DNA of 37,237 nucleotides from a virus, in IMG/VR virus record IMGVR_UViG_3300031521_000190, positions 1-37,237 of that record. The stretch is one strand, 5' to 3'. The translations under genes and the position numbers were made by a program. The notes beneath the pieces were generated by a model. The model saw only the letters and a list, made by a program, of their open reading frames with translations, ran no database searches and was not told the DNA's origin. Shown here piece after piece: positions 1 through 37,237 of the stretch. How positions within the stretch are numbered: the first letter of the stretch is position 1; each line of letters opens with the position of its first letter.

Positions 1-37
1 TTTTATAATTCGGTGAATTTATAAGGAGGGAAATTAA

Positions 38-286
38 ATGAATATTGACTGGATCAACGTGTTGGATCATGAACCTAAAGATTTAAGCGAATATGGACTT
101 GGAACAGATTATTTGGTAACAGTTAGGTGTGATACGTGGGAAAAAAAGAAAACCATGGTTATGACATGGTGTGAGCAAACTGTCAGAGGAAGGCGAGTAA
201 AACGCTGGAAGTGGAATGATAGACTTAAAATTGACGAGTGGAAAGTTACTCATTGGGCTTCGTTCCCGGAGCCAGCAGATGATTAA
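38..286 (+). CDS. DUF551-like small phage protein
   Basis: 82-aa protein whose ending (VTHWASFPEPADD) resembles the W-x-P-x-P end of DUF551 proteins, small domains common in phages of Firmicutes and enterobacteria with no known function. The opening, with W near the N-terminus followed by a DHEPKDL stretch, fits the same domain. The ATG follows a strong AAGGAGGG site. A second, longer DUF551-type protein lies at 9165-9785. Family assignment is by motif only. Confidence 0.7.
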   Translation: MNIDWINVLDHEPKDLSEYGLGTDYLVTVRCDTWEKKKTMVMTWCEQTVRGRRVKRWKWNDRLKIDEWKVTHWASFPEPADD

Positions 287-323
287 TAATTAAATGGATT
301 GTTTTATGGATTGGAGGTATTTA

Positions 324-908
324 ATGTATAAAGATATGGCAGGTTTATTAAAAGATAGAGAAATTGGAGACTGGAATTTGACTCACTTTACTATTGATCC
401 AGATAACCTTGGCGCTAAAATGCAAGGAATTGCGCCCGGTACTTATGTCAGACTGATGAATAAGGGCGAGATAGTAATGTCCAACACAAACATGGAAAAG
501 AGAACGAATTCAGACTTTTGCTATCATGTTCATGGTAATGTTTTAATTGGCGGTTTGGGAATTGGGATGATTGTTCTTGCAATTCAAGATAAAGAAGAAG
601 TAAAAAGTATTACTGTAATAGAAAAAAATCAAGAAGTGATTGATATGGTTGCTTCACAGCTTAATTTTAATGATAAGGTGAAAATAGTTCATGCAGATGT
701 ATTTGAATGGAAACCAGATAAGGGTATTAAGTTTGATGTTTCGTATATGGACATATGGAACTGGGTCAATGAAGATATTTACGAAAAAGAAATGAAACCA
801 CTAAAAAGGAAGTTTACAAGATTTCTTAAACCAACGACGGAAAATCCAAAAAGATATAATAAATGTTGGGCAGAATTTCACGCAAAGACGGGTAGGAGAT
901 TAGCTTAA
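324..908 (+). CDS. Class I SAM-dependent methyltransferase-like protein
   Basis: 194-aa protein with a Rossmann methyltransferase core. A glycine-rich motif I (GGLGIGM, about residue 75) is followed by a strand ending in the acidic VIEKN motif that would bind the SAM ribose. Then come an HADVFEW motif and DVSYMDIWN at the motif IV position. The spacing resembles spermidine-synthase-like methyltransferases, but the protein is short and no target-recognition domain is visible. The ATG at 324 is chosen over the in-frame ATG at 294 because a GGAGG lies 6 nt upstream of it. The substrate cannot be told. Confidence 0.7.
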   Translation: MYKDMAGLLKDREIGDWNLTHFTIDPDNLGAKMQGIAPGTYVRLMNKGEIVMSNTNMEKRTNSDFCYHVHGNVLIGGLGIGMIVLAIQDKEEVKSITVIEKNQEVIDMVASQLNFNDKVKIVHADVFEWKPDKGIKFDVSYMDIWNWVNEDIYEKEMKPLKRKFTRFLKPTTENPKRYNKCWAEFHAKTGRRLA

Positions 909-944
909 AATGATTATTTTAAATTGATATAAGGAGAGACCAAT

Positions 945-1364
945 ATGAACGATGTAGATTATGGAACTTTAAATTTATCTCTATTAAAAAATCCAATCGT
1001 TGTATTTGACAATACAATCGGAGCAAATAAAGAAAACATAAATACTCCTATCCTATATAAGGATTGCGTAGTTGGAACAGTGACGGATATAACGGAAGAG
1101 AGTATCTGTTGTAGAATATGGGATAAATTCATCTGGTTTTACCCAGAATTCAATTCTTCTGATGGTATTGAACCATTTAAACTGTATGGGATTGATATAT
1201 CTTTACCAGTCGATGAGATTAATAAACAGATAGAAACTGAAAATTATGTAGCAATTGAAATGTATAAACAATTTATGAAAGACAATATGGAAGAATGTGC
1301 AAAAGTAAGGAAACAGATTTTGAAGAATCAACCAGTAGATTATTTCAAAAGCAACTTAAAATAA
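945..1364 (+). CDS. Hypothetical protein
   Basis: 139-aa protein that I do not recognise. The ATG follows AAGGAGAGA at good spacing. The N-terminal two thirds alternate hydrophobic and polar residues, suggesting beta strands; the last 40 residues are charged and probably helical. It is followed 29 nt later by another small unknown gene in the same transcription unit. Confidence 0.7.
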   Translation: MNDVDYGTLNLSLLKNPIVVFDNTIGANKENINTPILYKDCVVGTVTDITEESICCRIWDKFIWFYPEFNSSDGIEPFKLYGIDISLPVDEINKQIETENYVAIEMYKQFMKDNMEECAKVRKQILKNQPVDYFKSNLK

Positions 1365-1393
1365 TAGTTTCAAACAGAAAAATGAGGATAATT

Positions 1394-1780
1394 ATGACAA
1401 GTCAAGAAAGATTTAATATAGTTAAGGATATTTTGGAGAAAAATGATTTATCTCTATGTACTTTAAACCTTAATCAGTTTGACAAAATATCCGATTTGGA
1501 TTTAATTGCTGGCGCAGATGATGTGGTGAAGAAAATCAGGAGATATGAGGCGTATATTGACAAGGAAAAGATGAAATATCCGGAAAGAATTATGAGAGAC
1601 GTCCGAAGAAATCTCGGATTAAATGAAATGGACACCAGTATGGACTTGGAAATATTTCAAATGGATAGAGAAGATATTTTGAATTCTGTATGTAATTGGA
1701 ATAATCTAGTGGGGTATGGTGGTCTGATCAGGGGTTGGATAGAAGATATTTATCAGATAAAATTAAAAGATGAAATTTGA
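1394..1780 (+). CDS. Hypothetical protein
   Basis: 128-aa acidic, mainly helical protein of unknown function. The open frame runs further upstream into the previous gene, but ATG 1394 is preferred because AGGA lies 6 nt before it. The same ATGAGGATAATTATG start context occurs at 29418, which supports the choice. Confidence 0.7.
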   Translation: MTSQERFNIVKDILEKNDLSLCTLNLNQFDKISDLDLIAGADDVVKKIRRYEAYIDKEKMKYPERIMRDVRRNLGLNEMDTSMDLEIFQMDREDILNSVCNWNNLVGYGGLIRGWIEDIYQIKLKDEI

Positions 1781-1797
1781 GATTTAAGGAGAAATAA

Positions 1798-2340
1798 ATG
1801 GCAAATAAGCAAAATAAATTAAGTGTGTTTATAAGTCTGGCTTTGCGGCACAACCCCGATGCTGCCAGGATAAAGCTAGATGAACATGGGTGGGCTAATG
1901 TTGATGAACTAATTACCGGAATCAACTATACTGGACGGCGAATAGACATGTCAGTATTAGAGGAAATAGTTGGCACTGACCAGAAACAGAGATATAGTTT
2001 TAATGAAGATAGAACGCTAATAAGAGCGAATCAGGGTCATAGTATTCCTGTTGATGTGGAGTTAAAAGAAACAGAACCGCCTATATTTCTTTATCACGGA
2101 ACAGCCGAAAGATTTTTAAGCAGTATAGAAGTAGAGGGGTTAAAGTCAATGAGCCGCTTATACGTTCATCTGTCAAGGGATATAGAGACAGCCTTGAAAG
2201 TCGGAGGTCGGCATGGAGAAGCGGTTGCTTTAAAGGTTAATAGTAAAGAAATGTTTGACGATGGTTATAAATTTTGTATATCAGAAAACGGTGTATGGCT
2301 GACAAAGGAAGTTCCTGTCAAATATATTAATAAAATCTAA
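1798..2340 (+). CDS. kptA: RNA 2'-phosphotransferase (KptA/Tpt1 family)
   Basis: 180-aa protein of full family length. Tpt1/KptA enzymes remove an internal RNA 2'-phosphate by transferring it to NAD+, through an ADP-ribosylated RNA intermediate. The hallmarks are present in order: the N-terminal LRH (R17, H18), a winged-helix half with DEHGW, KQRY with R65, IRANQGHS (R76, H81), then YHGT (99-102), RLYVHLS and GGRHG (R138) in the NAD-binding half. It therefore looks active. The gene follows an AAGGAG site 17 nt after its neighbour. Some family members also ADP-ribosylate RNA or DNA ends, so the in vivo substrate is open. The phage also carries RtcB at 12145-13338. Confidence 0.95.
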   Translation: MANKQNKLSVFISLALRHNPDAARIKLDEHGWANVDELITGINYTGRRIDMSVLEEIVGTDQKQRYSFNEDRTLIRANQGHSIPVDVELKETEPPIFLYHGTAERFLSSIEVEGLKSMSRLYVHLSRDIETALKVGGRHGEAVALKVNSKEMFDDGYKFCISENGVWLTKEVPVKYINKI

Positions 2341-2387
2341 GCTTCATTCAGATTCACTAAAATAAAAAAAAGAAAAGAGGTAGTAAA

Positions 2388-2747
2388 ATGAATATAAAAA
2401 AGTGCAAAGCTTTAAAAGCCTTGGGGTTTAAATACATAACAAGAGATATGGACGGAAGACTTGTTGCATGGATGAATGAGCCAGTAAGATCTATTTATTG
2501 TTTAGAAGAATTCGAAGAGAATATTAAAAATAAATATGGTAAAGACGTTTGCATAAGTATTGGAATTGAATGCCAAGAAGATGCGCACGAATGGATAGAT
2601 GGAGTTTATCCGAGTATGTGTGGATTTCAGTGCTCATCAAAAGACAATGTTGACACGAGAATGTATTCATATGGTCATTTTGAATTATTTGAATTGGTTA
2701 ATGAGTTTGAAGAAGTTACTTGGGAAAACAGTCCATATAAGATTTAG
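2388..2747 (+). CDS. Hypothetical protein
   Basis: 119-aa protein with no recognised domain. It starts at an ATG behind AAAGAGG. A basic N-terminal segment is followed by an acidic C-terminal half (FELFELVNEFEEV). It has three scattered cysteines besides one near the start, without a clear zinc-ribbon spacing. Confidence 0.65.
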   Translation: MNIKKCKALKALGFKYITRDMDGRLVAWMNEPVRSIYCLEEFEENIKNKYGKDVCISIGIECQEDAHEWIDGVYPSMCGFQCSSKDNVDTRMYSYGHFELFELVNEFEEVTWENSPYKI

Positions 2748-2784
2748 CTTTAAAACTAGGGTTTCAAAGAGAAAAGGAAGACGG

Positions 2785-3072
2785 GTGGTTAAACATATGT
2801 CATTAACATGGAGCATGAGAGATGTTTTAGTTGAAACATTTAATGATTTGTTAGAAAAGGATTTATCTTATTCTGATTTTACCGGAATAGCTGACGATAT
2901 TTTTAAAGTCACTGGAAACAATGTGATACGTTGGAGTACTAGTAGTGAGGGCTTATATTTTGAAATGAGAGATGGATCTGTTACATATCATCCTTATGAT
3001 GAACAGGCAGAAATAATGATATATGGAGGAAGGTCATATAAATTTAGTGGCTCAATGCTGAAATTAGCATAA
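2785..3072 (+). CDS. Hypothetical protein
   Basis: 95-aa protein of unknown function. The open frame extends back to 2599 inside the previous gene, so the start must be chosen. GTG 2785 has AAGGAAG at a suitable distance, while ATG 2797, four codons later, has only a weak GGTGG site. Either is possible. It is the last + strand gene before the convergent XRE regulator. Confidence 0.6.
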   Translation: MVKHMSLTWSMRDVLVETFNDLLEKDLSYSDFTGIADDIFKVTGNNVIRWSTSSEGLYFEMRDGSVTYHPYDEQAEIMIYGGRSYKFSGSMLKLA

Positions 3073-3090
3073 ATGTGTGATTCAAACAAA

Positions 3091-3116
3091 AAGACGAGCC
3101 TAGCTTGACTCGTCTT
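3091..3116 (-). terminator. Intrinsic terminator of the XRE regulator gene
   Basis: An 8-bp perfect stem (AAGACGAG with CTCGTCTT) encloses a 10-nt loop. Read on the minus strand it is followed by TTTTTGTTTG, a good U-tract. It overlaps the stop codon of the regulator gene. On the + strand it is followed by CTAATTTTA, so it may also weakly stop transcription arriving from the left. Confidence 0.75.
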
Positions 3117-3306
3117 CTAATTTTAAAATATCTCCTGGATTGCAGTCAAGTACCTTACAGATACTTTCGAGGACGGGAAACTTTATAGCATTAGTTTTTC
3201 CGCTGCATAGATTGGAAATATTCAAACGCGTTATTCCAGTTTCTTTAGCCAGCCAATATCGCGTTCTATTTTGAGCTTTTAACACATCGTCGATTAAAAT
3301 TTTCAT
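3100..3306 (-). CDS. XRE-family (Cro/CI-type) helix-turn-helix regulator
   Basis: 68-aa DNA-binding protein, the only convincing minus-strand gene here. The helix-turn-helix runs from about residue 16 to 55 (RYWLAKETGITRLNISNLCSG, then the KFPVLESICKVLDCNPGDIL helix typical of small YozG-like XRE proteins). ATG 3306 is chosen over an upstream in-frame ATG because GGTGAT precedes it. It is transcribed divergently from mazF, and the shared intergenic region holds two operator-like repeats, so it most likely represses itself and mazF. It could alternatively act as a lysis-lysogeny regulator. Confidence 0.88.
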   Translation of the reverse strand: MKILIDDVLKAQNRTRYWLAKETGITRLNISNLCSGKTNAIKFPVLESICKVLDCNPGDILKLEDESS

Positions 3307-3322
3307 AATTATCACCAAAAAG

Positions 3323-3351
3323 AGTATAACATATATATGCATTATTTACAA
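3323..3351 (-). promoter_or_regulatory. Promoter of the XRE regulator
   Basis: On the minus strand a TTGTAA -35 and a TATACT -10 are separated by exactly 17 bp. Its -35 lies 5 bp from the first operator-like palindrome, so autoregulation is likely. Confidence 0.65.
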
Positions 3352-3355
3352 TACG

Positions 3356-3401
3356 TATCGCAAGCGATATATACTGTTGACAATACGCACCGTCTGCGGT
3401 A
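3356..3401. promoter_or_regulatory. Paired operator-like repeats between xre and mazF
   Basis: Two related dyads, TATCGCAAGCGATA (3356-3369) and CACCGTCTGCGGTA (3388-3401), lie 32 bp apart, about three helical turns, each inside the repeat CAATACGYAYCG..GCGRTATA. The second fills the -35/-10 spacer of the mazF promoter. The first is a perfect palindrome; the second is degenerate in the middle. They are likely binding sites of the XRE protein. Confidence 0.7.
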
Positions 3402-3405
3402 TAAT
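3377..3405 (+). promoter_or_regulatory. Consensus promoter of mazF
   Basis: Perfect TTGACA and TATAAT hexamers are separated by 17 bp. This is the strongest promoter match in the window. An operator-like dyad in the spacer implies it is normally repressed. Confidence 0.85.
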
Positions 3406-3445
3406 ACTCACATGAGATGATTACATAAGAAAGGAGATGCGATAC

Positions 3446-3832
3446 GTGGATTATAAGAAATACGATATCATTAGGGTAAAATTTTTTGGTAGCATCGGAT
3501 CTGAGCAGGGCAAAGAAAGACCAGCGATTATAATTCAGAATGACATAGGGAACAAATTCTCTCCTACGTTAATTGTATTACCGCTTACATCAGAAATTAA
3601 AAATCTAAGACAGTCTACTCATATGATCGTAAACAAAAATGAAGGTAATGGACTGTCGGAAGATTCTATGCTGTTAGCTGAGCAGGTGCGTACAATTGAC
3701 AAAAGTAGGATTATTGAGAAGATGGGGCGTGTAGATGATCGTGAATTACAGAGAAATATATTCAAGTGTTTTATTAATTCAGCAGCATGTGATGATGACG
3801 ACGAAAAAGAATTAATGAGTCGGGAGGCTTAA
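3446..3832 (+). CDS. mazF: MazF/PemK-family endoribonuclease toxin
   Basis: 128-aa protein with the MazF fold signature: an initial YDIIRV strand, GSEQGKERPAIIIQND with the conserved RP, then SPTLIVLPLTS, and EQVRTIDKSRI near the C-terminus. Family members cut RNA at short sequences, leaving 2',3'-cyclic phosphate and 5'-OH ends. GTG 3446 is chosen because AAGGAG lies 9 nt upstream; the in-frame ATG 3437 directly abuts that AAGGAG and cannot be served by it. The C-terminus is unusually acidic (DDDDEKE). No MazE-like gene precedes it; instead there is a divergent XRE regulator, and a small unknown gene follows after 2 nt. Confidence 0.92.
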   Translation: MDYKKYDIIRVKFFGSIGSEQGKERPAIIIQNDIGNKFSPTLIVLPLTSEIKNLRQSTHMIVNKNEGNGLSEDSMLLAEQVRTIDKSRIIEKMGRVDDRELQRNIFKCFINSAACDDDDEKELMSREA

Positions 3833-3834
3833 TA

Positions 3835-4146
3835 ATGATAGAATTTAAAGAAATGTCAAAAACAGAACTTCATAAATTGATAGATTCGAATATGTTTAAT
3901 AAAATTTTAATAGCAACGGCGGATCTTGAAAAACGTAAAGATTGTGGAAGTAAACGATACAATAAAAAAGAAGGGAAAGAGCTTGTAGATAAATGTAAAA
4001 CAATTATAGCAATGATAGATAATGCGGATGACGAGGAGTCTTTGGACATATACGCATTGTATACCGTTCTACAAGAGGATATATTAAACATAAAACCAGA
4101 GGGCTTAGAGCATAAGATGTTGTTATTTCCAGAAGCAAAAGAATAA
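3835..4146 (+). CDS. Small helical protein co-transcribed with mazF
   Basis: 103-aa, charged, helix-rich protein of unknown function starting 2 nt after the mazF stop and behind CGGGAGG. It shows no AbrB/MazE swapped-hairpin motif. Its position and small size make it a candidate non-canonical antitoxin or MazF partner; this is inference from context only. Confidence 0.7.
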   Translation: MIEFKEMSKTELHKLIDSNMFNKILIATADLEKRKDCGSKRYNKKEGKELVDKCKTIIAMIDNADDEESLDIYALYTVLQEDILNIKPEGLEHKMLLFPEAKE

Positions 4147-4170
4147 CTGCTAGGAATACAAAAGCTCATG

Positions 4171-4200
4171 TTGACATATTCTATGCTTTTGTGGTAAAGT
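4171..4200 (+). promoter_or_regulatory. Promoter of the MrpR-like repressor gene
   Basis: TTGACA (4171-4176) and TAAAGT (4195-4200) are separated by 18 bp. It has no copy of the 13-bp operator found in the early promoters, fitting a repressor gene that must be on in lysogeny. Confidence 0.6.
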
Positions 4201-4208
4201 TAATATAG

Positions 4209-4222
4209 CGAAAGTATGTTCT
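4209..4222 (+). promoter_or_regulatory. LexA-box-like site upstream of the repressor gene
   Basis: CGAAAGTATGTTCT matches 12 of 14 positions of the Gram-positive LexA/DinR box CGAACRNRYGTTYG. It lies just downstream of the -10 hexamer, near the transcription start. The GTATGTTCTG core recurs at 5290-5303, so it could instead bind a phage regulator. Confidence 0.4.
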
Positions 4223-4243
4223 GTAATAGAAGCGGAGGTCAAT

Positions 4244-5179
4244 ATGGGTAAATATACATTATTTGATTTATGTAGTAAATATGACTGTGATATACCAAAA
4301 AATCTTCTGTCAGCAATCGAGAATAGGGATATTTTAAAGATGACAGATATTGAGTGGTTTGATGTTTTTATAAACATGAAAAAAATGCAGCGAATAACAG
4401 TTGACAAATATATAAGAATCATGTCTAATCTGTATGATTCTTGTTTTAAAGATGATATAATAAGCAAAAATCCATTTGATTCAATCATATTAAAGTCAGA
4501 GAATATTCTGGCTTCCATGAACAAAGATATTTACGTGTCTCCTGAAGACATAGATAATTGCATTGAATGTCTCCCAGATAAAATATATGGTGGTTGTTTA
4601 GTCCGTTTGTTCTATGAGGGGGCGCAAAGTAAGAATGATATATTTAATCTCACTCTCGACAAAATAGACCTCGTTACACGTAAGATTTATTTCGATAACT
4701 ACACTATAAGTATGTCAGATAAATTATATAAGGCGATTGTCGATTATAATGATCTGGAAGACTACTCAAGAGAGATTGTTATTAAAAAGCATGATTATCG
4801 TGATGTGAAACTGTTGCCTTTGAAACAGGCATATGAAAATAGCTTTGTAAAGATATTAGATGAATCCAATGCCGTGGATAATTTTGTTCCATTCCAAAAC
4901 TTGTGTAAACGGATCATATCGAAAACCGGATTTACCCAGGCTAGAATATATACGTCCGGACTTATTAATTTCTTATACAGTAAATGCGATGATTCTCTGA
5001 GTAAATTTGAAGAGCTGGTTGAAGAAAACGATAAGTATAAAACGCCAAACGATCTCACCAGTGAATTATTTAAACAGTACGCAAACGAGTACGGAGCATA
5101 TGACGATAAAAGAATGCTGAAATATAGATATCAAGATTATATACGTGATTTTAAGCAATACATTATAGGCCGAAGTTGA
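4244..5179 (+). CDS. MrpR-like phage repressor (inactive tyrosine-recombinase fold)
   Basis: 311-aa protein with tyrosine-recombinase architecture: a core-binding half (about 1-105, including ISKNPFDSI) and a catalytic-like half. The segment YEGAQSKNDIFNLTLDKID aligns with the usual TGLRxSELxxLxxxDID, but Gln replaces the first catalytic Arg. The C-terminal H-x-x-R pair and the nucleophilic Tyr context are also not visible. SPbeta MrpR (YopR) is such a catalytically dead integrase-like protein that keeps the prophage silent. Here the gene lies in the regulatory region, is about the right length, and is followed by 13-bp repeats in three early promoters. A degenerate integrase is the alternative, but no attachment site is seen. 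Confidence 0.78.
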   Translation: MGKYTLFDLCSKYDCDIPKNLLSAIENRDILKMTDIEWFDVFINMKKMQRITVDKYIRIMSNLYDSCFKDDIISKNPFDSIILKSENILASMNKDIYVSPEDIDNCIECLPDKIYGGCLVRLFYEGAQSKNDIFNLTLDKIDLVTRKIYFDNYTISMSDKLYKAIVDYNDLEDYSREIVIKKHDYRDVKLLPLKQAYENSFVKILDESNAVDNFVPFQNLCKRIISKTGFTQARIYTSGLINFLYSKCDDSLSKFEELVEENDKYKTPNDLTSELFKQYANEYGAYDDKRMLKYRYQDYIRDFKQYIIGRS

Positions 5180-5190
5180 TTCGGCTTATA
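5164..5190 (+). terminator. Stem-loop at the end of the repressor gene
   Basis: A stem of about 11 bp has a GCCGAA/TTCGGC core extended by a G-T and A-T pairs, with a GTTGA loop that contains the stop codon. No strong U-tract follows, so it may be a weak or factor-assisted terminator. Confidence 0.5.
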
Positions 5191-5205
5191 GATCAGGATG
5201 GAATA

Positions 5206-5218
5206 ACCATGTAGCAAT
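5206..5218 (+). repeat. 13-bp operator element, copy 1
   Basis: ACCATGTAGCAAT, a member of the ACYAnRTAGCAAT family. It lies 26 bp after the repressor gene and upstream of the promoter at 5248. No -35/-10 pair surrounds it, unlike the early promoter copies. Confidence 0.65.
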
Positions 5219-5224
5219 TAAGAT

Positions 5225-5238
5225 CGAACATATTTTCG
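5225..5238. promoter_or_regulatory. LexA-box-like site, best match
   Basis: CGAACATATTTTCG matches 13 of 14 positions of CGAACRNRYGTTYG. It sits 9 bp upstream of the -35 of the next promoter. It is the best of three such sites clustered in 1.1 kb of the regulatory region. Confidence 0.5.
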
Positions 5239-5247
5239 TTTATTTGC

Positions 5248-5276
5248 TTGACTTGTACTTTATTAAGTAGTACAAT
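5248..5276 (+). promoter_or_regulatory. Promoter with internal palindrome
   Basis: TTGACT and TACAAT hexamers are separated by 17 bp. The spacer contains TACTTTATTAAGTA, an inverted repeat flanked by a further GTAC match, which could be an operator. It drives the 97-aa gene at 5332. Confidence 0.65.
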
Positions 5277-5289
5277 TATCTCAATAAAA

Positions 5290-5303
5290 CAAACGTATGT
5301 TCT
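5290..5303 (+). promoter_or_regulatory. LexA-box-like site in the 5332 leader
   Basis: CAAACGTATGTTCT matches 12 of 14 positions of the Gram-positive LexA box and lies near the expected transcription start. It shares the GTATGTTCT core with the site at 4209. Confidence 0.4.
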
Positions 5304-5331
5304 GATAAACCGAATATTGGAGGAGGCTTTC

Positions 5332-5625
5332 ATGGGTAAAAATAAGAAAGATGTAGAAGAAATTCTAAAGAGGGTTAATGGCTGCAAGATTAAAGTCGGA
5401 ATAACGGTGAGGGATACTCAATGCTATTTATCCAGTCACATGGAGATAGATAAGTCAGTAATAGCTATTGATTATCATGGGATTTTAATTACCAGCAAGA
5501 GAGATAAGACCTCTAAGGTTGAACTAAGGTATAAGGATTTATTAGACATACGATGCAGAGAAGATTTCGCATATAGCGGAATTACATACATATATAGAAA
5601 TTCGGAAGTTACCATATTAGTATAA
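5332..5625 (+). CDS. Hypothetical protein of the regulatory region
   Basis: 97-aa protein of unknown function, rich in predicted beta strands after a basic helical start. ATG 5332 follows GGAGGAGG; the frame is open upstream but runs through the promoter. The gene has its own promoter with a palindrome and LexA-like boxes, and lies between the repressor gene and the first early operon. A role in switching, for example as an SOS-induced modulator of the repressor, is possible but unproven. Confidence 0.7.
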   Translation: MGKNKKDVEEILKRVNGCKIKVGITVRDTQCYLSSHMEIDKSVIAIDYHGILITSKRDKTSKVELRYKDLLDIRCREDFAYSGITYIYRNSEVTILV

Positions 5626-5631
5626 ACTTTA

Positions 5632-5672
5632 AAGGGCGAACGTCATAGGATAGCAGTCCTCGATTCGCCCTT
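5632..5672 (+). terminator. Long stem-loop after the 97-aa gene
   Basis: AAGGGCGAA pairs perfectly with TTCGCCCTT across a 23-nt interior that itself holds an AGGA/TCCT hairpin. No run of T follows. It probably separates this transcript from the early operon. A second weak dyad, GTGGCA/TGCCAC, lies at 5724-5737 before AATATTATTTT. Confidence 0.5.
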
Positions 5673-5783
5673 ATCAACGTAGATACCACATGTGCTCGAA
5701 TGAGCTTTGACATGCGATATGAAGTGGCAAATGCCACAATATTATTTTACAATATCAAGGCGAAAAAGTCAACACGATTACTA

Positions 5784-5812
5784 TTGACATGACTATATAG
5801 CAATGATATACT
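5784..5812 (+). promoter_or_regulatory. Early promoter 1 with repressor operator in the spacer
   Basis: TTGACA (5784-5789) and TATACT (5807-5812) are separated by 17 bp. The spacer contains ACTATATAGCAAT (5792-5804), beginning 8 nt from the -35 start, exactly as at 15315 and 28091. A bound repressor would block RNA polymerase. It drives the operon from 5859 onward. Confidence 0.85.
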
Positions 5813-5828
5813 GTAAATGCAAGAACTA

Positions 5829-5841
5829 ACCATATAGCAAT
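5829..5841 (+). repeat. 13-bp operator element downstream of early promoter 1
   Basis: ACCATATAGCAAT, 37 bp after the copy inside the promoter. The same 37-bp spacing recurs at 28099/28136, suggesting cooperative binding of a repressor to the two sites. Confidence 0.75.
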
Positions 5842-5858
5842 AGAATGGAGGAAATCAT

Positions 5859-6014
5859 ATGCAGCGGTGTAATAGATGTGGAGTAATGATGATAACTGGA
5901 ACTCATTATGAAGGACGGCATCACATTAAATATTCGGAATGTCCAGTGTGTCATGAGAGAATTAACGGAAAAGTAGAAGACAACGACAAGATTAAGGGCA
6001 TGAAGAATACATAA
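5859..6014 (+). CDS. Small zinc-ribbon protein
   Basis: 51-aa protein, the first gene of early operon 1, starting at an ATG 9 nt after GGAGG. Two CxxC knuckles (RCNRCG near the start and ECPVCHERI at about 28-31) form a classic zinc ribbon. It may bind DNA or a protein partner; its function is not known. Confidence 0.75.
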   Translation: MQRCNRCGVMMITGTHYEGRHHIKYSECPVCHERINGKVEDNDKIKGMKNT

Positions 6015-6060
6015 AAACGGAAATTCATTTGGAAAAATAAAAATAGAAAAGGAGAATTGA

Positions 6061-6864
6061 ATGAGTAAAGGATTAAAGGTAACGGGTAAGCAGATGTTTA
6101 TGGGAGTTGAGATTCCGGTAATTGAGGGTGGATTTGGTGATGATAAGAGAGTGACAACGGTTCCTATGATTACAGACACACATGGAGTAGAAGCAAAGGT
6201 AATAAATCAGTCCATCAAGAGATTAATTGATAAGAAGAGACTTAAAGAAAGCTTGGATTATATCGACCTATTTTCCACTGAAGAACTCAAGGTCACTGCT
6301 GGTGACCTCGGATTAATTACAAGTAATGGGCAGAAAAACGCCTTTATCTTATCTGAAAGAGGATATACGAAGCTAATTAAGTATATGGACGATGACGAGT
6401 CATGGGAAATTATGGATAAGTTTACCAATGAGTATTTTGAAATGAGAAGCGTGATTAAAGAATCTCTAAGCCATGAAGATATGGCGTTACTCAGAATTTG
6501 CAAGTCAACAACATCAGAAGAAAGAGCATTGGCTATAAATCAGTACAGAGAAGCTGTGACTCAACCACTGATTGAAACAATAGAAAAACAGAAGCCAATG
6601 GCAGCACTCGCGGAGCTTAGAATTGACAAGAAAGGCTGTTACTCAATAACCGATGTAACCAAAGCATTGGGATTTAAAAAGGGACAGATAACTAGGTGGG
6701 CTAAAGCGGTTGGGTTTATACATAAAAGCATTAAAGAAGTTAACAAAGCTGGAGAAAAGTTTTTTAAAATTTATTCTTCTGATGGTGTACATAATAGCAT
6801 TGGCATTAAAGAAGAAGGGTTGCATGAGATCAACAATAAATTAGAAGAAATTATGGCTTATTAG
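6061..6864 (+). CDS. Phage antirepressor (ORF6N-like N-domain, KilA-C-like C-domain)
   Basis: 267-aa antirepressor-type protein. The N-terminal part (about 1-110) fits an ORF6N/Bro-type domain: EIPVIEGG, a TDTHGVEAKVINQSIKRL helical stretch and FILSERGYTKLIKYM. The C-terminal part (about 190-265) has SITDVTKALGFKKGQITRWAK, matching the KilA-C/ANT helix-turn-helix, followed by a winged segment. Such proteins are made early in induction and interfere with repressors. Its place near the start of operon 1, just after the repressor region, fits that role. It starts at an ATG behind AAAAGGAG. Confidence 0.88.
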   Translation: MSKGLKVTGKQMFMGVEIPVIEGGFGDDKRVTTVPMITDTHGVEAKVINQSIKRLIDKKRLKESLDYIDLFSTEELKVTAGDLGLITSNGQKNAFILSERGYTKLIKYMDDDESWEIMDKFTNEYFEMRSVIKESLSHEDMALLRICKSTTSEERALAINQYREAVTQPLIETIEKQKPMAALAELRIDKKGCYSITDVTKALGFKKGQITRWAKAVGFIHKSIKEVNKAGEKFFKIYSSDGVHNSIGIKEEGLHEINNKLEEIMAY

Positions 6865-6877
6865 AAGGAGAAAATAA

Positions 6878-7207
6878 ATGAGTGTTATATACAGGCCACA
6901 TAGAGGCTCATTATCTGAGGCAATGAAAGATGTTATGGAGTTTGATACTTTTCAAGATTTGCAGAAGTATATAGTCAAAGAGATGGATTCATTTGTTAAA
7001 TTAAGAGAATGCGAAATCGTGCCAGGAGAACATCCAGTAAATGATGACAGGATTGGTTGGAGAGACAGCGACTACCTTTGCATTGATGGTTACAACAAAG
7101 TGAGAGACAAAGAGGGATATGAATTATTATTTGGCGGCAGATATGAATATCCTCAGTGCATTGGAATGTTTGCTACGGATTATATAAAACTTTTAAGGAG
7201 GAATTAA
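6878..7207 (+). CDS. Conserved-looking small phage protein
   Basis: 109-aa protein opening with SVIYRPHRGSLSEAM, which resembles a recurrent small protein of Clostridia phages with no assigned function. The C-terminal half (DYLCIDGYNKVRD...GMFATDYI) looks like a compact beta-rich fold. ATG follows AGAAGGAG. Confidence 0.7.
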   Translation: MSVIYRPHRGSLSEAMKDVMEFDTFQDLQKYIVKEMDSFVKLRECEIVPGEHPVNDDRIGWRDSDYLCIDGYNKVRDKEGYELLFGGRYEYPQCIGMFATDYIKLLRRN

Positions 7208-7211
7208 AATC

Positions 7212-7511
7212 ATGAATGGTAGTTACACATTTAAAATAGAAGGCTGGGACGCAGATCATATTACAAACATGGTAGTCGCTGAAATTGTAAACTCTTTTAA
7301 TATTGATCAGTTCAAGAATGAAGTTAAAAACAAACTCGTCAAAGAGTTAAAAGGCGACATAGTTAATGGTAAAGAGGTTTGTGAAGCAATTAAAACGTCT
7401 ACTGATAAAGTGGATAAGATTATAGATTCACGTGTGAATCAGGCAATCAACGATAAAATAAAACAGATTCAGAATATAGATATTGGAAATTTTCAACTAA
7501 CTTTAAAATGA
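7212..7511 (+). CDS. Hypothetical helical protein
   Basis: 99-aa, mostly helical protein with repeated charged heptad-like segments and no recognised domain. In composition it resembles the helical proteins at 14538-14786 and 33768-34373, which could be distant relatives. It begins 4 nt after its upstream neighbour. Confidence 0.65.
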   Translation: MNGSYTFKIEGWDADHITNMVVAEIVNSFNIDQFKNEVKNKLVKELKGDIVNGKEVCEAIKTSTDKVDKIIDSRVNQAINDKIKQIQNIDIGNFQLTLK

Positions 7512-7542
7512 ACCTTTTATGGTAGAAGAGGAGGAATAAACA

Positions 7543-8314
7543 ATTACAGAAAAAATAGTCGGAGAAGAACGCTTAAATAATAAGGGAACACTTATGAGAA
7601 TAATTAAGCATGTAAGTTGTAGTGATATTGACGTTGAGTTTCAAGATAAATACAAACATGTGGTAAGAAATACTACTTATTCAAACTTTACAAAGGGTCA
7701 AATTAAGAACCCCTATGATATAACCGTATACGGCGTTGGAATGATAGGCGCGGGTAAGTATAAAGCTAGAGCAAATGAAAAACGCATGACGAAAGAATAT
7801 GTATGTTGGCAACATATTTTAGAGCGTTGCTATGATTATAAACAAAGAGAAAGACATCCTGCTTATTATCATATATGCAAGATATGCGATGAGTGGTTAA
7901 ATTTCCAAGTGTTTGCAGAGTGGTATGATAATAATTTTTATGAAGTGCCAACTTTGGGGAGAATGCATATTGATAAAGACATCCTTTATCCGGGAAACAA
8001 AATTTATAGCCCGGAGACATGTATTTTTGTTCCACAAAGAATTAATATGCTATTTGTCAACCGTCCTAATAAATCCGGATTACCAAACGGAATAACAAAA
8101 CTCAAAAAAAGGTTATTCAGCCTCATATAACACATCTAAATTAGGAACATATAAAGATATTGAGGCAGCGTTTGAAGTTTATGCCAACAAGAAAGAATGT
8201 GAAATCAGGAAGATAGCTGATTTATATAAAAACTACATACCGCTAGAACTATACGATGCTTTATATCGGTATAGAGTACTAATTGAAAATGATACAAATT
8301 ATATAGCATCTTAG
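7543..8314 (+). pseudogene. Frameshifted HNH/AP2-type protein gene, copy 1
   Basis: First of three paralogs (others 8368-9123 and 32761-33540). The frame is intact to about 8103, then a run of seven A (8104-8110) shifts it and it stops at 8130. Dropping one base restores the family C-terminus (GYSASYNTSKLGTYKDIEAA...) to a TAG at 8312-8314; total length minus one is a multiple of three. Expected protein is about 256 aa, with a central HNH-like region and a C-terminal AP2-like DNA-binding segment. It has no ATG near its ribosome site: AGGAGG is followed 8 nt later by ATT, and paralog similarity (LNNKGTLM) extends upstream of ATG 7594. It may be inactive, or rescued by +1 frameshifting. Confidence 0.75.
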
Positions 8315-8367
8315 TTTTTAAAGCCAATTAAACGAGTCTTTTATGGCAGAAATGAGGAGGGATAAAA

Positions 8368-9123
8368 ATAGATAACAGATTTGGGGAGTTTGGAAAAAAT
8401 TCATTTGGTACAACTATGAAAATTATAAACTACATAAGTAATAATGATTTAGATGTAGAATTTCAAGACGATTATAAATACGTAAAAAGACACTGCACAT
8501 ACTCAAACTTTACTAGGCGCTCCATTAAAAATCCTTATGACAAAAACATTTTTGGAATTGCGTTCATCGGAAATGGTGAATACAAAGCCACGATTGGTCA
8601 TAAAATGTCGGTTGAATATACGTGCTGGTGGCATATGTTGGAGCGATGCTATTATAAAAAGAATGCAAATCTTCATATGGCTTATTATTTAGAGGCAACC
8701 GTGTGTGACGATTGGCTAAATTTTCAAACATTTGCAAAGTGGTATAATCTAAACAAATATGAGGTGAACGAGAGGCTTCATGTTGATAAAGATATATTGT
8801 ATGCAAACAACAAGGTTTATTCGCCAGATACTTGTTTGCTAGTTCCGCAAAGAATAAATATGTTATTTTTAAACAAGCCAAACAAAAGGGGATTGCCAAA
8901 TGGTATAAGCCGTTTTAAAAATGGATACTCCGCAAAATATAATAGTAAGAATCTTGGAAAATATCATACACTCACCGAAGCATATTACAATTATGCCAAG
9001 GAAAAAGAATTGACAATAAAGAGAGTAGCGGAAGAATATAAGAACATCATACCAGAGACGGTTTATGTCACACTACTTAATTACAGGTGTGAAATAGAAA
9101 ATGATAAGAACTACATAGCGTAA
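8368..9123 (+). CDS. HNH/AP2-type putative homing-endonuclease-like protein, copy 2
   Basis: Intact 251-aa paralog. The central region has CWWHMLERCYY, VCDDWLNFQTFAKWY, LHVDKDIL and YSPDTCLLVPQRIN, a pattern of phage stand-alone HNH-type proteins. The end has GYSAKYNSKNLGKYHTL, like an AP2 DNA-binding segment. No classical H-N-H triad is assigned with certainty. Start: the only ATG near the beginning (8416) lacks a ribosome site, while AGGAGGG lies 6 nt before ATA 8368. Residues coded from there (NRFGEFGKNSFGTTM) match the family N-terminus, so AUA initiation is proposed. Its leader is a near copy of the one before copy 1, so the two arose by tandem duplication. Confidence 0.75.
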   Translation: MDNRFGEFGKNSFGTTMKIINYISNNDLDVEFQDDYKYVKRHCTYSNFTRRSIKNPYDKNIFGIAFIGNGEYKATIGHKMSVEYTCWWHMLERCYYKKNANLHMAYYLEATVCDDWLNFQTFAKWYNLNKYEVNERLHVDKDILYANNKVYSPDTCLLVPQRINMLFLNKPNKRGLPNGISRFKNGYSAKYNSKNLGKYHTLTEAYYNYAKEKELTIKRVAEEYKNIIPETVYVTLLNYRCEIENDKNYIA

Positions 9124-9164
9124 ACGTAATTTTAATAATTGGTTAAAATGGAGAATGGAAAAGT

Positions 9165-9785
9165 ATGGATAATGATTTAATTAGCAAATCTGCTTTATTA
9201 AAAGAAATTGATGATAACTATGATTGTAATTACGGAGAGGTATTGATTAACCCAAGGCATTTTTATGATTTAGTTGACGATCAGCCAACTGTTGAAACAA
9301 AATCTGATTGGATATCTACAAAAGATAAACTTCCAGAAGACGACGCCCGTTACTCCGGAAGGCACAAAATAGATGTAATTGTAGAGACAAACAAGGGTTT
9401 AATAACAAAAGTGCAACGTATTCATCGTAGGAATTATGATGGGATTTATGTTGATTGGTATTGGGGAAGAATTTACGGAAATGTAATTGCTTGGCAACCT
9501 ATGCCAGAACGATATAAGGAAGCAGATGAAAGAAGACTTTCATCAAAGGAGGTTAAAGTGAACAATGGTGAAGTTCCAATATTGGAAGAAGATAGATCTG
9601 AATTGATAGAATTAATATCTAAAGTTAACAAAATACTTGATAAATATGATTACTCTTCCGATTACAGTTCTCATATGGCGAGCGCCATGAGTAGAGCAAA
9701 AAATTATTCAAAATATGCAAAAGAATGGATTGGATATTTACATACAGAGGAAGAATTAAAGGAAAGATATAAGAGAGGATACTAG
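9165..9785 (+). CDS. DUF551-domain phage protein
   Basis: 206-aa protein. The opening DLISKSALLKEID and a VDDQPTVE motif at about 40-50 are common in small proteins of Clostridia phages. The middle carries a DUF551 domain (DWISTKDKLPEDD at about 54, ending VIAWQPMPERYKE). The C-terminal 70 residues are helical and charged. No function is known. Confidence 0.8.
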   Translation: MDNDLISKSALLKEIDDNYDCNYGEVLINPRHFYDLVDDQPTVETKSDWISTKDKLPEDDARYSGRHKIDVIVETNKGLITKVQRIHRRNYDGIYVDWYWGRIYGNVIAWQPMPERYKEADERRLSSKEVKVNNGEVPILEEDRSELIELISKVNKILDKYDYSSDYSSHMASAMSRAKNYSKYAKEWIGYLHTEEELKERYKRGY

Positions 9786-9840
9786 CGTAATTTATATCTA
9801 AACATTAATAAAAGAAAAATTTTAAGGAGGCGTATATAAT

Positions 9841-10386
9841 TTGACCATGGAATGCAATATTCCGACGCTACTAACATTTGGTGGGATGATATTTGGAATG
9901 GTATTATGTATAAGTGCGTTTTTAGCGGCACTATTAGATTCAATGGACGACGAGAAAAAAGCGGATAGAGAATTGAATATATCAACAATATCATTAGCTG
10001 TTTGTCTTATATCAATGATATTAATATTTGTAGGGTGGTATAGAGCCGATAAATCAATTTGGAATGTAGATAAAACTCCATATGCCACAGAAAATATTAT
10101 AGCATTAAATGACAACAATTTAACCCAAGGCAGATTTTATTTAAGAAGAGGATACTTTGAAGAGAGTTTGTATTATCAGTATATAGTAAACATCGGAGAT
10201 GGCGGAATGATCAATAACAAGGTAGCAGCACAAACTGCGACGATTTATTACGACAACGATAATCCAAAAGTTGAATGGTATCACAGAGAAAAGCACTGGT
10301 TATGGTTTAAATATAATAGTGTGTGTCACAAAATTTACATACCAACGGGAAGTATTAATGAAGAGTTTAATGTTGACTTGAAATAA
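9841..10386 (+). CDS. Membrane protein with two N-terminal transmembrane helices
   Basis: 181-aa protein starting with TTG 10 nt after AAGGAGG. Hydrophobic helices span about residues 8-33 and 48-66, linked by a short charged loop (DDEKKADRE). The remaining 115 residues are soluble and probably beta-rich. No family is recognised. In a prophage such proteins may act in superinfection exclusion or membrane targeting, but nothing here shows that. Confidence 0.7.
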   Translation: MTMECNIPTLLTFGGMIFGMVLCISAFLAALLDSMDDEKKADRELNISTISLAVCLISMILIFVGWYRADKSIWNVDKTPYATENIIALNDNNLTQGRFYLRRGYFEESLYYQYIVNIGDGGMINNKVAAQTATIYYDNDNPKVEWYHREKHWLWFKYNSVCHKIYIPTGSINEEFNVDLK

Positions 10387-10400
10387 GATGGAGGATAGTT

Positions 10401-10625
10401 ATGGTGGTCGATAAAGTAATTTGTAACGTTTGCGGAAAAGAATTTGATTTATACGACAGACAAGAAAAATTCGGTATTCATACTGGCGTAATCGGATATG
10501 GTAGCAAATTTGATGGAGATGAAATTAGTTTGGATATGTGTTGTGATTGCTTTGACAAGTTAATGGAAGACTTGATTCCAAAGTGCAAAATCAATCCGCA
10601 TGAAGAAAGATACGGAGATGAGTAG
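10401..10625 (+). CDS. Zinc-finger-like small protein
   Basis: 74-aa protein with an N-terminal CNVCGKEFD knuckle and a later CCDCFDKLME knuckle about 38 residues away, consistent with one zinc site. Similar proteins are common phage orphans. ATG follows GGAGGA. Confidence 0.75.
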   Translation: MVVDKVICNVCGKEFDLYDRQEKFGIHTGVIGYGSKFDGDEISLDMCCDCFDKLMEDLIPKCKINPHEERYGDE

Positions 10626-10661
10626 ATAAAATCAAAACTTTATTCGGAAAGGAAATTAATT

Positions 10662-10868
10662 ATGAAAGATTTAAATAAGATGTCTCGTAATTGCTACAAT
10701 AATATGATAAATAACAGGGTTTTTACAAAAGGAATCAAAGATAGTGGTGTTAAATATAAAGTTTTAGCAACCAGAGAAGGAAATTATTTCAGTCCAGAGA
10801 CTTGTTATTTCGCTTACATCAAAGATTTACCATTTGGAGCTTGTTATGTTGATTCAGAAAAGGTATAG
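10662..10868 (+). CDS. Hypothetical small protein
   Basis: 68-aa basic protein of unknown function, with ATG behind AAAGGAAA. No domain is recognised. The C-terminal CYFAYIKDLPFGACYV stretch is beta-like. Confidence 0.6.
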   Translation: MKDLNKMSRNCYNNMINNRVFTKGIKDSGVKYKVLATREGNYFSPETCYFAYIKDLPFGACYVDSEKV

Positions 10869-10906
10869 AAGGTTGTTTTTAATGGCGTTTTTAGAAAGGA
10901 GAATGA

Positions 10907-11278
10907 ATGAAAAGAGAAGATTGGACAGTATCGGAAAGCTCTGCTAGACCGGCAGGAAGACCAGACAGATGTTTCTATTGCGGACAAATGATTGGTGAAC
11001 AACACAAAAATAATTGTGTGATAAAAAGCAGAACGGTTGTTGTAGATTTTACTTTTAGAACCGTTCTATCCGTTCCTGAACATTGGGACGAAGAACAAAT
11101 ACGGTTTCATTACAATGATGGAACGTGGTGTACTGATAATATTCTTTCAGAATTAAATGAAAGAAGTAGCGAAATGAGATGTGGTTGTGATATTTGCGAA
11201 GCTAAGTATATAAGGGAAGCAGATGAAAACGATGAAAGAGAATATGGTTTGACATTTGTAAATCTGGAAGATAGTTAA
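10907..11278 (+). CDS. Zinc-binding hypothetical protein
   Basis: 123-aa protein with one CFYCGQ knuckle plus a later HKNNC, and a second pair near the C-terminus (CGCDICEAKY). The spacing suggests two metal sites, one at each end of an acidic beta-rich core (residues 45-95). The C-terminal 25 residues are strongly acidic. Function unknown. Confidence 0.7.
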   Translation: MKREDWTVSESSARPAGRPDRCFYCGQMIGEQHKNNCVIKSRTVVVDFTFRTVLSVPEHWDEEQIRFHYNDGTWCTDNILSELNERSSEMRCGCDICEAKYIREADENDEREYGLTFVNLEDS

Positions 11279-11319
11279 ACAGTTAAAAGATTAATTTCCT
11301 CGGAGAAAGGAGTAAGTGA

Positions 11320-11805
11320 ATGGCTGATGAGTTAATAAAAACAAGTATATTCTATGAAACTATTTATGCTGGTAGATATGTTTTAAAATCAGGAGTGTAT
11401 AATTGGGATTTAATATCTGCCAAAGGGAAGCCAAATCTTGAGAATTTGGGTGTTACTATTGATAGCAATTCGGTAGTTATTGAACGTAAAGAAATTTTTA
11501 GATGTAATATACCTCTTCCACTACTTGAAAGGGGAGAAAAATTTTTCATTGAAGAACAATCAAAATTAGTTAAAGTAGTTGATAGGCACAGAACCTCTAA
11601 AGATAATGTAATTTATGAAGTTAAGGGAGATATTATCGAAGATGAGGAAACTATTGATACATACAAGGACAGCATAAAAGGATTTTGGAAATGGTATAAA
11701 GATAGATATAATTTTGAAGACTATTTGAGAATGCCAGATAGATATAAAAGAAAGAATAAGTATGATGAAGATATTGACTACGCTGAATTATTAAAACGTC
11801 AATAA
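11320..11805 (+). CDS. Hypothetical protein
   Basis: 161-aa protein of unknown function, with ATG after GAAAGGAG. The N-terminal 100 residues look beta-rich; the C-terminal 60 are helical, aromatic and basic (KGFWKWYKDRYNFEDYLRM), with an acidic end. Confidence 0.65.
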   Translation: MADELIKTSIFYETIYAGRYVLKSGVYNWDLISAKGKPNLENLGVTIDSNSVVIERKEIFRCNIPLPLLERGEKFFIEEQSKLVKVVDRHRTSKDNVIYEVKGDIIEDEETIDTYKDSIKGFWKWYKDRYNFEDYLRMPDRYKRKNKYDEDIDYAELLKRQ

Positions 11806-11825
11806 AACAGAATAGAGGAACGTGA

Positions 11826-12113
11826 ATGAAAGGAAAATGTATATCAAAACAAGAATTTGAGTTTTATAAGCTTACCGAAGACAATCTAAATGACTTTTTA
11901 AAGATTCGCTTATCAAAATATATTGAAAAGTACGGAGAATTCACAAAGGAAGAATTTGATGGAGGCATTGATATTGAGTTTAATAGATGTCCATATGGGT
12001 TTGAGTTTCACTTCGGATACTTTTATGTGAACAATTCATGTGATGACTGGGAAGAATATACTACTGAATATTTTAGTAGCACCTATAATATTGTTGCAAG
12101 AAACATAAAATAG
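11826..12113 (+). CDS. Hypothetical protein
   Basis: 95-aa acidic protein, rich in Tyr and Phe, with no recognised domain. It starts at an ATG 5 nt after GAGGAA and lies immediately before rtcB in the same operon. Confidence 0.6.
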   Translation: MKGKCISKQEFEFYKLTEDNLNDFLKIRLSKYIEKYGEFTKEEFDGGIDIEFNRCPYGFEFHFGYFYVNNSCDDWEEYTTEYFSSTYNIVARNIK

Positions 12114-12144
12114 TTATTTGATTTGCGAAAATGAAAGGAGAAAC

Positions 12145-13338
12145 ATGGCAGACTTAAAGATTTTTACTGACAACATTGAACCAGAAGCGTTAAATCAAGT
12201 GCATACACTTGTCAAACAGCCAGCATTTTCAGATTGCAAAGTAAGGATTATGCCAGACGTTCATGCAGGAGCAGGTTGTGTTATTGGATTTACTGCTGAC
12301 TTAGGATGTAAAGTAATTCCAAATATTGTCGGAGTAGATATTGGTTGTGGAATGAGAACAGTCAAAATGAATGAGAAAGATGTAGATTTTGAACGGTTAG
12401 ACGATGTAATAAGAAAATGCATTCCAAGCGGAAGGAATACACATGAAGCACGAAAGACCAATTTTGCCAAGTTGCCAGATCTTTATTGTTATAGAGAACT
12501 TAAAGATACAAAAAGAATTGAGAATAGTATTGGAACTTTAGGTGGAGGAAATCATTTCATTGAAGTCGATACCGATAAACTTGGATATAAGTATCTCATC
12601 ATTCATTCCGGTAGTCGTAATTTAGGAAAACAGGTGGCAGATTATTATCAGAATCTTGCTGTTGAAATAATGCAAGGTAAAGATAAACTGTTAGAAATGC
12701 AAGATAAGTTAATTACGAAGTATAAAGCAGACGGAAGAAAGAATGAAATTCAGAGAGCTGTTAAAGAGTTGCATAAAAGGTTTAGTCCAAATCCGTTAAA
12801 TATTCCAAAGGAATTATGCTATTTAACCGGAGAATATCGAGAGAAATATTTGCAAGATATGAAGATTTGCCAGGAATACGCAACTGAGAATAGGAAAACC
12901 ATGGCTGATATTATTGTTGATAAAATGGGATTCTCTATAGATTATCAATTTGAAACAATTCATAATTATATTGAACATGATACAAATATGGTAAGGAAGG
13001 GAGCTATATCCGCAAAAGAGGACGAAGTACTACTTATTCCTATAAATATGAGAGATGGTTGTATTATTGGTTATGGGAAAGGAAATGATGACTGGAATCA
13101 GTCGGCTCCTCATGGGGCAGGAAGAATCATGAGCAGATCAAAGGCAAAAGAATTAATAAATCTAAGTGAGTATGAAGAATCTATGAATGGTATTTTTACA
13201 ACATCTGTTTCAAGATGTACTATTGATGAGGCTCCTATGGCATATAAACCATTGGAAGAAATAGTGAACAATATTAAAGATACTGTTGAGATCGTTGATA
13301 TATTAAAACCAGTGTATAACTTTAAAGCAGGAGAATAA
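12145..13338 (+). CDS. rtcB: RtcB-type RNA ligase
   Basis: 397-aa RtcB-family ligase, full length for the phage and bacterial short forms. RtcB joins 2',3'-cyclic-phosphate or 3'-phosphate RNA ends to 5'-OH ends using GTP and Mn2+. Signature motifs appear in order: PDVHAGAGCVIGF, GVDIGCGM with the metal-binding Asp and Cys, LGGGNHFIEV, HSGSRNLGK, and near the end SAPHGAGRIMSR with the His that is guanylylated. All key residues are present, so it should be active. ATG 12145 has GGAG 7 nt upstream and replaces the longer frame from 12118. It could heal RNA cut by the phage MazF or by host antiphage RNases. Confidence 0.96.
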   Translation: MADLKIFTDNIEPEALNQVHTLVKQPAFSDCKVRIMPDVHAGAGCVIGFTADLGCKVIPNIVGVDIGCGMRTVKMNEKDVDFERLDDVIRKCIPSGRNTHEARKTNFAKLPDLYCYRELKDTKRIENSIGTLGGGNHFIEVDTDKLGYKYLIIHSGSRNLGKQVADYYQNLAVEIMQGKDKLLEMQDKLITKYKADGRKNEIQRAVKELHKRFSPNPLNIPKELCYLTGEYREKYLQDMKICQEYATENRKTMADIIVDKMGFSIDYQFETIHNYIEHDTNMVRKGAISAKEDEVLLIPINMRDGCIIGYGKGNDDWNQSAPHGAGRIMSRSKAKELINLSEYEESMNGIFTTSVSRCTIDEAPMAYKPLEEIVNNIKDTVEIVDILKPVYNFKAGE

Positions 13339-13357
13339 AAAGGAGGACGTGAATAAT

Positions 13358-13495
13358 ATGGTTTCTGATAGATGGTGGGAATTTAAAGAAAAAGTAAGAA
13401 TGTTTTTATGTAAAATTTGTGGTCATAATCATGGTTGTTGTTCAAAATTTTATAAAAGTTGTAAACGATGTTGTAAAAACAGATGCGAAGAATAA
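13358..13495 (+). CDS. Small cysteine-rich protein
   Basis: 45-aa basic protein with eight cysteines: CKICGHNHGCC in the middle and KSCKRCCKNRC near the end, a likely zinc finger. ATG 13358 follows AAGGAGG with an 11-nt gap; an in-frame GTG at 13349 is too close to that site. It lies directly after rtcB and might be co-translated with it; function unknown. Confidence 0.65.
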   Translation: MVSDRWWEFKEKVRMFLCKICGHNHGCCSKFYKSCKRCCKNRCEE

Positions 13496-13543
13496 GTAAA
13501 TTAATTGGCAAGTGCATAAAAGGCGTATTTCAAATGAGGTTAT

Positions 13544-14005
13544 ATGAATAAGGATGATTTATTCGACGAGGTAATGAAGAATGTTGTTGAAAAAGACGAT
13601 GGTATCATCGTAGACAAATTTGATTTAACGGGGGTAGTTTTGAAACCATACGATCCAGGAGAAGTAATATTTCCTACGCACGCTGCCGCTAGACTGTGGG
13701 GAGATCCAGTGTCTTTTAATATGGAAACCGTTATCGATCAGCTTGAAGACTACGGAAAGTACAAAGGCATTCTGATGTGCAATGGTGACAAGAGCGAGAA
13801 TTATATTCCTGTGTCAGTAGCAAAACAGATTGTAGGAGCAGGTGGACGTGGAGGAGTGTTGGGATATTTAGAGGAGGATAAGGGCGAAATAAAAGATTGC
13901 TCAACCTGCAAAAATAACGTGGAATATCCACCACCACACACCTGTGATATTTGTCAGAGTTTAGATCAGGAAGAAGATTATGAAATGTGGGAGGAGAAAA
14001 GATGA
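13544..14005 (+). CDS. Hypothetical protein with C-terminal zinc knuckles
   Basis: 153-aa protein of unknown function. Residues 1-110 are acidic and beta-rich with a glycine-rich GAGGRGGVLGY stretch. The tail has CSTCKNN and CDICQ pairs, a probable zinc site. The ribosome site is only GAGG. Its stop overlaps the start of the next gene by 4 nt, so the two are translationally coupled. Confidence 0.7.
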   Translation: MNKDDLFDEVMKNVVEKDDGIIVDKFDLTGVVLKPYDPGEVIFPTHAAARLWGDPVSFNMETVIDQLEDYGKYKGILMCNGDKSENYIPVSVAKQIVGAGGRGGVLGYLEEDKGEIKDCSTCKNNVEYPPPHTCDICQSLDQEEDYEMWEEKR

Positions 14006-14538
14006 ATGGATATGTTGTGAGTGAAATAAAAGTACCTTGTGAAAAATGCAAAAATGGATTTCTCAGAATGCACGCAAACAATGAAGAAATATATATTAAA
14101 TGTGACAGTTGTGGATATATCGAAAAACTACCACAAATAAACTCAGTTAAAAAAGAGGATGATAATATGATATTTGATAAATGGTTAGATCTTAAGAAAG
14201 CAATTAAAAGTGGGGATATGCAGGAAGCAATTGAAAACGCCAAGGAATCTATGGCGTATTCAAAGAAAATTGTAAAAGACAGAATATTAGATAGAATTCA
14301 AGATGCTAAAAAAGAAGGATACTTATATTGCAAATATGTGGTGAAACAAACAGAGATCGATCTAAATCAGGCTGAGGAAGTAATGGATTATCTTATATCA
14401 ATTGGATACGATATTTACAAAAATATGCTAAGTGGTGATATGGCGATGTATACCAAATATACAATATTTTGGGACGATGAAAGCAGCGGTAAATATAGAA
14501 ATGAAGATGTTAAATGGGTTATAAAGGAGGGTAAGTAG
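14002..14538 (+). CDS. Zinc-ribbon protein with helical C-terminal domain
   Basis: 178-aa protein. The first 45 residues hold a zinc ribbon (PCEKCKNGF and KCDSCGYI) like those of small phage transcription-associated proteins. The rest is helical and acidic. ATG 14002 is chosen over ATG 13987 because GGGAGGAG precedes it by 6 nt; it overlaps the upstream stop in an ATGA arrangement. Confidence 0.72.
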   Translation: MNGYVVSEIKVPCEKCKNGFLRMHANNEEIYIKCDSCGYIEKLPQINSVKKEDDNMIFDKWLDLKKAIKSGDMQEAIENAKESMAYSKKIVKDRILDRIQDAKKEGYLYCKYVVKQTEIDLNQAEEVMDYLISIGYDIYKNMLSGDMAMYTKYTIFWDDESSGKYRNEDVKWVIKEGK

Positions 14539-14786
14539 TGAGTACACAGATACAGGACTACATAAAGTTAAAACCAATAGCGGACAGATTTAAAGAAGTT
14601 GCAGCTTCTATTTCTGATGAAGAAATTAAATCAATGATAAAAGAAGAGTTACGCAATCAGATTCGTGATCAGGTCGAATTCGGGTCAACAATTGCGGAAT
14701 GGGTTGATACGATGATGGAAGACAATGATATGGTGGAATTGGTAAGAGATTCGTTAACTACCTGTATCAAAAATAAGTTCAAATAG
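14538..14786 (+). CDS. Hypothetical helical protein
   Basis: 82-aa acidic helical protein. GTG 14538 overlaps the previous stop by one base (TAGTG) and follows AAAGGAGG, so it is translationally coupled. No family is recognised. Confidence 0.65.
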   Translation: MSTQIQDYIKLKPIADRFKEVAASISDEEIKSMIKEELRNQIRDQVEFGSTIAEWVDTMMEDNDMVELVRDSLTTCIKNKFK

Positions 14787-14819
14787 AAGACACATTTTAT
14801 GAAAGAACTGGAGGTATAA

Positions 14820-15008
14820 ATGAGGGTAAAATTGGGGAATAGTTGTACTGTAGCCACTCATCGAGACGATAGTAAACTTATCTTGTTGACAACGAGCAAT
14901 GGTGTATATACCGTAGAAGTGAATTCTAGTGAAGAGGCGAATAATTGTTTTGACTTATTATTAGCTAACGGATACTATGACTTCTCAGAATGTGAATATA
15001 GTAACTAG
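14820..15008 (+). CDS. Hypothetical small protein
   Basis: 62-aa protein with a beta-strand-rich start and an acidic helical end, ATG behind CTGGAGG. The pattern VEVNSSEEANNCFDLLLANGY suggests a compact alpha-beta fold. Unknown function. Confidence 0.62.
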   Translation: MRVKLGNSCTVATHRDDSKLILLTTSNGVYTVEVNSSEEANNCFDLLLANGYYDFSECEYSN

Positions 15009-15031
15009 TTTAAAAAAGGAAGGTATATAAC

Positions 15032-15307
15032 ATGAAAATTATAGCTAAAGACGGTGTAGATGGATTTAAAACGGCTGATGAGTGTTTAGAATACGAAGAT
15101 GCCCTTGATGCTGCGGAAAGAGAAAGAAAGGTTAAAGAACAGAAGCTAAATGATGAAATGGAACAAAGATTTACTGAACTCGAAAATTTGTTTAACGAGT
15201 ATATTAATAAGAAGAAAGAATTTGAAAAAGATTATTGTGTTAACATTAGCACAAATGGATATATTAGTTGCTATAATGGGTTTAGTCCCTATTTTAAATT
15301 TTTCTAA
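15032..15307 (+). CDS. Hypothetical coiled-coil protein
   Basis: 91-aa protein with a long charged helix (about residues 15-65, heptad-like, probable coiled coil) and an aromatic C-terminus (YNGFSPYFKFF). The N-terminal DGFKTADECLEYE resembles small phage proteins of unknown role. It is the last gene of operon 1. Confidence 0.65.
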   Translation: MKIIAKDGVDGFKTADECLEYEDALDAAERERKVKEQKLNDEMEQRFTELENLFNEYINKKKEFEKDYCVNISTNGYISCYNGFSPYFKFF

Positions 15308-15314
15308 CTTCTTA

Positions 15315-15343
15315 TTGACTTAACTACGTAGCAATGGTATAGT
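15315..15343 (+). promoter_or_regulatory. Early promoter 2 (replication operon) with operator
   Basis: TTGACT and TATAGT hexamers are separated by 17 bp, with ACTACGTAGCAAT (15323-15335) in the spacer at the same phase as in early promoters 1 and 3. A degenerate copy (ACCTCGTAGCA) lies at 15364, 41 bp downstream. It drives the replication genes from 15627. The rest of the 319-bp gap to 15626 holds a short leader frame, another operator copy and a hairpin. Confidence 0.82.
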
Positions 15344-15439
15344 ATTAGTAGGGAGTGAATCCCACCTCGTAGCAGCGAGACAATGTAGATACGCATTAAA
15401 ATTTCAGAGTTAAAAATAAAAATATTGGAGGGATATAAT

Positions 15440-15484
15440 TGGGAGATAGAGGACATCCGACTTACTTAGAAATGACTATATAGC
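15440..15484 (+). CDS. Possible 14-aa leader peptide
   Basis: A TTG start 7 nt after GGAGGG opens the frame MGDRGHPTYLEMTI, whose TAG lies inside the operator copy at 15475-15487. The ribosome site is as strong as that of real genes here. It could be a translated leader of the replication operon or a decayed gene start. Confidence 0.35.
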
Positions 15485-15487
15485 AAT
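15475..15487 (+). repeat. 13-bp operator element in the replication-operon leader
   Basis: ACTATATAGCAAT, identical to the copy in early promoter 1, but without flanking -35/-10 hexamers. It lies 152 bp downstream of the promoter 2 copy and might act as a roadblock or looping site. Confidence 0.65.
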
Positions 15488-15567
15488 ATATGGCCAAAAT
15501 GATCTATATATAGTGTAGAGATGTAATTAAAATTCACTTTTCATAGGCAAAAAATAGAAGGTATTAC

Positions 15568-15586
15568 ACTCCATAAATTGTGGAGT
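15568..15586 (+). other. Hairpin before the SSB-like gene
   Basis: ACTCCA and TGGAGT form a 6-bp stem with a 7-nt loop, followed by an A-rich stretch, not T, so it is not a + strand terminator. It lies in the leader 40 nt before the next start and may affect message stability. Confidence 0.35.
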
Positions 15587-15626
15587 AAAAAATAAAAAAA
15601 CAATAAATAGGAGGTACTAATAGTAC

Positions 15627-16817
15627 ATGGCAAAGAACGAGAAGAAGGTTTTAGAGAAGAAAAATTGGTCAAATACATTCATGCTTATTGGTGAGGCTAA
15701 GGTTAATGATTATACATATAAATTAGACGAAAAGTCTGAAAGATCGGATTGGGTATATAACCACTTAAACTTGGGTGTTTATTGCGGAGAAACGTGCGGT
15801 ACTGTATATGCCGAATTAATGGGCGGATATGGCTCTGAAAGAGATAATGTAGTTTATGTACACGGCAAGAAAGAAGACGGCAAAGACGATTTCGAAAACA
15901 GATTCACAATTGATTGGGATGATAGATTCGATGAAAAAATTCTTGAGTCTGTTGGAGATTTGAGTTTTATGACAGTTGGTCTTGAGAGAGATAATGGAGG
16001 GAAGGTGTATTATAAAAAGTTTCTTACTCCATATGACATGATTGCCTATATTAATGAAAACTTAACAGATGGTATGGTAATTAATGTAAAAGGAAATTTG
16101 AAATATTCTACATATAACGACGAAACACAGACAAAGAAAGAAATTTCAAGTGTAGTGATGTCAAAGGCCGATGATAGTAATAAATATTGTGCCAGATTTA
16201 CGCAGACGATGTTCTTAACTAAAGACAGCGTGGGCAAACCAGATAAAAACACTGGTGTAATGCCTGTATATGCAAAAGTATTGGATTATATCAAGGAATA
16301 TAAGGGTAAAGAAGTAAGATGCAATATTCCGTATAATAAGACTTTTGAATATGAACTTGATTTAACAAAACCTGAACTTGCGCAGAAAGTTGTTTCGAAG
16401 GTGTTTAAGGTACAGAAGGGTGTTACTGAAATTACTTTTGAAGGTGATCTGATTGAAGGCGGTGCCGTGGTGACGGCTACAGAAGATGACATTCCAGATG
16501 ACATTAAAACTCTTATTGAAATTGGTGTATATACTCTGGAGGAAGCTCTTGCAAAGTGTACAGTTAGTTCAGGAAGAGAAAAGAGAATGGTTATTCGCAA
16601 ACCTCTTATTAAGATGGTTGAGGATAACAGCGGAAATAAAACTCCTGTAATTCAAAAGTTTGAAAAGAAATATGAAGAAGAAGATTTAATTTTAGATTTT
16701 ATGTATGAGACAGAAGATGACAGCAAAGAAAATCAGGAGGAAAAAGAGGACTCTGTATCAGAATCAAAGACGGAAGAAACAAAACCAAACGACAACGACT
16801 GGTTAAATAATCTGTAA
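15627..16817 (+). CDS. Putative phage single-stranded-DNA-binding (OB-fold) protein
   Basis: 396-aa protein leading the replication operon. The N-terminal half is beta-rich with an OB-like pattern (FMLIGEAKVNDYTYKLDE, then LNLGVYCGE and TVYAELMGG). The last 50 residues are a disordered, highly acidic tail ending in DNDWLNNL, the design of SSB tails that recruit partners. The nuclease at 21109-22287 ends in a similar EDLSWLDQL. Position before a Sak4-like ATPase and helicase fits ssDNA binding. The family cannot be confirmed by sequence alone. Confidence 0.6.
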   Translation: MAKNEKKVLEKKNWSNTFMLIGEAKVNDYTYKLDEKSERSDWVYNHLNLGVYCGETCGTVYAELMGGYGSERDNVVYVHGKKEDGKDDFENRFTIDWDDRFDEKILESVGDLSFMTVGLERDNGGKVYYKKFLTPYDMIAYINENLTDGMVINVKGNLKYSTYNDETQTKKEISSVVMSKADDSNKYCARFTQTMFLTKDSVGKPDKNTGVMPVYAKVLDYIKEYKGKEVRCNIPYNKTFEYELDLTKPELAQKVVSKVFKVQKGVTEITFEGDLIEGGAVVTATEDDIPDDIKTLIEIGVYTLEEALAKCTVSSGREKRMVIRKPLIKMVEDNSGNKTPVIQKFEKKYEEEDLILDFMYETEDDSKENQEEKEDSVSESKTEETKPNDNDWLNNL

Positions 16818-16837
16818 TTGCTGTAATAAAAAACATA

Positions 16838-16859
16838 TGGGGTCACTATTGTGGCTCCA
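16838..16859 (+). other. Stable hairpin between the SSB-like and ATPase genes
   Basis: TGGGGTCAC pairs with GTGGCTCCA (nine pairs, two of them G-T) around a TATT loop. TCAAAAATTG follows, so there is no U-tract. It may be an RNA-processing or mRNA-stability element giving the upstream gene its own level. Confidence 0.4.
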
Positions 16860-16882
16860 TCAAAAATTGAGGAGGCATTATA

Positions 16883-17995
16883 TTGGGAAAATACGGTAAA
16901 AAAAATGAAGTTAAAATCGATCCGCTTTCATATAACATCTGTCTTTTGGGAGAACCCAAAATCGGGAAAACAACATTAGCAAAAGAGGTTTGCGAAAAAT
17001 TAGCCGGTGAAAATGGATATATATTTTTAGAACTCGCTGGTGAAAGAGGCGCGGATGCAATTCAGGGCATCATCTATGAAGATTGTGATGAGTGGGACGA
17101 CATTGACGATATTGTGGAAGATATTGTAGATAATAAAACTTCTGAGTACTCAGCTTTAAAAGTTGTAGTAACAGATACATATGATGGCTGGGTTAAACTG
17201 GCAGAGCAGGAGGCCATTCGTTTATGGAATAGAGATAATCCAGACAAAATTGCAAAATCTATTGATGCTGCATGGGGAGGATTCCAAAGAGGTCAGCAAA
17301 AGGCTTTTGAGTTAATGTTTGATTTAATATTAAAACTAGACAAAGTGGGAGTTAGAGTTTTTGTGATTGGTCATGTAAAAAATAAAGAAGAGACGGATAT
17401 TGCGTCTGGGATCACATTTAAAACACTGACATCTGATGTAGAGAAAGTTTATTTTAATTTGTTAAAGAAAAAGATGCATTTTTTGGGTCTTGCTTATTAT
17501 GACAGAACGATTATTACGGAGAAGACTGGTAAAAAGAATATTGTAACAAAGAAGGATGAAACAGTTAATAAATTGTCAGACCAGACAAGAAAAATCAAAT
17601 TTAGAGATGATAATGTTGCGGTGGATAGTGGCTCTCGCTTCGCAGATATTACTCCTGAAATTGATATGAGTGCAGATGAATTTATTAAAGCCTTAACTGA
17701 TGCAATTAAAGCAGAGCAGATTAAATCAGGAAAGACATTTGAACAGGCGAAAAAAGAGCAAGAAGCGGAGGAAGTATCAAAGTTAAAAGAAGTCGCAAAA
17801 GCCGAAAAAGAGAAGAGAGAAACAAAAAAACTTGAAGATATTATCTCCAAGATAACAGATTATATCAAGGAGAATAGGTCGAGTATGGATTTAATTAAGC
17901 CAATAATTGACTTAACAAAAGAATTGGGCTATGAAAATCCTACAAAAATTTCAAATGTTGAAGATGCCAAAAAGGTACTTGCTTTAATTTCATAG
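16883..17995 (+). CDS. Sak4-like RecA-fold ATPase
   Basis: 370-aa protein starting with TTG 7 nt after GAGGAGG. A Walker A (GEPKIGKTT, about 23-31) and a Walker B-type strand (VVVTDTYD, about 95) define an AAA_24/Sak4-type NTPase. A VFVIGHVKNKEE sensor-like strand follows. Sak4 proteins are phage single-strand-annealing or recombination ATPases that work with an SSB, encoded just upstream here. The C-terminal third (from about 270) is a long charged coiled coil plus a small helical domain. In SPbeta-type replication modules an AAA protein sits at the equivalent place. Confidence 0.82.
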   Translation: MGKYGKKNEVKIDPLSYNICLLGEPKIGKTTLAKEVCEKLAGENGYIFLELAGERGADAIQGIIYEDCDEWDDIDDIVEDIVDNKTSEYSALKVVVTDTYDGWVKLAEQEAIRLWNRDNPDKIAKSIDAAWGGFQRGQQKAFELMFDLILKLDKVGVRVFVIGHVKNKEETDIASGITFKTLTSDVEKVYFNLLKKKMHFLGLAYYDRTIITEKTGKKNIVTKKDETVNKLSDQTRKIKFRDDNVAVDSGSRFADITPEIDMSADEFIKALTDAIKAEQIKSGKTFEQAKKEQEAEEVSKLKEVAKAEKEKRETKKLEDIISKITDYIKENRSSMDLIKPIIDLTKELGYENPTKISNVEDAKKVLALIS

Positions 17996-18020
17996 TATAA
18001 AAATAAAATGGAGGGATTGA

Positions 18021-18479
18021 ATGAGAAAAGTAAAAATGACAAATGTTGAAAAGGATAGTTGGGATAAACTATATCAATATGTTAAGAAAGAAATTTTAAT
18101 ATACGACGATTCTCAGTCAATCCCTTCGAGTCTTGTGTTGAGGCTGAAGGGATTGACAAAAGGAAAATATATTGAAAATAAAAACATTGAAGATATGGCA
18201 AATTATTCGTATGAAGTTGTGCTTTATACTTTTCAAATATGTAAGTCGTCTATTTTTAAATCAATATCAAACAAGACTTTTGAAAATGAACAATACAAAT
18301 TCAATTACATTTGTAAAATTGTAGAGAATAATATTAACGATGTCTATTTAAGAGTAGAAAAATCAAAACATTCCGAAGAAATAATAAATATGGTTGATAC
18401 CAATATTTTAAATTGTGACGGGATATATCTCAAAAAGACAGAAGAGATAAATAATAAAAATCTAAATGAATTGTGGTAG
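18021..18479 (+). CDS. Replication-operon protein, possible helicase loader
   Basis: 152-aa helical protein that I cannot assign to a named family. The pattern PSSLVLRLKGL, then YSYEVVLYTFQICK and FENEQYKFNYICKIVENNINDVYLR, looks like a DNA-binding or adaptor domain of phage replication modules. Its stop lies just before the GGAGG of the DnaB-like helicase gene, so the two are coupled; helicase loader genes often sit there. This role is inferred from position. Confidence 0.65.
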   Translation: MRKVKMTNVEKDSWDKLYQYVKKEILIYDDSQSIPSSLVLRLKGLTKGKYIENKNIEDMANYSYEVVLYTFQICKSSIFKSISNKTFENEQYKFNYICKIVENNINDVYLRVEKSKHSEEIINMVDTNILNCDGIYLKKTEEINNKNLNELW

Positions 18480-18491
18480 GAGGTGTAGTTT

Positions 18492-20000
18492 ACGGCAACT
18501 GCGAAGTCAGCTACAAATGGCAAAAAGATAAGTGCTTTTGAAGAAGAATTAATTGATGCTATAAAGAAGATCAACGAATATAAAGAAGCGTGTGAAGCTA
18601 ATATTGTATCGATATTTTTTAAGAGTCCAGAATCGATATATGAGTCTGCTTTACAGTTAGAAGAATTTAGTAATAATATATGGAGAGTATATTGGACTAT
18701 ATCAAATGATGTTGTAATGGTTGAAAAAAAGAACTCTCTCGATGAAATTACAGTAGGATTATATCTCGAAAAACATGAAAAACTTCGTAGTAAATATGAA
18801 GAATATGGTGGATATAACACTATTGTAAATGCAGGAAATTATGTTAAACAAGAAAATCTTGATGGATACATAAAAGAATTAAGAAAATGGAATTGCGTAA
18901 TTAAGATAGCAAAAAAGGGGTTTGCCGTAAAAGACAGATTAAGTGACTATTGTGATATGACAGCAGAAGAAATATACAATGAATATGAAGCCTTTTTAAA
19001 TGATACATTCGTAAATGTCGACAGCGATGTTAAGAGTTACGATATAAGTGATGGAATATATGACCTTATAGAAAAACTAGACGAGGGTCTAGCGGTTGGG
19101 CTACCATATCATAATATGGACATTGTTTCTAAAGAGACAGGGGGACAATATCTTGGCTCTATTACACTGGTAGGCGGACTTAGTAATGTTGGTAAGTCAA
19201 CATTTGCAAGGAATGCGGTAATACCAAGTGCAATAAAAGAAAAAGAACGTACTGTTGCAATGGTAAACGAAGATAATCTTCAAAAATGGCAACGAGAACT
19301 GTTGATATTTGTTGCAAATAATATTATAAAAGATGATCTACAAAAACACACAGTGAGAAATGGACATTATACGACTGACACAAAAAGCTTATTGTATAAA
19401 GCGGCAGATTGGATTAAAGAGCAAACTCAAAATCATATAATAACAGTTGTTCCATTCAAACAGTATAAGACTGCAAATGCAATTAAGATAATAAAAAAGT
19501 ATTCGAGTATGGGTGTTAAGTATTTTATATTGGATACTTTCAAAATGGACGCAGGTAATGTTAGTGACAAATCATGGTTAGAAATGCAACAGAATATGGT
19601 TGAAATAAACGATGTTATCAAACCAGAATCTAAAAATTTACATATATTAATAACCTTTCAGTTAGCAAAGGGCAGCGTTAAGCAAAGATATTATACACAA
19701 GACAATATAGGAATGTCAAAGAACATTATTGATCCTGCCTCCACATGTATCATGATTAGGGATTTGTATGATGATGAATGTACAGGTGAAAGAAGAGAGT
19801 TAAAGGTGTATCGTTTAGAGGGTAAAAACGGAAAAACAAAAATACCCGTGAAGCTAGATAAAGATAAACATTATCAGATCTTGTTTATCATCAAAAACAG
19901 AGAAGGATCTGCAAATAGATATCAGGTGGTTGTTGAGCATGATATGTCAAGAAATGTAATGCATGAGGTAGGAATTACTAATGTACCAGTAGACTTTTAA
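18492..20000 (+). CDS. DnaB-like replicative helicase with ACG start
   Basis: 502-aa hexameric helicase of the DnaB/RecA superfamily. The N-terminal domain (about 10-160) contains ANIVSIFFKSPES, SNNIWRVYW and VGLYLEKHEK, as in DnaB N-domains. The C-terminal domain has Walker A GGLSNVGKST (about 228-237), then EDNLQKWQREL, the Walker B-like strand FILDTFKMD and ILITFQLAKGS. The first in-frame ATG (18717) would remove half of the N-domain. In-frame, TAG at 18486 is followed by TTT then ACG 18492, 8 nt after GGAGG (18479-18483), so ACG is the only start candidate at a proper distance. It would unwind DNA at the phage fork with the primase encoded next. Confidence 0.85.
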   Translation, partial: TATAKSATNGKKISAFEEELIDAIKKINEYKEACEANIVSIFFKSPESIYESALQLEEFSNNIWRVYWTISNDVVMVEKKNSLDEITVGLYLEKHEKLRSKYEEYGGYNTIVNAGNYVKQENLDGYIKELRKWNCVIKIAKKGFAVKDRLSDYCDMTAEEIYNEYEAFLNDTFVNVDSDVKSYDISDGIYDLIEKLDEGLAVGLPYHNMDIVSKETGGQYLGSITLVGGLSNVGKSTFARNAVIPSAIKEKERTVAMVNEDNLQKWQRELLIFVANNIIKDDLQKHTVRNGHYTTDTKSLLYKAADWIKEQTQNHIITVVPFKQYKTANAIKIIKKYSSMGVKYFILDTFKMDAGNVSDKSWLEMQQNMVEINDVIKPESKNLHILITFQLAKGSVKQRYYTQDNIGMSKNIIDPASTCIMIRDLYDDECTGERRELKVYRLEGKNGKTKIPVKLDKDKHYQILFIIKNREGSANRYQVVVEHDMSRNVMHEVGITNVPVDF

Positions 20001-20017
20001 GGCGGTGATTAACACTT

Positions 20018-21109
20018 ATGACTGTTATCGAGTTAAAAGAGTATATATACGATAATAGTAAGATTGAATTTATATTGAATGAAATTGGGTGCGGTCATAT
20101 AGTGTACCACCCAAATAAAGATTATTACAGCTGTAGCAATTTAAACGGAGATAATATAGCAGCGATAAATATAAAAAACAACAAATACTTAAGCTGTAAA
20201 GATTATACTCGAAAAAAAGATTTTGATGAAAACTCCGATTTGCTTACACTTGTTCAATATAATAAAAGATTACATAATTTAAAATTTTCATTTTTTGATA
20301 CTATTAAATATTTACATAAAATACTTGGTTTGCAACTTAGTTTTAAACAAGACAAAAATGATGATGTACAAATTGATCCGTTATACATATTTAAAAAAGT
20401 AAAGTTAAGAGGATATAGGCAAAATGTATTAGATTATAACGTAATAGATGAAACCGAATTACACGATTTTATACCATATGTTCATATAGATTTTTATAGA
20501 GAAGGGGTAATGCCATGGACTACAAATAAATTTGGTCTTGCATATAGTTATAGATTTAAGAGAACAGTGATTCCATTAAGATATTGGCTTACTGGAGAGT
20601 TAATGGGATTTAATATGAGAACATCTGTTGATAATTATGATTTATTTGGAATTAGTAAATATTTCATTACTCCAGGATATCCGAAACAAATAAATATATT
20701 CGGTCTGTGGGAGAATAAAGATACTATACAAGAAAAAAAATATGTTGTAGTTTATGAAGCTGAAAAATCTGTATTAAAAAGAGATAGTTTAGATGATGGA
20801 ACAGGTGTTGCATTAAGTGGTAATGAGATTTCGGATGAGCAGGTAAAAATTCTTATAGGACTGAATTGCGAAGTAATCATTGCTTTAGATAAAGATATAG
20901 ACATTAATCATATCAGACATTGTTGTGAAAAGTTTTACGGAATTAGAAAAGTATCTTATTTGTATGATAAGTGGGATTTATTAGAAGATAAAGATTCACC
21001 AGCTGATATGTGCGATAAAATATTTAAGTTTATGATGCAATACAGGGTTGTATACGATTCATTTGAACACAATGAATACTTAAAAAGTTTAAAGAAGGTG
21101 GGTGCTTGA
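20018..21109 (+). CDS. DnaG-like primase
   Basis: 363-aa primase-type protein. The N-terminal C25/H27/H31/C39 set followed by C59 resembles a reduced CHC2 zinc-binding domain. The middle is a DnaG-like core (RYWLTGELMGFNMRT). The TOPRIM domain has VVYEAEKSVLK with the catalytic Glu at about 247, VALSGNEISDEQV, the ALDKDID pair at about 289, and DSPADM. It would make RNA primers with the helicase just upstream. It is shorter than cellular DnaG and lacks a visible helicase-binding domain. ATG follows GGCGGTGAT, and its stop overlaps the next start by one base. Confidence 0.85.
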   Translation: MTVIELKEYIYDNSKIEFILNEIGCGHIVYHPNKDYYSCSNLNGDNIAAINIKNNKYLSCKDYTRKKDFDENSDLLTLVQYNKRLHNLKFSFFDTIKYLHKILGLQLSFKQDKNDDVQIDPLYIFKKVKLRGYRQNVLDYNVIDETELHDFIPYVHIDFYREGVMPWTTNKFGLAYSYRFKRTVIPLRYWLTGELMGFNMRTSVDNYDLFGISKYFITPGYPKQINIFGLWENKDTIQEKKYVVVYEAEKSVLKRDSLDDGTGVALSGNEISDEQVKILIGLNCEVIIALDKDIDINHIRHCCEKFYGIRKVSYLYDKWDLLEDKDSPADMCDKIFKFMMQYRVVYDSFEHNEYLKSLKKVGA

Positions 21110-22287
21110 TGGGAAGAAAAACATTTGAGGAATTAAATGATATAAAAAACAAACATGGTGTAAATCGTATGTGGAGCTGGAGCAGATATAATACATGTCA
21201 TAATTCATTATATGAATATTTCCTTAAATACATTTTACACATAAAAGAAGATCGACAAGATTGTATATATGTTGTGACTGGCGGGCTTTCACATGACATA
21301 ATGGAAAAATTATATTTAAATGATATTAAATATGAAGACATGGATAGTCGTTTTGAAGATGCATGGTTAACTGCGAATATTGCAGAGTTAAAGTTTGATA
21401 GAAACGACTTGGATAAAAATAAAAAAATTGCAGACAAATATTATCGAGATTTAAAACACTTTTTTAATAATCATATTGTTATACCATACAAGGTTGAAAT
21501 TGAGAGATTTATAACTATAATGATTGGCAATAATTTGTTTCAGGGGTATATTGATGTGTGTTTTAAAGATAGTGACGATTTCTTTAATATAATGGATTGG
21601 AAAACTTCTTCTATTTATAAGGGAGAAAAGGCGTTAAATGAATGTGGTCAGCTTGTTGTTTACGCAATTGGATTAAATCAGCTGGGAGTACCGCTTGAAA
21701 AAATTAAGATTTGTTGGAATTTCTTAAAGTATGTAAGTGTCGATTGTGAACAGGCAAATGGTAAATGGACTACAAGGGAAATAGAGAGATGCGAAATAGG
21801 CAACAAAATACAGTCAAGTGTTAAGATGTGGCTAAAAAAGCTTGGATACGAAGATGTAATGATGGAATATTTAGATGCACTTGCTCAAACAAATGATATA
21901 AAGTGTTTACCAGATGATATACAAAAAAAATATAAATTTAATGACTGTATTGTATATGTAGACTTAACAAGTAATTTAATTGATAAGTGGACTACAGAAA
22001 TTATTAATACTATCGATGAAATTATTGAAAAAGAAAATAAGTATGAAGTCGAAAAAATTATTGATAAGAATGCAGCGGAGCAAATATTTTTTGATACAGA
22101 AGAACAGGTTTCAAAACAAAGTTATTATTTCGCAACATTGTGTGCTTATTCTCCAAATTTACATAAACCGTATAAAAAGTACTTGGATAAATTAAATGAA
22201 GAGAAAAATGGTTCAAATTTATTTGCCGGTGTTGGTGCGAATTTAACTGAAGAAAAAGAAGACCTGTCGTGGCTCGATCAATTATAG
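21109..22287 (+). CDS. RecB/Cas4-like PD-(D/E)XK nuclease
   Basis: 392-aa nuclease-like protein. It starts with WSWSRYNTCHNS, typical of RecB-type nucleases. The active-site motifs are GYIDVCF with the first Asp, IMDWKTSS with D-x-K at about residue 165, and GQLVVYAIGL with the motif Q. It probably degrades or trims DNA ends during recombination-linked replication. The tail (about 375-392) ends in EKEDLSWLDQL, close to the end of the SSB-like protein at 15627-16817, suggesting a shared partner. ATG 21109 overlaps the primase stop. Confidence 0.85.
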   Translation: MGRKTFEELNDIKNKHGVNRMWSWSRYNTCHNSLYEYFLKYILHIKEDRQDCIYVVTGGLSHDIMEKLYLNDIKYEDMDSRFEDAWLTANIAELKFDRNDLDKNKKIADKYYRDLKHFFNNHIVIPYKVEIERFITIMIGNNLFQGYIDVCFKDSDDFFNIMDWKTSSIYKGEKALNECGQLVVYAIGLNQLGVPLEKIKICWNFLKYVSVDCEQANGKWTTREIERCEIGNKIQSSVKMWLKKLGYEDVMMEYLDALAQTNDIKCLPDDIQKKYKFNDCIVYVDLTSNLIDKWTTEIINTIDEIIEKENKYEVEKIIDKNAAEQIFFDTEEQVSKQSYYFATLCAYSPNLHKPYKKYLDKLNEEKNGSNLFAGVGANLTEEKEDLSWLDQL

Positions 22288-22298
22288 GAGGTGTGTAA

Positions 22299-25200
22299 TT
22301 GGGTGATACTTATACGGTATACCATTTACATGATGATACAAGTAATGTAAATGGTTATGCTGATTCTTGTTCAAATTTTAAAGAATATATAAAACTTGCT
22401 AAAAAACAAGGAATGAAGTCCATAGCATTTTCAAATCATGGTGGAGCATTTGATTGGATAAAGAAAAAACAAGAGTGTGATAAAGCTGGTATTAAATATA
22501 TACACGGAGTTGAGTTGTATCTATGCCATCATTTAGAAGACGATGATAGAGGAGGACATATTGGATTATATGCAAAGAATTTAGATGGCGTACATGAATT
22601 AAATAAATTATTGAGCATTTCAACTTCAAAAGGGATTAAAGATGATAATACCGATAGACACATGTATTATAATCCACGAATTTCACTAGATGAAATAATG
22701 AATACAAGTGACAATATTATAGTTGTAACGGCGTGCCTTGCTTCTCCTTTGAATAGATGGACTTCTGGCGATACAGAAAATAGAGAAGCTTTTAATACAT
22801 TTTTAGACTGGTTAACAAAGAATAAGCATAGATGTTTTTTAGAAATACAATATCATAATGCCACTAGCCAAGTTGACTATAACCGCAAGCTACACTTTAT
22901 AAGTATGAAAACCGGAATACCGTTAATTGCAGGAACAGATACACATTCATCAAATGAGTATAAAGCAAAATGCAGAAAAATATTGCAGATTTATAAGAAA
23001 AGCTATTATGGCGAAGAAGATGAATTTGATTTAGTATGGAAAACTTATGATCAGTTTGTAAATGAGTTTGAGAAACAAAACGCTTTATCAAAAGATATAT
23101 ACATGAAGGCTATAGAAAACACTAATGTATTTGCTGACATGGTTGAAGATTTTAAATTTGACAAAGCATTTAAATATCCTACTTTATATGGAGACAATGT
23201 TAGAGAACAGTGGAAAAACCTAATATACATCAAGTTTAATGAAAAAATTAAAAATGATGTATTAGATTTGCCAAGTAAGATTGTGCGTAAATATGAAGAG
23301 TTTTTAAGATCTGGTCTTTCAGAAGAATACAGTCCGTGTACAAAAGATGTTTATGAAAGATCTTTAACAATGACAGACGAGGAGGGTATAAAAGAATATC
23401 AGAAAAAAATTATAGAAGAATTTTCTGTAATGTGTGAGCTTGGAATGGAAAGCTTTATGATGTTTATGTCAGAACTTATTAGTTGGTGTGATGTAAATGA
23501 TATACCACACGGCACAGGGAGAGGTAGTGTATGTGGAAGTGAAATTGCATATATAACCGATATTACAGATGTCGATCCGATGGTGTGGAATACGGTATTT
23601 TCAAGGTTTTGTAATGAAGACAGGGTTAGTCTTGGAGATATAGATATAGACTTCGCTCCAGAAGATAGAGAAAAGGTATATAAATACATCATTCAAAGAT
23701 TTACTCCAGAGAAGACCGCATATATAGCAACATTTTCAACCTTACAAGATAGAGGGTGCATAGACGTACTTGCAGGAGGACTCGGATATCAAGATTTAGA
23801 TAAAGTAAAAGAAATAAAAGATAAATTCGAGGAATATTTCTCTTCGTATGAAAAGATTATTCAAGAGGAAGTCAATAGTGAAGATCTGGTGGAAGAGGGA
23901 ATACTTGAAACCGGAACTATAGCTTTTGATAATCATGAAATTTATATGACCAGGATTAATAATGAGAGCGCAAAAAACAAAGCGAATAAATTAAAAGAGT
24001 CTTATAATATCTTAATTAAAAACAATCAAGATTTATTCTATTATCTTGATGGTCTTAAGGGGACAATAGTAGCAAAAGGCATACACCCAAGTGGAATTAT
24101 TGGTTCACCAATCACATTGGCAGATAATATCGGATTATTCTATAAAGACGGTGATAAAAATATGCCAGTATCTACCTGTGCAATGAAAGCTGTTGATTCT
24201 CTGAATTATGTAAAGTTTGACATACTGGGATTGAAGACTGTTGGAATCATCAAAGATGCTTGTAAGTATGCTGGTATAGAGTATCCAAAATCTCATCTAA
24301 TCAACTGGAGAGATAAAAATGTATGGGATAATATGATAACATCTCAACAAGGAGTGTTTCAATTTGAGGGTGACTTTGCTTTCAATTTATTAAAAGATTT
24401 TAAACCAACAACTATAAATCATATGTCCATGGTAAATGCTGCATTAAGACCTTCTGGGAAGTCGTATAGGAATAGATTAATTTCTGGTGAATTTAATAAA
24501 AATCCATCTGAAGAAATTGATAAGTTGTTGGAGGGTAATAGAGGGTATCTTATATTTCAAGAAGATACAATTAAATTTTTAACTAACATATGCGATTTCA
24601 CGGGGTCAGCCGCAGATACAACACGTCGAGCAATTAGCAAAAAAGACGACGATCTATTAAAAGAGCAGTTACCAAAAATATTAGACGGATATTGCAAACA
24701 CTCACCTAAAGAAAAAGGCGTTGCAGAAAATGAAGCGAAGCAGTTTGTACAAATTGTGCAGGATTCTTCCGAGTATCAGTTTGGATTAAACCATTCTACC
24801 GCATACTCAATGAATGGTTATGAATGTGTAATGTTAAGGACTTACTACATAATTGAATTTATTGCTGCGTATTTAAATAGGGCTGACAATAAAGAAGATA
24901 CTAATAATGGAGTGGAGTTAGCAAAACAATACAGCATATCAATCAATCCAATCAAATTTGGTAAATCACTTTCAGAATATACAATAGACAGAAAAAACAA
25001 TGCAATATACAAAGGCATCGAATCAATAAAGTTCTGTAACGCAATAATAGCAAATGAATTAATGGAATTATCGAGAATTAAAGATTATAAATCGTTCCCT
25101 GAACTATTGAAAGATATCAAGGAAAAAACATCTGTTGACGCAAGGCAATTAAAAATATTAACCGGATTAAACTTTTTCCAACAGTTTGGTAATAATAAGT

Positions 25201-25736
25201 ATCTTTTAAATATCATTGATATTTATGATCAATTTGCTACATGTAAGCAGATAAATAAAAATAAACTTGAAGGTCTTGGGTTGTCTGAGTATGTTATTAA
25301 AAAATACTCTAATAAGGAAACGGTAGCATTGTATAAAGAAATTGACAACATAGGTCTAATTAAAGAGCTGTGTTCAAAAGTTGAGAACAGAGCAATGGGA
25401 ATTATTGAATCAATGCAGTTTGAAAAAGAATATCTTGAATACATTATTTACACCAATCCAGATGTTAATGAATTATATTATATTATAACCGAATTTAAAA
25501 CATATAAAGACGCTGCGAAGCCATATATTACAGCACGTCAGATAAAAACTGGAATTGAAACAAAGTGCAGAGTAAAACGCGGTAATGTATTTAAGGAGAG
25601 TCCATTTGGTTTATATTCCGTATTGAAAATCAATGAGTTTGATCAAGAGTTTAAAAAGAGGCCAAATGCTGAAGGTAAGTGGGTTCCGATAGATGAACTT
25701 GAAGATGTATTAAATGAATATGAGGTGATAAAATAA
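22299..25736 (+). CDS. dnaE: DNA polymerase III alpha subunit (DnaE type)
   Basis: 1145-aa C-family replicative polymerase, starting with TTG 7 nt after GGAGG. The N-terminal PHP domain begins TVYHLHDDTS and retains H9/H11, a RGGHIGLY segment and GTDTHSS. The palm has GRGSVCGS and the catalytic GDIDIDF at about 445-452. Later come HPSGIIGSP, KFDILGLKTVG, GVFQFEGDF, RRAISKKDDD and NHSTAYSMNGYE, all normal DnaE landmarks. The C-terminus after about 950 diverges, and no beta-clamp motif was clearly found. It would copy the phage genome; SPbeta-type phages carry a similar gene (yorL). Confidence 0.97.
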   Translation: MGDTYTVYHLHDDTSNVNGYADSCSNFKEYIKLAKKQGMKSIAFSNHGGAFDWIKKKQECDKAGIKYIHGVELYLCHHLEDDDRGGHIGLYAKNLDGVHELNKLLSISTSKGIKDDNTDRHMYYNPRISLDEIMNTSDNIIVVTACLASPLNRWTSGDTENREAFNTFLDWLTKNKHRCFLEIQYHNATSQVDYNRKLHFISMKTGIPLIAGTDTHSSNEYKAKCRKILQIYKKSYYGEEDEFDLVWKTYDQFVNEFEKQNALSKDIYMKAIENTNVFADMVEDFKFDKAFKYPTLYGDNVREQWKNLIYIKFNEKIKNDVLDLPSKIVRKYEEFLRSGLSEEYSPCTKDVYERSLTMTDEEGIKEYQKKIIEEFSVMCELGMESFMMFMSELISWCDVNDIPHGTGRGSVCGSEIAYITDITDVDPMVWNTVFSRFCNEDRVSLGDIDIDFAPEDREKVYKYIIQRFTPEKTAYIATFSTLQDRGCIDVLAGGLGYQDLDKVKEIKDKFEEYFSSYEKIIQEEVNSEDLVEEGILETGTIAFDNHEIYMTRINNESAKNKANKLKESYNILIKNNQDLFYYLDGLKGTIVAKGIHPSGIIGSPITLADNIGLFYKDGDKNMPVSTCAMKAVDSLNYVKFDILGLKTVGIIKDACKYAGIEYPKSHLINWRDKNVWDNMITSQQGVFQFEGDFAFNLLKDFKPTTINHMSMVNAALRPSGKSYRNRLISGEFNKNPSEEIDKLLEGNRGYLIFQEDTIKFLTNICDFTGSAADTTRRAISKKDDDLLKEQLPKILDGYCKHSPKEKGVAENEAKQFVQIVQDSSEYQFGLNHSTAYSMNGYECVMLRTYYIIEFIAAYLNRADNKEDTNNGVELAKQYSISINPIKFGKSLSEYTIDRKNNAIYKGIESIKFCNAIIANELMELSRIKDYKSFPELLKDIKEKTSVDARQLKILTGLNFFQQFGNNKYLLNIIDIYDQFATCKQINKNKLEGLGLSEYVIKKYSNKETVALYKEIDNIGLIKELCSKVENRAMGIIESMQFEKEYLEYIIYTNPDVNELYYIITEFKTYKDAAKPYITARQIKTGIETKCRVKRGNVFKESPFGLYSVLKINEFDQEFKKRPNAEGKWVPIDELEDVLNEYEVIK

Positions 25737-28037
25737 TTGAAAAGTAAAGATGAAGAAAAAATACTATTTAAGGGCAGAATAGTAAGACAGACGTATGACG
25801 GAGGAGACTATAAAATATATGCGGTAGATGTTGATAAAAACATCTACCCAGATATTAAATTCACGAAATATGGTAATGCTACTGTGCTTGGAGAAATACA
25901 TGATTTGGGAGTTGGTATAGAATATGAAATAACAGCAATAGAGCAAAGTACAAAATATGGATATAGTTATAAAGTGGTTAATATAAGAAGAAACAAACCT
26001 CAATCATCAGAAGATATGTATGTGTTTTTACAGGAGATACTCACTTTAAATCAGGCTCAGACTTTATATAATGTATATCCTGATATAGTAGACAGAGTTA
26101 TGAATAATAATCTTGACGATATCGATCTGAACAAACTTAATGGTATAAAGGAATACACATTCAATATAATAAAAGATAAAATTGTTGAAAATTTCTGTTT
26201 AGCAGAGTTAGTTGTAGAATTTCAGGGGTTATTAAGTCTTCCAATGTTAAAGAAATTGCATGAAAAATATACGTCCATTCAGATAATAAAGAATAAACTC
26301 TCCGGAGATCCGTATAAGTGTTTGTGCGGTTTGGCAAGAGTTGGATTTTCAACAGCCGATAACATTTTGTTAGAGTTAGAGAAAATCTCAAAAGAAAATA
26401 TTAAAAATGGAAAACAAGAAATCATTAATTTTGATTCAGATTTAAAAACAAGTAAACACAGATGCTTGTCGTGTATGTTGTATTTATTAGAAAAGAACGA
26501 AGAAGATGGACACACACACATGTCTATAAGCGACTTAAGAAACCAATGTATTAAAATGGTTCCGGCTTGTTCAGATCATTTTATTAACTGCATTAAACAT
26601 GAAAGTGTCTATTACAATAAGGATATGATGGTAGTATCATTAAAAGCCACATATGATATCGAAAAATTTATAGCAGATGAAGTCGTTCATGGACTAATAA
26701 ATAATATAAACAAGTGGGACTTTGATTATAAGAAATACCATATTGTAAATGGCTGTGAGTTGTCAGATGAGCAAATTGAAATCGTGAACAATGTTTGTAG
26801 ACACAATATTTGTATTTTAAATGGTGCTGGTGGTACAGGAAAATCATTTTGTACACAGGCCGTAATCAATATGCTTAAGGATAATAACAAGTCATTCAGA
26901 CTCTTTTCTCCAACAGGCAAGGCTGCGAAGGTGTTATCTGACTATACAAAAGAAAATGCAACAACAATTCATAGAGGATTAGGATATATTCCTCCTGACA
27001 CATGGAGCTTTAATAATCAACACAAGTTAGATTGCGATGTATTGATTATTGATGAGTTCTCGATGACTGACATATTCCTTTTTAAAAGAATATTAGATGC
27101 GATCGATTTCAACAAAACGAAATTGTTAATGATAGGTGATAACGCACAGTTGCCATCTGTATCATGTGGAAATTTGTTACATGATTTTATGCAGTCTAAC
27201 ATCATACCAACTATAACACTGACAAAGGTGTTTAGATATGGCGAAGGCGGGCTTATGAAAGTGGCAACAGATGTGAGGTTTTGTAAAGAGTATTTATTAG
27301 ATATAAATAATCAGCTTACGTGGTTTGGAGAAAATAAGGATTATGCTTTCATCAACATTGGAAGTAGTATTATGGTAAAAAACGCTGTTGCATTATACGA
27401 AAAACTGTTGTCACAAGGATATAAAACTGAGGATATTCAAGTGTTAACTGCATATAAAAAAGGGGATTGCGGTACAATCACAATTAACAATGAAATACAA
27501 AAGGTCGCAAATCCCAATTATGGAAGTTCTGAGTGTATGAAGATAGGTGATATAGTTTACTTCAAAGGTGACCTAATTATACAGAATGTAAACAATTATC
27601 ATGCTCAATTGTTTATTGATGACGACTATGTATTTGGAGAAGATGTACCGGAAGAAATATTTATAGCTAACGGTGAAACAGGAGTTGTAAAAGACGTATT
27701 TACAAATTATTTATTGATAGATTTTGATGGAACAACCGTCAAGTATTACAGAAACGATATGCAGATGGCGGGACTCGGTTATTGTATAACAATACATAAA
27801 TCACAGGGCAGCTCCATAAAGATTGTAATATTACTTACACCACAGGCTCACACATATATGCTAAATTCAAACTTGATATATGTGGGGTTAACAAGAATGA
27901 AAGAGAAGTGTTTTCATCTTGGGAATATGGATACAGTAAATATGGCAATAAAAAAGAAAGCGAACTTTACAAGAAATACATTTATGCAGATTTTAATCAA
28001 AGAAAATGTAGTAAAACTGAGTAATAAAAGCGCATGA
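25737..28037 (+). CDS. RecD/RecD2-like DNA helicase
   Basis: 766-aa superfamily 1B helicase starting with TTG directly after the polymerase stop, behind GAGGTGA. The N-terminal 320 residues contain an OB-like strand region and helix-hairpin-like repeats, as in RecD2. The motor has motif Q-like DEQIEIV, Walker A GAGGTGKS at about 362-369, FSPTGKAAKV, TTIHRGLGY, motif II DVLIIDEFSM, MIGDNAQLPS and, at the end, GYCITIHKSQGSS and YVGLTRMKE. It acts 5' to 3' in known relatives and probably aids replication or recombination. It closes the replication operon. Confidence 0.93.
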   Translation: MKSKDEEKILFKGRIVRQTYDGGDYKIYAVDVDKNIYPDIKFTKYGNATVLGEIHDLGVGIEYEITAIEQSTKYGYSYKVVNIRRNKPQSSEDMYVFLQEILTLNQAQTLYNVYPDIVDRVMNNNLDDIDLNKLNGIKEYTFNIIKDKIVENFCLAELVVEFQGLLSLPMLKKLHEKYTSIQIIKNKLSGDPYKCLCGLARVGFSTADNILLELEKISKENIKNGKQEIINFDSDLKTSKHRCLSCMLYLLEKNEEDGHTHMSISDLRNQCIKMVPACSDHFINCIKHESVYYNKDMMVVSLKATYDIEKFIADEVVHGLINNINKWDFDYKKYHIVNGCELSDEQIEIVNNVCRHNICILNGAGGTGKSFCTQAVINMLKDNNKSFRLFSPTGKAAKVLSDYTKENATTIHRGLGYIPPDTWSFNNQHKLDCDVLIIDEFSMTDIFLFKRILDAIDFNKTKLLMIGDNAQLPSVSCGNLLHDFMQSNIIPTITLTKVFRYGEGGLMKVATDVRFCKEYLLDINNQLTWFGENKDYAFINIGSSIMVKNAVALYEKLLSQGYKTEDIQVLTAYKKGDCGTITINNEIQKVANPNYGSSECMKIGDIVYFKGDLIIQNVNNYHAQLFIDDDYVFGEDVPEEIFIANGETGVVKDVFTNYLLIDFDGTTVKYYRNDMQMAGLGYCITIHKSQGSSIKIVILLTPQAHTYMLNSNLIYVGLTRMKEKCFHLGNMDTVNMAIKKKANFTRNTFMQILIKENVVKLSNKSA

Positions 28038-28090
28038 AATTTGGGATTTATGGCTGTCGAGAGAAAGAGTGAATATTTTTATTTTTTCTC

Positions 28091-28119
28091 TTGACATGAC
28101 CATATAGCAATGATATAGT
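28091..28119 (+). promoter_or_regulatory. Early promoter 3 with operator in the spacer
   Basis: TTGACA and TATAGT are 17 bp apart with ACCATATAGCAAT (28099-28111) between. Nearly the whole promoter is identical to that at 5784. It drives the genes from 28200 onward. The preceding 50 bp holds a weak AGAGAAA/TTTCTCT dyad (from about 28059), not a clear terminator. Confidence 0.85.
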
Positions 28120-28135
28120 AATAGTGTAAGAATTA

Positions 28136-28148
28136 ACTAAATAGCAAT
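28136..28148 (+). repeat. 13-bp operator element downstream of early promoter 3
   Basis: ACTAAATAGCAAT, 37 bp after the promoter copy, repeating the arrangement at 5792/5829. Confidence 0.72.
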
Positions 28149-28199
28149 TAGCAAACAGAGTATATAAATTAGGATTTTTTAGAGAAAGGAGTAAGAGGA

Positions 28200-28832
28200 G
28201 TGAGCATTAAACCTATTTTATTCAACACTGATATGGTCAGGGCGATACTGGACGGGAGAAAAACGGTGACAAGGCGGAAAATTGACATTGATATTTCAAA
28301 CCGATTTGATGTTGAAATTGACGGAACGGTTATCTGCTATATAGATCAAGCTACCGGAGACAGTTATAAACCGACTGATCTGTGCAGATATCAACCGGGA
28401 GATATTCTCTATGTACGGGAAACGTGGAATCGGAATCCATTAAATGAGTATGGAAATGAGCCAGAAAAGTATATTTACAAAGCAACATATGACGGTCACG
28501 CTGGAGAGGTTGGCTGGCACCCATCAATCCACATGCCAAATGAAGCTGCCCGTATCTGGTTAAAGGTAACAAATGTTCGGGTGGAGAGGTTGCATGATAT
28601 GCCACACGATGCCGCAGGAAAAGAAGGAATACATTATTGTGAATGTCCAGACGGTTTCACATGGAAAACTGACACGGATATGAACTGCTGCTATACCACA
28701 CCATTGGGAGCATTCAAGACTTTATGGAATAGCACAATCAATAAAGAGGATTTTAACCGTTACGGTTGGAAAGCAAATCCGTGGGTATGGGTAATGGAAT
28801 TTGAACGGTGCGAGAAGCCCGTAGCTGATTAA
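28200..28832 (+). CDS. ASCH-domain-type protein
   Basis: 210-aa protein of a family common in phages, opening KPILFNTDMVRAILDGRKTVTRR, with the GRKTxTRR basic motif, YQPGDILYVRETW and WLKVTNVRVERLHDM, the core of the ASCH fold (PUA-like, RNA- or nucleotide-binding). Some ASCH proteins act on modified nucleosides. GTG 28200 is preceded by AAAGGAG at 8 nt. It is the first gene of operon 3 and less AT-rich than its neighbours. Confidence 0.82.
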   Translation: MSIKPILFNTDMVRAILDGRKTVTRRKIDIDISNRFDVEIDGTVICYIDQATGDSYKPTDLCRYQPGDILYVRETWNRNPLNEYGNEPEKYIYKATYDGHAGEVGWHPSIHMPNEAARIWLKVTNVRVERLHDMPHDAAGKEGIHYCECPDGFTWKTDTDMNCCYTTPLGAFKTLWNSTINKEDFNRYGWKANPWVWVMEFERCEKPVAD

Positions 28833-28918
28833 ACTGAAATTTAAAGTAGTTGAAACTGTGTTTTCATTGGCATATTTTAAAAGGAGAATGATTGGTAAAG
28901 TAGAAAGGGTGTAAGGAT

Positions 28919-29248
28919 ATGGCATACATTGGATTTAATTTAAACGAAATGATAAAGGTAAAATTAAACAACAAAGGCAAGGATATTTATTATCATAGAA
29001 ACGATATGCTTGGCGAAGAGTTTTTGGAGAAGTATCCAAGAGAATATCCAGATGTAGATAAAGAAGGGGATACTGTTTTTCAGGCATGGGAGTTTATGAA
29101 TTTGTATGGATCGCACCTGACAAACGGAGGAGAACTCCCCATTTCATCTGCGAACATAAAGATATTAGTGGACGATGAATGTAGGGAAACTATTTTAAAG
29201 GCATTAGAAAGTTATAAAAAGTCTGTAAAAGAAAGTGCTGTCACGTAA
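28919..29248 (+). CDS. Hypothetical protein
   Basis: 109-aa protein of unknown function. Residues 14-60 look beta-alpha (VKLNNKGKDIYYHRND) and the end is helical and charged. ATG is preceded only by a weak AAGG; the 86-nt gap before it contains a stronger AAAAGGAG followed by an 8-codon frame, which could be a leader. Confidence 0.65.
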   Translation: MAYIGFNLNEMIKVKLNNKGKDIYYHRNDMLGEEFLEKYPREYPDVDKEGDTVFQAWEFMNLYGSHLTNGGELPISSANIKILVDDECRETILKALESYKKSVKESAVT

Positions 29249-29273
29249 ATTAATGTTATATAGATGAATTTAT

Positions 29274-29387
29274 GTGGGTGCATTTGCATAAGCTGGCGCT
29301 GCCTCGACGGAGGAAAACGAGTGCGAGTCTCGTAAATCGGAAACAAGCCGACAGAAAGTAAGAATGGGTTCAAGTCCCATCGCCCAC
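29274..29387 (+). ncRNA. tRNA-like RNA of 114 nt
   Basis: GTGGGTG (29274-29280) and CGCCCAC (29381-29387) form a 7-bp acceptor-like stem, followed by a discriminator-like A and no encoded CCA. Immediately inside the 3' strand is a textbook T arm, ATGGG-TTCAAGT-CCCAT. The interior is too long for a normal tRNA and folds as ACGAG/CTCGT with a 7-nt loop (29318-29334), a TCGG/CCGA hairpin in a variable-arm position, and a weak GCA/TGC D-arm. The presumed anticodon loop lacks U33. It may be a degenerate or expanded tRNA, or a tRNA mimic. No coding frame explains it. Confidence 0.5.
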
Positions 29388-29417
29388 AATTCCCAAAAAA
29401 TAGAAATGAGGATAATT

Positions 29418-29648
29418 ATGGAATTGAAAAAATTAGGAGTTAAAGCTGTTCACCCATATGCATATAGATGGAATGGATTTGAAGATAGGGGTGAAATTAC
29501 GGGAGTTTATAACGTTAAGCCAAATGATAGTTCCGAATTTAGAATATGTTACCAAATTACATATCCTGATGGAGAAGTGGATTATACTCCGGTAAGTAGT
29601 TTTGTTGACGGGACATATGATTTCATATCAAGGGAGCAAAGTTTATGA
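29418..29648 (+). CDS. Hypothetical small protein
   Basis: 76-aa protein of unknown function. The frame is open through the tRNA-like element, but ATG 29418 is preferred because AGGA lies 6 nt before it in the same context as at 1394. The stop overlaps the next ATG by 4 nt. Confidence 0.68.
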   Translation: MELKKLGVKAVHPYAYRWNGFEDRGEITGVYNVKPNDSSEFRICYQITYPDGEVDYTPVSSFVDGTYDFISREQSL

Positions 29649-30052
29649 GTGATATCGGATATGCATTAAGAACAGCAAAACAATATTATTCAGAAAAAGG
29701 ATACGATCATGCGATTAGAGTAGCTGGTTATGTCGCAGAAAATCCCATGGTTACAGAAGATAAGATGGATACAAGTATTGCATTGGCCATTATGCATGAC
29801 TTACTTGAAGATACTGATTATAAATGTGACGGAAGATTGACGGTTCATTTTATTGATAGTTTAAAATTATTAACTAGAGATAAGAAGGAAACATATGAAG
29901 ATTATATTAGCAGAATTAAAGCCAATGTAAGCAAGTTCCCAGAGTCATATTGGGTTAAACTGGCAGATATGAAAGATCATCTTTCGCAGAAAGAAACATT
30001 GACTGATAAGTTAAGGGATAAATATTTATCTGCATTACCAGAACTTTTGTAA
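29645..30052 (+). CDS. HD-domain hydrolase, RelA/SpoT-hydrolase-like
   Basis: 135-aa protein with a compact HD fold: H22 in YDHAIRVAGYV, the HD pair at 51-52 in IMHDLLEDTDY with E55-D56, a LLTRDKKETYEDYI segment, and VKLADMKDHL, the pattern of SpoT-type and Mesh1-type small alarmone hydrolases. A role in removing (p)ppGpp or a related nucleotide is plausible; other nucleotide substrates are possible. It overlaps the previous gene by 4 nt (ATGA). Confidence 0.82.
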   Translation: MSDIGYALRTAKQYYSEKGYDHAIRVAGYVAENPMVTEDKMDTSIALAIMHDLLEDTDYKCDGRLTVHFIDSLKLLTRDKKETYEDYISRIKANVSKFPESYWVKLADMKDHLSQKETLTDKLRDKYLSALPELL

Positions 30053-30091
30053 ACAAAATCTGTATTTTAAAGGAAAGAAAGGAGACATTAA

Positions 30092-30913
30092 ATGGAATTT
30101 GTAATTGGAGATGAGGTGCAATTAGAAATGAAAGTAGGTGACAATTTGTTATTTGGAGGTACTTATAAATGCACAAATAAATTTCCCATATTCGCAAAAG
30201 AAGATTTAAAGCCAGGAATGGTGGTTGAATTTAGGAATGGAGAATTATGTATGGCGATGCCATCAAAAAATGGTTTTATAATTATTAATAGCTTTTCTTT
30301 TGTTCTTTTAAAAGAATATGATGACAATTTACTTTCTATTGATCGCCACCATAAAGGTACTGATATTATGAAAGTTTATGGATTCAGTGGGTGTCATTAC
30401 AAAGCATTAGACGCAGATAAGGGCGACAGGGAGCTTATCTGGGAACGTAGAGAGTTTAAGCAGATGACGGTTGGTGAGGTTAAAAAAATAGCTGAAGAAA
30501 AAATCGGAGAGAGAATAGAAGTTGTAGATAGACTTCGTAAAGACAGAATTACCGTTGGAGACAATGTATTCACGGACGTAGACAAGGCGATCAATTATCT
30601 TAAGAAAATTAAGACATTGAAGCAGTTTACAGAATCGATGAATAAACCAAAGTACAAGGCGGGTGATAAATTCTTCTTTGAAGATCTTTCTACCATAGAG
30701 ATTCCGTTAAACTCAGGCAATGGAGTGCAAAAGAGATGGATGAAAACACCGTTAAGTAATGTAGTTGGAGAAATAAAAATTGTTTTTGAAGAAGATGATC
30801 TATCCGATACTAAATACAGAGTTGATATCGAAGGGCATGAGTCAAAAAATATTGGGTGTGTCATATTTACTGATTACATTTTAGAAACATATGGCAAGAA
30901 AATTAATTGTTAA
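30092..30913 (+). CDS. Hypothetical phage protein
   Basis: 273-aa protein of unknown function. Residues 35-120 contain LKPGMVVEFRNGE and later VYGFSGCHYKAL, a beta-rich module of a kind often seen in Firmicutes phages. The middle (about 125-175) is helical with EVKKIAEEKIGERIEVV. The C-terminal 70 residues are beta-rich again. ATG follows AAAGGAG. Confidence 0.68.
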   Translation: MEFVIGDEVQLEMKVGDNLLFGGTYKCTNKFPIFAKEDLKPGMVVEFRNGELCMAMPSKNGFIIINSFSFVLLKEYDDNLLSIDRHHKGTDIMKVYGFSGCHYKALDADKGDRELIWERREFKQMTVGEVKKIAEEKIGERIEVVDRLRKDRITVGDNVFTDVDKAINYLKKIKTLKQFTESMNKPKYKAGDKFFFEDLSTIEIPLNSGNGVQKRWMKTPLSNVVGEIKIVFEEDDLSDTKYRVDIEGHESKNIGCVIFTDYILETYGKKINC

Positions 30914-31003
30914 TGCGATTGGCAGGTCGCAAATAGATACACATATTTTGCAGATATTACATAAATATCACAAATTGTAACAAAATTTTAGTATTGAAAC
31001 TCC

Positions 31004-31037
31004 GCTTTCATCTATGATCGCGAACATTAATGAAAGC
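31004..31037 (+). other. Inverted repeat in the 200-bp gap before the methyltransferases
   Basis: GCTTTCAT and ATGAAAGC form an 8-bp stem with an 18-nt loop. No T-run follows, so a terminator is unlikely. Apart from this and the RBS hairpin at 31095, I see nothing coding in 30914-31113. Confidence 0.4.
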
Positions 31038-31085
31038 AGCACATTGAAAAATAGGAAAGGATAAACAGTAAAACCGGTTTAAGAG

Positions 31086-31112
31086 AATGCGCATTCCCTG
31101 TAGATAGGGAAA
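31086..31112 (+). promoter_or_regulatory. Hairpin occluding the methyltransferase ribosome site
   Basis: The palindrome GAATGCGCATTC (31086-31097) overlaps a TTCCCT/AGGGAA stem (31095-31100 with 31107-31112). The AGGGA ribosome site of the next gene is the 3' arm of that stem, one base before its TTG start. The two helices exclude each other, so this could be a translational switch. Confidence 0.45.
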
Positions 31113-31113
31113 A

Positions 31114-31788
31114 TTGAAAATATTAGTAGCTTGTGAAGAAAGCCAGGCAGTAACAATAGAGTTGAGAAAGTTGGGGCATGAAGCCTATAGCTGTGATATT
31201 GAACCGTGTTCTGGCGGTCATCCTGAATGGCACATAATGGAAGATGTTACATTTTTGGTTGATGGATTTAATGTTTTTAAAACGGTAGACGGGGTGAGGC
31301 ACACCTCATTATTAGGAAGAAACTGGGATATGATTATAGCATTTCCGCCGTGTACCTATCTTACTAATGCAGGAGCTAGGCATTTGTGGAAGAATCATGA
31401 ATTAAATCAAGAACGGTATGAAAAAGGTCTTGAAGGAAAAAAATTCTTCATGATGTTCTATAATGCGAATTGCGAAAAGATAGCAATAGAAAATCCTACA
31501 CCTAGCCGTATATATGAGTTGCCTGAAAAATCACAGGTAATACAGCCATACATGTTTGGACACCCATTTACAAAACGCACACAGTTGTGGCTTAAAGGAT
31601 TGCCTCTATTGCTGCCAACAGAAGAAGTGGAGCCTGAAAGAACATGGTGCCCGTCTGGATCTTATTCAGGAAAACATGGAGATAAACATAGAGGAATGTT
31701 CACAACGGATAGGGCTAAAAACAGAAGCAAGACATTTCCAGGGATTGCAAAGGCCATGGCGGAGCAATGGGCTGAATTAAATACATAA
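31114..31788 (+). CDS. DNA cytosine methyltransferase-like protein
   Basis: 224-aa protein starting with TTG. Motif I is replaced by the short ILVACEESQAVTIELRKLGHEAYSCD form of phage-type C5 methyltransferases. FPPCTYLTNAG carries the PPC catalytic Cys motif at about 81, and IENP stands where C5 enzymes have ENV. A TKRTQLWLKGLP segment and a compact end replace the usual target-recognition domain. It probably modifies phage DNA against restriction; activity is not assured given its small size. Confidence 0.78.
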   Translation: MKILVACEESQAVTIELRKLGHEAYSCDIEPCSGGHPEWHIMEDVTFLVDGFNVFKTVDGVRHTSLLGRNWDMIIAFPPCTYLTNAGARHLWKNHELNQERYEKGLEGKKFFMMFYNANCEKIAIENPTPSRIYELPEKSQVIQPYMFGHPFTKRTQLWLKGLPLLLPTEEVEPERTWCPSGSYSGKHGDKHRGMFTTDRAKNRSKTFPGIAKAMAEQWAELNT

Positions 31789-31835
31789 GGCATTGAAATC
31801 AAAGATTCAAGTCTAATTTAAAAAAGGAGAACGAG

Positions 31836-31889
31836 TTGTGCGCACAGAAAACTATAGTCTCTCCGGTGAAAAATGTTAAAAATAAATGA
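31836..31889 (+). CDS. Possible 17-aa leader frame before the adenine/N4 methyltransferase
   Basis: AAGGAG is followed by TTG 31836 and a frame of 17 codons ending 17 nt inside the next gene. The methyltransferase itself has only a weak GGTGA site, so translation of this leader could feed it. An overlapping GTG frame at 31838 is an alternative. Confidence 0.3.
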   Translation: MCAQKTIVSPVKNVKNK

Positions 31890-32727
31890 ATTATATAATG
31901 TAGATTGTTTTGAAGGAATGAAGGAAATTGACGACAGTTCTGTAGATTGTATTATCTGTGATTTACCTTATGGGCAGACAGCTAGGAATAAGTGGGATTC
32001 TGTAATACCGTTTAATGATTATATTATAATCGGGAAAACGACTATCTACGAGAAAGATGTGTGGAGGGTTTGCCTTGAACACGGAAAGTCTATTCAAGAA
32101 GGACTTGAATGGTTTAATAGAAACAAGGAACCGGGGCTATGGACTTATTATGAAGGAATCATAAAAGATAACGGAGCAATTATATTGTTTGGAAACGGAA
32201 TGTTTACTGCGGATTTGATGCAGAGTAATCGTAAATTATGGAGATATAATTTAATTTGGGAGAAGACACAGCCAACTGGATTTCAGAATGCAAATAGGAT
32301 GCCGATGAGGTCACATGAAGATATTTGTATCTTTTATAAAAAGCCTCCGGTGTATAATCCACAAAAGACAACGGGACACGAACGAAAAGTGAGCACAGCA
32401 AAACATAAAAGAAATAGCAAGCAATCAACTAATTACAGAGAAATTGAGAATTATACATATGATAGCACTGAAAGATACCCAAGGTCTATCTGGAAATTTG
32501 CGAAAGATAGTCAAAAGTCAGCATTACACCCAACGCAGAAACCAGTTGCCTTAATAGAGGAATTGATTAAAACATATACAAACGAAGGGGATTTGATTCT
32601 TGATAATTGTGCTGGAAGTATGACTACTGCAGTAGCGGCTATAAACACAAAACGAAATTACATATGCATGGAAAAAGACAAGGAAATATTTGAAACTGGT
32701 CGTAATAGGATATTAGATTTGAAATGA
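31873..32727 (+). CDS. Site-specific N4/N6 DNA methyltransferase (beta class-like)
   Basis: 284-aa protein. The catalytic DLPYG (the DPPY equivalent) lies near residue 33 ahead of a central target-recognition region, and the SAM-binding ILDNCAGSMTTAVAAI motif is near 240; this order fits beta-class N4-cytosine or N6-adenine enzymes. HPTQKPVALIEELI is also a family landmark. ATG 31873 is used because an in-frame TGA lies just upstream. No restriction nuclease is encoded nearby, so it is a solitary phage methylase, probably for self-protection. Confidence 0.9.
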   Translation: MLKINELYNVDCFEGMKEIDDSSVDCIICDLPYGQTARNKWDSVIPFNDYIIIGKTTIYEKDVWRVCLEHGKSIQEGLEWFNRNKEPGLWTYYEGIIKDNGAIILFGNGMFTADLMQSNRKLWRYNLIWEKTQPTGFQNANRMPMRSHEDICIFYKKPPVYNPQKTTGHERKVSTAKHKRNSKQSTNYREIENYTYDSTERYPRSIWKFAKDSQKSALHPTQKPVALIEELIKTYTNEGDLILDNCAGSMTTAVAAINTKRNYICMEKDKEIFETGRNRILDLK

Positions 32728-32760
32728 AAAATTTAAGTATGAAAGAGGAGGAGTTGAGAT

Positions 32761-33540
32761 ATCGCAGATAAAAGATTAATTGACAAAACTGGTGAAATTA
32801 GAACAAATAATAAAGGTACAGAAATGGAAATAATTAGATATAGATGCCATTCAGACATGGATATCGAGTTTTTAGATAATTATCATTACATCAAGAACCG
32901 TACTACATATTCAAATTTTATCAATGGACAAATCAAAAATCCGTTTGATAAATCAGTGTATAACATTGGATACATTGGCGATGGGATTCATGCTTGCAGA
33001 CTAGACAAAGACGGAATGACTCAAGAATATGAATCATGGTTACTTATGCTAAGAAGGTGTTATTCTGAGAGAAATAAAAATAAATATCCTGCATATTTTG
33101 GAATTTGCTTTGTAAATCAAGATTGGCACAATTTTCAGAATTTTGCAGAATGGTATAAAGAAAATAGATATGATGTCAATGAGCGACTGCATTTGGATAA
33201 AGATATTTTAAATCCGGGAAACAAAGAATACTCTTCGAAAAAGTGTTTACTTGTTCCGCAAAGAATAAATGAATTATTCACATACAAGAGAAATAACGAT
33301 GGACTTCCAATGGGGGTAAGAAAAACTTCTACTGGTAGATATAGCACCGGATATAATGGTAAAAATATTGGAACATTCAATACATTGAAAGAAGCGTTTA
33401 GCATGTATAAAGTACATAAAGAATCAGCAATTAAAGAGGTAGCAACAGAGTATAAGAACATTATACCATCAAAGCTTTATGACTCGCTATTAAACTATGA
33501 GGTAATTATTGAGAACGATATAAATTTTAGAGTGTCATAA
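32761..33540 (+). CDS. HNH/AP2-type putative homing-endonuclease-like protein, copy 3
   Basis: 259-aa paralog of the genes at 7543 and 8368. It shares LMLRRCYSERN, WHNFQNFAEWY, LHLDKDILNPGNKEYS, LLVPQRIN and an AP2-like ending (GRYSTGYNGKNIGTFNTL). The annotated-style ATG 32824 has no ribosome site, while AGGAGG lies 9 nt before ATC 32761. The residues from there on (RLIDK.. and NNKGTEM) match copy 1 (RLNNKGTLM). An in-frame TGA stands at 32755, so no ATG, GTG or TTG start is available at this position. Confidence 0.75.
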   Translation: MADKRLIDKTGEIRTNNKGTEMEIIRYRCHSDMDIEFLDNYHYIKNRTTYSNFINGQIKNPFDKSVYNIGYIGDGIHACRLDKDGMTQEYESWLLMLRRCYSERNKNKYPAYFGICFVNQDWHNFQNFAEWYKENRYDVNERLHLDKDILNPGNKEYSSKKCLLVPQRINELFTYKRNNDGLPMGVRKTSTGRYSTGYNGKNIGTFNTLKEAFSMYKVHKESAIKEVATEYKNIIPSKLYDSLLNYEVIIENDINFRVS

Positions 33541-33553
33541 GAAAGGAAAATGA

Positions 33554-33775
33554 ATGCTCAAAACATTTAAAGAAATGTGCGATGATGAATCAATTTGCGA
33601 TTATTGCAGAGCGGAACCTGGAGTATTTGGCACTCCAAGTGGATATGTGTCATGCGAGGGATCGTGGTGTGGGGAAGCTTATGATAAATATTTAGACAAC
33701 GAAGGCGTTACTGAGAACATTATTAAATACGCAAGTAAAGTAAAATTATTAAACAAGGAGGATTCTAATGAGTAA
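33554..33775 (+). CDS. Small zinc-binding-like protein
   Basis: 73-aa protein with CDYC near the start and CEGSWC in the middle, likely one metal site. It follows GAAAGGAAA, and its stop overlaps the next start by 8 nt. Similar proteins occur in other Clostridia phages; function unknown. Confidence 0.7.
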   Translation: MLKTFKEMCDDESICDYCRAEPGVFGTPSGYVSCEGSWCGEAYDKYLDNEGVTENIIKYASKVKLLNKEDSNE

Positions 33776-34373
33776 AACAATGACGTTTAATTTTGACTGT
33801 GATGAAGTATTTGAAGGAATCAAGCAAGGAGTAATTAGAGAATTAGCTGAAACTGAATTTGACGGAGACAGGAATCGTGCTGTTAGCGAGATTAAGTCAG
33901 AGATACTATCAAAAATCAGACTTACATATAAAGATGAAAATGATTTAAAGGAAGAAATTAAATCGGAAATTAAAAATAAAGTATACGGAAATCTTCTCAA
34001 AGAAGTCAGCGAAAAATATCTAAATCAGTTTAATGAATATATTGAGAATCAATTATCAAAGAATCCATGCAGATTATCTGAACTGGAAAACAAGATCAAG
34101 AAAGAAACTTCAGATGCACTTTACGACAGCTTATATTATAAAATTCAGAATAGCATTGAATCAAAAATGCAGACGGCTATTTCAAAACTTATCAATTCAA
34201 TCGGCGGTAATAATGTAAAAATTGATGGATCTGACGAGATGATTTCAAAAGAATATTACGATGAATTGATTCATAAAGGCGAGATATTAGAAGCCCTTGA
34301 AGCTGGTGGAGTGAACAATTGGGAATGGTATTCAGAATCTTTAGAAAATTATTTTGGAGAAGACGAGGATTAA
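33768..34373 (+). CDS. Helical hypothetical protein
   Basis: 201-aa protein composed largely of charged amphipathic helices with repeated lysine/glutamate patterns (EIKSEILSKI, EIKSEIKNKV). The C-terminal 50 residues form a separate small domain with ISKEYYDELIHKGEILEALEAGG and NNWEWY. ATG follows AAGGAGG and overlaps its neighbour. It could be a scaffold or coiled-coil protein; no family is named. Confidence 0.7.
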   Translation: MSKTMTFNFDCDEVFEGIKQGVIRELAETEFDGDRNRAVSEIKSEILSKIRLTYKDENDLKEEIKSEIKNKVYGNLLKEVSEKYLNQFNEYIENQLSKNPCRLSELENKIKKETSDALYDSLYYKIQNSIESKMQTAISKLINSIGGNNVKIDGSDEMISKEYYDELIHKGEILEALEAGGVNNWEWYSESLENYFGEDED

Positions 34374-34406
34374 ATAAAGAATTTATAGAGAGAGTGAGGT
34401 GACAAG

Positions 34407-34634
34407 ATGGGGCAATTTGTAGCATCTACGGAAGTCTATTTTAGCGGAGAAGAAAAAGAAATCAAAGTGAATACAATGAAGAAAGAGTTAGAGAAATTGC
34501 TTGATTGCATTCGGATTGATGATGGAAAATATCAAATCATAATAAATAAGGCCGAAGACAAAGATGTGCCAACAAAACCACTTGACATTGATTATATGAC
34601 AGGTAAGTCAAAGATCAGAATGGATAACAAATAA
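34407..34634 (+). CDS. Hypothetical small protein
   Basis: 75-aa protein of unknown function, with a beta start, a helix at 23-36 and a basic end. ATG lies behind GAGGTGA. Confidence 0.62.
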   Translation: MGQFVASTEVYFSGEEKEIKVNTMKKELEKLLDCIRIDDGKYQIIINKAEDKDVPTKPLDIDYMTGKSKIRMDNK

Positions 34635-34666
34635 AAGCGATGTTTTAAAGAGAAAAGGAGAGCTTC

Positions 34667-34945
34667 ATGAGAAAGTGTTTTGTATATAATAATGCTGAAT
34701 GTTCCTGTTGTAAGGACGAGGTTTGTCTTGATTCTACGGGTGATTGTAGGTCATTTATTTCTTCAGATCATATTACTGATTTTAGAAATAAAATTTCTAT
34801 TCTGGTAAATACATATAAAATAAGCGAAGAACAAGCTGGTTGCTATTTGAGTAATTTTGATGATGAATTCATATGTAGAAAATATAACGGTGGTTGTAAA
34901 GAATATGATTCTTGTAAAAAGATATCTGGTGAAACCATGAAATAA
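34667..34945 (+). CDS. Cysteine-rich hypothetical protein
   Basis: 92-aa protein with nine cysteines. The N-terminal cluster (C4, C12, C14, C15, C20, C27) and a C-terminal cluster (CRKYNGGCKEYDSC) flank a helix. It may hold two metal sites or disulfides. ATG follows AAAAGGAGAG. No function is known. Confidence 0.68.
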   Translation: MRKCFVYNNAECSCCKDEVCLDSTGDCRSFISSDHITDFRNKISILVNTYKISEEQAGCYLSNFDDEFICRKYNGGCKEYDSCKKISGETMK

Positions 34946-34979
34946 TACATTCATTTGATTATATAGGGAGGGTAAAATA

Positions 34980-35393
34980 TTGCGAAATATTAAATTTAGA
35001 GCATGGGATAAAGAAAGTGGATTAATGCTTAATATCCCAATAGTGGATTTTGGAGATGGAACTTGCTACCCATATTTACACGCAAAACCATTAGACTTTT
35101 GGAATGACGTTGTATTAATGCAAAGCACGGAGTTAAAAGATAATAACGGAAGTGACATCTATGAAGGAGATATTCTTGAAGACGAAGACGGGTTTTATGT
35201 TGCTAGATTCGACGCGAAACGCAGTTCTTTCGTATTTGATGTATATGGAGTGAGTGGAATGATGTTAGAATCTGGCTGGGACGAAACGGCAGGTGAGTTT
35301 AAGAAAATAGAGACTCTTCCATTCGATGACTTATACGATATTCCAAAAGTAATAGGAAATATTTACGAGAATAGCGAATTGATTAATAGATAA
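34980..35393 (+). CDS. YopX-family protein
   Basis: 137-aa YopX protein, a small beta-rich fold found in SPbeta and many Firmicutes prophages. Its signatures are the opening IKFRAWDKESGLM, MQSTELKDNNGSDIYEGDIL in the middle, and KVIGNIYENSEL at the end. TTG 34980 follows GGGAGGG. Its biochemical role is unknown. Confidence 0.92.
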   Translation: MRNIKFRAWDKESGLMLNIPIVDFGDGTCYPYLHAKPLDFWNDVVLMQSTELKDNNGSDIYEGDILEDEDGFYVARFDAKRSSFVFDVYGVSGMMLESGWDETAGEFKKIETLPFDDLYDIPKVIGNIYENSELINR

Positions 35394-35426
35394 ATCAATG
35401 TTTTCATGGAGGGAATAGGAGGTAAC

Positions 35427-35639
35427 ATGAATCCCGATAAGGTAATTTTTACGAAAAATAAAGATGGAACTTATTGTATTGAAGTGACTTGCAATTATCC
35501 AGATAGAACGACAGTCTTTGAAGGTCACAGATGCGATATTAAATGGAAAGATCCGTGTTGTGGCGTACCTGAGAATGTTGAGTTTCTTTCAAATATGGCA
35601 TCTGGCGCTATTTATTATAAGGGAATTACGAATGACTGA
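35427..35639 (+). CDS. Hypothetical small protein
   Basis: 70-aa protein of unknown function. ATG 35427 is preferred over ATG 35406 because AGGAGG lies just before it. Four cysteines (C12, C17, C31, C39-C40 region) might bind metal. Its stop overlaps the next start by 8 nt. Confidence 0.62.
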   Translation: MNPDKVIFTKNKDGTYCIEVTCNYPDRTTVFEGHRCDIKWKDPCCGVPENVEFLSNMASGAIYYKGITND

Positions 35640-35970
35640 CTTTAATAATCTCTCAACAACAGATCAGCTCGACTGGCTCTGCCGAAAGATAATCATTCAC
35701 AGCATAATCTACTATGATTACGACACAAACATCATTTCAGATCCGGATTACGATAAACTTGCTCGGCAGCTTGAACGGTTGGTGAACGACAATAGAGACA
35801 TAATCAGTAATTGTTATTATTATGAATGCTTAAAAGATTACACGGCAGCAACCGGATTTGATCTGAAGGATAGACTTGAAGATGAGCACAGAAAGTATCT
35901 CGAACATTTGGCAGGCATGTTTTTGGAACAATATAAATTATTGGCGGTTAAAAACGAAGGGAGAAAATAG
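35632..35970 (+). CDS. LigA Ia-domain-like small protein
   Basis: 112-aa protein whose residues 15-50 (LCRKIIIHSIIYYDYD, then ISDPDYDKLARQLERL) match the Ia subdomain of NAD+-dependent DNA ligases, which binds the nicotinamide-mononucleotide half of NAD+ (consensus YY-x-D-x-P-x-ISDAEYD-x-L). The nucleotidyltransferase and OB parts are absent, so it cannot ligate alone. Stand-alone relatives occur in Clostridia phages. It may bind NAD+ or modify the host ligase; this is speculative. Start ATG 35632 overlaps the upstream gene. Confidence 0.72.
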   Translation: MTDFNNLSTTDQLDWLCRKIIIHSIIYYDYDTNIISDPDYDKLARQLERLVNDNRDIISNCYYYECLKDYTAATGFDLKDRLEDEHRKYLEHLAGMFLEQYKLLAVKNEGRK

Positions 35971-35972
35971 AT

Positions 35973-36086
35973 ATGATATCCGGATTAGGATGGATTGTGA
36001 TATTGGTTACTGTAGCTGTATTAATCATAATTGAAGAAATATGCGACACATACAAAGAAACTCATAAAAGAGATAAAGACAAATAG
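35973..36086 (+). CDS. Single-helix membrane peptide
   Basis: 37-aa protein with a hydrophobic helix (about 5-22, rich in Val, Ile and Leu) and a charged C-terminal tail (about 23-37, with DTYKETHKRDKDK). A ribosome site GAAGGGAG precedes ATG 35973. It could be a small membrane anchor or regulator. Confidence 0.6.
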   Translation: MISGLGWIVILVTVAVLIIIEEICDTYKETHKRDKDK

Positions 36087-36119
36087 ATTCAACAATTCAT
36101 CAATAAAAGGAGAGGTTAA

Positions 36120-36638
36120 GTGTTAGACGTAGCAGTTAAGTATAAGGAAGAATTAAAAAATAAAATGTGTAGCATATGGTTTAAAGATAAATACAAATAT
36201 TATAATTTTGATACATACTACGAAGTATATGAACCAGACAACAAATCGTGGAATAGACATGAATTTGCGTCATTGGATTCAAACGGAAACGTGATTGGAT
36301 TTATAAAATATAATATAGACCGGCAAACATATTCGTGTAGTGGTTTTGCTGCAATTAATTTTACTGAAAATAAGGCAACATTTGGCATTGATATGGGAAC
36401 TGTATTGTCAGATATTTTTGAGAAATTTAAATTTAATAAGTTAAGCTTCTCTGTTGTCATTGGAAACCCAATTGAAAAATCCTACGATAAAGTTATTTCA
36501 AGATTCGGAGGCAGGATTGTGGGGGTATTTAAAAAAGATACGAAATTAATTGACGGAGATTTTTATGACGTTAAGCACTACGAGATATTTAGGGAAGATT
36601 ATTTAAAATCAAAAAAGGAGAAATTAGATGAAAAATAA
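36120..36638 (+). CDS. GNAT-like phage protein
   Basis: 172-aa protein with an acetyltransferase-like pattern: VIGFIKYNIDRQ (beta 2-3), CSGFAAINF, a long central strand ATFGIDMGTVLSDIFEKF, and KLSFSVVIGNPIEKSYDKVISRFGGRIVGVF, where GNAT proteins have the acetyl-CoA loop and C-terminal strands. GTG 36120 follows AGGAGAGG. The classic R/Q-x-x-G-x-G/A loop is not evident, so activity is uncertain. The stop overlaps the next start by 11 nt. Confidence 0.7.
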   Translation: MLDVAVKYKEELKNKMCSIWFKDKYKYYNFDTYYEVYEPDNKSWNRHEFASLDSNGNVIGFIKYNIDRQTYSCSGFAAINFTENKATFGIDMGTVLSDIFEKFKFNKLSFSVVIGNPIEKSYDKVISRFGGRIVGVFKKDTKLIDGDFYDVKHYEIFREDYLKSKKEKLDEK

Positions 36639-36834
36639 TAAAAATGCGGAGAAACAATTTCAGAAAACAGCGGAAGAAACTTTGAGTAAAGTTCAACTGA
36701 ACGGAATGAGAGCAGGAGCTACAGGAATCCTTGGAGCAGTATTGAATATGTGTAATGAGGGTAAGAGTGTTTCCGATATCAAATCGTTCTGCGAGAAGTC
36801 ACTTAATTTAGATGGAATGAAGGAGGATAAATAA
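36628..36834 (+). CDS. Hypothetical small protein
   Basis: 68-aa protein with a basic helical start, a glycine/alanine-rich centre (RAGATGILGAVLNM) and a helical end. It starts 11 nt inside the upstream gene behind AAAAGGAG. No family is recognised. Confidence 0.62.
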   Translation: MKNNKNAEKQFQKTAEETLSKVQLNGMRAGATGILGAVLNMCNEGKSVSDIKSFCEKSLNLDGMKEDK

Positions 36835-36835
36835 T

Positions 36836-37105
36836 ATGGAATTAAATGAATGTTGGTCGGCTCAAGTAGTAGAAGAATATAAGGGTATGTTACATGAGCA
36901 AAAAATGCAACACTATGGATTAGCTTGTGAGCTACAAGCGCCACACGTAATTCATAGAGCAGAAGTAAAACAAGATGGTGATATGTGGTGTTGTATTTTA
37001 GGCGATTTACCGACTGGGGTTGTCGGATTCGGAACAACACCTAAAAAGGCGTGTGACGAGTTTGACAGAGTATGGCACGAAGGATATAAGACAACGAATC
37101 AGTAA
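36836..37105 (+). CDS. HicB-like small phage protein
   Basis: 89-aa protein whose last 45 residues (DMWCCILGDLPTGVVGFGTTPKKACDEFDRVWHEGY) resemble the C-terminal part of HicB-type beta-alpha folds seen in orphan phage proteins. The helix-turn-helix of true antitoxins is missing. It starts right after a stop, behind GAAGGAGG. Confidence 0.68.
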   Translation: MELNECWSAQVVEEYKGMLHEQKMQHYGLACELQAPHVIHRAEVKQDGDMWCCILGDLPTGVVGFGTTPKKACDEFDRVWHEGYKTTNQ

Positions 37106-37120
37106 ATTTATGGAAGGACG

Positions 37121-37237
37121 GTGATAAACATAAACAAAAAGTATTGTAAAATATGTGGAAAAGAAATGAAGTGGAACTATACTCACGATGACGGAGAATG
37201 GTATACCTGTGATTGTGACGGGGTACTAGAAATTGAT
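37121..37237 (+). CDS. Zinc-ribbon protein, cut off by the window end
   Basis: The open frame encodes KKYCKICGKEMKWNY followed by YTCDCDG, a zinc ribbon, and runs off the end. No ATG is present upstream. GTG 37121 is only 3 nt from GGAAGG, while ATA 37130, in the context AACATAAACAAAAAG, sits 9 nt downstream. The start is therefore undecided. Confidence 0.55.
   Translation, partial: MININKKYCKICGKEMKWNYTHDDGEWYTCDCDGVLEID

Follow-up and report, generated by a model that had tools for sequence, protein, structure and literature searches.

The window analyzed here, from a gut-type bacterial virus, is a whole IMG/VR virus record of 37,237 bases. Its replication block contains the gene order Sak4/AAA (YorG), YorH, helicase (YorI) and toprim primase (YorJ), together with a RecD-like helicase gene starting at 25737 (Table 1). 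Thomasclavelia phage TR-TP2 and phage FADO have the same order, and the FADO record labels homologues of the B. subtilis YorG and YorJ. We take these homologues to be SPbeta genes, and the genes lying between them to be yorH and yorI; the window shares both gene order and homology with this SPbeta/FADO-like yorG-yorH-yorI-yorJ cassette. Unlike the window, where ACG is the likely helicase start, TR-TP2 uses ATG for its helicase (and GTG for its primase). TTG, itself a weaker start, apparently opens the Sak4-like (16883), exonuclease (21106), polymerase III alpha (22299) and RecD-like (25737) genes. We considered whether the YorH-like protein might be a known helicase loader and dropped the idea, since its AlphaFold model (pLDDT 79) gave no significant fold match in the PDB.

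Table 1. Features of the replication block, the helicase start site and the HNH start candidates in the window.
Feature	Position	Strand	Basis or remark
HNH start candidates behind strong SDs (GGAGG)	ATT 7543, ATA 8368, ATC 32761	+	window scan
Sak4-like/AAA_24 ATPase (YorG-like)	16883-17995	+	profile matches
152-aa helical protein (YorH-like, phrog_25520/6344)	18021-18479	+	profile matches, model
Extended Shine-Dalgarno GGAGGTG	18479-18485	+	match to SD consensus; overlaps upstream stop codon
In-frame TAG	18486-18488	+	bars any longer helicase reading frame
ACG, inferred helicase start codon	18492-18494	+	8 nt after GGAGG; ATA in aligned relatives, same register
DnaB-type replicative helicase (YorI-like), 502 aa if ACG is the start	18492-20000	+	phrog_19, AlphaFold model
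Codons 14-76 of the stop-to-stop frame	18528-18716	+	N-terminal domain lost with a start at ATG 18717
ATG	18717-18719	+	first in-frame ATG; internal, unlikely start
Toprim DNA primase (YorJ-like)	20018-21109	+	phrog_47; ATG start in the window
PD-(D/E)XK exonuclease	21106-22287	+	profile matches; TTG start; used as control gene
PolC/DnaE-type DNA polymerase III alpha	22299-25736	+	profile matches; TTG start

The preliminary description of this DNA had pointed to a GGAGG at 18479, an ACG 8 nt beyond it, an in-frame TAG upstream and a first ATG at 18717. We confirmed all of these coordinates, and ORF inspection found no in-frame GTG or TTG between the ACG and that ATG either. The upstream gene ends TTG TGG TAG (LW*) inside the helicase ribosome binding site (RBS), so that the last base of its stop codon is also the first G of the GGAGG core (18479-18483, plus strand). 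A TTT separates the second TAG from the ACG, from which the frame is open to a TAA at 19998-20000. The predicted pairing energy of the Shine-Dalgarno (SD) sequence with the anti-SD is -15.2 kcal/mol, the strongest of the 32 window starts examined; among random positions in the window, 0.03% attain this value. Folding of the RNA from 18440 to 18560 revealed no special structure (z -0.6), and a tRNA search turned up no unusual initiator tRNA in the window.

The product matches the DnaB-like replicative helicases of PHROG 19 (phrog_19) in a profile search (E 1.3e-30), with no Pfam match at 0.001. It carries the Walker A motif GGLSNVGKST, in which G235 and K236 are invariant and S237 nearly so among 20 sequences. 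Its AlphaFold model has a pLDDT of 70.6 overall and ~90 for the N-terminal domain. Crystal structures of DnaB can be aligned with it over ~490 columns (E 1.3e-12); the overall domain arrangement is uncertain (TM about 0.36-0.40). Judged by sequence and model, the ORF is a full-length DnaB-type helicase, with a predicted N-terminal domain and a RecA-like C-terminal domain.

In close relatives of the helicase (82-85% amino acid identity) the ACG aligns with an ATA, in the register GGTGG/GGCGG-8 nt-ATA and with the same spacing as in the window; their start sites read ...GGTAAGGTGGTGAAAAAC-ATA-TCA and ...GGTAAGGCGGTGAATGTT-ATA-GCT. Among them are records of two genomes, Eubacterium plexicaudatum ASF492 and Lachnospiraceae MD308, and the ATA clade is spread over many contigs and cultured-host genomes (prophages). 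Because a GTG sits inside the SD of these relatives (the L002, L011 and L023 groups), ATA is their likely, not their obligatory, start. Four other groups lack any ATG, GTG or TTG: ATA is found in L022 and in L066, ATT in L072, and ATA or ATT in L106/L107/L130, the last of these being Thomasclavelia cocleata DSM 1551. The start of L256 is also non-canonical, its codon being uncertain (ATT or, 3 bases on and a better fit by spacing, GTA). L100 starts with TTG at the DNA level, and the remaining relatives have ATG, TTG or GTG at the same place, each behind its own RBS. The pattern is thus ATA in the nearest relatives, ATT, ATG or TTG in others, and ACG in the window contig only, this codon being absent as a start from all helicase relatives. 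In the cultured Bacilli relatives examined (phages and phage-plasmids), both helicase and primase starts were canonical throughout, either ATG or TTG.

In a helicase tree built without the start region, 12 of the 12 non-canonical rows then known fell in one 36-row clade. This tree needs 7 switches between canonical and non-canonical starts, at least 3 of them forced by well-supported (starred) branches. In relatives the position of the ACG, behind the same RBS, is filled by ATA, ATT, ATG or TTG, so a rare start on this helicase looks like a family trait.

The adjacent primase shows the same habit in another part of the tree. Primases starting with ATT or ATA occur in L099, L102-L105, L108, L123, L124, L126, L129, L242, L254-L256 and others, mostly behind SDs of the GGCGGTG type, and the codon aligns with the ATG of relatives (MTVIELK versus INADELK); a GTG lies in or near the SD of a few of them (L254, L256, L312, L313 and L317). 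Many of the ATT primases (L099, L103-L105, L108, L126, L129, L242 and L255) read ATT AAT GCA, a sequence that also contains an ATG in another frame, 4 nt past the start.

Neighboring genes served as controls. We grouped each family at 90% identity and counted clusters having no ATG, GTG or TTG before the conserved N-terminus, with a cutoff of 5 codons past the aligned start for primases and 12 for the other genes. Six of the 74 helicase clusters and 8 of the 82 primase clusters had no canonical start, compared with none of the yorG-like (0/44), yorH-like (0/84) and exonuclease (0/63) clusters. Some dependence among the clusters remains, which makes the p-value of the combined difference (14/156 versus 0/191; Fisher p=1e-5) indicative. 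A smaller set, scored with one limit of 20 codons for every gene, flagged 5 of 81 helicases and 4 of 70 primases, versus 0 of 176 for the other four genes. SD strength separated the two kinds of start as well: counting likely but not obligatory ATA/ATT cases among the rare starts, the median was -13.2 versus -9.3 kcal/mol for helicases (p=2.5e-4) and -13.6 versus -11.6 kcal/mol for primases (p=8e-6).

Non-canonical starts are nevertheless a minority within each gene family, are single-step derivatives of ATG and lie scattered on the tree, as might be expected if ACG, ATA and ATT had arisen by slightly harmful drift or as variants of recent loss, with strong SDs simply making them tolerable and no regulation involved. 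We regard this account as unlikely, though it deserves some weight. Drift does not readily explain why rare starts are confined to helicase and primase and missing from the three neighboring gene families, why ATA has been retained across so widely spread a clade, or why the SD is systematically stronger where the start is rare.

An error of sequencing or assembly, with an ordinary ATG as the true codon, is an improbable explanation. The ACG is known from a single metagenome contig and differs from ATG by one transition (base 18493), and with that change GGAGGTGTAGTTTATGGCAACT would be an ordinary RBS. An exact pattern scan allowing any base at the middle position of the codon found no second contig with this site, with either ATG or ACG; the one near-identical contig known begins at helicase residue 154, downstream of the start. 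However, an ATG is not what the close relatives have: theirs is ATA, over many contigs and genomes of cultured hosts. Rare starts recur in both helicase and primase, and an extended SD, their usual companion, precedes the ACG too. Since ATA or ATT also turns up in related viruses, on the helicase or its primase neighbor, translational restraint of the replication-fork machinery looks like a recurring strategy of phages and not a sequencing slip.

A shorter helicase made from the ATG at 18717, alone or alongside the longer form, would use the first canonical start in the frame, at the cost of 75 codons. The preliminary description had left the choice between this and the ACG undecided, while noting that the DnaB N-terminal domain is coded before 18717. 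The latter point is borne out by several kinds of evidence. Codons 14-76 are under strong purifying selection in comparisons of the window with 13 relatives (pN 0.13-0.34 versus pS 0.55-0.96; pN in the remainder of the gene is 0.09-0.23), and they contain invariant residues. In the AlphaFold model, the well-predicted helical N-terminal domain spans approximately residues 16-145, and its first helices (residues 16-45 and 63-78) are those assigned upstream of 18717. With selection acting on these codons, and with helices of the DnaB N-terminal domain encoded by them, we consider initiation at 18717 very unlikely. In all relatives, moreover, the region is coded downstream of an RBS of their own, with the start at the same place, which favors the ACG.

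The upstream gene and the helicase share a frame in the window, as a fusion made by stop readthrough or frameshifting without any separate helicase start would allow, but we give this practically no credence: two stops intervene (TAG GAG GTG TAG), a strong RBS occupies the junction, and the varying relative frame of the two genes among relatives (0, +1 or +2) argues against a conserved event of either kind. What is preserved at the junction is the end of the upstream protein: nearly all relatives have LW* there, or now and then LF*, within a few bases of the helicase start, such that the terminal TGGTAA or TGGTAG adjoins or forms part of the helicase RBS. Because the upstream stop overlaps the SD and LW* is found near the helicase start in nearly every relative, it is plausible that helicase translation is tied to the upstream gene.

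Together, these observations make it likely that the helicase is translated from the ACG at 18492, by a weak and probably IF3-sensitive initiation that is rescued by the extended SD beside the upstream stop and that would keep the helicase scarce. In the mechanism we propose, the near-perfect extended SD (GGAGGUG) on the stop of the YorH-like gene would hold a 30S subunit over the ACG, perhaps one that has just terminated at that gene. Initiator fMet-tRNA would pair imperfectly with the ACG and begin the protein with methionine. This second-position mismatch, which ATA and ATT avoid, leads us to expect ACG to be a very poor start, below either of those codons. The weak initiation would be repressed by IF3, as at the starts of infC (AUU), sigR (GUC) and ccpN (AUA), giving a low helicase level, with relatively more helicase made when IF3 is limiting. 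Related phages would reach the same end by starting either the helicase or the adjacent primase with AUA or AUU.

These parallels come from cellular genes. Start codons outside the set AUG, GUG and UUG are subject to repression by IF3, whose own gene, infC, is autoregulated through an AUU; in Streptomyces, the GTC start of sigR is repressed by IF3 and sets a protein ratio (PMC5472188). In S. aureus, ccpN (AUA), cvfC1 (AUU) and infC (AUA) combine rare starts with extended SDs and yield ~10-30% of the AUG level, with no ACG example found in that study (PMC13009471); Listeria reporters rank ATG above ATA and ATA above ATT (PMC13068326). The helicase resembles infC, sigR and ccpN in two respects, a probable start other than AUG, GUG or UUG and an extended SD, GGAGGTG, at 8 nt, and we infer that it would likewise be sensitive to IF3. 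By analogy with the measured Firmicute cases (PMC13009471, PMC13068326), it is plausible that low initiation sets the helicase level.

Each known system also differs from the phage gene. infC, in the bacterial genomes checked, shares with the helicase a non-AUG/GUG/UUG start behind a strong SD of the GGAGGTG type, but it encodes a bacterial translation factor that regulates itself with AUU, whereas here a phage replication gene would use ACG, with its second-position mismatch. In sigR a rare start doses one protein of a co-translated gene pair, which is the likeness; there the issue is sigma/anti-sigma stoichiometry and the IF3 dependence is demonstrated, whereas for the helicase it is predicted. 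Like the helicase, the S. aureus genes pair a rare start with an extended SD in a Firmicute setting; they differ in being cellular. Their SDs agree with the stronger SDs that we find at phage rare starts. In seven of the seven bacterial genomes checked, all of which carry these cassettes, infC starts with ATT behind an SD, and the phage site GGAGGTGTAGTTT-ACG resembles such infC sites (for example, GGAGGTGAAAGTT-ATT); host infC is a likely regulatory parallel for the phage start. The genome of Anaerovorax sp. IOR16 (G004, the genome of L126) has two infC-like genes, on contigs C9 and C12, both with ATT starts.

We therefore read the helicase site best as the infC/sigR/ccpN kind of start-codon control, newly placed on phage primosome genes; a literature search of incomplete coverage returned no paper describing rare starts for the helicase or primase of a phage. 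If this reading is right, start-codon weakness would be a recurring phage means of holding down primosome proteins, and codons that IF3 discriminates against would be in use beyond a handful of genes of cells. Gene callers limited to ATG, GTG and TTG would then shorten these helicase and primase genes or put their starts in the wrong place.

A scan of the whole window for strong SDs with non-canonical starts returned four sites only: the helicase ACG and three HNH homing-endonuclease-like genes (7543-8130, 8368-9123 and 32761-33540, plus strand). In each of the three the conserved N-terminus has no canonical start, the first ATG coming only after an in-frame leader of 16-21 codons. It is conceivable, although we hold the idea only tentatively, that clostridial phages wire their primosome (helicase and primase), and here also homing endonucleases, to the host balance of IF3 to ribosomes through infC-type sites (an extended SD with AUU, AUA or ACG), such that fork assembly would follow the translation state of the host. 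Among HNH relatives, L334 has an ATG at or next to the position of 8368, and L332 and L333 have ATT or ATC. Lastly, in IMG/VR record 2896054739 a relative of one of the window's HNH genes (L336:970-1001) reads AGAGGTGATAAA-ACG; suitably spaced after its SD, this ACG resembles a start, although the frame also contains an ATG farther upstream, at 956, that has no SD.
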